A stretch of DNA of 44,518 nucleotides from a virus. The stretch spans positions 1 through 44,518 of the IMG/VR virus record IMGVR_UViG_3300025536_000022. One strand, written 5' to 3'. Below, piece after piece: positions 1 to 44,518 of the stretch. Numbering within the stretch: the first letter of the stretch is position 1; each line of letters starts with the position of its first letter. The notes under the pieces are model-generated. The model did no database searches and was not told the origin of the DNA. It saw nothing but the letters and a program-made list of their open reading frames with translations. The position numbers and the translations under genes were made by a program.

Positions 1-50
1 AATCCAGTTTGATTGTAAGTTTCGATAGGTTCATTTAATACATTCTCCAT
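1..50 (-). CDS. Partial reading frame leaving the left edge
   Basis: An ATG at 50-48 on the minus strand opens a frame that stays open to the edge (begins MENVLNEPIETYNQTG). It is divergent from the gene at 188. The fragment is too short to recognise, and its existence mainly suggests that the genome continues to the left. A TAnnTTTG-like element on the minus strand (complement of 55-62) lies only about 4 nt from this ATG, too close for an ordinary leader, so the start is uncertain. Confidence 0.3.
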   Translation of the reverse strand, partial: MENVLNEPIETYNQTG

Positions 51-134
51 TCTCCAAAGTTATTAAATTATATTACAATTCCAATACTTCTCTCAAAGCA
101 CAGACGTCAAAAAGCATTTCTCACAACGCATGGC

Positions 135-157
135 TATCCGCTATAAAATAGCGGATA
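135..157. repeat. Perfect 10-bp inverted repeat (candidate operator)
   Basis: TATCCGCTAT at 135-144 and its exact inverse complement at 148-157 are separated by AAA. The element lies about 30 bp upstream of the ATG at 188. There is no T-tract after it, so a terminator is unlikely. The position suits an operator for a dimeric regulator or a 5' leader hairpin. No TAnnTTTG promoter was seen between 1 and 187 on the plus strand. Confidence 0.6.
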
Positions 158-187
158 TACACCCAAAAACACCGATAAATACAGATT

Positions 188-415
188 ATGATCCCAAAAG
201 TCGAAAACCTATCATATTACAGCAGAAAGGATAATATTCTTATTGCGGTAACTACCGATAATACAGAGATACCGCTAATTAAGTTTAAGGAAAATTTCAC
301 CGACATTGCTTATCTAAAACCTCAAGCATTAGATTACATCAAAAACTACATGAAAATGTGGCCCGGGAACTGGGAAAATATCCACCAACAAAAAAGCCAA
401 TACACATTATTTTAA
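188..415 (+). CDS. Small hypothetical protein, 75 aa
   Basis: This encodes a 75-residue protein beginning MIPKVENLSYY, with no signal peptide or membrane segment. The C-terminal half (KPQALDYIKNYMKMWPGNWENI) looks helical with a Trp-rich end. The family is not recognised. It lies 4 nt upstream of the next gene on the same strand and is probably co-transcribed with it. The start is the first ATG after the 135-157 inverted repeat. The two genes are the only coding content between the left edge and the lipoprotein gene. Confidence 0.6.
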   Translation: MIPKVENLSYYSRKDNILIAVTTDNTEIPLIKFKENFTDIAYLKPQALDYIKNYMKMWPGNWENIHQQKSQYTLF

Positions 416-419
416 TATC

Positions 420-842
420 ATGAAAAAAGAACAATTATACTTTAGAAATGAAGACAGTGAACTATGCTATGGTTTAAAACAGCACTTAGAGGAAGCGTTA
501 GAAGAAGGTTTAGAGACAATTACTTTATTTGAAGCCCATCCAGATCCGGATAAAGATTATTTTTGGTGCCAAAGTGATTCCAGTGTGTGTTTTTCAAATG
601 ATAATCCATGTGGAAAGCATTGTACAGATTATGAACCTAAAAATGGGAAATTTGGCATTTGTAAACATAAATCACACTGTTATACATGGGGCAAAAAAGA
701 GAAGTTTAATGTACAAACCGGTGAAAAAATCCCAATGGAATACCGATGTGAAATATGCGGCGACTTAGATAAAACCCCTACAAAATGTACCACAGCAGCT
801 AATTGTTTAAATGTTCCGTTAGTTCAAGAAAAATCAGTGTAA
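420..842 (+). CDS. Cys-rich, probably zinc-binding protein, 140 aa
   Basis: This 140-residue protein has an acidic helical N-terminus (about residues 10-45) and then a Cys-rich region. Visible pairs include WC..VC, PCGKHC, GICKHKSHC, RCEIC and KC..NC. This many Cys and His residues in CxxC/CxxxC spacing suggests structural zinc sites. No catalytic motif is recognised. It starts 4 nt after the previous gene. It could be an early accessory or host-interaction protein, but the sequence does not say which. The overlapping frame at 529-768 is a shadow. Confidence 0.65.
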   Translation: MKKEQLYFRNEDSELCYGLKQHLEEALEEGLETITLFEAHPDPDKDYFWCQSDSSVCFSNDNPCGKHCTDYEPKNGKFGICKHKSHCYTWGKKEKFNVQTGEKIPMEYRCEICGDLDKTPTKCTTAANCLNVPLVQEKSV

Positions 843-875
843 AATTAAATTTACATTCTTAAAGTAATAATTTTC

Positions 876-883
876 TACATTTG
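876..883 (+). promoter_or_regulatory. Bacteroidota -7 promoter element TACATTTG
   Basis: TACATTTG matches the Bacteroidota TAnnTTTG -7 box exactly. It lies 20 bp upstream of the lipoprotein ATG at 904. No good TTG -33 box is present at the expected distance, so strength is uncertain. Confidence 0.6.
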
Positions 884-903
884 TATTAATAAAACCGCTT
901 TTT

Positions 904-1353
904 ATGAAAAAAATATTTCTTATCTCTATCTTTATTTTAACTGTCGGTTGTTCTTCTGATTCTAATTCAGATACCAACAGTGATGAAACCGTTTCAGTTG
1001 TAAGCGACATTGCCGGTCAATGGAAACTATCTGGAATTTATGCTAACAATAGTAATAGTAATATTGCTACCGAATGTGAGTTACTTTACGGTGAATTTCA
1101 ATTTGCTTCAACTGCAGTGGAAAAAAGAGGTTTTTCCGGAAGCACATGCACCGATCAAACTTATACTTACTCAAGCTATAACATTGTTGATGGTCAACTT
1201 AGAACAACGAGAAATGATGTTGAAACCCGTTACTACGTCAAAAAAAATGGCAATGTATTGTCTTTGACAAAATTTTATACAAAGGCACTAAATTCAGAAC
1301 CAATCGTTGTGCCAACAGCTGATCAAAAAACTAATAAGTATTCTTTACAATAA
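904..1353 (+). CDS. Lipocalin-like lipoprotein, 149 aa (moron-like)
   Basis: The N-terminus MKKIFLISIFILTVGCSSD is a lipoprotein signal peptide with lipobox LTVGC, so Cys16 would be lipidated. After the Cys comes an acidic Ser/Asp linker (residues 17-28), of the kind that can direct surface exposure in Flavobacteriia. From about residue 36 (IAGQWKLSGIY) the pattern resembles small lipocalin-like lipoproteins of Bacteroidota: a GxW strand, a conserved Cys, then beta strands. It has its own promoter (876-883) and a terminator right after it. It is likely expressed in the infected cell as an envelope protein, possibly in exclusion of other phages; that role is inference. Confidence 0.75.
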   Translation: MKKIFLISIFILTVGCSSDSNSDTNSDETVSVVSDIAGQWKLSGIYANNSNSNIATECELLYGEFQFASTAVEKRGFSGSTCTDQTYTYSSYNIVDGQLRTTRNDVETRYYVKKNGNVLSLTKFYTKALNSEPIVVPTADQKTNKYSLQ

Positions 1354-1408
1354 ATCATTATCTTTGAACAAATACATGATTTTAATCAGGTCTAGTATTT
1401 GAAATCAC

Positions 1409-1438
1409 AAAAAAAGAGGTCAAACGACCTCTTTTTTA
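1409..1438. terminator. Bidirectional intrinsic terminator
   Basis: Stem GAGGTC (1416-1421) and GACCTC (1426-1431), loop AAAC, flanked by A7 on the left and T6 on the right, so it can end transcription from both sides. It separates the convergent lipoprotein gene (+) and giant ejection protein gene (-). The stop codon of the latter (TAA, complement of 1436-1438) falls inside the U-tract. Confidence 0.9.
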
Positions 1439-4400
1439 TTGCTCTGATTTAAGCAGCTTACTGTATTCAAGTTTTACTTGCGGTGTCAATATTCCGCCTG
1501 CTCTTTTCATTTGCTTGTAAATATTAGTACCGTCTTCGCTTCCATCAAAAATATTACCGTAATGATACATTATCATTAAAGCTTTAGCCTCAGCATCTTG
1601 CTCATATTTTATATCCAAAATATTACTGTCAATATTTTTAAGTTTGATTTTGTCTTTAATTTTATTGACTAATCTTTTACGATCATTAGGTTCTAATTCC
1701 TGTAACTTGCTATTTAATTCATCCCTAGAAATTTCCTTGTTGATATAATCTTTAGCAAGTTTATTAAACTCAGCTTTTTGACGATAATTCTCAGCCTTAA
1801 TTTTGTCTAATTTGTCTTCAAGGTCTTCTCTAGTTTCTAATTTTCTATTAAAATCAGATGAATAGCTTACAACTCTTTTACCGGTTGATTTATAAATTGT
1901 CTTAAACAAGTCTTTTCCAATCGATTTCAAATCTTTATCAGACGCTATAGCATCTGCACCACCATACAATACCCCAACAAATGGATTAGTGTTTGGAGAA
2001 GTAATCAAACTTTCTACAAATGCTTTTGAGCGGACCGGAGAAAGGCCATGTTTTTCACCTAGTTTTTTGTAAAAATCCTCAGTGCTTTTCATGTTAATTC
2101 CTTCTACAGATTTTGGAACTTTACCAATATCATTCGATAATGGCTGCTCACGGAAAAAATCATATCCAGTCGCGTAAGTTAAAGTAGCTTTTATCATAGG
2201 CGTCCTAGTAAAAAAACCTTGAGGACTTGTTACATCAAACGGAGCAACATTACTGTTAAAAGTAAACAAAGCATCTTCTGTTATTCTCGATGTGCTTTTT
2301 GTCTCTTTTCCGGCCACTTTACGAATAACATTAGTGTAAATATCATCTGTAACAGAAATTACAGGAGAAAGCTCCTGAGCCTTTGCAATTTTCAATACCT
2401 GATACTCTCCGTCTTCATTTTTTTTACCAGTTACAATATTCATGTACTTTGATTTCTGATATCGGCTTATACCGGACATTGCATCCAGATAAATATCATA
2501 AGCCGATTTATCGTCATCATCATCTTTATTAGCTGAAATTAAGGCCAGGGAAATACCTATTGGAACAGCAGAAGCCATTGTAGCAATTTGCAAAATTTTT
2601 GAAGTTGTTTTTACCGGATCTTTTTCTAAAGTAGAAATAGCAACGCGACCACCTTGGAAAGCAACGTTGATATATGGAATAACACTTTCCAAGTCCTTAG
2701 TAATATATCCACCTTGGTTAAAATCCAAAATACCCCTTGCATTTGCTACTGCATTATTGTAAATATCGTCAAGCTGCTGCTTGTCTGTAACTTGAGAAAT
2801 ATTATCAATTCCCAATTCCTTTAATTGATTCTGAATACTTCTTTGGAAAATACCAAGTCTGAACATTACCTCACTGTAGGCAGAAATTTTATGTAATGTT
2901 AGCTTTGAAAATACAGATTTTGCAACGTCTTTCGTATTAGGAGAAATTGATTTATCAATAAGTTGACCAAGCAAGCTTTCTTTTTTTAACTTACCTTGAG
3001 AACTTAAAAAGTCCATGGCTCCACCATACTCAAAATATTTTTTTACAATTTCGCTATCTGAGTTTCGAATTTCTTTAATCGATTTTAAAACGTCTTTTGC
3101 GACCTGAATCATAGCTTTAGGAACAAAACCACTATATTGATCTGAAAAAGTTACCGTAAACATAAAATCCCTTGGTGTATTTACAATTGGGAAAGCCGGG
3201 TTGTTTCCGGTAGCAATACCTTTTACCAAAGCAGAACCAGAAGCATAAGAAATAAACTCTTTTGCCTGGTTACTCAAAAATCCATCAATGTTATCATTCC
3301 AAGATTCATGCAAATCCTTTTCTACAAAAAATTCATTACGCTGCCCATCGACATAGTAATACATTTTAGCAAAATTTAATGGAGTTTTTTCAATTTCATA
3401 TTTTGGGTTTCCATTGTCGGTAAAACCAACAATAGGATTATCAATTATTTTTGAACTTAACTCTTTGAAATACTTATAAAATCTAACATCGTCGCCCGTT
3501 AAATTATTTTCATCAAGAGATTCAAATCGCTGTTTTGCCTTCGGAAATTCATCGGTTATAAATCGCTTATTGATATTGTTTTTGGCCATAGCTTTTGTTC
3601 TGGCCAATAATGAATTTGTCAATAGCCATTCAGAATTTAATACCAAACTATTAGCGTCACCCTCAGACATCGATTTAATTTGGTCCGAACTTAAACCACC
3701 AGTATCATTGTTATTGGTTCTCTTTCCGGAATCTAAATCACCATCAAAATCGGTTACAAATTGAAGAAAAACACGAGGTTGATAATCTATATCTTGTAAC
3801 GAATCAAATGAGGCTTGAGAAATCAAACCATTTTCGAGCATATCCTCTAATAAAGATTTGTAAACCTTAAAATATTCATCTGCACGTTTGGATAAATCAT
3901 TGAATTTCTCAGTACCCAATTCTTCTTCAAGCTTTAACAAAAACTTTTCTGATTTTAAACCGTCAATAAAATTTGGATGTGTTACCGGTTCCAACCCTCT
4001 TGATTGACGGTTATTGTCAATAGCAATAAATCGCTTGGCCTGAATAATTTCATCAAGAGCATTTCTTTCTTTTACAGTAAGTTTACGATAAATTTTATCA
4101 TAAGCTTCTTCAAACAATATCTTTGCTTTACCGGAAGCGCCATGAGCATTTATGATAAGATTTTTGGTGTTTTTTAACCCTGATTTATCAAGTAATCTTT
4201 TTGCTAAGTACTGTCGGTCCGTAAAACGTGAAATGAATTTACGGTACTGTTCGCGAATAATTTCCTTGGGAGTTTTTTTATTAGCAAGTTCTGTTCTCGC
4301 CTTGTTGAATGTATCTTTTACTTCATTATAGGCATCTTCCTCAGATATAGTTTCTGAAAGTGCACGATTCAGTTTGTTTTCAGTCTGACGACTACCAATT

Positions 4401-7400
4401 CCTGATTGAATATCACTGATTTTACCAAGAAAATCTCTCTCAAAATTTTGTTCAAAATCTTGTTGCTCCGAACGACTTAGATTTTTATACCAATCAGTAT
4501 TTTTCACAGCATCAATACCAGCCTGAATAATTCCGGCCGCATCTTCCAGTCTTGCAACAGCTAACTTCATAGCTTTAATAGCCACTTTTGCTACTACAAT
4601 TGGGATACCCATGGAAAGATTTTCTTTCCCAAATTGGTCTAAATCATTTTCTGCTTGGTCTAACCATTTTTTAATATCCTCTAAACTGGAACTTTTATTG
4701 ATTTTCCCTTTATTTTCAATTGCATTTTCAACACGAGGCTTTACAACATTCTCTGCAACATCTGGATTCTTTTCTACCAAAGTTGCCGAACGTCCGGATT
4801 CAATAGCTTGCTCACCGGTAACTCCGCTACCGGCAAATGGATCTAATATTTCTTCACCTTCAAATGTAGATTGTTGAATCAATGCACGTAGAAGTTCTTT
4901 TGGTTTTTCAGTTTGATAACTGTTCCTAACGCTTGGCCTGATAAAACGGAAATTAAGATTTACCGGTATTTCTCCTTCTCTTGCATTACCACTTTTTGTA
5001 ACCAGGATTAATCGTTCCGGCTTGGCAACTTCTCCGCGAACATTAGTTACCGGAGATCCATCTTTAAAAGTTTTTTGATAGCCACCTTCTCCAATTACTT
5101 TAAATCCAGCATCAATAACCCCATCGACGTATTTTTGCATATCATTTTGTGCCGTCTGAGCACCCGATAGCATAACGTAAACATGGTTGTCATCATCAAC
5201 CATTTTAGAAACATTTTTCATGAGTTTGGCAAAAGCCTCCGGCATGATAAAATCGTATTGTTTGATTCCTCTATTTCCACCAATTAGTGCACGGCTAAAA
5301 TATGCAGGGTCAAGAAATACCATATCAAATTTACGTCCTTCCTCGGCCATTCTTTCAGTGACTTCAACAGCGTCACCAGCCTCAATCCATGCAGTCTGTT
5401 TACCGTCAGAAGTTTTGAGAACGTAAACACCTTTGTCAACACGCTCAAAAGTTCCATCCTTGGCGCCAACGCCCAATATTCTACGAACATTCGGCTCAAG
5501 AATTCCGGTTTGCTCTGCAATCTCTTTTATGCTTTTGGCATCATTACCAATAGCATCTTTTACTTGTTCTCTTTGGGATTTTGGTTGTTCGCCCTTTCGG
5601 CCAACTGGCTCTCCACGTGTTTCTTGTAATCCGGATTCGAATCCGCTTGCTTGTGGATCTTGGATATCACCGCCGCTCTCTCGGACTGGGATAGTTTGAT
5701 TTGTTTCTTGTTCTCGGAATTTTTCATAATCGTTCATCAAAGATAATAATTCTTCATCTGTATATTGATACAAAAGTTCTTCATTTTGAAATCTTTCTTT
5801 CTTTTCTGTAAGTTGATCAATAGCTTTTTTTAAATACTTTTCTGAGGCAGGTAAACCAGTTGCATTTGTAAAAGCTTGCTTCAATGCATCAATTTTGGCC
5901 TTTTTACCGCTATTAAGAAAAGACAATGCGCCAGAAGGATTTTCATTTATGAAATCAATAACATCTTGTTCGCTAATACGAGGGCTATTCGCGTTATAAT
6001 CTCCAAAAGCTTCTATTTCTGCTGACATCGCTATTTCATCAATGCCTCTACCTTGACCTTTTTTCGAAAAATATTTTAATGCTATACTTCTGTTGATATT
6101 ATTTCTATCTCCAAATTGATTATAGCTACTTGGCTCAACACCTTTTTCTCCTAAAGCTTCTGCAATAGCAACAGATTTATAATCGAGGCCTTCTTTAGCA
6201 TCAGATACTTTAACCCAACTCAATGTTTCAGCTATTTCTGCCGGATTTTCTGAATTTTTAGCCACGTCCTCCGCATAAGTATCATATTCAACAAGGAAAT
6301 TTTCAATAGCTGATTTTCCAGTTGTAAAATCAAAACTATCAGCATGCAAATCAAAAACTTTACTTGGAATAGATTTTCCTTTCGTTTCTGTTTTAGGATT
6401 TCCATCTTTATCAGTGGCTATCCAACCACCATTCTCAAATTTATAGTTATACTTTCCAACAGTTATTTCCTTTGGCTTTACGTCATTTTCAATTTGACTT
6501 GCTCCATTTCCAGCGGCGGATTGTAGTTCGTTACCTTTCCCTTGTATTCCTTCTGGGTTATCACCAGTTCGAACGTCTGCATTAGTAACAGTAATTCCTG
6601 CATTTTGTCCTTCATTGTTAATTTCATTTTGAGGGGAATTTACCTGTGTTTCTGAACCATTTTGTTGAGCTTCATTTATTGTTTGAGGGAAATTACCCTC
6701 ACTTTCATTCTTTTTTGATTCAGAATAAATTTGATTAGCCCTATCAGTAACCATTTCATTGGTAATCTCGATATTTTTTGTTCCATCTGGATTTAATTCG
6801 TTAACCAAATCCTCCATGGCCTGACGTTTAATTTTTTCTTGCTCTTGAATTGGTAAGACATCTACAACAGAAGTTCTACCTAACAATACATTCTGACGTT
6901 TATCGTAAATATCCCGGTATTCTTCCTCTAAAGCTTTGATTAGTTCAGATTTGTTTTTGAGTTTGCTATTCAAATCAATTTCGCGAGCTTGAGCCTTGAT
7001 TTCACCGGCTTTTTTATTCAAAAATTTTACTTCTTCAAACAATTCATCCGGCATAGAACCAATTTTATCTATGGCATTTGCCATGATTTTTGATGAAGAA
7101 GAAGTTAATTTTTCAATTTGTTTTTGAATAACCTCTCTATCAGAATCCGTTAAACCCTCCATTTCTAAAGATTTTGAAAACTCAATAATCTTTCGGGAAT
7201 TTTCATCAAGTAAAGCTAAATCTTCTTTATTTTGAAATGGTCTAACAATGGCACCTGCCACATGCGGAGCAGTCTTTAGTATCGAAGTTAATGTAAAAGT
7301 ATCTTTAAAAACTTTGCCGGTATTGTCTAACAAACCAACATTGTTTTTCCCTAAGATATACTTGTCGGTAAAGTTTTGAGTAAATTGAGTAAATTCCTCC

Positions 7401-9106
7401 CCGGCCAACTCCTTACTCATATCAACACCGTAATCTTTTGCCCATGCAATAGCTCTATCCTTTGCTGATTTTTTCAATAATTCCGGAGCTGAATTTTCAA
7501 CAGCTTTTAAAACACGGCTACCATTTTTTAAAATAGAGTATGTTGGTATTTCGGAAATGACTTCTGAACCACCATATAAAAGAGGCGCCACAGCCATTTG
7601 CATTGGAGTATAGTTTGCTTTACCCTGCAAAACTTCTTCATTCATTTCAGCATACTTTTGACCGGTAGAAGAAGCTCCTAAAAGTGCCAGTCCACGTGTT
7701 CCTGTAGATGTCGCTGCTAAAATAGGAAGTTGACTTGCTACTAAATCAGTAGCATAATTTACAAATCCTTCAATGCTTTCAATACTCTCAACAGGTTTTC
7801 TTAGTTTTTCTCTTTCAAAGTTTAGCTTTTGGCGTAAACCAGCACTGTCTTTATTGTATTTTTCCATGGCCGCATTCCAGGAATCATCATTGCTTTTTCC
7901 GCTAATGTTACCTACAACATTACCCCACCACATATAACCATCGTTCAAACCTTGTAGTAAATCACCAAATCCAATACCAACAGTTTTTGCTAAATTTGCC
8001 CAGTCTCTATTCTCTCTACGGAACAAATCAAGTTCTTGTTCTGCAGTACCTAAATCACTCTTGTCTTTTAATAAACTATCGTAATTTTTTTGCGCTGTAT
8101 TGCTTATCTCTTGAAGTTCATTCAATAAGTTAATGCCTTCTGAAATACTATCTTCTGGAATTGGTTCTCCCGATTTTCTCGCTAAATCTATTCTTGATTG
8201 AATTTCCTTGTAGGCCTTATATTTTTCTGCAAAATCAGATTTTAAAACAGATTGTACATTAAGTTTTCTTTTAGTCGATTCATTAAGATTTATAATATCA
8301 TCATAACGATCTAACTCTAAAACTTTTTTGTCGTTTTGAGGTAAATTATCAAGGAATGAATTTGCTTTATCTACATAGACATTTAAGCGCTCAGAATCAA
8401 GATATTTTTTCTCAGCTCTTATTTTAATTTCTTCTTGAGATAACTTTTCTTTACTCTTTACCGCTTCCGTTTTAACCTCTTTGATGTATTTGTCAAGCGG
8501 ATCAGTAGAAAGCTTCCAAGCTTCTTTTGTAGATTCATCAGCACCAAAACCAACAACATCCATTAATCCATTCCAGGTTCTTTTTAAACCTGTTTCAACA
8601 CCATTGAGAAAACCGCGATTATTTACCTCGTCAGAAATCCTTTTTTTAATTGCTTCATCTTCCTCTGGGGAAATTTTTGTAGCAGCTCTAAAGTAAGATG
8701 TAAGCTCTTTTTCTCTTTGTTTTTTTGCATCTAAGAAATCACCAACCGGGCCTTTCATTTCTTTCCCGGTTGCCTGATTTATATAAGTGGTTTTGGCAAC
8801 TTTGTAGTTTGCATTAGAATTATCTTGTGGAGCTCCGTACAAATCCTTACTAAACTCAGGGTCATTTTTTGGAGCTGTAGTTTTTTCACCGGCCAATCTA
8901 TATTTTGGAGTACCCGATGAACCATCTGTCGGTTCCGAATCCGATTTTTTCCCAGGAGAAGTATCTTTTGATTTTTGATTTTTTTTTTTATCATCAACAA
9001 CTTCAAATGGTTTATTTGGATCAAACTTTGGTTTATCCTCATTTACTGGTTGAAATGGCTTATTAGGGTCAAAAGGGGGTTTAGTTAAATCTGTATTTTC
9101 TACCAT
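1436..9106 (-). CDS. Giant polyvalent ejection protein with wHTH-methyltransferase module, 2556 aa
   Basis: This is the last of three putative virion-carried proteins injected with the DNA. Residues 8-40 hold two copies of an FDPNKPF motif common at the N-terminus of such proteins. About 440-560 is rich in small and hydrophobic residues and may cross a membrane. About 1175-1230 is a winged helix-turn-helix (SIKEIAEQTGILEPNVRRIL). It is followed by a DNA amino-methyltransferase with motif IV DPAY at 1266 and SAM motif I DPFAGSG at 1422, the beta-class order. From about 1850 to 2130 the text (NPAFPIVNTPRDF; ARGILDFNQGGYITKD; PYINVAFQGGR) resembles LPD38-type regions of large polyvalent proteins. 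The likely role is protection and establishment of the entering genome. DPAY instead of DPPY leaves activity uncertain. It starts 2 nt after the homing endonuclease gene. Confidence 0.85.
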   Translation of the reverse strand: MVENTDLTKPPFDPNKPFQPVNEDKPKFDPNKPFEVVDDKKKNQKSKDTSPGKKSDSEPTDGSSGTPKYRLAGEKTTAPKNDPEFSKDLYGAPQDNSNANYKVAKTTYINQATGKEMKGPVGDFLDAKKQREKELTSYFRAATKISPEEDEAIKKRISDEVNNRGFLNGVETGLKRTWNGLMDVVGFGADESTKEAWKLSTDPLDKYIKEVKTEAVKSKEKLSQEEIKIRAEKKYLDSERLNVYVDKANSFLDNLPQNDKKVLELDRYDDIINLNESTKRKLNVQSVLKSDFAEKYKAYKEIQSRIDLARKSGEPIPEDSISEGINLLNELQEISNTAQKNYDSLLKDKSDLGTAEQELDLFRRENRDWANLAKTVGIGFGDLLQGLNDGYMWWGNVVGNISGKSNDDSWNAAMEKYNKDSAGLRQKLNFEREKLRKPVESIESIEGFVNYATDLVASQLPILAATSTGTRGLALLGASSTGQKYAEMNEEVLQGKANYTPMQMAVAPLLYGGSEVISEIPTYSILKNGSRVLKAVENSAPELLKKSAKDRAIAWAKDYGVDMSKELAGEEFTQFTQNFTDKYILGKNNVGLLDNTGKVFKDTFTLTSILKTAPHVAGAIVRPFQNKEDLALLDENSRKIIEFSKSLEMEGLTDSDREVIQKQIEKLTSSSSKIMANAIDKIGSMPDELFEEVKFLNKKAGEIKAQAREIDLNSKLKNKSELIKALEEEYRDIYDKRQNVLLGRTSVVDVLPIQEQEKIKRQAMEDLVNELNPDGTKNIEITNEMVTDRANQIYSESKKNESEGNFPQTINEAQQNGSETQVNSPQNEINNEGQNAGITVTNADVRTGDNPEGIQGKGNELQSAAGNGASQIENDVKPKEITVGKYNYKFENGGWIATDKDGNPKTETKGKSIPSKVFDLHADSFDFTTGKSAIENFLVEYDTYAEDVAKNSENPAEIAETLSWVKVSDAKEGLDYKSVAIAEALGEKGVEPSSYNQFGDRNNINRSIALKYFSKKGQGRGIDEIAMSAEIEAFGDYNANSPRISEQDVIDFINENPSGALSFLNSGKKAKIDALKQAFTNATGLPASEKYLKKAIDQLTEKKERFQNEELLYQYTDEELLSLMNDYEKFREQETNQTIPVRESGGDIQDPQASGFESGLQETRGEPVGRKGEQPKSQREQVKDAIGNDAKSIKEIAEQTGILEPNVRRILGVGAKDGTFERVDKGVYVLKTSDGKQTAWIEAGDAVEVTERMAEEGRKFDMVFLDPAYFSRALIGGNRGIKQYDFIMPEAFAKLMKNVSKMVDDDNHVYVMLSGAQTAQNDMQKYVDGVIDAGFKVIGEGGYQKTFKDGSPVTNVRGEVAKPERLILVTKSGNAREGEIPVNLNFRFIRPSVRNSYQTEKPKELLRALIQQSTFEGEEILDPFAGSGVTGEQAIESGRSATLVEKNPDVAENVVKPRVENAIENKGKINKSSSLEDIKKWLDQAENDLDQFGKENLSMGIPIVVAKVAIKAMKLAVARLEDAAGIIQAGIDAVKNTDWYKNLSRSEQQDFEQNFERDFLGKISDIQSGIGSRQTENKLNRALSETISEEDAYNEVKDTFNKARTELANKKTPKEIIREQYRKFISRFTDRQYLAKRLLDKSGLKNTKNLIINAHGASGKAKILFEEAYDKIYRKLTVKERNALDEIIQAKRFIAIDNNRQSRGLEPVTHPNFIDGLKSEKFLLKLEEELGTEKFNDLSKRADEYFKVYKSLLEDMLENGLISQASFDSLQDIDYQPRVFLQFVTDFDGDLDSGKRTNNNDTGGLSSDQIKSMSEGDANSLVLNSEWLLTNSLLARTKAMAKNNINKRFITDEFPKAKQRFESLDENNLTGDDVRFYKYFKELSSKIIDNPIVGFTDNGNPKYEIEKTPLNFAKMYYYVDGQRNEFFVEKDLHESWNDNIDGFLSNQAKEFISYASGSALVKGIATGNNPAFPIVNTPRDFMFTVTFSDQYSGFVPKAMIQVAKDVLKSIKEIRNSDSEIVKKYFEYGGAMDFLSSQGKLKKESLLGQLIDKSISPNTKDVAKSVFSKLTLHKISAYSEVMFRLGIFQRSIQNQLKELGIDNISQVTDKQQLDDIYNNAVANARGILDFNQGGYITKDLESVIPYINVAFQGGRVAISTLEKDPVKTTSKILQIATMASAVPIGISLALISANKDDDDDKSAYDIYLDAMSGISRYQKSKYMNIVTGKKNEDGEYQVLKIAKAQELSPVISVTDDIYTNVIRKVAGKETKSTSRITEDALFTFNSNVAPFDVTSPQGFFTRTPMIKATLTYATGYDFFREQPLSNDIGKVPKSVEGINMKSTEDFYKKLGEKHGLSPVRSKAFVESLITSPNTNPFVGVLYGGADAIASDKDLKSIGKDLFKTIYKSTGKRVVSYSSDFNRKLETREDLEDKLDKIKAENYRQKAEFNKLAKDYINKEISRDELNSKLQELEPNDRKRLVNKIKDKIKLKNIDSNILDIKYEQDAEAKALMIMYHYGNIFDGSEDGTNIYKQMKRAGGILTPQVKLEYSKLLKSEQ

Positions 9107-9108
9107 TT

Positions 9109-9750
9109 TTATATGTATTGAAAATTTAAATTATCTTTATGTCTGCTTTGTTTTTTGCAGTAACGTACAATTGACGATGAACTACAACCAAAATACTTAG
9201 CGGCATCTTTTACACAATCAAAAACAATATCATTACAAGACACCTTTACTCTATTGTGTAATCTTGGAATTCCCTTCATTGAGACAGAAATTTTCATAAC
9301 AGTTTCTTCGGGCATTTTAAAGCCCTTATTCCAAGGAATCATGCCTTTACAACGCAAACTTGTTTTTAGTCTATGTTCTTTACTCATTTTTTTTCCTCTA
9401 TGAGAGATAGACATTTTTAATCTAGTTTCAGAAGAAACAATTCTGCCTTTAGCTCCTTCGCCTCCGTCAGTCATGTTTAATAAGTTACAACCTTGAGATT
9501 TAAAATATTTAATAAACTCTATTTCTTTAGTATTTAATTCATCTTCACTACAGTATTCCAATACTTCAAATAATGGCTGAATCCCTTTACTTAAATATTT
9601 GTTTATAAACTTCTGTATTGGCGTTTTGTTTTTTAGTTTCGCAAAGGCCAAATGTGTATTAAATCTTTTAACTCCTACACTTGATTGACCTATATATCGA
9701 ATTTCAAAAGTTACAGGACTTTTAATACAATAAATAAAATTGTTATTCAT
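9109..9750 (-). CDS. GIY-YIG homing endonuclease with NUMOD motifs, 213 aa
   Basis: The start at 9750 (MNNNFIYCIKSP) is chosen because the GIY-YIG domain begins there. An upstream in-frame extension to 9861 would lie inside the preceding gene. The catalytic domain shows FIYCIKS (GIY position) and IRYIGQS (YIG), then helices to about residue 95. NUMOD3-like DNA-binding repeats follow (SSETRLKMSISHRGKKMS, MPEETVMKISVSMKG), then a NUMOD1-like C-terminal helix-turn-helix (VKDAAKYFGCSSSSIVRYCKK). The start overlaps the stop of the upstream ejection gene in ATGAATAA, and the stop is 2 nt before the giant protein gene. It is a free-standing selfish endonuclease with no virion role expected. Confidence 0.9.
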   Translation of the reverse strand: MNNNFIYCIKSPVTFEIRYIGQSSVGVKRFNTHLAFAKLKNKTPIQKFINKYLSKGIQPLFEVLEYCSEDELNTKEIEFIKYFKSQGCNLLNMTDGGEGAKGRIVSSETRLKMSISHRGKKMSKEHRLKTSLRCKGMIPWNKGFKMPEETVMKISVSMKGIPRLHNRVKVSCNDIVFDCVKDAAKYFGCSSSSIVRYCKKQSRHKDNLNFQYI

Positions 9751-11263
9751 AAGTACCGGTCGTTTCATTCCAAGTATATGTAATGCCATTTTGAACGACT
9801 GTCTTTGGCCTTGTGTCTGTTTCTTTTCCTGTTTTTGCTTGATTGGCCATTTGTGAAGCATTTTTTAAGCCCATTTGTTTAGCAAACTTGTAAGCGTCTT
9901 TTTCAGTCAAATAAACAATCTCAGTTTTATTTTGAGCACCTTTGTTTACTTTCGATAAGATAAGCTCTCTGGTGGCGTCTGAGGTATTCGGATCATCAAT
10001 AATGAGTTGGTCTTCTGCGCTAAGAGTAGAACTTTTACTATCTTGATAAACTATTTCCGCAACGATTCTTCGGTTACCTAGACGATTTTTAACAACAGTG
10101 TATGAGTTTAATGCCGCATTTGTAAATGTTCGTTTTTTGTTTCCAACATAAGCTTCGACAACCGGTATTGGCTTTCCATTAATCACAGATACCGTTTTAT
10201 ATCCGTTGGCGGATGTAATTCCTTTTTCAGTGTAAGCAGGAGGGGTGGCCACAGTTTGATATTCTACCGGTTTCTTTTTCTCTGCATCTTGGTTTCTTCT
10301 ATAATTGAATTCGGCCCATTGTCTTGATTCTGGATTAACACTTTCCTCTCTACCACTTTTAGCATAAAGATTCATTGAGTTAATAAAATCATCCTTAATT
10401 GCCTTCAATCCATTAGTGTCAGTCATATTCACGCCATTTTGAACCGCAAAAGATTTTAATACATCTGTCGGTGAACCATCGGCATTATAAAATAAATCAT
10501 TGACATGCTTTTCAACCGCATTATCATTTAAAGAAGTAGTTTTAACAATTCTATCACCCTGAACAACCTGATTAACTTCTGGTTGAATTTTTGTAATGGC
10601 TTCTTTTACTAAATTCTCCTTGTCATACATTGGTTGAAAATTAAAAGTAGGCAGCCCTCTCTTAATTTGCTCATAGTCCTGAACATCTAAAACGTCTATT
10701 TTCCCGTCATTGTTTTTATCAGTAAAAGCAACAACAGGCATTCCTAAATCATCAAGTTCAAGAACATAGTTTTCAAAACCATTTTGGAATATTTTTTCGT
10801 AATCCGGATTTCTGTGTAATTTTTTATTCAATACACCTTGTCTATAAGAAACATCCTGATTTGTATAAAAATCAGTTACCATTTTCAAATTCTCAGGTAA
10901 ATTGGCAATATTTTGAGCCTTTAGTTGAGCTCGTAATTTTTCATCATCCGTTGCTTTTGGATCCTCTAAAATTTGAATTATCGGACCGTATTCATTTAAT
11001 GCTTTCTGAATTAATTTACCTTGAACTTCATTTAATGAGCGAGAACCGGTATCATAATTCTTGATATTTTTAACAATCTTCTCTCTTAAATCGGATTTTT
11101 TCTTATCCGCTTTTTCCTTTTCTTCTTTCTGAATAGCATCAATAGCTCTTTTTTCAGCGCGGCGTTGAAAGTTAACCTGCTCTATATTTGCTAAATCATC
11201 TGTAACACTTCCATTAAGAGGAGTTAGTTTATTGTATGCTGCATAATTACCAGGAGAAGCCAT
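9743..11263 (-). CDS. Ejection/cargo protein 2 with EF-hand-like loop, 506 aa
   Basis: This 506-residue, highly charged, mostly helical protein holds the middle position of the three-gene ejection set (small, medium, giant), as in T7 gp14-gp15-gp16; the analogy is by position and size only. The N-terminal third (residues 30-70) is a Lys/Glu-rich helix. A calcium-loop-like motif DKNNDGKIDVLD lies near residues 185-196. The C-terminal 60 residues are rich in Lys, Gln and Thr. It begins 2 nt after the upstream cargo gene, and its stop overlaps the homing endonuclease start. A function as a DNA-delivery or internal virion protein is inferred from context. Confidence 0.7.
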   Translation of the reverse strand: MASPGNYAAYNKLTPLNGSVTDDLANIEQVNFQRRAEKRAIDAIQKEEKEKADKKKSDLREKIVKNIKNYDTGSRSLNEVQGKLIQKALNEYGPIIQILEDPKATDDEKLRAQLKAQNIANLPENLKMVTDFYTNQDVSYRQGVLNKKLHRNPDYEKIFQNGFENYVLELDDLGMPVVAFTDKNNDGKIDVLDVQDYEQIKRGLPTFNFQPMYDKENLVKEAITKIQPEVNQVVQGDRIVKTTSLNDNAVEKHVNDLFYNADGSPTDVLKSFAVQNGVNMTDTNGLKAIKDDFINSMNLYAKSGREESVNPESRQWAEFNYRRNQDAEKKKPVEYQTVATPPAYTEKGITSANGYKTVSVINGKPIPVVEAYVGNKKRTFTNAALNSYTVVKNRLGNRRIVAEIVYQDSKSSTLSAEDQLIIDDPNTSDATRELILSKVNKGAQNKTEIVYLTEKDAYKFAKQMGLKNASQMANQAKTGKETDTRPKTVVQNGITYTWNETTGTYE

Positions 11264-11265
11264 GA

Positions 11266-11886
11266 TTAAAAACCGTTATTTGGATTATAGATAGTTGGGA
11301 TTATAGCTGATGGAGTGGAAGAATAAGGTACCGTTCCGGCCGGTTGAAGTTTATTGTTTATACCTGAAACTTTTGGCAATCCTTTTGAAAAATCAATGTT
11401 ATTGGCGCCATAAACTAATGAAGAAGTTAATCCTCTCATTCCATTCCAAGTATCTTGTCTTCCTACTTCAAGTAAATTTCCGATACCTGCTAAATCTGCA
11501 TTATCTCGGTTTTCTTGAATATTTCTTTTTGCTACTTCATCACCGGCAATAGCATAATTTCTATTTTGAACTTGTTGATCAAGCCCAATTTGAATGTCTT
11601 TATTAATGCGATTTGTTGCCGCTTGTATTTTAGGAATATTACCAAAAATTGCTCTTGAATCATACCCAGATAATACATCAAGCATAGTTGCCGAAGTTAC
11701 TGATGAAGCTTCTTTCAAAGCATCGGAACCTACCGTACTTATTTGCATGTTTTCATACGGATTACTTAAATCTTGACGTTTAAAATTATTCAAAGCGTCT
11801 TGAGCTTTCTCCGTGTTTTTAATACCTTGATAGGTTTGATATCCAGCAAGTCCTATACTTAATGCGGTTGTAGTTACAGCGGCCAT
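11266..11886 (-). CDS. Small ejection/internal virion protein, 206 aa
   Basis: The N-terminus (AVTTTALSIGLAGYQTYQGI) is a Gly/Ala-rich hydrophobic helix followed by a short basic/amphipathic stretch. This is typical of the small internal virion protein that precedes larger ejection proteins in short-tailed phages. The rest is Asn/Gln-rich with no recognised enzyme motif. It is the first gene of the 11886-to-1436 block, with a TATATTTG promoter element about 25 bp upstream. It could insert in the host envelope during DNA entry; this is inference. Confidence 0.7.
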   Translation of the reverse strand: MAAVTTTALSIGLAGYQTYQGIKNTEKAQDALNNFKRQDLSNPYENMQISTVGSDALKEASSVTSATMLDVLSGYDSRAIFGNIPKIQAATNRINKDIQIGLDQQVQNRNYAIAGDEVAKRNIQENRDNADLAGIGNLLEVGRQDTWNGMRGLTSSLVYGANNIDFSKGLPKVSGINNKLQPAGTVPYSSTPSAIIPTIYNPNNGF

Positions 11887-11911
11887 GATAAATGATATTA
11901 AGAATACAATA

Positions 11912-11919
11912 CAAATATA
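11912..11919 (-). promoter_or_regulatory. Promoter -7 element TATATTTG for the ejection-protein block
   Basis: The complement of 11912-11919 is TATATTTG, an exact TAnnTTTG match. It lies 26 bp upstream of the ATG at 11886 and diverges from the tRNA promoter. No clear -33 TTG was seen. Confidence 0.65.
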
Positions 11920-11928
11920 ATATTATTA

Positions 11929-11960
11929 TTGTATTTTGTTTGATTATTTTTTTACATTTG
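11929..11960 (+). promoter_or_regulatory. Promoter for the tRNA array (TTG N21 TACATTTG)
   Basis: A -33 TTG at 11929-11931 is followed after 21 bp by TACATTTG at 11953-11960. This fits the Bacteroidota consensus and spacing. The first base of the tRNA is at 11968, so transcription should start at or within a few bases of the mature tRNA 5' end. Confidence 0.75.
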
Positions 11961-11967
11961 CACAAAT

Positions 11968-12040
11968 CGTAGGATAGAGCAGTTGGTAGCTCGCCGGGCT
12001 CATAACTCGGAGGTCGCGGGTTCGAATCCCGCTCCTGCAA
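11968..12040 (+). tRNA. Initiator-type tRNA-fMet (CAT)
   Basis: It folds as a standard 73-nt tRNA: acceptor CGTAGGA/TCCTGCA, D stem GAGC/GCTC, anticodon arm CCGGG-CTCATAA-CTCGG, T arm GCGGG-TTCGAAT-CCCGC, discriminator A. The anticodon is CAT. Three bacterial initiator marks are visible: the unpaired C1-A72 end, the A11-U24 pair in the D stem, and G29-G30-G31 in the anticodon stem (paired with C-U-C, so one G-U instead of G-C). CCA is not encoded. It is the first product of a promoter that begins almost at its 5' end. Initiator rather than elongator Met or Ile2 is favoured by C1-A72. Confidence 0.88.
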
Positions 12041-12054
12041 CAAACTTTAAAGGA

Positions 12055-12155
12055 AACCGGATGGCGTATATCCGCACAGTCTCAGATGGTATCAAAAGAC
12101 TAAGTAGTGAAATTCTACGACTTAGGAAGTACAGGTTCGAATCCTGTTCCGGTGG
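12055..12155 (+). ncRNA. Aberrant tRNA-like element A, 101 nt
   Basis: It has a normal T arm (ACAGG-TTCGAAT-CCTGT, 12131-12147) and an acceptor helix AACCGGA/TCCGGTG (12055-12061 with 12148-12154) with only the terminal pair mismatched. Between them lies too much RNA for a standard tRNA: a hairpin GCG...CGC (12064-12075), a D-arm-like GTCT...AGAC with a GG in the loop, and a long hairpin built on AAGT/ACTT and GTAG/CTAC whose 7-nt loop TGAAATT lacks U33. No convincing anticodon can be assigned. It could be a degenerate class II tRNA, a tRNA carrying an insertion, or a tRNA mimic. Confidence 0.55.
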
Positions 12156-12225
12156 CAAACTTTAGAAAGTGTAGATAAACAATATCTCAGCAAAAAATAG
12201 TGACAGCTCGGAAAGACGGCAAATA

Positions 12226-12306
12226 GGGGAAGTAGCTCAGGAGTTTACTCAATGGTTAGAGCGGTGGTTTACCACAAGGTCAGCGGTTCGAATCCGTTCT
12301 TCCCCA
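12226..12306 (+). ncRNA. Aberrant tRNA-like element B, 81 nt
   Basis: The acceptor GGGGAAG/CTTCCCC (7 perfect pairs) and T arm AGCGG-TTCGAAT-CCGTT are intact. The D arm GCTC...GAGC has a 20-nt loop instead of about 8, because a 12-nt insertion duplicates CTCA. The anticodon position is occupied by GTGG-TTTA-CCAC, a hairpin with a 4-nt loop rather than the required 5-bp stem and 7-nt loop, so no anticodon is available. It ends 8 nt before the convergent stop of the GNAT-like gene. It is either a decayed tRNA or a tRNA-like RNA not used in decoding. Confidence 0.6.
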
Positions 12307-12313
12307 CAATTTT

Positions 12314-12724
12314 CTACAAAAAAATAAACATTTCATCTACAGTTTTACTTCCAGAAATAAAACCTGATTTTTTGTAATGCTCAATTAAACTTTTGTTTTT
12401 TACTACAGTGTAAACATACTTTTTACCGCATGATTTCGCTACTCTACACAATTCACTTATCAAAATTAGAATAGCGTCTTCACGATCAGTTTTGATTTTA
12501 TAATCAAAATTTGAAATGATAAACTCATTCCAGGCAATTGCACTATTTGTCAAATAAACAAATCCTGCAACTATCGGGATACCTTCTTTCTCTACCATTA
12601 ATCCGCCACGACCATTTTCCGGAAGGAAGTCTTTGGGCGGCGCCTCCCAGCCAGGCCATTTTGACCACCATTCAACAAGATACTTGTCGTAATCATTCTC
12701 ATTTAAAGCTCTTACTGTAAACAT
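12314..12724 (-). CDS. GNAT-like acetyltransferase, 136 aa
   Basis: This short single-domain protein has a GNAT-type layout. The N-terminal strand-helix is FTVRALNENDYDKYLVEWW. A beta strand with VAGFVYL is followed by a long helix (EDAILILISELCRVAKSCG). The C-terminal IEHYKKSGF resembles the usual Y-x-x-x-GF end of the fold. The acetyl-CoA Q/RxxGxG/A loop is weak, so catalysis is not certain. Its ATG overlaps the stop of the upstream gene by 1 nt (TAATG), so it is the last gene of the neck/tail operon. Similar small acetyltransferases often follow tail genes in phages; the target is unknown. Confidence 0.6.
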   Translation of the reverse strand: MFTVRALNENDYDKYLVEWWSKWPGWEAPPKDFLPENGRGGLMVEKEGIPIVAGFVYLTNSAIAWNEFIISNFDYKIKTDREDAILILISELCRVAKSCGKKYVYTVVKNKSLIEHYKKSGFISGSKTVDEMFIFL

Positions 12725-13449
12725 TAGACGTATGATTTAACTGCATTAGTAGTAATAGCAAATATTTCAGCGTCACCATCATCATTATTTTCAAGTTCAA
12801 CCTCTAAATAATTTCCTCTTATTTCCCCGCCTTCGATTCTAAAGTCTTTTTTACAAAAACAAAAAAGTCCATTTGTTGGTGCATTAATAATCGTATCAAC
12901 CGTAACTACATTCCCTTGTAAATTGATAATTCTACCTATCAACTGCTCTGCAGAACCATTTAATTGATACAAATTATCATTAATTGATATCATGTTTCCA
13001 ATATTCGCAAAAGTTATTGCATTCAATGATGAACCAAGTATAACACCAACACCATGAACAGCATTACCATTGTAATCGGAACTGTCTTCATTTTTTCTTG
13101 TAAATGCAAACCATCTACTTTCTCTACGATTAAATTCAGACGCAGCAATACTTCCTTCTGTGTAATTGGTATTTAGACTGGCCTCCCATGGTCTATCACC
13201 TTCTATTACCAAGTTTTTAAATATCTTGTCATCAGAAGGGGAATCATTAAATATTGTTCTAACCTTTGAAGAATATTTAACTCCGTAAAAAGTATTTCGC
13301 ACAGGGTTACTTTCGTCATTGTGCAAGTATAGTTGACCGTCTTTTATGGTAAAAAAACGATTGTTTAATCGGGTCATCCAATCAGGAATAAAAGAATGAA
13401 ACGATGTCCATCCTTTCACACGTTCTGAGTATGATAAATTATCTTCCAT
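12724..13449 (-). CDS. Tail nozzle partner / C-terminal muzzle-like protein, 241 aa
   Basis: The start at 13449 (MEDNLSYSERVKGWTSF) lies 5 nt after the stop of the giant nozzle gene; a longer frame to 13506 would overlap that gene. The motifs YSERVKGWTSFHSFIPDW, NRFFTIKDGQLYLHN and RNTFYG resemble a segment found in tail nozzle (muzzle/stabilization) proteins of crAss-like and related Bacteroidota phages, recalled from family knowledge rather than a search. The middle part has alternating beta-strand text and the C-terminus a small beta region. It probably forms the distal tail with the 1525-residue upstream product. It may correspond to a piece that is fused to the larger protein in some relatives. 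Confidence 0.65.
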   Translation of the reverse strand: MEDNLSYSERVKGWTSFHSFIPDWMTRLNNRFFTIKDGQLYLHNDESNPVRNTFYGVKYSSKVRTIFNDSPSDDKIFKNLVIEGDRPWEASLNTNYTEGSIAASEFNRRESRWFAFTRKNEDSSDYNGNAVHGVGVILGSSLNAITFANIGNMISINDNLYQLNGSAEQLIGRIINLQGNVVTVDTIINAPTNGLFCFCKKDFRIEGGEIRGNYLEVELENNDDGDAEIFAITTNAVKSYV

Positions 13450-13454
13450 AGCTA

Positions 13455-16400
13455 TTAAATTGGTGAAGAACAAGTTCCAACATCTGTTACAGACGTACCG
13501 TTCCAATACAAATAGTAATACAGTGAACTATCTGAACTTAAATACATATCCGAATACCAACCAGGAGAAGCCGGTATAGTTCCTGCTGAATCAAACCATA
13601 TTTGAGTAACTAGACTAAACCAATCAGAAGACGAGTAAGGTGCAACATTTACATAAATGTTTCTCGGACCGACCGGCGCCGAACCACATACCCAAGAAGA
13701 AGCCATTGATTTAGCTGCAGCAAAATAAAATAATTCCGGTGTTTCAATTTCAGTATATATTGAAAATGCTAATGTTGCAAAAGCAGAACAACCATTCTGA
13801 GTTACCTTATAAGTTATAGAATCCTCTGTTGCAGAACTACCATCATTTTCATAGGTTATTGTATTGTTTTCGTTTAAAGTTGCTGTTCCATGAGCCGGGC
13901 CGTCAACAATTGAAACTGTAAAATCATCACCAACAACATCATTTGCCAATACATTTACGGTAATAGTTCTTCCTGTCAACACAAAAATGAAATCATCAAA
14001 TAAAACCGGTTTTTTATCTTCGTAATCCCAAATCAAATAAAGTTTTTCTTCATCTGTAGTTTTGCTAAATAGAAAGTTACCATAAAAGATATTTTCAATC
14101 TGGCTCACGCTAAGCCAAACCGCGAGAGACTTTATTGTTTCAATATCATCTTCGGTATATGTATTCTCTGAAATTAAATAACCAATCCTGTTACATTGAT
14201 CTAATGAAAAATCAGCAGTATCAGTTAACTCTTTTAGAGTTTCCATTCTAACAATACTCCCTCTTGCTGGGAATTTCCCTTGTCCTTCTGTACCTGTTTC
14301 AACTAAGAATCTTGATACATAATTTTCAGAAAACAAAACCAAATCAGGATAATATGAACTATCAGACCATTTGTATCTAGTCGTTATGGTTTTAGCCAAA
14401 TCCTCGGTGCCGCCAAGAACTACGCTAACAACTGTCAACGGAACACTAACTGGGCAAAGATTCAAAATGCTATAGCTTATCGCTCCATTAACCGGCGTAA
14501 TAGTTACAATAGCCTGTGTTGCAAGAATATTATCTCTTGCAATAGTTATGAAACCTTCACCAGTGACATTCGATTCAGGATAGATATCGCCATCAAATTC
14601 GACAGTGATAGTTGCATTTCCTTGAGTTATATTGTACTGTAATACAAAATCACCTAAAACTTCATTCAAGTTGAAATTATAAACAAATTGACCTATCTGA
14701 TTAAACTTGTTTACTACGGCTCCACATCCAACATTATAAATACGAACAGGCTCAGAACCAATTGAAATAAAGTATTGTTGATGATAAGGATCAAAGCCTC
14801 CAATTTTCTTAGAATTTGGTCTTGAAATAAAAGTATCTCTAAACCAATCACGAAGCCCATTGATAATTGGTTCTACGCCATCAATAGACAATCTTTGAAT
14901 GATTCCTTTTCTCGGATTAGCATAATAAATTTGATAGTCATTTTCAGCAAAACTTTCCGGCGCCGTTCCGATTCCATTCTCTCCAAGATAAGTCCTTTGT
15001 TCACCTAAAATAATATCAGAAGTAACTAGACTTTCACTACCATCGGCCTCAGTAACAGCTCTTTTTTCGAACAAAATTTTTGAAGCCTTTTCTTCTTGCA
15101 AAACTAAAATATCATTATCTCTAGCATGTAACTTTTGAATACTTCCATATTGCTTATCTAAATCCTTGGAAATATTTTTAGACAAGTTAAATTCATTCAA
15201 TCCATTAGTATTTGTGCCTTCAATAAACTTATCACCGTGAATTATTGATGATTTTCTATGGATTTGCTTATACTCCTCAATCATAGATAGAGACGGCCGT
15301 AAATCTACATTCAAATAATTAGTATTGAATCCGTCTCTAACCTTGTAACTCTCAACTCCATTTCCTTGTGCGTAACAATTGAAAAAATCAACATCAATGA
15401 TAGCCGGTGTAAAACTGCTTATATTTTGATTTTGTACATTTCCGGAATGATTCCCATTATTTATTTCAAAACTTTGAGGCGTTTCGTAAAACAATTTGCT
15501 AGTAGCTTGCTTAGGCTTTGTTTCAAAAACATAAAAACCAGTACTGCTTCTAACTACAATTTTAGCGTACACACGACCTTTTCTGTCTCGGCTTCCGCCA
15601 GTTTCCAGTCCAATTACTTTTAAAAATAATTTGCCGGACGGATTGGGCGTAAAAATAGGGTTACCTAAAGATGTGCTAACACTTCCTCTAACAAGGGAAA
15701 GCTGCGGCCCATAATTTCTAACATCACCGGCGCTGTTTGTTATAAATAAATTCTGGCCAATGATATTTTCATTGAACCATTCTTCAATGTTTGCATAATT
15801 CCTTTGTGCATAATGAATAACATCATAGATGTTATGACGCCATCCGGAATCGTATTTAAACGTGCTGTCAAGGTACAAGCTGATTGATGAACCTTGAGCT
15901 ACACTTAACTCTATTGGTCCGGGTAAGACAGAAAATAAATCTAAATAGGCAATAGGTCTATTATCAGAAGAAGCTTTTGCTTCACCGCTATTAACCGAGT
16001 AATTATCAAAATCCATTGAAAAACCTTCCGGTCTAATCTTCATGTAAAAACCAGCTTCTTCTTTAATCTCATTACCATTTTCATCAATATTATCAGGAAT
16101 GAAATCTTTCAACTGCTCTTTAATTTCAAGAATTTTTACTTCGACCGGATCGATTAATGGGTCAGGGCCTTTTTTCACAATTAAAATATCCCCAACTTTT
16201 ACCTTATCTTTATTTTCAGCCTCAAGTTTTGCCCAAACATAAAAGTCTTCATTGTAGAATCTATTAACATAAATTGTCTGATAAAGCAATGGTTGTGTTT
16301 TTACACAAACTCTTAAACGTTTTGCCCAAAATGGCGCCGGACTATTCAAAGTAAGTCTCAATTTATTTTTAAAAATTGAGTATAATTGTGGTATATGAAT

Positions 16401-18032
16401 TGTATTGTAGATTGAGGTTAAAACAGTTGTTTTTCTGCCAAAATCATCTTCATATACTAATCCTATTTCATAATCCTGATTAGTCTTACAACTTGTAGAA
16501 TTTGAGGAGTTTACAATAGAAACATAGCTATTGTTCACAATTGTAAAGTCTAATACATGAGGTTCGTCACCATCAGTTGTATCAATAAATGTAACCGGTG
16601 TAACAGTAAAAGTTGGAATTCCACCAATCACAGAATAAACAAGACTTGGTTCAACACTTAAATTCCAGCCGTCCGGAACATCATATTGAAAATTATTTTT
16701 AATGTCTGTATCAATGATATTTAAAAACGATTCAAAATCAGCTGAATCAAATAAATCATTCAATGAGTTGTAATCTTGTGGTAGAATAAAGTAAAACGAA
16801 TTTTCATAACTGAAACTTCCATTAAGCAGTAAATTGAAATAAAAAATCAATTTAAATCCTTGAGTTAAAGGATATGATTCAGGATTTGTAACTTCAACTT
16901 TATTTAAATCAACAATATCTGTTTTTAATTCATTTCCAAAATCTAAAGGCTCATTTATCATTGAAACCGAATAATCTGGAACAATTTTAAGTCCATTAGA
17001 ATCTACAATATTTCTTCCTTCAACATAATTTCCAAAAACAGCTCTATTACCAATAAAAGTCAGTGCTTTAGCCTTTAATGGAACGTAATCACATTGTCTG
17101 TAGAGTTCATCCTCCGGTAAACTTGTATAGGATTTGTTATTTGAAAAAATGTAAATTTTAGTTTGATTATCCCCCCAACCTAAGTTTTCCTTATTAAAAT
17201 TTTCAATTAAGAATAACGCATTTGAATTAGTTTCTTTAAAAACTAACTGAATATCAGTAACCCTTTTATCTCCGGTCTCAAATGAAATTTTTGCAGCATT
17301 AAAAGCATTTATCATTCCTTTGTTATCCAAAGTATAAAAATTCAAATCAAACGCTTTTGGGTTAAAATCATAATTTGAATAACTTGAAAGCGCACTGTAT
17401 TCGCCATCTAAATATTTGTATCGATAACAGAATGAGAAGAATTTTTCCATCTTGTTATTTGCTACGCCCGAGATATTGATAGGAATTATAATAGGTGCAT
17501 TTACCGGTGGTTTTTTAATCAAATAGATGTCTTCTTTTTCAAAATTGTTGGCACCATAAGTTTTAGCCCGAGAAATATTTATGCAGCATGGCTCCATATT
17601 GTTGTCAGTCCAACACAAAAGATTTTTGTTAGGATCATCATTGATAATCTTAAATATTCCGGTGATTAAATTTGTAGGTTTTAAGTCTAAAACTCTTGTG
17701 CCTATTGGTCTTGTGTCTTCGAGAATTATAGAGTAAGCTTGATTGATATCATCCCATTCAATTAGGTAACAACCATTTGCAGACACAATAAACCAGTATA
17801 TTTTTTTCTCATATTCATCATTCAAGCCCAGTAAACATCTTGGGTCATTTCCAAAATTTATATTGGTAAGTTGCTTGTTGGAAAATGATTTTTGAATACT
17901 ACCAACATCAGAACTTTCAGAATTGACAACATAAATATTTTTACCATAGCGATAAACACCTTCCGCAAGAAGTCTCGCTTCGGTATCTAAATCCATTTTG
18001 CCGTTAAGAAAGTTTCTATAAAAATTTGACAT
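13455..18032 (-). CDS. Giant tail nozzle / stabilization-like protein, 1525 aa
   Basis: The start at 18032 (MSNFYRNFLNGKMD) is chosen because it lies 1 nt after the preceding stop; a 15-residue upstream extension would overlap that gene. The protein is almost all beta, with propeller-like repeats in the first 450 residues (for example DPRCLLGLNDEYEKKIYWF) and again near GGFDPYHQQYFISI. This fits the large podovirus tail nozzle. After YLIWDYEDKKPVLF the C-terminus carries a bacterial Ig-like module (VNVLANDVVGDDFTVSIVDG ... ENDGSSATEDSITYKV). It ends in an aromatic beta tail reminiscent of DUF5977-type ends. These last domains may bind the host surface. Confidence 0.7.
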   Translation of the reverse strand: MSNFYRNFLNGKMDLDTEARLLAEGVYRYGKNIYVVNSESSDVGSIQKSFSNKQLTNINFGNDPRCLLGLNDEYEKKIYWFIVSANGCYLIEWDDINQAYSIILEDTRPIGTRVLDLKPTNLITGIFKIINDDPNKNLLCWTDNNMEPCCINISRAKTYGANNFEKEDIYLIKKPPVNAPIIIPINISGVANNKMEKFFSFCYRYKYLDGEYSALSSYSNYDFNPKAFDLNFYTLDNKGMINAFNAAKISFETGDKRVTDIQLVFKETNSNALFLIENFNKENLGWGDNQTKIYIFSNNKSYTSLPEDELYRQCDYVPLKAKALTFIGNRAVFGNYVEGRNIVDSNGLKIVPDYSVSMINEPLDFGNELKTDIVDLNKVEVTNPESYPLTQGFKLIFYFNLLLNGSFSYENSFYFILPQDYNSLNDLFDSADFESFLNIIDTDIKNNFQYDVPDGWNLSVEPSLVYSVIGGIPTFTVTPVTFIDTTDGDEPHVLDFTIVNNSYVSIVNSSNSTSCKTNQDYEIGLVYEDDFGRKTTVLTSIYNTIHIPQLYSIFKNKLRLTLNSPAPFWAKRLRVCVKTQPLLYQTIYVNRFYNEDFYVWAKLEAENKDKVKVGDILIVKKGPDPLIDPVEVKILEIKEQLKDFIPDNIDENGNEIKEEAGFYMKIRPEGFSMDFDNYSVNSGEAKASSDNRPIAYLDLFSVLPGPIELSVAQGSSISLYLDSTFKYDSGWRHNIYDVIHYAQRNYANIEEWFNENIIGQNLFITNSAGDVRNYGPQLSLVRGSVSTSLGNPIFTPNPSGKLFLKVIGLETGGSRDRKGRVYAKIVVRSSTGFYVFETKPKQATSKLFYETPQSFEINNGNHSGNVQNQNISSFTPAIIDVDFFNCYAQGNGVESYKVRDGFNTNYLNVDLRPSLSMIEEYKQIHRKSSIIHGDKFIEGTNTNGLNEFNLSKNISKDLDKQYGSIQKLHARDNDILVLQEEKASKILFEKRAVTEADGSESLVTSDIILGEQRTYLGENGIGTAPESFAENDYQIYYANPRKGIIQRLSIDGVEPIINGLRDWFRDTFISRPNSKKIGGFDPYHQQYFISIGSEPVRIYNVGCGAVVNKFNQIGQFVYNFNLNEVLGDFVLQYNITQGNATITVEFDGDIYPESNVTGEGFITIARDNILATQAIVTITPVNGAISYSILNLCPVSVPLTVVSVVLGGTEDLAKTITTRYKWSDSSYYPDLVLFSENYVSRFLVETGTEGQGKFPARGSIVRMETLKELTDTADFSLDQCNRIGYLISENTYTEDDIETIKSLAVWLSVSQIENIFYGNFLFSKTTDEEKLYLIWDYEDKKPVLFDDFIFVLTGRTITVNVLANDVVGDDFTVSIVDGPAHGTATLNENNTITYENDGSSATEDSITYKVTQNGCSAFATLAFSIYTEIETPELFYFAAAKSMASSWVCGSAPVGPRNIYVNVAPYSSSDWFSLVTQIWFDSAGTIPASPGWYSDMYLSSDSSLYYYLYWNGTSVTDVGTCSSPI

Positions 18033-18033
18033 T

Positions 18034-18909
18034 TTAAAGCATTTGTGACGCGGTTCCCATTGCTCTGGAAACTTCAATTAAACTGAAATTAAGTTGGTCA
18101 ATTCTGGTTTCATGCAATGTTGTCTTATACCTGTTTAATGCATCCATCTTTTCTCCTCTTGATACATTTCTTTTAGGTTGAATACAAGCATAGTATATCC
18201 AATCTTTAATAACAGATTCAAGCTTTTTGTGAACAGTTATTTCTGTCTCTTGAATATTTTGCCATTGAAGACCATCACTGTAGTATTTTAATACAATTTC
18301 TCGATCTCTCAAGTCGGAGCTAAAAAGAATATATCCTCTACGTTCATCGATTATTGCTTCGCCGTATTTTGATAAAACTGATGTGTTTAATTCAAAGAAT
18401 CCGCCTTGAAAATCATGGCTAAATTCATATTTATTAAACGGCTTTGCATAAGCATTAGAACTATCAGCTGTTAAAATTTGATTGTTTTGGTCGAACAATA
18501 TATTTGCATCATTGTCTTGCAAAAATCCAGTAGCTATATTGATGTTGTTGTTGATGTTTAGAGGATACAATCTAAAATCAGAGCCAACCACACTTATCCA
18601 TTGATAGTCAACAAAATCTTGAGGTAATGGTAATCTAAGTGAATCACCTACCGTCATTTCTATAGAAATAACATCATTGGATAATTTTCGATGTTTTTTG
18701 ATAGCATTTTTAGCATGCATCAAAATAATGCTTCGCTTTGTGTTTTTTAAAATATGGTCATCATCCTGGATAGACAACATTAAATCATCCATGATTTGTT
18801 TTAAAGTCACCCACTGATAACTTCCCAGATTATCAACATCATCGTAATAATCCGCCGGTGATTGTACCGAGGGATTATCAAAAAATACTATGTTTGAATA
18901 TATTGACAT
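18034..18909 (-). CDS. Tail hub / tail tubular A-like protein, 291 aa
   Basis: This 291-residue structural protein has the pattern of gp11-type tail hub proteins: an N-terminal helical region that packs against the portal/neck ring (WVTLKQIMDDLMLSIQDDDHIL), a strand-loop with LRLPLPQDFVDYQWISVV, and a conserved DERRGYILFSSDLRDREIVLKYYSDG segment. This last segment recurs in crAss-like hub proteins. A helical C-terminus follows (KLESVIKDWIYYACIQP). The gene is 8 nt from its upstream neighbour and 1 nt from the nozzle gene. Identification as the hub is inference from motif pattern and order. Confidence 0.7.
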   Translation of the reverse strand: MSIYSNIVFFDNPSVQSPADYYDDVDNLGSYQWVTLKQIMDDLMLSIQDDDHILKNTKRSIILMHAKNAIKKHRKLSNDVISIEMTVGDSLRLPLPQDFVDYQWISVVGSDFRLYPLNINNNINIATGFLQDNDANILFDQNNQILTADSSNAYAKPFNKYEFSHDFQGGFFELNTSVLSKYGEAIIDERRGYILFSSDLRDREIVLKYYSDGLQWQNIQETEITVHKKLESVIKDWIYYACIQPKRNVSRGEKMDALNRYKTTLHETRIDQLNFSLIEVSRAMGTASQML

Positions 18910-18917
18910 CGCTAATT

Positions 18918-19454
18918 TTATACTGGAATTTCATAGTAAGTTATGTAAATTTCAAGAGTTCCATCACCTCCAACCGGATCAGAAGTTGTACAACCTAAAA
19001 CTAATGGCGAACCAATATAAGAACCTCCACTTGCTGAAACACTTGGGGAAATTGGTGATAAGGATTCTGCATTTGAAGCACTTACAATTACCGGAGTAAG
19101 ATTTACAAAACCAAAACTAATCCCATTGTATCCTATTCTCCACGTATTAGAAGTATATGGAGTAGTTACATGTGTGTACTTTTGGTAAACGTGTCTTAAC
19201 ACTAAGACCTTACCTTCAACACCAGGCAAAATTTCTTTTGGAGTTGTAAACAACGACAAAATATCTGCTGCTGTCAAGTTTAATTTTACAACTTTTGTAA
19301 TTATAGGACCACCACCAGCACTTGAAATTTCCTGGTCAATGTAATCAGCGATTAATTTATGAACACCTGCCTGTGCGGCAGGAGTTAAACTGAAATCAGC
19401 AATATCATTATTCAATACTTCATCAATAGCCGTATTTAATTCTTCACGTGTCAT
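18918..19454 (-). CDS. Small beta-sandwich virion protein, 178 aa
   Basis: A helical N-terminus (residues 1-45, with an AAQAGVHKLIADYIDQEI helix) precedes a beta-rich domain with LTAADILSLFTTPKEILPG and GKVLVLRHVYQKY, typical of small structural proteins beside neck and tail genes in Bacteroidota phages. It ends in a strand IYITYYEIPV. The gene lies 3 nt after the FN3/Ig-like gene. It could be a neck decoration, fibre or capsid-surface protein. No enzyme motif is visible. Confidence 0.6.
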   Translation of the reverse strand: MTREELNTAIDEVLNNDIADFSLTPAAQAGVHKLIADYIDQEISSAGGGPIITKVVKLNLTAADILSLFTTPKEILPGVEGKVLVLRHVYQKYTHVTTPYTSNTWRIGYNGISFGFVNLTPVIVSASNAESLSPISPSVSASGGSYIGSPLVLGCTTSDPVGGDGTLEIYITYYEIPV

Positions 19455-19457
19455 TTT

Positions 19458-19733
19458 CTAATTGTGTTTTAAGTTAAACTTATAGTTGTGTTTTCTGGTT
19501 TGTGTCAAAGTAGTTTCATCAAACATCTTTAAATAAAAATCTCCTGTTATTGGAATAACTACCTGAGCCGGGCTTTGCAAATCATTTAAGTCAAATGGCC
19601 CTAACCAAACAGCTCCATCACTTGAGTATTGATATTTTAATGAAGTCAAAGGAAAATTTGAGGTAAAAGTAACCTCATAAATATTTCCGCTAACCTTTGT
19701 CAAACCAGTAATATTTAATTCAAGTAAGGCCAT
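19458..19733 (-). CDS. Small Ig/FN3-like protein, 91 aa
   Basis: This 91-residue protein shows the strand pattern of a single fibronectin/Ig-type domain: NIYEVTFTSNFPLTSLKYQYS, then SSDGAVWLGPF, then GDFYLKMFDE. It sits between the neck ring and the 178-aa beta protein in a tightly packed operon (2-3 nt gaps). It is likely a virion decoration or fibre-attachment domain. Confidence 0.6.
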   Translation of the reverse strand: MALLELNITGLTKVSGNIYEVTFTSNFPLTSLKYQYSSDGAVWLGPFDLNDLQSPAQVVIPITGDFYLKMFDETTLTQTRKHNYKFNLKHN

Positions 19734-19735
19734 GA

Positions 19736-20428
19736 TTAAGAAGTAAGATTAGAATTATTTTCTACTTGCTGCTGATTTTGCATTGACGCTTGTAAATCAG
19801 GTTCTTTTAAATTGATACCAAATAATTGACATACTCTAATAACTAAATCATCCTCGGCGCTTGGATGAATATCAGCATCTTGAAAATCCAATGCAGAAGG
19901 GTTGAATTGAGGAGCATTACCGGCAACAACATAAGTCCATTTTGGAAATAATGGCTTGCGCAAATAGTAAACAATCAATGTTGAATTAATCGAACTTGGC
20001 GCAACTTTAATTTGATTACCAATTTTGATATAAATAGGGTATTGTGAAGTAGCATTTACCGTTTTAATAATATTGAATTCTTCCATGGTTTTACATGGTT
20101 CAAAATAAGTATCATTGGCATCGGTAATCGTATCAAAATACCTGATATCATTGGGCATAGTATATAACCCTGAATTGTAAACTAAACTGCCCTGTTTTAA
20201 GTAATGTTGAATTTTTTCTCTTATTCTGTCCGGTAAGTTTTCAAGGCCGCTATTCAGTAAGCCTCTATTCTCCCTATTGACAAACTGATTTAAAACAACC
20301 AAGTTTTTTTCAAAATCTTCATTAATAGCAATATTCAGATTCAAATTAAAATTTGTTGGATCGAAATTACCCCTTCCATCTGTATTTACTAAACCTTTAA
20401 CCGCTTGGTATATTCTATCAATCAACAT
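19736..20428 (-). CDS. Neck / ring (head-tail adaptor) protein, 230 aa
   Basis: The ATG at 20428 (MLIDRIYQAVKG) is preferred over an upstream ATG at 20461, because 20461 falls in the promoter region and adds only an unusual AT-coded stretch (YYTITIIYYK). The text contains YTMPNDIRYFDTITD, YPIYIKIGNQIKVAPSS and VYYLRKPLFPKW, with a C-terminal EDDLVIRVCQLFGINLKEPDL. This order (helical start, beta adaptor core, LP-D-RY and P-x-P-KW signatures) is typical of neck ring proteins of Bacteroidota short-tailed phages. It is the first gene of the neck-tail operon. Confidence 0.72.
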   Translation of the reverse strand: MLIDRIYQAVKGLVNTDGRGNFDPTNFNLNLNIAINEDFEKNLVVLNQFVNRENRGLLNSGLENLPDRIREKIQHYLKQGSLVYNSGLYTMPNDIRYFDTITDANDTYFEPCKTMEEFNIIKTVNATSQYPIYIKIGNQIKVAPSSINSTLIVYYLRKPLFPKWTYVVAGNAPQFNPSALDFQDADIHPSAEDDLVIRVCQLFGINLKEPDLQASMQNQQQVENNSNLTS

Positions 20429-20458
20429 TTTATAATAGATTATTGTTATAGTATAGTA

Positions 20459-20466
20459 CAAATATA
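20459..20466 (-). promoter_or_regulatory. Promoter -7 element TATATTTG for the neck-tail operon
   Basis: The complement of 20459-20466 is TATATTTG, 31 bp upstream of the ATG at 20428. It is needed because the upstream minus-strand operon ends at the 22261-22290 terminator. No clear -33 box. Confidence 0.65.
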
Positions 20467-20514
20467 ATAGAATTATAGTATTGTATTATTATTAGATTTA
20501 ATTATATTTTCAAT

Positions 20515-20522
20515 TAAATTTG
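20515..20522 (+). promoter_or_regulatory. Promoter -7 element TAAATTTG for the HNH/methyltransferase cassette
   Basis: An exact TAnnTTTG match 19 bp upstream of the ATG at 20541. It is divergent from the neck-tail promoter about 50 bp away. Confidence 0.55.
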
Positions 20523-20540
20523 CTGAACACTCTTTATAAA

Positions 20541-20759
20541 ATGAATCGGGAAGAAGAAGTCTTAAAAATAATCAAGGAATACCACCAAAAAACAAATGGA
20601 AAATGTGGTATAACAATTCCGGAAATTATCGAAAAGTCACATTTGGAAAATCTTGAATTGAGAGTTATCCTGAATCATTTATACACCGAAAAAGTGATAA
20701 AAACCAGAAAAGGAATAAATGGAATTTTAATTTTCTTATATGATGCAAAAAGAAGATGA
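20541..20759 (+). CDS. Small helical, wHTH-like protein, 72 aa
   Basis: The start ATG at 20541 (MNREEEVLKI) is favoured over the TTG at 20520, which lies inside the promoter element. The protein (EEEVLKIIKEYHQK ... ITIPEIIEKSHLENLELRVILNHLYTEKVIKTRKG) has the helix-turn-helix plus wing spacing of a small winged-helix domain. It could bind DNA and regulate the cassette. Its 3' end overlaps the HNH gene by 20 nt, so the two are translated together. Confidence 0.55.
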   Translation: MNREEEVLKIIKEYHQKTNGKCGITIPEIIEKSHLENLELRVILNHLYTEKVIKTRKGINGILIFLYDAKRR

Positions 20760-21234
20760 AGTTTGGAAATCTATAGTTGATTATGAAGGAAAATATTGGA
20801 TATCAAATCACGGAAACGTTTCTTCAAAAAACAAAATTTTAAAACTTTCTATTAAATCAAATGGATATTATGTAGTCTCACTTTGTTTAAAAGGTATAGC
20901 TAAAAAATTCCATGTACATAGATTAGTAGGATTGCATTTTGTTGAATACGACATTAATAAAATAGCAAACCATCTTGATGGTGATAAACAAAACAATTAT
21001 TATTTAAATATAGAAATGACAACACATTCTGGTAATAATCATCATGCCTATAAATCAGGATTAAAAGTTGCTAAGCAAGGTGAAGATGTAAGTCATTCAA
21101 AATTAAAAAACTCTGATGTAAGTTTAATCAGAACATCTTTTTTAAGTGAGAGAAAATTAGCAAAATTTTACAATGTTTCAAGGGCGGTAATTAGAAACGT
21201 AAAAAAAGGTAAAACTTACAAAAACGTTATTTAA
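20740..21234 (+). CDS. NUMOD4-HNH homing endonuclease, 164 aa
   Basis: Residues 5-45 form a NUMOD4 motif (EVWKSIVDYEGKYWISNHG, GNVSSKN). The HNH core follows, with VHRLVGLHFV, NHLDGDKQNNYYLNIE and SGNNHHAYKSG, the HNH_3 arrangement of phage endonucleases. The C-terminus (LIRTSFLSERKLAKFYNVSRAVIRNVKKG) is a helix-turn-helix for target binding. It overlaps the upstream small gene and ends 3 nt before the methyltransferase start. It may be a free-standing homing endonuclease that moved the whole cassette into this site. Confidence 0.88.
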   Translation: MMQKEDEVWKSIVDYEGKYWISNHGNVSSKNKILKLSIKSNGYYVVSLCLKGIAKKFHVHRLVGLHFVEYDINKIANHLDGDKQNNYYLNIEMTTHSGNNHHAYKSGLKVAKQGEDVSHSKLKNSDVSLIRTSFLSERKLAKFYNVSRAVIRNVKKGKTYKNVI

Positions 21235-21237
21235 TAA

Positions 21238-21951
21238 TTGTCAACATCGATTACATATAATATTGATTGTCTTGTTGGGATGAAAGAATTTCATGACCAA
21301 TATTTTGATTGGGCTATAGTCGATTTAGAATATGGCATTGGTTCTTCTATGCCTTCACAAAAAAACAAGTATATAAAACAAAAAAATGGAAATAAAATTG
21401 GTGTAAAACAGTCTAATTACCAACACTCTGATTGGGATTTTAAAATGTCTTCAGAAGAATATTTCAATGAGTTATTCAGAATTAGTAAGAACCAAATAAT
21501 ATTCGGTGGTAACTACTACGGTTTAAAAGGAGGATATTTAGTATGGGATAAATTGAATGGTACGAGTGATCAATTTGGATGTGAGTTAGCTTGGTTATCA
21601 TTTACTAAAAGAACCGATATAATTTATTATTTATGGTCTGGAATGATGCAGGGGGAACAATGTTCTAAAGACGTTAGAAAAGCTTTAAAACAAATCGGAA
21701 ATAAAAAATTAAATGAAAAAAGAATTCATGAAACCCAAAAACCGGTAAAACTTTATGATTGGATTTTAAATGAGTATGTTCCTAAAGGTTCAAAGGTAAT
21801 TGATACTCACCTTGGAAGTGGAAGTAATAGAATATCTAACTATTGGTTTGGAAATGAGTTTCATGGTTTTGAAATATCAAAAACAAAATATGAAGCTCAA
21901 GAAAAAAGGTTTAATAATGAAATAAGCAAATTGAGACTTTTTGCACCATGA
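21238..21951 (+). CDS. DNA methyltransferase (PF01555-like) with altered motif IV, 237 aa
   Basis: It resembles the beta-class N6/N4 DNA methyltransferases common in phages: an N-terminal YNIDCLVGMKEFHD, motif IV region, target-recognition middle, and motif I near the C-terminus (VIDTHLGSGSNRI; Asp189). At residues 29-32, where DPPY is expected, the sequence reads DLEY followed by GIG. Both prolines are replaced, so catalysis may be lost or changed. The start is TTG at 21238, because the conserved N-terminus begins there and no ATG precedes it. The gene is 3 nt after the HNH gene, and its stop overlaps the next start (ATGA). It might block nearby restriction or the HNH cut site. Confidence 0.75.
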   Translation: MSTSITYNIDCLVGMKEFHDQYFDWAIVDLEYGIGSSMPSQKNKYIKQKNGNKIGVKQSNYQHSDWDFKMSSEEYFNELFRISKNQIIFGGNYYGLKGGYLVWDKLNGTSDQFGCELAWLSFTKRTDIIYYLWSGMMQGEQCSKDVRKALKQIGNKKLNEKRIHETQKPVKLYDWILNEYVPKGSKVIDTHLGSGSNRISNYWFGNEFHGFEISKTKYEAQEKRFNNEISKLRLFAP

Positions 21952-22262
21952 ATTTAATCAAGCAAAATCTCTTTAGTAACCTTGAAAAAATTGTAGATAA
22001 AATCAATTTTAAAGGCTCAGATTTGCAATATGTAAATCTAACTTCTACTTACTCAAAAATTACCTATAAAGAGGGATTCGCTAATAAAACAGATACATAT
22101 CAACTTATTGTTGAGCTAATGATAAAAGTAAATTTCACATCTAATCTTTACGAACACATAGGAGTTCAAGAAGTATTTTTATTCAAAAATGATGGTGAAG
22201 ACGTCAAAGAATTTAATTTTTCATTAAAGGAAATACAAGATTTCATTATTGCTAATCAATAA
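21948..22262 (+). CDS. Small hypothetical protein, 104 aa
   Basis: Last gene of the inserted cassette; its ATG overlaps the methyltransferase stop by 4 nt. The 104-residue product has no signal peptide or membrane segment and has an alternating strand/helix pattern (KITYKEGFANKTDTYQLIVELMIKV). The family is not recognised. The stop codon TAA (22260-22262) forms the left arm's A-tract of the terminator that follows. Confidence 0.6.
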   Translation: MNLIKQNLFSNLEKIVDKINFKGSDLQYVNLTSTYSKITYKEGFANKTDTYQLIVELMIKVNFTSNLYEHIGVQEVFLFKNDGEDVKEFNFSLKEIQDFIIANQ

Positions 22263-22290
22263 AAAACCCCGCTGGCAAGCGGGGTTTTCT
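22261..22290. terminator. Bidirectional intrinsic terminator between convergent operons
   Basis: The stem CCCCGCT (22267-22273) pairs with AGCGGGG (22278-22284) around a GGCA loop. It has an A-tract on the left and TTTT on the right, so it serves both the plus-strand cassette and the minus-strand head operon ending at 22338. A second small hairpin, ATACTCG-GA-CGAGTAT, lies at 22314-22329. Confidence 0.9.
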
Positions 22291-22337
22291 GACTATCGGG
22301 AAAAAGTCAAGCAATACTCGGACGAGTATGGTTATTG

Positions 22338-23405
22338 TTAAGAAGCATTGTTTGCTTCTGTGATTGCTTTTAACAACCATTCAGCATCATTCTTCTTGTT
22401 TGGGGGCAAATCTTTTTTCAAGATAATTGGATATAACTTTTGCAAATCCTCCAAATTATATTTTTTTTCAGGATCAAAAACTAATTTTTCAGAATTATCA
22501 GCATCTACTTCTGTTTTTTCCTCAGTAGTTTCTTCAACCGGTGTCGCAGGAACATAGTTAGCATACTTGTCCTCAAACTCTTTTCTCAATCTTGCTTCAA
22601 TTTCTTCTGGAGTTTCACCTTTTTCTTCGGCGGTAACTTGATTGATTACTGCAGAGGTTTTTGCAGAAACTGGTTTTGATTGTCCTACCAACTCTCCCAA
22701 AGTTTGTAGAGTAATCGCAGATTCTTCACTTGTTCCGGAAAGCACTTCTGTAAGTTTCTCTAAAGGATTTTCTCCAATTGCAACTCTAACAATCATTGTG
22801 TTAGATTTAGTCCAAATAATTGCTGTATTTGATTCATTGGTTTTTACAATCTCTTTCAAGAAAGCCAATGCGGCAATGTATTTGTTTGCATAGTTCGGAT
22901 TATCCATTTCAGTTAATAAACGTTTTGGATCAGAATATGCAATTTCTTTCAATTGAGCTTTACAAGAATTTGGACTTAAATCAGAGGCAGAATATCCAAT
23001 TACAGCTAAGGCAATAGCTTTAATTTCAATATCATCAGCCAAATTCAATTTCTCGCTGGCCAAATCACGTAATTGGAAGTCTTTCAATTTCAAGTTAGCA
23101 TCAGCTTCTTCATTAACTTCTTCATACCATTTATTGAACCATGGGTGTCTTCTACAAATTTCAAGAAGTAGTAAGTCACTCGGTCTTACCTCCAATTCAC
23201 CATCTTCAAAAATAATTTGGTGAGGTTCTTCCTGTCCTTTGTAATCATTTTGATAAATACTCGGGGAACCCGGTATGTAATGAACTTTTACTTCCGGATT
23301 ACCTGGTTCGGTAAGCTTTGGTAATAATAGCGAACTATATGGTAATTGCCAACTGATTGGTTTTAAACCATTTTTTAATCTAAAAATGATGTTTTTTTGT
23401 TTCAT
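22338..23405 (-). CDS. Head-associated protein downstream of the major capsid gene, 355 aa
   Basis: This 355-residue protein has an N-terminal region (residues 1-95, with KNGLKPISWQLPYSSLLL and SDLLLLEICRRHPWF) and a helical middle. The C-terminal 100 residues are acidic, rich in Glu, Thr and Pro, and end in NDAEWLLKAITEANNAS. The family is not recognised. It follows the capsid gene after a hairpin (23435-23458), so it is probably made at a lower level. It could be a head decoration, auxiliary scaffold or internal head protein. Confidence 0.6.
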   Translation of the reverse strand: MKQKNIIFRLKNGLKPISWQLPYSSLLLPKLTEPGNPEVKVHYIPGSPSIYQNDYKGQEEPHQIIFEDGELEVRPSDLLLLEICRRHPWFNKWYEEVNEEADANLKLKDFQLRDLASEKLNLADDIEIKAIALAVIGYSASDLSPNSCKAQLKEIAYSDPKRLLTEMDNPNYANKYIAALAFLKEIVKTNESNTAIIWTKSNTMIVRVAIGENPLEKLTEVLSGTSEESAITLQTLGELVGQSKPVSAKTSAVINQVTAEEKGETPEEIEARLRKEFEDKYANYVPATPVEETTEEKTEVDADNSEKLVFDPEKKYNLEDLQKLYPIILKKDLPPNKKNDAEWLLKAITEANNAS

Positions 23406-23430
23406 GACTTTTTCTAAATTTTTATGTTAA

Positions 23431-23460
23431 AAAGAATCGGGGGATTTCTCCCCCGATTTT
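23431..23460. terminator. Strong hairpin after the major capsid gene (attenuator or terminator)
   Basis: AATCGGGGGA (23435-23444) pairs with TCCCCCGATT (23449-23458) around TTTC, with T-rich flanks on both strands. On the minus strand it follows the capsid stop at 23463 and precedes the gene at 23405. Partial read-through would lower expression of the downstream head protein. It could also stabilise the capsid mRNA 3' end. Confidence 0.8.
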
Positions 23461-23462
23461 TA

Positions 23463-24830
23463 TTATGCATAGAACACGCCTCGTCTTACAACAAAGTAAG
23501 CATTGGCACCAATTACTTGGTTGGTGATTTCAGCTAAATAGTCCACAACCATTTTATCCTCACGGTTTGGATTTGGAGTACCAGGCAATCCGTAGATTGT
23601 CACTTCTTTGTTTCTTTGGTTTTGACCCTCTGAACGGTGGCGGAACGTCAAATATGGTTTTTGAACAGTTACACCTTCTTCCTCAGCATAAGCTAAACCA
23701 GCAGGAACAATAATACAAGCAACACCGGTAACATCAAATTTAGCAGCTCCCATTAAGGTAACGTCTTCCAAAACTTTCCATGGAGTAAAGTGGAATGTAA
23801 TACCATCAACTAATACAGAGCTAAAATCCAACATCAATGCCATTTCTTTGCTGTTTTGGAAAACACCATAGTTGGCACCTCCAACATATCCAGCATTAAG
23901 CCCTGACATCATTTCGCGGAAATAACGCATTTGTGTATGATCGGCCCAAACTGTGAATGCAGTACACTGACATTGTTGTTTAATACGCTTAGCGATATTA
24001 GACAAGTGAGTTAGTGTTGTAATGTATTCGTTGGCAATGTTTCCGCGCTCCTCTACTTGTTGAATTACACCTTTCATACCTTTTGCGTACCCGGCAGAAG
24101 CAGCTGGGGAAGCATCAGTTTTTCTACGGTAGAAAATATGTGTCAACTCTTTAAGGTTGTCAAACATTGTGTCGGTTCTTTCCATTTCGTGATTGAACCA
24201 TCTTGGACCGGCATTAGTTTGAACCCACTCATTTGTAACCATGTTCGATTTAGCTACATTGTAAGTTTCCTTTAAAATGTGAGCGTAATTTACTACTGGA
24301 GTTGGGCTCCATCTTCTACCAGTTGCAAACTGACCAGCACCTTTATTAAAGGAGTTTGAGAAGTTTGCCATTACTGTTACGTTACCACCAACAACAAATG
24401 CACCGGTACCGTTGTTTAAAGCGGTAAATACAGTTGCAGAGCCAATATTTGTAACAGTAGCTTGGTATTCAGCAGAGATACCATCAGAAAAATAAATTTC
24501 GTCACCAACACGAAGATTGTGAGCAGTAGGGGATGTAAAGACGTTAGTTGCAACGTTAACTGCAACATTTTTCAATACATTGTGCAATCTACCTTCCTCC
24601 ATGTGTTGGATAGTATCTGCTTTAAAGGTAGATTCGGTTCCAGTCATTGACATGAATCCTAGAATACTACCTTTTCCATTTCTCATATACAATTGAGAAA
24701 TCAATTCCGGTTGGTAAGTCATTGCATAATCATACAATGAAATCCAGTTCTCACTTGTAGCAAGTGTTCCTCCTGGTTGATCAATAACCGATACACCGGT
24801 TAAGTTATTCGTTCTTAAATCAAAAGCCAT
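23463..24830 (-). CDS. Major capsid protein (HK97-fold type), 455 aa
   Basis: The size, position after a scaffold-like gene and pattern fit the capsid protein of crAss-like and other Bacteroidota short-tailed phages. An N-terminal arm (residues 1-35) leads to a helix at YDYAMTYQPELISQLYMRNG. Residues about 88-152 form a beta-rich inserted domain (HNLRVGDEIYFSDGISAEYQ, LNNGTGAFVVGGNVTV). The core follows, with a spine-helix-type segment (EYITTLTHLSNIAKRIKQQ) and the beta region FTVWADHTQMRYFREMM. The C-terminal FRHRSEGQNQRNKEVTIYG and VVDYLAEITNQVIGANAYF suit the A-domain end. The gene has a 14-nt gap to the scaffold gene and a strong downstream hairpin, fitting high expression. Confidence 0.82.
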   Translation of the reverse strand: MAFDLRTNNLTGVSVIDQPGGTLATSENWISLYDYAMTYQPELISQLYMRNGKGSILGFMSMTGTESTFKADTIQHMEEGRLHNVLKNVAVNVATNVFTSPTAHNLRVGDEIYFSDGISAEYQATVTNIGSATVFTALNNGTGAFVVGGNVTVMANFSNSFNKGAGQFATGRRWSPTPVVNYAHILKETYNVAKSNMVTNEWVQTNAGPRWFNHEMERTDTMFDNLKELTHIFYRRKTDASPAASAGYAKGMKGVIQQVEERGNIANEYITTLTHLSNIAKRIKQQCQCTAFTVWADHTQMRYFREMMSGLNAGYVGGANYGVFQNSKEMALMLDFSSVLVDGITFHFTPWKVLEDVTLMGAAKFDVTGVACIIVPAGLAYAEEEGVTVQKPYLTFRHRSEGQNQRNKEVTIYGLPGTPNPNREDKMVVDYLAEITNQVIGANAYFVVRRGVFYA

Positions 24831-24844
24831 GATTTCTAATAGGT

Positions 24845-26008
24845 TTAAGGGTTTTGTTTTAAATTAATTGGTACTTGAATACCAAACCCTCCGTTATTTG
24901 TAATAGGCACAACTCTTTTGACAGGATTTTTATCATCACCGACAATATCAGTTCTACCTAATTCAACATTGCTTTTTTCTTTCAATAATTCAAGAGTGTT
25001 TTGCGCAACTGCTTTATGAATTAATGAAGAAATAGCTTTTTCCCTATTTTTAGGATTTACCCACCAAATACTCTGCATGAGTTCTTCGTGGTTCATAACC
25101 CCGTCTTTTGTGAATAATTCAAAAACTTTTGACGTTTCCTGACTGTGAGACAACATTTCCTGTTTGTCCTCGTTAGAAAACTCATAACTAAAGTTCATTG
25201 GTTTCTCCACGCCTTGATCATCAAAAATTACTTTAAATGAGCTTGCGGTAATCTTATTCGCCGCAGCATTAACAGCATTTAAATAATTTTCTCTGTTTCT
25301 TAAGTATGTATCATAGTTTGCTTTCGGCATTATAGTTCCGTCCTCTAACGAAACCATATCGTCTCCTATAACATTCTCTGGAGTGTTTCTAGGATTTTCC
25401 AAAGCCACTTTGTACTTCGATTGTTCTTGAATCTTTTGTTCACGGTAATCTTTTTGATAACCTGATAAAGCAATAGAATCAGCAACATCCAAATCATCTG
25501 GATTGGTCAAATCAATATCAAGAATCTTTTCAAGATAAGCATCACATTGATCATCAGTCAAATCCATTCTTCCGGAAGAAATTCTAGCTTTATTTCTAGC
25601 CATATCAATATCAGAAATAGAAGTTAAATCTTCATTCAATTTTCTGAAATCATCGATACCTCTACCGGTTTCAATATTATAATCTAAAAAGGCCTTTGCC
25701 TCCGGACTAATTTTTTCAAGTGGATTAGAAAATGGCTTCAATTCATCAAGTGAAGCTATATTTCTACCCGTTTTCTTTGTCAATATTTCAATCAGTACGT
25801 TATCTGGAATCGCACTATAATCAACTGGTGCCGGGTCGGCTGGTGCTGGGTCAACTGGTGCCGGGTCAACTGGTGCCGGGTCGGCTGGTGCCGGGTCAAC
25901 TGGTGCTGGGTCAACTGGTGCTGGGTCAACTGGTGCTGGGTCAACTGGTGCTGGGTCAACTGGTGCTGGGTCGGCTGGTGCCGTTTTGAAATATTTTTCG
26001 TCAATCAT
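24845..26008 (-). CDS. Scaffold / capsid assembly protein with APxDP repeats, 387 aa
   Basis: After nine residues the protein has eleven 5-residue APVDP or APADP units (residues 10-64), a flexible acidic arm. The rest is mostly helical and charged (EAKAFLDYNIETGRGIDDFRKL; DQCDAYLEKILD). It then has a C-terminal helix near NREKAISSLIHKAVAQNTLELL and a tail ending INLKQNP. This pattern and the place immediately before the capsid gene support a scaffold role. It is the first gene of its operon, with a promoter 27 bp upstream of the ATG. No protease motif was seen. Confidence 0.7.
   Translation of the reverse strand: MIDEKYFKTAPADPAPVDPAPVDPAPVDPAPVDPAPVDPAPADPAPVDPAPVDPAPADPAPVDYSAIPDNVLIEILTKKTGRNIASLDELKPFSNPLEKISPEAKAFLDYNIETGRGIDDFRKLNEDLTSISDIDMARNKARISSGRMDLTDDQCDAYLEKILDIDLTNPDDLDVADSIALSGYQKDYREQKIQEQSKYKVALENPRNTPENVIGDDMVSLEDGTIMPKANYDTYLRNRENYLNAVNAAANKITASSFKVIFDDQGVEKPMNFSYEFSNEDKQEMLSHSQETSKVFELFTKDGVMNHEELMQSIWWVNPKNREKAISSLIHKAVAQNTLELLKEKSNVELGRTDIVGDDKNPVKRVVPITNNGGFGIQVPINLKQNP
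25817..25981. repeat. Eleven tandem 15-bp repeats inside the scaffold gene
   Basis: The 15-bp unit encodes APVDP (three copies read APADP; the last reads APVDY). Units differ at one or two bases, mostly silent gct/gcc changes and gtt/gcc changes. Being in frame and multiple of three, copy number can change by slippage without breaking the gene. Confidence 0.9.
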
Positions 26009-26034
26009 AATATCAATATTATCTATTGCATGAG

Positions 26035-26066
26035 CAAATATAATAATATTTGTTTATGAAATACAA
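26035..26066 (-). promoter_or_regulatory. Promoter for the scaffold-capsid operon (TTG N21 TATATTTG)
   Basis: On the minus strand a TTG (complement of 26064-26066) precedes TATATTTG (complement of 26035-26042) by 21 bp, the same spacing as the tRNA promoter. The scaffold ATG at 26008 lies 27 bp downstream. Confidence 0.75.
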
Positions 26067-26102
26067 TACAGTACAATAAAAATATTGTATTATTTTATAA
26101 AC

Positions 26103-26136
26103 AAAAAAAGGCTTGATTTTAAGTCAAGCCTTTTTC
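26103..26136. terminator. Bidirectional terminator after the packaging operon
   Basis: GGCTTGA (26110-26116) pairs with TCAAGCC (26124-26130), flanked by A7 and T5, loop TTTTAAG. It ends minus-strand transcription coming from the portal and small exported protein genes, 20 nt after the stop at 26156. Confidence 0.88.
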
Positions 26137-26155
26137 TATTTTCGTTTATTATTCG

Positions 26156-26518
26156 TTATCGATAATTACTTCCCCTGCTTTTTAATCCTAAGCACAAATG
26201 TAATTTCGAACGGTCTAAGATGTAATTACTCTTTAATCGTTCCCGGTAACTGTAATTATGAACCGGCTGGAACACGTCTAAAAAGTCATTGCTGAAAATT
26301 ACGGCATCTTTACTAAAATCATATACATGCTTCTTCGTTCGAAACACATCATGACTTTGCGCAGAAAATTCATAATTCAAAACAGCAACCTGCTTTACAT
26401 CAGAAAGCTTTTCAATAGAAAGAATACTTTCTGTTTTGGTTTTGCTTTCAAAAATTGGTTTTGCCAACAGTGTCGTGACTGATAGGCACAGCACTAAAAT
26501 TAAAATAAGCTTTTTCAT
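26156..26518 (-). CDS. Small exported protein with signal peptide, 120 aa
   Basis: MKKLILILVLCLSVTTLLAKP is a classical signal peptide, likely cut after Ala19-x or between A and K. There is no lipobox. The mature part (about 100 residues) is Lys/Ser-rich, with no recognised domain and a single Cys near the end (LHLCLGLKSRG). It sits alone between the portal and scaffold genes, with 82 nt before it and a terminator after it. A secreted or periplasmic protein in a head operon is unusual. It may act on the host envelope, for example in exclusion or lysis timing. Confidence 0.65.
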   Translation of the reverse strand: MKKLILILVLCLSVTTLLAKPIFESKTKTESILSIEKLSDVKQVAVLNYEFSAQSHDVFRTKKHVYDFSKDAVIFSNDFLDVFQPVHNYSYRERLKSNYILDRSKLHLCLGLKSRGSNYR

Positions 26519-26600
26519 CTTGAAAAAAATTTAGTTAATAAAATATTAGATTCAATATTACAAAATATTATATTATAATACAGTATTTTGTTGATAAATA

Positions 26601-28991
26601 CTAATCACTTATTGAAAAATCGTAAGGTGTTCCAAAAGTTGAAGGCCCTAAATTATTATTCCTTTGATCAATCATTTTAGACTGATTAGAAGAAGTTATT
26701 TGAACTCTATCGTCTTTTCTATCCTCAAGATATTTTTTAACATCAAATTGAGTTACCCCTTCCAATTGCTTTAAATAGACTTCTTGATTAAATTTCTTTT
26801 CCTCTTTAGGGGCGTTTATTTCATTGGTGGCCGCTAATTCAGAAAGGCGAATTCTACTTAATTTTAATTCTGTTTCTACTTTAATCTGAGCTTTCACCGT
26901 TTCCTCATTAATTTTCGATTCAGAAGCAGCTTTATTTGAAGCAATATTACTTTCGGTTGTGATTTGAGCTGTAATTTGCTCTTGCTCTTGTTTCTGTTTA
27001 ATTTTAATTCTTCTTTTGAATTTCAAATATTCATTAGCTTGTTTTATAGAAACTCTAGCTAAATATTGAGCTTCAATTTTATCTTCGACATCAATATAAC
27101 CTTCTTGCATTGCAAGTTTCAAATCCTCTTTAAATTCTGAAATTTCTTGAACTGTTGGTATTGCTTCAACTTTAAATCCAAAGTCATGTAAATCTCTATT
27201 TTCCATTGCATCCATGGCGTCAATATTCTGTTTTCCAACAGCTCTTTTATATCTTTCCATGATTGCCTTTCCTTCCGGAAATGTAGAAATGCTTTTTACA
27301 CGTGCGGAAATAGTCTCACAAATTTTAATATCAAAGTCAATAGCGGCTTTTACGATATGCTTCGTAACAGTATTACTTGATAATTCAGCCATTCTACTTA
27401 CGCCTAGCAATGCGTCTTCCGATAATGAACCGTCTCGGGCCGGATTAATACCGGTAACTTCCCTGAGCATATTGTAATAATGTGCCCAAACATTTAAAAG
27501 AATAGTTAAAGCTGAACCTTGAGCTGTAGCTGAAGGTTTTACGGCTTGCGTATCCTTCATCCCGTCTTCACCCATGTTAACCCGCTTCTTTAAGACAACC
27601 CCTTTTACATTCAAAATTGCTAGAGCTTCTTTCCAATTGTCTTTTTTCGCCTCTCCTTTTTCATCCACACTAATAGCGGCCAAACCGTCCAGATCAATTT
27701 CAACAATATCTGGCTTTAACTCTGACATTAAATGCTGAATTTTTAAAGAAGCATATTGCATCTGGTCACAAATAACCATAATATCTGAACCAAAAGAGTG
27801 AAGCTTATTTTTATAGATAGCAGAAGCTCTAAAGACAAAAGGTGGTCGCGGTTTATTTAGTTCATCAAAAACTATGTTACCACATTCTTTATACCCATAC
27901 AATTCTTGAGTTCCAATAACATAATTTCCTTCCAACCAAGTATCGTATTCTTCACTTAATCTTGCTTTTGAAGTTTTTTCATCAGTTCCAAAATTCTCTT
28001 TTCTTTTAGAAACTTTTACTACTTCTCCTTTTCGAATTGATTTTTTATAAACGATCGTTTTATTTGTTTTCCAGCAAAAACGCAAAACATTGATTTTTAT
28101 ATCAATAATTTCTTCCATTGGGCAAGTTGTATAATCACGAATTAGCTGTTCGTTCTTATATGTTTTGGCAATTTTTCTTAATACTTCATCACTGAATCCG
28201 CTCTCTCTTTTAATATCAGAAAGTGTAATACTCTCAACGTATCCATAATAGAAAGCATCCGAAAAATCATTTCGTTTAACGTATGAATGAACTGCCTCAG
28301 CCGGATCAATGTACCTTAAAGAAACACCATTTATTCTGTCAGTATAAACCTGAGCACACATAATGCCATTTTCAACAATATCTTTATCACAATCAGCCTT
28401 GATATTATCCCAATTATTGATTGTTTTGATATGGTCAATTAATATTTCTTCCCCAATTTCAATTTTTGGACGGTCTTTAATTTCTGTGTGGAATAGAATT
28501 TCTTCCTCAGATTCCGGAACATATTTTGGAATTAAATCAATACCATTAAGCATTTTAGCTTTTTTCAACATTGGCAAAGCCATCATGTTTGCTTTGTGCT
28601 TTAAAATTTTCGATTTTTTTTCCATTACGGAATATCTATCACTGGCCGTAACATTAACTTTGTAATTATCATCGGAAATACCGTTGGCGACAATGTGAAT
28701 GAATTTTGAAGAAACATTTATTGGTCTCCAATCGACATTAAGATAAGATAAATCTTTTTGTTGTCTAGCTAAAATGCTTTTGTACTGTTGAGTATCCTGT
28801 TCTCCACGAGTATAAAGTCTATTTTTTTCAATCCAATTATATCGGCCCATAAATCTACAACCGGCACCTATTAAAGTTCCGTTGAACCATTCTTTGCTAA
28901 TGTAATCGGCTATTTTTTTACCATATTCGATAGATAGTTTTTCTTCGAATGGTAATAATGCGTTTGGCTGTTGAATACTGTTGGTTTTCAT
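26601..28991 (-). CDS. Portal protein, 796 aa
   Basis: The start at 28991 (MKTNSIQQPN) is chosen because it lies 1 nt after the terminase stop; a 15-residue upstream extension overlaps terminase. The long portal fits crAss-like size. An N-terminal wing begins FEEKLSIEYGKKIADYISKEW. The core has WRPINVSSKFIHIVANGISDD and the stem region. A hydrophilic C-terminal part (residues about 655-760) is Lys/Glu/Gln-rich coiled-coil (RRIKIKQKQEQEQITAQITTESN) and probably projects inside the head. It follows TerL directly, the usual order. There is no sign of truncation. Confidence 0.82.
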   Translation of the reverse strand: MKTNSIQQPNALLPFEEKLSIEYGKKIADYISKEWFNGTLIGAGCRFMGRYNWIEKNRLYTRGEQDTQQYKSILARQQKDLSYLNVDWRPINVSSKFIHIVANGISDDNYKVNVTASDRYSVMEKKSKILKHKANMMALPMLKKAKMLNGIDLIPKYVPESEEEILFHTEIKDRPKIEIGEEILIDHIKTINNWDNIKADCDKDIVENGIMCAQVYTDRINGVSLRYIDPAEAVHSYVKRNDFSDAFYYGYVESITLSDIKRESGFSDEVLRKIAKTYKNEQLIRDYTTCPMEEIIDIKINVLRFCWKTNKTIVYKKSIRKGEVVKVSKRKENFGTDEKTSKARLSEEYDTWLEGNYVIGTQELYGYKECGNIVFDELNKPRPPFVFRASAIYKNKLHSFGSDIMVICDQMQYASLKIQHLMSELKPDIVEIDLDGLAAISVDEKGEAKKDNWKEALAILNVKGVVLKKRVNMGEDGMKDTQAVKPSATAQGSALTILLNVWAHYYNMLREVTGINPARDGSLSEDALLGVSRMAELSSNTVTKHIVKAAIDFDIKICETISARVKSISTFPEGKAIMERYKRAVGKQNIDAMDAMENRDLHDFGFKVEAIPTVQEISEFKEDLKLAMQEGYIDVEDKIEAQYLARVSIKQANEYLKFKRRIKIKQKQEQEQITAQITTESNIASNKAASESKINEETVKAQIKVETELKLSRIRLSELAATNEINAPKEEKKFNQEVYLKQLEGVTQFDVKKYLEDRKDDRVQITSSNQSKMIDQRNNNLGPSTFGTPYDFSISD

Positions 28992-28992
28992 A

Positions 28993-31215
28993 TTAACTGG
29001 CTTTAGATATTTGTCCTTTATTGTCGTAAGTTTCAAATGGAATTTCCACTATTTCTGTTTTTGCTGATTTTAATTCTCTCTTTTGATTTGCCAATGCAGC
29101 CAATGAAGATGAAATGAAAGCATCATATTTTGTTCTACCTCCTGGAGTTGATGTATCTACATCTTTCCACTGCTCAAGCGTTCTGTTGAAAGGCATAAAT
29201 CCACATGCTCCCATTGGTCTATTATTACCTTCTCTAGCAATACCAACATATTCTTCAATATAACTTTCAATGGCATAAAACTGTTGATCACCTATTTTAG
29301 AATCTTGGGGAGGAATTCCTCCGTATTTTTTTTCGGTATGACTTAATTCATCCCATTTTTTAAATGGATTGTTTAATGAAAAATGACGATAGCCTCTTTC
29401 CAATACTGTACTTAAAAACTTCTCATTTGAAAGCTCCGCTAAAAATGGAATAGAGTAGTAGTGAGATAGCATTATCATATCTTCAAAATATAGCTCAACT
29501 GTTTTTGGCCTATCAATGTATTCAACAATGTATGCCAATTTTGGTAGCGCGTAAGTATGGTATTTTGTCTTTAAATGTGCTGAACCTTTTGAACCTCTAC
29601 CATCAACCGTTTTACTTCTATTGTACGGGTCAATTCCAATACTTCCAATATGTCCGGCCATGGGTGCCCATGCCAGAACACCATTTATCATTTTCTTTTC
29701 TTTCTTATTTCTAAACTCAGCTGGCGGGTGGCAACCGGCGGCAATCCAAAACCTACCTTTTGGATCCGGATTCCATATTACTTCACCATCCTGGATACCT
29801 CCCTTCCAAGTTAGATTACCAGTTTCAATATGGGTTTCAGGGTCATCTTCATTTTCATTATAATCCATTTGCTCCATAATCTTCATGAGATTGAAATCGC
29901 AATCATTGGCTTCATCACGAAATGCCTCACGAACGTTTCTCGGGAATTGGCGCAACTGCTCATTATATGCCTCCGGATCATCTTTTAATGAATCAAGTTC
30001 ATTTTTTAAGTATCTGGCCGCTCCAATGCTAACGTATTTACCAAATTCATTTAACACCGGTTTTTCAGGGTCTTCAACTATGGAAAAACCGTATTGGTCA
30101 AAAAATCCTTCAATACAAAAAGCGGCATCAATAAACAATTGATATAAACCTGATTTAGTTTGGTTATTCTCGTTACGCTCCGAAATATTTGATAAATCCC
30201 AAATCTTTTTAAATTCGGCACCTCCTTTTTTCATTGCATTAACCGTTGAACCACACATTGCTTTACCAACTATTCGGCTACCTAAACGCATACATGTTTT
30301 AGCAACTGTCCACCATTGGCTAAATGGAACGTCTTTAGGCCATTTAGCGCACTCGTCAGCAGACAACCTAAACATTTTATCACCATCAAAGGCATTACCT
30401 TCTGTATTTGCCCAAGATATAGTAGTATCAAGTCCTTCTCCTTCTGTAAGTTTCTCTCCTGATTTTCTTTTCTTAGATTGCTCTGAGAAAACAAGCTCTG
30501 TTTTTGGGGTACTTTGTCCGTCAATTTCAGGCTGAAAAAATGGAGGAAGTCTTTTAAATGCTGTTACAAGACGCTTGAATAGTTTTTTAGCATCATTTCC
30601 TTTTTTAGAAATCATACCTAAAAGTTTATTCTCACTTCTAGAACCTATTTCTAATTTTTCATTGTTGCAAAGAGCCGACCATCCAAAACGTCTATTTTTA
30701 ACGTAAATTATGCCGTAACTTCTATCATCAGCTTTACAGGCTTCCCAGAAAATCATCAACTCATTTTGAATAATTCTAAGTTGAGGATATTCATCTTCTT
30801 CTCTATACCAAGTCAAAAAAAACCAATATGTTCCCGGTATGTAAACCGGTAATCCATTGAGATATATCCAAACACCTTTTTCTCTCTTTTCAAATTGGTC
30901 TTGAATGTAATTCTCAAATTCATCGTCAAACTGAGTTTCAGAATTTAATCCATCCGGAGGAGTTTCGCGCTCCCATTTCTGATTAACAGCAGTTTTATTC
31001 GAATTGATAATATCTTTATGTGGTGGCTTTTCTGGTAACCCAACTTTCAACCCACCATACATTTCATAAACTTCACCAAGAGTTCCGTCCTTGGAAATAA
31101 TAACCACATCAATGCTAGCATCATATCCATATTTCCATTGTTTGGATTTGTTGCGCATTAATCGAGTTTTTTCATCGATTACATTATCAACTATATTTCC
31201 GAGATAAAATATCAT
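28993..31215 (-). CDS. terL: Terminase large subunit (TerL), 740 aa
   Basis: ATPase and nuclease of the DNA packaging motor. The Walker A-like site is KNRRFGWSA at residues 173-181. Walker B is MFRLSADE with Asp287-Glu288, and the coupling motif is CGST at 321-324. The C-terminal RNase H-like nuclease begins at GSIGIDPYNR with Asp529. The 160-residue N-terminal extension is typical of terminases in Bacteroidota short-tailed phages. The ATG overlaps the preceding stop by 4 nt (ATGA), which links it to the putative small subunit. The Walker A deviates from GxxxxGK[ST], as is common for these terminases. Confidence 0.88.
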   Translation of the reverse strand: MIFYLGNIVDNVIDEKTRLMRNKSKQWKYGYDASIDVVIISKDGTLGEVYEMYGGLKVGLPEKPPHKDIINSNKTAVNQKWERETPPDGLNSETQFDDEFENYIQDQFEKREKGVWIYLNGLPVYIPGTYWFFLTWYREEDEYPQLRIIQNELMIFWEACKADDRSYGIIYVKNRRFGWSALCNNEKLEIGSRSENKLLGMISKKGNDAKKLFKRLVTAFKRLPPFFQPEIDGQSTPKTELVFSEQSKKRKSGEKLTEGEGLDTTISWANTEGNAFDGDKMFRLSADECAKWPKDVPFSQWWTVAKTCMRLGSRIVGKAMCGSTVNAMKKGGAEFKKIWDLSNISERNENNQTKSGLYQLFIDAAFCIEGFFDQYGFSIVEDPEKPVLNEFGKYVSIGAARYLKNELDSLKDDPEAYNEQLRQFPRNVREAFRDEANDCDFNLMKIMEQMDYNENEDDPETHIETGNLTWKGGIQDGEVIWNPDPKGRFWIAAGCHPPAEFRNKKEKKMINGVLAWAPMAGHIGSIGIDPYNRSKTVDGRGSKGSAHLKTKYHTYALPKLAYIVEYIDRPKTVELYFEDMIMLSHYYSIPFLAELSNEKFLSTVLERGYRHFSLNNPFKKWDELSHTEKKYGGIPPQDSKIGDQQFYAIESYIEEYVGIAREGNNRPMGACGFMPFNRTLEQWKDVDTSTPGGRTKYDAFISSSLAALANQKRELKSAKTEIVEIPFETYDNKGQISKAS

Positions 31216-31619
31216 TCAGATTTTTTTGCAGCAGCTCTTTTAGCGTAGTTTTTTCTTGGTGTTTTTTTTACTTCATTATCTTGGGAATCACTTCCAGGTT
31301 CGCTTTGATTTACTTTTTTGAAAAGTTCCGGAGCATATAGTTCAAGTTCCAGAACATTGATTTTATTCAACATCTTATCTGCATGATCAATCATTTTCTC
31401 ACGCATTAATAGATAGTTATACAATTGTTCCTCTGCAGTTATCTTATATGGTTTTTCTTCATCATCAGAAGGAACTGTTATAGCAACAAAAGTTGGAATT
31501 TCCCTTGCAACCTCTTTGAAAATTTCATCTATCAAAAACTTATACTTTTCAATGATTGAAGGGATTTCTTTTTTCCTAGTTTCTTGTAAATTAGTATTAC
31601 TCGTAGTTGTATCTGACAT
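31212..31619 (-). CDS. Candidate terminase small subunit, 135 aa
   Basis: This short helical protein is immediately upstream of TerL and translationally coupled to it. Residues 15-50 form a helix (EIPSIIEKYKFLIDEIFKEVAREIP). Residues 65-105 form a second helical segment. The C-terminal tail is basic (KKTPRKNYAKRAAAKKSE) and could contact DNA. No helix-turn-helix is obvious, so assignment as TerS rests on position, size and the basic tail. Confidence 0.5.
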   Translation of the reverse strand: MSDTTTSNTNLQETRKKEIPSIIEKYKFLIDEIFKEVAREIPTFVAITVPSDDEEKPYKITAEEQLYNYLLMREKMIDHADKMLNKINVLELELYAPELFKKVNQSEPGSDSQDNEVKKTPRKNYAKRAAAKKSE

Positions 31620-31625
31620 GACTTT

Positions 31626-32222
31626 TTAAATTAAAATTCCCAATACATCTTCATTTTTAAACCACTTGTATTCTTTGTTTTCAAATGAAAAATCAATACC
31701 AAGCATACCATCAACAACTAATGTATCACCGGTAGAAACTTCCTCAAGTAAATTTTTGTTTCCGTAAACTAACTTCACCTTATTGAGTTCAATTTTTCCT
31801 TTCAAATGGTCAGTAATAATCATTTCGGATTTTATCTCAGATTCCTTTTTTACAACATCAAATAATGCATTGTTGAGGTAGCCTTCCCAATTATGTTTGT
31901 CTGATTCTCTGTAAAGAACAATAAGTGATGGATTTACTTTGTAGTATCCTTTTTCCTTATCAACTAAGAATGAGCTGTCTTGAGTACCGTGTGTAAGCGC
32001 ATAAGCTTGTTCGAATAAAATAGTAGGATCAATTACTACATCAAATCCTTCTCTTATTTCAGTTTCATGATGAAGTGGTACTGAAATTACTTTTCCTATA
32101 CGATTTGCGGCTTCTTTAGCCGATAATTTGTTGTTTACAAAAAAAGTGTTTCCTTTTTCAGTAGTTATTTTGTCTGTAAAAGGATTTTCGATTTGTATAA
32201 TGAATTCAAATAATGATTTCAT
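31626..32222 (-). CDS. Two-domain GroES-like protein, 198 aa
   Basis: The first half (about residues 14-105) has GKVISVPLHHETEIREGFDVVIDP followed by KGYYKVNPSLIVLYRESD. The second (about 120-198) has NKVKLVYGNKNLLEEVSTGDTLVVDG and ENKEYKWFKNEDVLGIL. Both repeat the GroES order: G-x-V-x-V, then hydrophobic-G-D-x-V, a loop, and a final tyrosine/hydrophobic strand before the domain ends in an I-L-type pair. The likely fold is a tandem cochaperonin. It is 3 nt from the spanin-like gene and 6 nt from candidate TerS, so it is made with head proteins. The mobile loop that binds GroEL is not clear. The fold call is inference. Confidence 0.5.
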   Translation of the reverse strand: MKSLFEFIIQIENPFTDKITTEKGNTFFVNNKLSAKEAANRIGKVISVPLHHETEIREGFDVVIDPTILFEQAYALTHGTQDSSFLVDKEKGYYKVNPSLIVLYRESDKHNWEGYLNNALFDVVKKESEIKSEMIITDHLKGKIELNKVKLVYGNKNLLEEVSTGDTLVVDGMLGIDFSFENKEYKWFKNEDVLGILI

Positions 32223-32224
32223 GG

Positions 32225-32974
32225 TTAATTATTTATTGCTTCGTTTGTAAGATATCCTAATGCAGCAGCTCCCAAAATCGGTAGAAGCTTTGGCCTTTTT
32301 CGCTTACGTTCTTCTTGAAGCGCGTCTTTAGCGTCTTGCGTATTGGCGTTGGCGTTATTCAATAGTATTTCGTTATTTGAATTTGTCTTTTCAAGGTTTT
32401 TGTTTTTTTCTACTTCTAAGTTGTAGTTTTTTGTCACCAAGGAAAGCGAATGGTTTAGTTTGGAAATCTCTTTTTTCTGCAGTGGCACTTCGGCTTGTGC
32501 CGCTTCTCCATTTATGATTTTAGTAGCAATAGTCGAAAGAGGTTGATTTGTCATTGATAAGGTATTACCTTGAATGAAAACGTCTTTGTCACCGGCTTTT
32601 GTAATATCCTGATAGTAGTCTTTCCAATCGTTCAAGTCATTGTTTTTTAGCTTGTCAATTTGCTTTTTAGCATCGGACTTCAATTTATCTACTTGCTTAT
32701 GCAGATAGGTTATATCTTTCTTATTTTTAGCTAAGGAATCATTGTTTTTAGCGATAATACGGTCTTTCTTTTCGCTTTCTTTTTTCAAATAAATGTTTTC
32801 TTTGAGTATTATGGCCGAATGCTTGTCGCGAATAGCAATCTTTTGATTTAGATTTTCAACAATGTCGCTTTTTCCGGAGCAATCGAATACCAAAATAAAC
32901 AACAAGACTACCGATATCATGTAACCTTTGTAACGTTTGAAAAAGTTCTGAATATTTAAAAAAAATGGTCTCAT
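32225..32974 (-). CDS. Membrane-anchored coiled-coil protein, i-spanin-like, 249 aa
   Basis: One transmembrane segment near residues 18-32 (YMISVVLLFILVFDC) is followed by a long Lys/Glu/Asn-rich coiled coil (residues 36-115 and 160-225). A short hydrophobic C-terminal stretch comes next (KLLPILGAAALGYLTNEA). The topology, a cytoplasmic N-terminus with the coiled coil in the periplasm, fits an inner-membrane spanin. The gene is 1 nt downstream of the amidase gene, where spanins often sit. The Cys at the end of the membrane segment lacks a good lipobox, so it is not called a lipoprotein. Confidence 0.55.
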   Translation of the reverse strand: MRPFFLNIQNFFKRYKGYMISVVLLFILVFDCSGKSDIVENLNQKIAIRDKHSAIILKENIYLKKESEKKDRIIAKNNDSLAKNKKDITYLHKQVDKLKSDAKKQIDKLKNNDLNDWKDYYQDITKAGDKDVFIQGNTLSMTNQPLSTIATKIINGEAAQAEVPLQKKEISKLNHSLSLVTKNYNLEVEKNKNLEKTNSNNEILLNNANANTQDAKDALQEERKRKRPKLLPILGAAALGYLTNEAINN

Positions 32975-32975
32975 A

Positions 32976-33518
32976 TTAAATCATGTTTTCGTATTTAACC
33001 AATGTTTGAGCAATTGCATAAGCAATACGTTCTTTGTTGGCGTCAATTAATTTTATGTCTTGCATGTTGGTGATAAATCCTAGTTCGAGCAAACAGATTA
33101 TTCCTTCTTCTCGCATCAATGCTAATGAACCGCGGTGACTTTGCGCTTCCGACTTAACGCCTCTATTATGAATTCCGGATGTTTCCGATACAATTTTTGA
33201 CAATTCACGAGCAAAAGCTTGATCAAGTCTGTCTGCTTCTTTTTCAATTAATGCCGTACATCCGGTAGCGGTCGCCGGTCCAGCATCGTAATGAAACTCT
33301 AAAACAACCGAACCGTTACCGGTTTTTATCCTTTGAAGATAGGCTCCTAATCTTTCATCATCACGGTCTGTAATGTGAGCAATGCCCATGTTGGTCAATT
33401 GCTTAGAAACTAAATTTCTCATAATTACAGCTAAATCTGCTTCTTTGTAGCCGTTAGCCGTTGCTCCTGGGTCTGGTGTCAATCCAAATGGATTGTGTCC
33501 TGCGCTTAAAAATATCAT
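32976..33518 (-). CDS. N-acetylmuramoyl-L-alanine amidase (Amidase_3), endolysin, 180 aa
   Basis: Zinc-dependent amidase that cuts peptidoglycan between muramic acid and the stem peptide at lysis. The Amidase_3 residues are all visible: His8 in SAGHNPFG, Glu26 in GYKEADL, His76 in EFHYDAG, and the catalytic Glu145 in LLELGFITN. The length is that of a bare catalytic domain without a cell-wall binding domain. There is no signal peptide, so a holin is needed for release. It lies between the holin gene (11 nt) and the spanin-like gene (1 nt). Confidence 0.92.
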   Translation of the reverse strand: MIFLSAGHNPFGLTPDPGATANGYKEADLAVIMRNLVSKQLTNMGIAHITDRDDERLGAYLQRIKTGNGSVVLEFHYDAGPATATGCTALIEKEADRLDQAFARELSKIVSETSGIHNRGVKSEAQSHRGSLALMREEGIICLLELGFITNMQDIKLIDANKERIAYAIAQTLVKYENMI

Positions 33519-33529
33519 AGTGTTTTAGT

Positions 33530-34153
33530 TTAGTGGCCGTCACCAGAATCAGCAGCATCAGCAAAATCATTTACATCAATATCATGATGCGCAGGCATTG
33601 GTTCTTCGGCGATGTTATTATTAGATTTTTGATTAGGACTTCCTGTTTCAAGTGTTTTATTGAATTTTTTCATCCAATTTATAATTCCAATAGGCGGAAA
33701 AACACCGTTTGTAATTTCAGCTGAGTTCATTAGAGCGGAACCGGCCGGATATAAAAAAACAGACAATCGAGTTACTATAATCAAATATTCTTTGAGAAAA
33801 CTATCTGATTTTACAATGTGGTTAAGCCCTTCGAAAATAAAAGCTACTAATACGACTAAAGCTACTTTTATAGAAAGTCCGGTAAAGTTTTTTTTCCAAA
33901 CAAAATCTCTTTTAAAAAAGGCATGGTAAATAGAACCAAGAATATGGTCAACACAAATAGCGCCTAATACTAACATAATGTAATCTATGTTAGTCATACC
34001 CCAATGGCATACTTTATCAACTACATAAGCCACTGGTGAAAGACTTAGCCCTAAAATAAAAGTTGATTTTATCTTGACAATGATTGAGCCTTTATGAATT
34101 GCCCAAAATCCGGATATTAAAAATTGTAGCATTTGATTAATTATTGATTTCAT
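33530..34153 (-). CDS. Holin-like membrane protein, 207 aa
   Basis: At least three hydrophobic segments are visible (about 25-50, 58-80 and 95-120, with a further one near 125-150). The motif VDHILGSIYHAFFKRDF followed by GLSIKVALVVLVAF resembles the D-x-hLG and R-F-x-x-x-x-x-x-G-hhhK pattern of the phage-holin superfamily. The C-terminus is hydrophilic with an acidic His/Asp tail. The start at 34153 (MKSIINQ) is preferred; ATGs at 34174 and 34132 are possible. It overlaps the upstream membrane protein gene and precedes the amidase, making a holin-amidase-spanin order. Confidence 0.7.
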   Translation of the reverse strand: MKSIINQMLQFLISGFWAIHKGSIIVKIKSTFILGLSLSPVAYVVDKVCHWGMTNIDYIMLVLGAICVDHILGSIYHAFFKRDFVWKKNFTGLSIKVALVVLVAFIFEGLNHIVKSDSFLKEYLIIVTRLSVFLYPAGSALMNSAEITNGVFPPIGIINWMKKFNKTLETGSPNQKSNNNIAEEPMPAHHDIDVNDFADAADSGDGH

Positions 34154-34910
34154 TACGAATAGTTTTCCATTCATTGTATTCTTCCTCTGTCATTTTATCT
34201 TGATAAAAATTACCGTATTGGTATTTTTGAAGCTTATCGAGTTCTTTAAACTTAACAGGATACATATTGAAATATCCATAACCAAACCATAACCAAAACT
34301 TAGGGAATCCAAGCCATAGACAAGTCAATGTAGAAACGTACATCATCCATACCAAAAGAGTAGGATTTGGCCAATCAGGATTTGTAACTGATAAAAAGGC
34401 GGTCAAAACAAAAATTGGGAATGTAATTCTTGATGCTCTTGGATAATTCCAATACTTTCCAAACATTTTTACGGAATAGCCAAGTACAAAATTTTTAACT
34501 GCAAACTTTCTGAATTCAGTTTCAAGTTTAAGTTTGCGTTGATTTGATTTGTTGGCTTCAGTTCTAAAATATAGATTAGCCAAATCAAATATTGTGGCCA
34601 ATACAGAAATAAAAACAACATATCCGTTTGCATATTGGCGTAAACTTGGAAAGAAAAAATAGACAAGGCATCCAGAAACAGCACCCGCGGCACCCAAATA
34701 CACCTCGCGCATATTTTCTTTTATGTTGTCAATTATAGCTTGGGCAATGTTGAACATCCAGGTAATGATACCAAACACTATAAATCCTGCAACATGAATA
34801 AGTATTTTACCGTCTATTGTGTAGTTGTCAACGTTATCTTTTACACACAAAAACAGCATAGCGTAAAGTGGTAAAAGGTAATGTGCAAAATCTCGAATAA
34901 AAGCTTTCAT
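34137..34910 (-). CDS. Polytopic membrane protein, 257 aa
   Basis: About six membrane segments are visible: residues 8-24, 36-58, 70-90, 97-113, 160-178, and 186-206. A hydrophilic loop of about 45 residues lies between the fourth and fifth. The C-terminus is charged (MTEEEYNEWKTIRNEINN). The family is not recognised. It lies between tail-fibre genes and the lysis genes and overlaps the holin-like gene start by 17 nt, so it may be a second pore, antiholin or superinfection exclusion protein. None of these is shown by the sequence. Confidence 0.6.
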   Translation of the reverse strand: MKAFIRDFAHYLLPLYAMLFLCVKDNVDNYTIDGKILIHVAGFIVFGIITWMFNIAQAIIDNIKENMREVYLGAAGAVSGCLVYFFFPSLRQYANGYVVFISVLATIFDLANLYFRTEANKSNQRKLKLETEFRKFAVKNFVLGYSVKMFGKYWNYPRASRITFPIFVLTAFLSVTNPDWPNPTLLVWMMYVSTLTCLWLGFPKFWLWFGYGYFNMYPVKFKELDKLQKYQYGNFYQDKMTEEEYNEWKTIRNEINN

Positions 34911-34939
34911 AATTTAGTTTTATTAGGGTTAATAAGTTT

Positions 34940-35359
34940 TTACAGTTGATATAGTTTGATGTGAATTTTTGCATTGTAAGTGCCTTTTATTTTGTGGCGC
35001 CATACGTTAAATATGGTTAGCCTTGTCAATAGATATCGCTTCGGAAATAGTTCAATTGGGTAATTCAAGGCAATCATTATAGAAAAAAACTCGTTATCGA
35101 TTTCATATCCAACGTTACCCATTGCGTTTCGCCAATCGTGAATAAAGCTCGCGAGCTCCCATCGTGATTTGAATCGGGAACGAACGAAAGTCGGACCGTC
35201 ATAGCTGAACTTTCCGGCTTTAAAATCTTCCCAAGCAAAAGTGAAAAGCTCACGAATCGGATGATTAAAATCCAATCCGTTCATTTCGGCTTCCATACGG
35301 CGTTTAGCCATTTTTAGCTTTGCCTCGGTAAAATCGCTATAGAATTTATTTTTTCTCAT
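34940..35359 (-). CDS. Hypothetical protein, 139 aa
   Basis: This soluble protein is basic and aromatic, with FVRSRFKSRWELASFIHDWRN and IDNEFFSIMIALNYP. These segments recall a small conserved protein found near lysis or tail genes in Bacteroidota phages, but the function is unknown. It lies 1 nt after the fibre-associated gene and 29 nt before the membrane protein. Confidence 0.55.
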   Translation of the reverse strand: MRKNKFYSDFTEAKLKMAKRRMEAEMNGLDFNHPIRELFTFAWEDFKAGKFSYDGPTFVRSRFKSRWELASFIHDWRNAMGNVGYEIDNEFFSIMIALNYPIELFPKRYLLTRLTIFNVWRHKIKGTYNAKIHIKLYQL

Positions 35360-35360
35360 A

Positions 35361-36107
35361 CTAAACCAATTCGGCTAAAACCCCTTGTAATACCGTTACA
35401 GTTCCGCCGGACTGCGTAGGTACTTCACTTGATAAAGTTTCACGAACAACATAAACTCCGTTTTCATTTTGGTACGGATGATTCAAGGCGGCATCGGTTA
35501 AAGTTGCTGCCAATTCATGGCCATCTTTCATAACATAGCGGTCGATTTCTTCTTTAAAAAAAGAATAAAGCAAATTGAATAACTCCGGCTGTTGACTTTT
35601 GAAATACTCAAAAATCAATTCGCGCTGCTGCTTTTTGAAAAATTCTTTATCATCATCGGATAGTTCGTAGAATATTTCCCAACTGTCGGCCACGGTACCG
35701 TTCATGTTGTATAGCTTTACAATACGGCGGAATCCCTCGGGATAACCGTCTGGTTGGAACCAATACTTTTTTTCGGAACTCCAAATGAGTTTACCGTCCT
35801 TTTTGTATTTTTTCTCTCCTTTCAAACCTTTATCAGCCAAGGTGCTATCGCGTTTAATACCTTCTAGGTTATCCAATTGCAATAACTTATACGGCATGTT
35901 TGCTAACTCTGGATAAGCAACGTGAAGTGCAAGTCGGTTGCCAATTTCTTCTTCTGCAAATAATTCAGAATGTGTTACTTCTGTATCTGTTTGAAGAAAT
36001 TCTAAATACAATTGATACTCTGGGTGACCATCTTGCATTGGAACCAAAGTCACTGTGTTATCGATGACTTTAATAATATTGTTGTATTTTGAGAAGAAAT
36101 ATGCCAT
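35361..36107 (-). CDS. Tail-fibre-associated protein or chaperone, 248 aa
   Basis: It begins at an ATG that overlaps the tail fibre stop by 1 nt (TAATG). The N-terminal 60 residues (FFSKYNNIIKVIDNTVTLVP) are beta-like. The middle contains KYWFQPDGYPEGFRRIVKLY, followed by a helical region (QPELFNLLYSFFKEEIDRYV). The C-terminus ends SGGTVTVLQGVLAELV. The position right after the fibre gene suggests a fibre-folding or fibre-assembly role, or a small structural partner. No defined family is recognised. Confidence 0.5.
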   Translation of the reverse strand: MAYFFSKYNNIIKVIDNTVTLVPMQDGHPEYQLYLEFLQTDTEVTHSELFAEEEIGNRLALHVAYPELANMPYKLLQLDNLEGIKRDSTLADKGLKGEKKYKKDGKLIWSSEKKYWFQPDGYPEGFRRIVKLYNMNGTVADSWEIFYELSDDDKEFFKKQQRELIFEYFKSQQPELFNLLYSFFKEEIDRYVMKDGHELAATLTDAALNHPYQNENGVYVVRETLSSEVPTQSGGTVTVLQGVLAELV

Positions 36108-38788
36108 TACACTATAATTTTACAACCCATAAAATCAAAACCTGTAGGTGTACTTGGGCCAGTTGATTGAACAATATAAAATCCTGTGTTTAAACCTTGT
36201 GTGCCAGAAGGTAAATCTGTTGTAATAGTTTGTGTATGAACAAAAGCAGTTCCCACACGATTTACAGTAACTATTACATTAGACCCAGAACTTCTAATTC
36301 TCACGTTATAAACATCCGTTGAAATAGTATTCATAGGATAATTTACCCCTAAATCTATTGAAGTAGCAATACCAGAAGCATCATTATGAATTATGTGAAG
36401 ATTGTTGCTTGTAGAAGGTTTACATACAGCAATAGTGTTCAAAAGAGTGTTTGGTTCATTATTTCCAAATACACCTGTATTAGATGAAATACCACCAAAA
36501 AATCTAATATCAGATCCGGTAGCATTTTCAACCATTCCTAATTTGAATGTTACATCAAAGCCACTATTTCTAGTAAAAATTAGTTGAGTTTGTCTTAACT
36601 GTGCAGCATTACCTGTAGTAGTTGCTACAATTCCCATTCTTTGATTTCTATCAAACTCATTGATAGAGCTAAAAGTACGTTGTGTTGCGCCGGAAGCAGT
36701 ATATATTACACCTCTTACGTTGTTAAGAGTTGCCGAATTGAATACAGGCATATTTTCATGAACTTGCCTTTGTATTGCCCAATCAAGCTCTGTAACATAT
36801 CCATTTGGATTTCCATTTAAAGGATAGTAATTAAGAGCAAGAAAGTTTATCAAATCTACTTGATCGGTAACGCTTCCAGTAAATGAACCCCAATTGACAG
36901 TAAAAGGAAGTGATTGTAAAACAATATTACTTGTGCCTACTATTCTTTCGGCTCCGCATGAATACATTTTACCAGCATATGTTCCGCCCAAAACAGGAAT
37001 CAAACAAAATGAAACATCTAAACCGTTACGGAAGTCTTGAGTTCGAACCCACGGACCTAATTGGTTTACCACCCAAAGTCCATTTTGCTTTTGGTCAATT
37101 TGCGATAAACATAATACAACATCACCGGTCACCAATACAATAGAACCAACAGTTAAATTTCCGCTTAAAGAAATATTCGTGTCTATGGCAACTCTAGCCG
37201 GTCTTTTTAATTTTATATTGTCGGTATAGTTTTGAGCATTTGATAAAGCCGTTGCAATAGCAGCTGCTTGTGGCCCGGATACTTCTTTGTCAGAATCAGG
37301 TACGTTGTCAACTAACCCAAGTCCTAATGCCTCTTTTGAAAAATCAAGAACTTCATAAGTCAAAATCCAACTCTCCGAGAAAGGATCTCCGTTTATTTTT
37401 TTCAATATAGCGGTGCCGGCGCGCAAAGTATATCCACTAAATTCGTCAACAGTAACTCCATTAATTTGAATACTTGGGTTATTATCAACATCCGGTATGC
37501 AAAACAAATCTACTTCTCCAGGATTATGGATTTTTAAAACTCTATTTACGGGGAATAGTTCCGCTGTTAAATACAGAAAATCACCATCTAGGTTTAGTAA
37601 AACTTTACCTATATCATCGAGTTCTAAAATAGTTTCTCCGTCTCCATCTGAAAAGCGAATATTACGGTCGCCTTGTGATAAAACTTGAGGTAGAGTGGGA
37701 GTGACGCTTGCGCCTCCCAACTCAATTCTACTTATGCTTGTAAATTCAAAATACGCAACATCGGTTTTAGTTAGCCTAAATACAATAACTTCTTTTGGCT
37801 TTAAAATAAAATCAGCTTCATCTGGAAATCTAAATCCATAACTCGAATTTGAATGAATGAATTTTTTATCTGTAGCAGTTGAATTTATGAAAATCAAAGG
37901 CATCCCGGTATAAGCAAAAGAGCTTTCAAATTCTGTTGAAGGAACAGTCGATTCAATTGTATTAATTTCATCGCTTAGAATACGGAATGAAGTTTGTTCG
38001 CTATTCAAATTGATGTTTATGATATCCTCACCGGTAACATTATTTTCTGCTAATTCAATTTTCTTTCTGAAAATATTTGGAATTTCGTAGTTATTGGTAC
38101 TGTTGAATATTAATACCAATTCAGAATTATTGAACTGTAGTTGGCCAGAACCATAAATACCGTAACCATTTACAGAAGAATTTGCATTGAAAACATACAA
38201 ATACTGAACATCATTATCAGTGAATCTGAAATAGTAAGTTTTAGTATTGTCTGATAAATCATAAGGACCGCTTTCATTCAAAAAGTTCACCAAAAGCTCA
38301 CCTGTAACTCCAACTAAATCGAATACTTGTGCATCTGGTGAATTAACTGCTAAGTCTGGATTAAATGATACCGGTTTTTCATAATCAACAACCAAATCAG
38401 AAAAGCTTACAGCACTTGAGATAGGATTGAATGTTCCATAACCAGCCGGAAAATAGTAATTGATTTGTCTTGTGTTTACAGAAGGATCACTTCCTGTAAA
38501 GTAGAGTACTTTTAAAATCAGTAACGTGTTGAAATCAACTTCAATAGAATGAATAGATAAAAAGTGGTTTACTTGTTCCTCTAAAGAAACTTCATCAATT
38601 GATATTGGGCAAAAACCCAAATAAGCCTCTTGAACTTTTACACCGGCCAAACCTAAAGCAGCTCCTATACTTGCTATTGAGTAAGTCTTGGTTTTTTTAT
38701 TATCACCGCGATCAGTTCCCAATAAGTAATCTTGTGGAGTTACATTTGTGTCTTGAGGATAAATATTTTGTTTGCTTATAAGAGGCAT
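36107..38788 (-). CDS. Tail fibre / receptor-binding protein, 893 aa
   Basis: The N-terminal 45 residues (MPLISKQNIYPQDTN ... LLGTDRGDNKKTKTYSIASI) look like a virion attachment segment. Most of the protein is beta-strand text. A trimeric-fibre-like spacer (LGLVDNVPDSDKEVSGPQAA) and a conserved module of phage tail proteins (RPARVAIDTNISLSGNLTVG, GDVVLCLSQIDQKQNGLW) occur at residues about 495-610. The C-terminal 230 residues look like a receptor-binding head (DVYNVRIRSSGSNVIVTVNR). It is the first gene of the late operon. Confidence 0.75.
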   Translation of the reverse strand: MPLISKQNIYPQDTNVTPQDYLLGTDRGDNKKTKTYSIASIGAALGLAGVKVQEAYLGFCPISIDEVSLEEQVNHFLSIHSIEVDFNTLLILKVLYFTGSDPSVNTRQINYYFPAGYGTFNPISSAVSFSDLVVDYEKPVSFNPDLAVNSPDAQVFDLVGVTGELLVNFLNESGPYDLSDNTKTYYFRFTDNDVQYLYVFNANSSVNGYGIYGSGQLQFNNSELVLIFNSTNNYEIPNIFRKKIELAENNVTGEDIININLNSEQTSFRILSDEINTIESTVPSTEFESSFAYTGMPLIFINSTATDKKFIHSNSSYGFRFPDEADFILKPKEVIVFRLTKTDVAYFEFTSISRIELGGASVTPTLPQVLSQGDRNIRFSDGDGETILELDDIGKVLLNLDGDFLYLTAELFPVNRVLKIHNPGEVDLFCIPDVDNNPSIQINGVTVDEFSGYTLRAGTAILKKINGDPFSESWILTYEVLDFSKEALGLGLVDNVPDSDKEVSGPQAAAIATALSNAQNYTDNIKLKRPARVAIDTNISLSGNLTVGSIVLVTGDVVLCLSQIDQKQNGLWVVNQLGPWVRTQDFRNGLDVSFCLIPVLGGTYAGKMYSCGAERIVGTSNIVLQSLPFTVNWGSFTGSVTDQVDLINFLALNYYPLNGNPNGYVTELDWAIQRQVHENMPVFNSATLNNVRGVIYTASGATQRTFSSINEFDRNQRMGIVATTTGNAAQLRQTQLIFTRNSGFDVTFKLGMVENATGSDIRFFGGISSNTGVFGNNEPNTLLNTIAVCKPSTSNNLHIIHNDASGIATSIDLGVNYPMNTISTDVYNVRIRSSGSNVIVTVNRVGTAFVHTQTITTDLPSGTQGLNTGFYIVQSTGPSTPTGFDFMGCKIIV

Positions 38789-38819
38789 TTTGTCAATAGA
38801 TTTTTTCTATTCAATACAA

Positions 38820-38827
38820 CAAAAATA
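38820..38827 (-). promoter_or_regulatory. Promoter -7 element TATTTTTG for the tail-fibre to portal operon
   Basis: The complement of 38820-38827 is TATTTTTG, a TAnnTTTG match 32 bp upstream of the ATG at 38788. It diverges from the plus-strand element at 38849-38856. No clear -33 box was seen, so it may need an activator. Confidence 0.6.
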
Positions 38828-38848
38828 TAATAATAATTTATATTTTGT

Positions 38849-38856
38849 TACATTTG
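38849..38856 (+). promoter_or_regulatory. Promoter -7 element TACATTTG for the lone plus-strand wHTH gene
   Basis: An exact TAnnTTTG match 42 bp upstream of the ATG at 38898. The core is the same octamer as upstream of the lipoprotein gene and the tRNA array. Confidence 0.65.
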
Positions 38857-38897
38857 AATACAATTTTGTTTTTTGGCAAAAAACTACCTTTTAAACT

Positions 38898-39491
38898 ATG
38901 GGAAAAAAAGAAAAACACATTGACAAAATTCCGTCAAATGCTAAGGCTGTTTTGAAATCTGCAAAGATTATTGTAGTAAAAAATCAGCACATGAAGAAAA
39001 ACAACCTGAATAAAAAAACTTTTTTAAAGCACTATCATAGTTACGATTTTCTTCAAATGTCAATGATAGTCAGGCCATATATTATAAAAAAATACAATAT
39101 CAATATCACCATACTTGAGCTTTTGTTATACCTGTATCCTTACAACTATTTTACACGGCCAGATTACATGTTGCTAATACGTCCTTTTAGTGTATTGACA
39201 ATTGATAATTTGATAGATAAGGGATTGGCTAGACTGGCAGTAGATGTGCCCGGTAAAAACAAAAAAATATACCAGTTATCTACTATTGCAAAAAACATTG
39301 TGACAAATTATTACGAAACGTTAGCCGGTGCAAAGAAAATACCAATTAACTACAAAAATCCATTCATGACGGCCGAGGCTAATAGAAGTGATAAAATCCG
39401 ATTGAAACTAATTAAGAACCTTCAGAATTTGCCTGTTCCAGATACTCGGAAATTATATTTCGAAGAATCAAATCCCGACGATAAGAGTTAA
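38898..39491 (+). CDS. Winged-helix DNA-binding protein (MarR-like), 197 aa
   Basis: The N-terminal 45 residues are strongly basic. About residues 60-145 fit a winged helix: NITILELLLYLYPYNYFTR, LIRPFSVLTIDNLIDKGLARLAVD, then KKIYQLSTIAKNIVTNYYETLAG. This is MarR-like. It is the only gene on the plus strand between the early and late minus-strand operons, and its promoter faces the late operon's promoter. It could control early-late switching. Its 3' end overlaps the minus-strand gene at 39412 by 80 bp, so mutual antisense effects are possible. Confidence 0.7.
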   Translation: MGKKEKHIDKIPSNAKAVLKSAKIIVVKNQHMKKNNLNKKTFLKHYHSYDFLQMSMIVRPYIIKKYNINITILELLLYLYPYNYFTRPDYMLLIRPFSVLTIDNLIDKGLARLAVDVPGKNKKIYQLSTIAKNIVTNYYETLAGAKKIPINYKNPFMTAEANRSDKIRLKLIKNLQNLPVPDTRKLYFEESNPDDKS

Positions 39492-39941
39492 TAGGGATTT
39501 TATTGATTTCCTCTAAGTTTTTACGAATTAATTTGGCACGGTCTTCCTCCGAACCCTTGAAGAAAAACAAAGGGCTTACTTGGTAAAGGCCGCGCCCTTT
39601 CTTTTTGTTTAGAAGGTAGTTATCAGCCAGGCCACTAAAGCATTTATGAATTGTGCTTTCAGAATAAGGTTCTTGACCGATTTTTATTAGTAAAGCATTG
39701 AACCTACCGCGAACTTGAAAACTGTTTGAAATCAAATTGTTTTCATCCATTTCCTCGGTTATAAAATCAAGCAAAATCCTTTCTGCTCGAGACAACTTCA
39801 TTAACAGCAAAATTGATGAAAAATACCTTTTTACAAATGCACATTCTACCTCTACAGATGTATGACGAAGCAGCTCTAATTTTTCATTAAGGCTTTTCGG
39901 AACATCCTTTGTAAGATAGTTTATTCTTTTTTTTTACGCAT
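39412..39941 (-). CDS. Winged-helix / RepL-like protein needing a -1 frameshift, about 176 aa
   Basis: The conserved part (from MKLSRAERILLDFI) has a winged-helix pattern: a helix at SRAERILLDFITEEM, a recognition-like segment YSESTIHKCFSGL, and a wing ending KGRGLYQVSPLFFFKGSEED. The last block recalls RepL-type plasmid replication proteins, but also other winged helices. In the same frame 44 further codons lie upstream (LTKDVPKSLNEKLELLRHTS and so on) without an ATG. An ATG at 39941, 2 nt after the preceding stop, starts M-R-K-K-K and reaches a TAA after an A9 tract (39927-39935). A -1 shift there joins the two parts into M-R-K-K-K-R-I-N-Y-L. The alternative is a homopolymer sequencing error. 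Confidence 0.6.
39927..39935 (-). other. A9 slippery tract, candidate -1 frameshift site
   Basis: On the minus strand the codons run CGT AAA AAA AAA GAA TAA. The heptamer A-AAA-AAA is among the most shift-prone in bacteria. A -1 shift (or one extra A by polymerase slippage) continues as AGA ATA AAC into the long frame of the downstream protein. Without it the product is only six residues long. Confidence 0.55.
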
Positions 39942-39943
39942 TT

Positions 39944-40198
39944 TCAATTGAATTTGATTATCATCAATCTTTCATCAATCCTTTTTTTTACTTCTGAATG
40001 TTTCATTTTCACAATATAGTAAAATGAACCTGAGACTACTGTACAGTGATTATCATCGTAAGGACGTATGTGATCAATGTTGTAAAAAGTATGAACCTTT
40101 ACATCACTCTTTGAAATATCAATATAAACATTCATCTTTTGAAGTTCATACTGTTCATCATTACACCATAGAACCGGTAAGTCCAAACCTAGCATCAT
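39944..40198 (-). CDS. Small hypothetical protein, 84 aa
   Basis: Its ATG overlaps the stop of the GroES-like gene by 4 nt (ATGA) and its stop is 2 nt before the next ATG. The product is beta-like with KVHTFYNIDHIRPYDDNH and CTVVSGSFYYIVKM, then a charged helix. Small proteins with this I-x-x-I-x-PY pattern are common in Bacteroidota phage early operons; the function is unknown. Confidence 0.65.
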   Translation of the reverse strand: MMLGLDLPVLWCNDEQYELQKMNVYIDISKSDVKVHTFYNIDHIRPYDDNHCTVVSGSFYYIVKMKHSEVKKRIDERLMIIKFN

Positions 40199-40452
40199 AT
40201 AATAACCTCTACATCATTTTTCAAAACACCAATGTTTAAAAACAAACAGTCTTTACCTTGATAGTTTACCGGCTGGCCATGACCTTTAAAATATCTCACA
40301 TGGTCACCTATTTTTACCTCTGTCACTGATTGGCCTACAGCAACGACAATACCTTCATTTGACTTTCTGTTTTTTACAGGAATGTAAACTCCTCCAACTT
40401 TTTCCTCGGTAGGAAGCTTCTCAACCAATATTTTTTTTCCAATTATAATCAT
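40195..40452 (-). CDS. GroES-like cochaperonin, 85 aa
   Basis: A single-domain cochaperonin, like phage T4 gp31 in concept. The GroES order is clear: an N-terminal strand KILVEKLPTEEKVGGVYIP, the basic mobile-loop region KNRKSNEG, IVVAVGQSVTEVKIGDHVRY, and a C-terminal strand FLNIGVLKNDVEVII. It is about 10 residues shorter than host GroES. It probably caps host GroEL to help fold capsid or tail proteins. It overlaps the next gene by 4 nt and sits in the early operon, unlike the two-domain relative near TerL. Confidence 0.8.
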   Translation of the reverse strand: MIIIGKKILVEKLPTEEKVGGVYIPVKNRKSNEGIVVAVGQSVTEVKIGDHVRYFKGHGQPVNYQGKDCLFLNIGVLKNDVEVII

Positions 40453-40458
40453 AGTCTG

Positions 40459-40683
40459 TTACGGTAAATTAAAATAGAGTAAGATTAACTTCAAGCAGTA
40501 TGAAATTCCGGCCGATAGCACCAAAAAAATCACTAGCAAAATATTTCCGGATTCGTACCAGTTAGCAGCAAATCGACTTTTTGTGTCGTGTTTAAATACC
40601 GGCTCACTTGTAAACATCAAGTAAGTCCAATACAGAAACATGATAAAAAATACGATTGCATAAAGTTCAAAAAAGGTTTTCAT
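40459..40683 (-). CDS. Small membrane protein with two transmembrane segments, 74 aa
   Basis: The hydrophobic segments FFELYAIVFFIMFLYWTYLMF and GNILLVIFLVLSAGISYCLKL are separated by a short basic loop, so both termini probably face the same side. The family is not recognised. It lies 6 nt after the GroES-like start region in the early operon. It could be an early membrane effector or accessory holin-type protein. Confidence 0.6.
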   Translation of the reverse strand: MKTFFELYAIVFFIMFLYWTYLMFTSEPVFKHDTKSRFAANWYESGNILLVIFLVLSAGISYCLKLILLYFNLP

Positions 40684-40711
40684 AATATTGGTTTTGGTTT
40701 ATCGGTTAGTA

Positions 40712-41152
40712 TTATTTGTACATTTCCTTAAAAAATATCTCCATATCGGTATATTCAACAAAAAAGAAATTTTTGCCAGCGTATGTTAAAGTTTTACTTC
40801 TAACTAATCTTTTACTTTCTTCATTAAAATTTGCAGAAATGTTATTTGGGAATACCTTTTGTAATTCTTCAAACATATCTTCTACTAATTTCAGATCACA
40901 AAAGATTACAATTGGTTTCTCAATGATTTCTGAACTAAAACTAAAAGAATCTATGAGCTTTTCTATTTTCAAGTCTTTACGAAAAGATAGAACCCCTGTC
41001 TGTTTAAAAATATTTAAAGCTTCAATAACCGTAGTTCTGTTTTTAACCGGAATAGCATCAATATCAACTGTGAAAAACTGATTCTCTTGTTTTTTTAAAG
41101 ACTTTAAAAAACGGTAGCTTTTTAAGTGTTTCCTTTTGAATTTAAATCCCAT
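40712..41152 (-). CDS. Hypothetical early protein, 146 aa
   Basis: This soluble protein has a basic N-terminus (GFKFKRKHLKSYRFLKSLKK) and an alpha/beta body with SEIIEKPIVIFCDLKLVEDMFEEL and YAGKNFFFVEYTDMEIFF. The family is not recognised. Its start overlaps the preceding gene by 11 nt; its stop is 28 nt before the next ATG. Confidence 0.6.
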   Translation of the reverse strand: MGFKFKRKHLKSYRFLKSLKKQENQFFTVDIDAIPVKNRTTVIEALNIFKQTGVLSFRKDLKIEKLIDSFSFSSEIIEKPIVIFCDLKLVEDMFEELQKVFPNNISANFNEESKRLVRSKTLTYAGKNFFFVEYTDMEIFFKEMYK

Positions 41153-41420
41153 TTTTTTTACGTTTAATTATTTTTGTTTTATCACAATCACAACTGTCAC
41201 AGTTGCATTTTTTGACATTCGATATGATTTCCGCATATTCGCCGTCTTTCCAAAATACGACTGCGCCGCCTACAGTAGTATAGCTGTTACTTGCTTTATC
41301 GTATGAGTAAGTTCGATTGTGGCTTACGTCAATTGTCAACCCGGAACGCAAGCATTTGATAGATTTTGCCTTTAAAAAGTAATTGGCAATAGAGGATAGT
41401 CTTGGTTTTCTACAGCTCAT
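41142..41420 (-). CDS. Small protein with Cys-rich tail, 92 aa
   Basis: The start at 41420 (MSCRKPRLSS) is preferred because it overlaps the resolvase stop by only 11 nt; an ATG at 41435 gives a longer overlap. The middle (CLRSGLTIDVSHNRTYSYD) is strand-like. The C-terminus carries CNCDSCDCDK followed by a basic end, which may bind a metal. The family is not recognised. Confidence 0.6.
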   Translation of the reverse strand: MSCRKPRLSSIANYFLKAKSIKCLRSGLTIDVSHNRTYSYDKASNSYTTVGGAVVFWKDGEYAEIISNVKKCNCDSCDCDKTKIIKRKKNGI

Positions 41421-41847
41421 AAAATTCAATTTCAATACGCGGAATGAATCCGTAAATTTTTCTCGTTTTTACCTCGGCAATCTTTGCATCATCGATGAAG
41501 ACTATTCCGCTCATGGCATCGCATAACCCTTTCATCAAGTTATCTGTCAAATCGGGTTTAGTATCTTTGAAAATTATTGCGCCTTGCGATAATTCTTGTA
41601 TCTTTTTTTTCGGCCAACTTGACAGTGGAGGAAATACAAAAATTGCCTTCATTCCAATGGCCTTTGAAAATGGAACAAAATCAAGAGGTAACTGTGATTT
41701 TATATCAAAAGCAATGTTTCTCTCGTTTTCAACGACTTCTTTACTTTGATAAGACTGTACAAACTCTTTACCCTTGCCTTTCACAATACGAAATCTCGCC
41801 GACTGTTTTGGCTGTGGAACACCTTTAACAACTAATTTTAGCATCAT
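41410..41847 (-). CDS. rusA: RusA-type Holliday junction resolvase, 145 aa
   Basis: It cleaves four-way DNA junctions formed in phage recombination and replication before packaging. It shows the RusA-family pattern: an N-terminal strand LKLVVKGVPQPKQSARFR, then FVFPPLSSWPKKK, then the catalytic block KPDLTDN at residues 97-103 (Asp99 and Asp102) and FIDDAKIAE with Asp119-Asp120. The basic strand RKIYGF follows. Its length is usual for the family. The stop overlaps the downstream gene start, and its own start overlaps the upstream gene. Confidence 0.88.
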   Translation of the reverse strand: MMLKLVVKGVPQPKQSARFRIVKGKGKEFVQSYQSKEVVENERNIAFDIKSQLPLDFVPFSKAIGMKAIFVFPPLSSWPKKKIQELSQGAIIFKDTKPDLTDNLMKGLCDAMSGIVFIDDAKIAEVKTRKIYGFIPRIEIEFYEL

Positions 41848-42085
41848 ACTTTACATTTTTTTTATCAAGTAACCACTTCGGAGCTGTCAAAAAATATGAA
41901 TCTCTCCAACCCACATTTTCAACCTTCTCCAACGTACATTTCGACTTAGGAAACCATTCTAATCTACTGGCCGATGTATTTCTACCAAGCGAATCAAAAT
42001 GCAAATCAACCAGAACACCATAGCTACTTTCACTCTCAGCATGAAAAGAAACCTGAATTCTTAAATTGTCGCCATTATTCGCCAT
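41825..42085 (-). CDS. Small hypothetical protein, 86 aa
   Basis: The ATG at 42085 overlaps the stop of the 54-aa gene by 11 nt. The protein has a strand-rich N-terminus (LRIQVSFHAESESSYGVLVDLH) and a C-terminal YFLTAPKWLLDKKN that recurs in Bacteroidota phage early proteins, close to resolvase genes in this operon. The function is unknown. Confidence 0.65.
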   Translation of the reverse strand: MANNGDNLRIQVSFHAESESSYGVLVDLHFDSLGRNTSASRLEWFPKSKCTLEKVENVGWRDSYFLTAPKWLLDKKNVKYDAKISC

Positions 42086-42239
42086 CACATTCTTTGTATT
42101 TTATTCTCCAAACACCAACATCACAAACTTTATTTCTTGTCTTTAAAGTATCCATCCGGTAATGAACCTCTGTACCATCACTAAATACCGTAACAATGAT
42201 GTAGTACGGCTTTTTTGATATGGGAATTGTTATTGGCAT
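42075..42239 (-). CDS. Very small gene, 54 aa
   Basis: A 54-codon frame (MPITIPISKKPYYIIVTVFS... ending KYKECDGE) fills an otherwise empty 141-bp gap. Its ATG overlaps the upstream stop by 10 nt and its stop overlaps the downstream ATG by 11 nt. This matches the coupled packing of the neighbours, so it is likely a real gene. It has a beta-hairpin-like body; no family is recognised. Confidence 0.65.
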   Translation of the reverse strand: MPITIPISKKPYYIIVTVFSDGTEVHYRMDTLKTRNKVCDVGVWRIKYKECDGE

Positions 42240-42616
42240 TCGTCAATGATGTTTCGTATTTTATCAAAAACAAAAATCTTTTCAAGTACTTTTCTTCTTT
42301 CAATACGATCCTCAATAGAAATTTTATCATCAGGAACATCATAAGTTTTGTTTCTTTCTAAAAAACCTTCCCAGAACGAACCAATCTTATCTTTAAGTTC
42401 AAAATCAATATAGGTTTTGACTTTCTCAAACTTGGCCTTAATTAAATTCTCCTCAGAAGTATTGATAACTAGAGCCGCCGGTGGTGCGATATGCAATAAA
42501 TCGTTTTCCAGGAAGAAAAGCGTTTGGCCATTATTCGGGTTGTACTCGACTTTATCGGCCACAATATTCTCAGAATAATTTCCGACTGTGATACGATAGT
42601 TCTTGATTTTATTCAT
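42230..42616 (-). CDS. Hypothetical protein, 128 aa
   Basis: The N-terminal half (residues 1-55) has beta-strand text, with NYRITVGNYSENIVADKVEYN and GQTLFFLENDLLHIAPP. The C-terminal half is helical and acidic. The family is not recognised. It ends with a 10-nt overlap into the 54-aa gene and lies 5 nt after the P-loop protein gene. Confidence 0.6.
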   Translation of the reverse strand: MNKIKNYRITVGNYSENIVADKVEYNPNNGQTLFFLENDLLHIAPPAALVINTSEENLIKAKFEKVKTYIDFELKDKIGSFWEGFLERNKTYDVPDDKISIEDRIERRKVLEKIFVFDKIRNIIDECQ

Positions 42617-42621
42617 GCTAT

Positions 42622-42903
42622 CTATACTTTAATTGTAAATTTTACACGATAAGTATTTCTATCAATTTCAATTTGTCCAGGATGCTCAGCCATAGCTCTA
42701 TTAAAAATCCTTCTAATAAAATCTTCTTGCGCCATGTTACTTTCTGAATAATCAGGGTCAATTAAATTGAATTTATCCGCTTTACTTTCCCATTTATTTG
42801 GTGTTCTTATACCTTGTTTTGTAGGTATGTAGATAATTTTTTCTTTGAAAAGAATTTCTATAGCTTCATTAATCAACCTTGTTGTTTTTCCACTTCTTCT
42901 CAT
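42622..42903 (-). CDS. P-loop mini-protein, 93 aa
   Basis: A Walker A-like motif RRSGKTTRL sits at residues 2-10, right after the initiator Met, followed by a helix (INEAIEILF) and the strand IIYIPTKQ. No Walker B acidic pair follows, and the protein is far too short for a helicase. Small proteins starting with an SGKTT motif occur in several Bacteroidota phages; the role is unknown. It could bind nucleotide or be a remnant of an ATPase. Confidence 0.6.
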   Translation of the reverse strand: MRRSGKTTRLINEAIEILFKEKIIYIPTKQGIRTPNKWESKADKFNLIDPDYSESNMAQEDFIRRIFNRAMAEHPGQIEIDRNTYRVKFTIKV

Positions 42904-42905
42904 AG

Positions 42906-43550
42906 CTATTCAACTTTTTCAATTTCTACAAAATCGGCCTGATACTTCTCCGGATTTGACAAATACAACTCAAGCATTGAATCGGCATGTACAAAATCAT
43001 AAACACCAAGCTTAGAAGCTTTACCAACAAAACTGTTCAAGGAATCGAAAAACGTATTCAAAACCTCTTTGTTTACATTGTATAGCTTTGTGTACTCCTC
43101 TTTGGCAATACGCTCAAAAACCTTCTCAGAACGCTGTAAAATGCCTTTCAGGTAATTATCGTCAGCATAATACTCCTTCAATTCATCGTCCAACTCAAGC
43201 ATGATTTGGCAAAGAATAGTTCTCTTGACAAGCAGTTGAGCAAGTTTAGTATTGAATTTTTCCTCAGAATTCAAATGCTTTTTAAGTTCATGGATATTGA
43301 TAGAATGCCAATCACCTTTTACAAGGCCGGTTCTAAGTTTGGCATAGTCATACTCTTGATATCGATTCTTAGCGTGTAGGTAAACTTTCCCGGCTTTTCT
43401 CGGGTGCGCTAATACGTGAAAAATTGCCCCGTTCGGATGCTTTACATATTCCTTTGAAAGCTCCTCCAAAGACTTCATGTTGTCAGGCACCAACTTATCA
43501 ATATTTGAATCTTCTGTTGGGCCTTTTGTTTTTGTGTTGGCTGTGTTCAT
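42906..43550 (-). CDS. Helical hypothetical protein, 214 aa
   Basis: The product is mainly helical. It includes KHPNGAIFHVLAHPRKAGKVY near residues 37-57 and long charged helices later (LDDELKEYYADDNYLKGILQ). The family is not recognised. Starts at 43550 (53-nt overlap with the previous gene) and 43478 (MKSLEELSKE, no overlap) are both possible. It is the third gene of the early operon. Confidence 0.6.
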   Translation of the reverse strand: MNTANTKTKGPTEDSNIDKLVPDNMKSLEELSKEYVKHPNGAIFHVLAHPRKAGKVYLHAKNRYQEYDYAKLRTGLVKGDWHSINIHELKKHLNSEEKFNTKLAQLLVKRTILCQIMLELDDELKEYYADDNYLKGILQRSEKVFERIAKEEYTKLYNVNKEVLNTFFDSLNSFVGKASKLGVYDFVHADSMLELYLSNPEKYQADFVEIEKVE

Positions 43551-43743
43551 GCTTTTTCCCTTTTTTTAGTTTGATTCTCTTTTTAGGCTTTGTTCTCGGA
43601 GTTCCGATATGAATAAATCCACAAAGCTTACATTCATAAATTTCAGCATTCGGCTGAAACGTTAATTGTGACAGAACATATTGGGCAGATGTTAATGAGG
43701 TATGCTTTGTCTTACCATCGCAGCCACGAAACTTATCTCCCAT
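43498..43743 (-). CDS. Small zinc-ribbon-like basic protein, 81 aa
   Basis: The middle holds YECKLCGFIHIG, a CxxC with a following His, and the N-terminus has a further CDGKTKHTS, together suggesting one metal site of the kind seen in HNH- or C2HC-type fingers. The C-terminal 30 residues are Lys/Arg-rich (KKRIKLKKGKKHEHSQ) and could bind nucleic acid. The stop codon lies 53 nt inside the next gene. It is the second gene of the early operon. Confidence 0.65.
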   Translation of the reverse strand: MGDKFRGCDGKTKHTSLTSAQYVLSQLTFQPNAEIYECKLCGFIHIGTPRTKPKKRIKLKKGKKHEHSQHKNKRPNRRFKY

Positions 43744-43757
43744 ATTATCATCAATTT

Positions 43758-44213
43758 TTAATCTTCACTACTTGGCGTTGGTGAATTTTGTTTATACTTT
43801 TCCGGAATATCACCACTAGAAGTCAATAGACCTCTTTCAACGAAATGCTTAGATTCAACCTCAGAATTAAAATCATTCGGTCTCAAACTTCTCGATGACC
43901 AGTCATTCGGAATACAATACTTAACACACAATTCATCCCACAAATCACTAAAAGTCTTAACCTGTACACCATTCTCCGAATAACCAAAATTCATCACAAA
44001 ACAGTAATGCTCAATCTCACAGGTACCATCCGGCAACGGAGGAAACTGATCCTGCAATAACTTAAACAACACATTCGTAATCTCGCTATTGTCATAGCAC
44101 GGAACATCATTCACTTTGAAATTCTGCTCCAATAACTTAGCATAACCAGCATCAAACATCTGCTGCTTATACAAACCTTCCATAATCATCAAAAATTGAC
44201 TTTTGCTAAACAT
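43758..44213 (-). CDS. Hypothetical protein, first gene of the early operon, 151 aa
   Basis: This 151-residue acidic protein contains several Cys residues (VPCYDNS, TCEIEHYCFVMNFG, LCVKYCIP) but no clear finger. The C-terminal 30 residues are Ser/Pro-rich. It begins 28 bp after a TAGATTTG promoter element and is therefore the first gene expressed from that promoter. The family is not recognised. Early position suggests a host take-over or regulatory protein. Confidence 0.6.
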   Translation of the reverse strand: MFSKSQFLMIMEGLYKQQMFDAGYAKLLEQNFKVNDVPCYDNSEITNVLFKLLQDQFPPLPDGTCEIEHYCFVMNFGYSENGVQVKTFSDLWDELCVKYCIPNDWSSRSLRPNDFNSEVESKHFVERGLLTSSGDIPEKYKQNSPTPSSED

Positions 44214-44240
44214 AGTTTTCCCCTTTTAAGTTTAATACAA

Positions 44241-44270
44241 CAAATCTAATATAAATTTAATAAAATACAA
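44241..44270 (-). promoter_or_regulatory. Promoter for the early operon (TTG N19 TAGATTTG)
   Basis: On the minus strand a TTG (complement of 44268-44270) is followed after 19 bp by TAGATTTG (complement of 44241-44248). The first ATG is at 44213. This is one of only three promoters in the window with both boxes at good spacing. Confidence 0.75.
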
Positions 44271-44283
44271 CAATATAACCCTC

Positions 44284-44330
44284 GAAGTTTCCCACTATGC
44301 GACATAATCTTTCCGTATATGGGAAACTTC
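44284..44330. repeat. Inverted repeat with 11-bp arms upstream of the early promoter
   Basis: GAAGTTTCCCA at 44284-44294 is repeated exactly in inverse at 44320-44330, with 25 bp between. It lies 36-82 bp upstream of the early promoter's -7 box. The form suits an operator pair or a replication-related site; a terminator is unlikely since no T-tract follows. Nothing else is annotated between 44271 and 44498. Confidence 0.65.
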
Positions 44331-44498
44331 AAAACGATAACTTTCTGTAAATCAATTTTTTAAACCAAAAAAACAATAGAATAATCACTTTGAGTGAAAA
44401 ATTGTTTTTGGAAAAAACAAAATATTCGAAAACTTTAACACTTTATACATTCAATCAAAACACCTCACAACTCCTTACAATACAGTACCTCGAACTCG

Positions 44499-44518
44499 AA
44501 AAAAAAAAAAAAAAAAAA
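44499..44518 (+). other. Run of 20 A at the right edge
   Basis: The window ends in A20. It may be a real homopolymer where assembly stopped, or an artefact. It should not be read as a transcript tail. Confidence 0.9.

Follow-up and report, generated by a model that had tools for sequence, protein, structure and literature searches.

A conserved start-proximal A run in a RepL-like phage gene as a candidate signal for −1 recoding

Results

Organization of the locus

The window under study is the whole 44,518-nucleotide stretch of the IMG/VR virus record IMGVR_UViG_3300025536_000022. The terminase that it encodes is 53% identical to that of Cellulophaga phage phi18:3 (Pachyviridae). A GroES-like gene is followed by a small ORF and then by the main ORF that is the subject of this report, the 3′ end of which overlaps a convergent partner gene on the opposite strand (Table 1). 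Phage phi18:3 shares the order of RusA, GroES, small ORF and convergent gene, with gp082 occupying the place equivalent to the convergent partner, but the main ORF is missing from that phage. The ORF is absent also from Flavobacterium loci L051–L054, genomes in which the convergent partner is present. Two GroES-like genes were noted in the window (40195–40452 and 31626–32222, minus strand), the second of which has a C-terminal Cpn10 domain, and a tRNA-Met gene (CAT anticodon; 11968–12041, plus strand) lies among minus-strand genes.

Table 1. Positions of the genes and sequence features around the A run, numbered along the window.
Feature	Position	Strand	Remarks
Zero-frame start codon ATG	39939..39941	-	2 bases past the stop of the upstream ORF; from sequence
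Zero-frame mini-ORF, MRKKKE-stop	39921..39941	-	From sequence
Candidate slippery run, A9 (A9–A11 over the eight distinct loci)	39927..39935	-	From sequence
Candidate slip heptamer A_AAA_AAA, in zero-frame phase	39927..39933	-	From sequence
Main ORF, −1 frame, 173 codons plus stop; RepL-like, predicted winged helix	39412..39933	-	
Upstream ORF, 84 aa, stops 2 nt short of the ATG	39944..40198	-	Weak phrog_19566 match
Predicted imperfect RNA stem-loop, −20.6 kcal/mol	39846..39919	-	Begins 7 nt past the A run
Convergent partner gene, phrog_17028-like	38898..39491	+	Shares 80 nt with the 3′ end of the main ORF

The minus-strand junction reads TTC AAT TGA aa ATG CGT AAA AAA AAA GAA TAA. An initial sequence-only reading of the window had placed an ATG at position 39941, two nucleotides past the preceding stop, that reads M-R-K-K-K-E-stop across nine A residues, which was confirmed: the upstream ORF ends with TGA at 39946–39944 and the zero frame is closed by TAA at 39923–39921. 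The reading also had described a frame of 176 residues one base back. The −1 frame is stop-free from 39933 down to the stop that ends at 39412 and itself comprises 173 codons, and slippage by −1 where the A run ends would yield a product of 176 amino acids. The −1 frame is shut by a TAA at 39936–39934 and so lacks any start codon of its own ahead of the run, and the earliest ordinary in-frame start within the main ORF is a TTG at 39810, use of which would cost ~40 conserved residues. Fusion with the upstream ORF was considered and rejected: this ORF terminates ahead of the run and is in a different frame, and the −1 frame is closed by the TAA just upstream of the run.

Runs of nine or more A or T residues are rarer than expected in the window, with three observed versus ~12 under a first-order Markov model. 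One of the three is an A20 stretch at the contig end (44499–44518) which probably is an assembly or library artefact. This depletion, together with the retention of the tract and its phase in all close relatives described below, argues that chance does not explain the A tract.

Conservation of the out-of-frame arrangement

Viral contigs were queried for relatives, first with the main ORF and later with alignments, and one bacterial genome contig scan was added. IMG/VR provided L002 (equivalent to L004), L005, L006, L007 (equivalent to L008) and L003 (equivalent to L009), to which were added a Flavobacterium MAG (L011) and the isolate genome of Flavobacterium caseinilyticum AT-3-2 (L012). The set comprises eight distinct loci, namely the window, L004, L005, L006, L007, L009, L011 and L012, which represent only ~6 independent lineages. 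A start codon, a run of A9–A11, an early zero-frame stop and an ORF in the −1 frame (163–175 codons) were found in every one. The start codon is placed alike relative to the run, being ATG in seven loci and GTG in the eighth, the zero-frame stop follows after 5–10 codons in the relatives, and a zero-frame A_AAA_AAA or A_AAA_AAG, which fits the X_XXZ_ZZN pattern of −1 ribosomal frameshift heptamers, is present in 8/8 cases. The junctions are ATG-A10-GGTAA (MKKKR-stop) in L004, L007 and L011; ATG-A11-GTAA (MKKKK-stop) in L006 and L012; ATG-A10-GG (MKKKRKPLTI-stop) in L005; GTG-CT-A10 (VLKKKVLNTP-stop) in L009; and ATG-CGT-A9-GAATAA (MRKKKE-stop) in the window. The partner gene is convergent and overlapping in all eight distinct loci.

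The alignment of relatives that had been proposed as a check therefore found the tract and the out-of-frame layout kept throughout the distinct loci. All seven relatives with at least 40% identity possess the start codon, a run of A10–A11 and the main ORF at −1, and an in-frame ATG without an A tract, which had been named as evidence against slippage, was absent among them. That configuration instead was seen in distant homologs of ~17–34% identity: L016, L017/L018, L026, L027, L034–L037 and L019, the last of which is a Dulem virus 41 gene annotated as RepL, have an ordinary in-frame start with no A run at this point. Given the in-frame starts of these distant homologs and their lack of the run, the arrangement looks to have been derived in, kept by and specific to the present clade. 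When the convergent partner was used as search bait no further copies of the frameshifted gene were recovered. The partner genes of L006 and L012 also start with MKKK, yet AAG codons break the run (ATGAAGAAAAAACC and ATGAAGAAGAAACC, respectively).

Run lengths in the eight loci differ by phase-keeping substitutions (A10GG versus A11G) and not by indels, and the alignment from the start codon onward is gapless apart from a single inserted codon in L005; thus, the frame relation was never lost. If the phase were arbitrary, the chance of six lineages sharing it is estimated as ~(1/3)^5 = 0.004. These observations bear on phase variation, in which replication slippage would alter the length of the A run and switch the gene on or off across the population. 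A homopolymer near the start codon is typical of phase-variable genes, but that process predicts mixed phases whereas all distinct loci share one 'off' phase, and the changes in run length are substitutions of the kind just described. We regard phase variation as very improbable.

The sequence-only reading had offered a homopolymer sequencing or assembly error as its alternative, whereby the true run would be one A longer and the gene an ordinary in-frame ORF. Such tracts are error-prone and the relatives are mostly metagenome assemblies. However, a mistake of the same sign would be needed in ~6 lineages, including the isolate genome L012, at three run lengths, and elsewhere in the contig an A11 run (8979–8989) reads in frame through an ORF of 2556 amino acids. 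A separate MAG assembly, L010, agrees with the window at every one of 3884 bases, although the two possibly derive from the same sample. An error accordingly is judged to be unlikely in view of the relatives, the isolate genome and the in-frame A11 run, with only a slight chance remaining to it.

Pairwise comparisons among the relatives gave dN values of 0.03–0.59 versus dS values ranging from 0.84 to saturated, which indicates that the protein of the main ORF is under strong purifying selection in all comparisons. With dS near or past saturation and dN low, the layout appears to have persisted through long divergence. That the ATG is out of frame might be read as the mark of a decaying pseudogene, but the whole ORF is under this strong constraint and the stop-free frame is intact in every locus, so that decay is the least credible of the explanations that were considered and is extremely improbable.

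Translation of the main ORF by plain initiation was assessed in the same loci. In the stretch from the preceding stop to the run, the −1 frame of the window, L004, L006, L007 and L011 contains no ATG, GTG or TTG, and thus plain initiation fails for these five loci. In-frame upstream starts elsewhere consist of a TTG in each of L005 and L009 and an ATG in L012 which is far upstream within the upstream gene; at these three loci translation could begin there with no need of slippage. Protein conservation starts at the A run, and initiation at the TTG at 39810 would drop that part. Slippage would be dispensed with if translation began in the −1 frame at a non-standard codon inside the run or directly past it; GTA ATA follows the run directly in five loci and ATA in the window, and the upstream codons of L005, L009 and L012 could be added to these. 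Nevertheless, no candidate codon is common to all loci, with L005 offering only GAA ACC and L009 only AGT CTT, and the A run itself is left unexplained. Initiation of this type therefore has little to commend it and is thought highly unlikely.

Properties of the encoded protein

The sequence-only reading had ventured that the product is a DNA-binding or RepL-like early protein. The Pfam RepL family (PF05732) matched the window protein with 15.5 bits (E 0.013), below the curated cut-off of 20.3 bits, and all eight sequences produced a weak match to the family (best E 0.0019). Two of the distant in-frame homologs, L016 (25.9 bits) and L019 (24.8 bits), scored above the cut-off. Because its score falls under the threshold, the window protein is described as RepL-like on sequence grounds and is not filed as RepL. 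When phage and plasmid records were queried with the proteins of the window, L003 and L012, the sole match was a weak one to the RepL protein of Dulem virus 41. RepL-annotated phage proteins such as this one, which passes the family threshold, start in frame, unlike the protein under study.

A structure model of the window protein had a mean pLDDT of 74.6 and an H-H-H-H-E-E order of elements, with a strand at residues 2–9 in a part of low confidence. Winged-helix regulators and replication terminator protein made up most of the best PDB matches, none of which had E <0.001. A winged-helix fold is plausible with moderate confidence. The RepL-like character and the possible DNA-binding fold thus were upheld in qualified form, whereas membership of RepL for the window protein was not.

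RNA structure downstream of the A run

The predicted stem-loop (Table 1) belongs to the most structured stretch of the gene, which extends from ~+20 to +95. When 70-nt windows were scanned from −200 to +460 against dinucleotide shuffles, the +20 window was the most structured, with a mean z of −2.06 compared to −1.18 for the next. Shuffles of the +25 window that keep both the protein and the codon set gave a summed z of ~−7 over the eight sequences, with negative values in 8/8. Measured from the end of the run, the mean z for the slip genes was −2.71 versus −0.51 in a control set of 33 genes from elsewhere in the window, and the excess persisted when six lineages alone were used (p ~4e-5). The strongest start-proximal value among the 33 control genes (z −4.06) was that of a virion protein gene at 18034–18909 on the minus strand, which overlaps the start of the next ORF.

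In five of the eight minimum-energy folds (window, L004, L005, L006 and L011) the stem begins 5–8 nt past the run, which is the spacing given for stimulators of bacterial −1 frameshifting (PMC4066793). A long imperfect stem in a gapless alignment of seven sequences has 83.7% of its cells paired and six pairs that are changed on both sides, which is more than in most shuffles and in every slid version. There is no one fixed stem: L005, L007 and L009 pair differently, and the RNAalifold consensus of the eight sequences is weak. The RNA structure nonetheless looks to be under selection, and we infer that its role would be to stimulate slippage. As four of the in-frame distant relatives (L016, L017, L034 and L036) likewise have a structured 5′ coding region (z −2.3 to −3.4), with RNA structure in the first 100 nt that looks selected, the stem-loop may have another job. 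A Shine-Dalgarno-like AGGA near the start codon was recognized by eye only in L005, one of the eight loci.

Discussion

Mechanism of recoding

The retention of a start codon, a run of A9–A11 and a −1 ORF in diverged relatives supports the slippage proposed in the sequence-only reading, and it is highly probable that recoding of some kind yields the protein. The zero-frame phase of the heptamer and the downstream stem-loop favor −1 ribosomal frameshifting. In the proposed scheme, most ribosomes would start at the ATG, read three or four lysine codons and end at the nearby zero-frame stop, while a fraction would slip by −1 with tRNA-Lys on A_AAA_AAA/G and proceed to the full protein. The downstream stem-loop would aid the slip, and output thereby would be fixed as a set fraction of initiation. 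In E. coli, three AAA codons suffice for ribosomes to slide (PMC4363877). In F. johnsoniae, Shine-Dalgarno signals are rarely used and shifting at prfB is weak (PMC12421855), and a slip signal that has no Shine-Dalgarno element is expected to work in such hosts because F. johnsoniae seldom uses them. On balance the evidence leans toward an obligatory, programmed −1 recoding signal immediately behind the initiation codon of a phage gene whose RepL-like product probably binds DNA.

The chances that the ribosome is the principal slipping machinery are about even. All of the runs are 9–11 residues long although the ribosome requires just A7, and these lengths fit slippage by RNA polymerase, which does require them. 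Under transcriptional slippage the polymerase would stutter on A9–A11 such that some mRNAs acquire one additional A, or lose two, which places the ATG in frame; the ribosome then would translate in the ordinary manner and the RNA structure would have another role. Runs of at least nine residues, as found at every locus, allow RNA polymerase to slip efficiently in some bacteria, with Thermus dnaX using A9 and IS elements such runs (PMC1088944), and A/T runs of this size otherwise are depleted in the phage. The conserved zero-frame phase of the heptamer is left unexplained by transcriptional slippage, as is the downstream structure. Stem-loops in nascent RNA that aid slippage by RNA polymerase are located upstream of the run. 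A stem-loop in this position was looked for as a polymerase stimulator and none was found, the upstream flank being unstructured. One account of such stimulation places the hairpin in the part of the nascent RNA that has been synthesized first, 5′ of the run (PMC5009743, Figure 18). Transcriptional slippage as the whole explanation is a substantial possibility, albeit one with less than an even chance. Slippage of the polymerase with addition of one A also may contribute to the same product alongside −1 ribosomal frameshifting, or dominate.

A further proposal is more speculative and is considered rather unlikely: the signal may act as a start-proximal recoding switch that ties output of a replication or regulatory protein to the slip rate of the ribosome (or RNA polymerase) at codons 3–5, in hosts that rarely use Shine-Dalgarno signals. 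The protein level then might read out the translation state of the host during infection, with ribosome load or the degree of tRNA-Lys charging as examples.

Comparison with known systems

The arrangement resembles that of E. coli dnaX and of IS911/IS3-type cassettes in combining a zero-frame A-rich heptamer, a stem-loop (here a predicted one) a few nucleotides 3′ and a close stop. The likeness to dnaX that the sequence-only reading had drawn holds for the A-rich slip site, but the shift would occur here at codons 3–5 after a zero-frame peptide of just 5–10 residues, no Shine-Dalgarno-like stimulator is present in seven of the eight loci, and there are no two useful products: the shift seems to be needed for the sole real product and so would gate its output. 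A run of at least nine A residues is shared with Thermus dnaX and the IS transposase genes that employ transcriptional slippage, whereas the present run is start-proximal, its use is apparently obligatory, and the downstream structure and heptamer phase are not accounted for by transcriptional slippage. The +1 frameshift of prfB, which encodes release factor 2, is similarly early and obligatory and gates a whole protein; the shift proposed here differs in being −1, at another site and without known autoregulatory logic. The open-access papers that were searched contained no earlier report of transcriptional slippage in Flavobacterium or of a RepL protein with frameshifting. Thus, this kind of signal is known, while its place, its apparently obligatory nature and the phage family apparently are new so far as the searched sources show.

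Most annotation pipelines would miss or shorten a gene of this type, the N-terminus of which seemingly is reached by slippage only. The locus suggests that recoding may extend to other phage genes in which ATG is followed by at least nine A residues and which have been labelled as 'error' or 'missing start'. In Flavobacterium phages, a conserved −1 shift at codons 3–5 also would be a compact natural test of slippage by the ribosome or RNA polymerase of Bacteroidota in a setting that does not depend on Shine-Dalgarno elements. The in-frame A11 run that served as a control above (8979–8989, minus strand) is near the start of the ORF for the 2556-amino-acid protein (1436–9106, minus strand), residues 1244–1491 of which are DNA methyltransferase-like, and is a possible second slippage site in the window.
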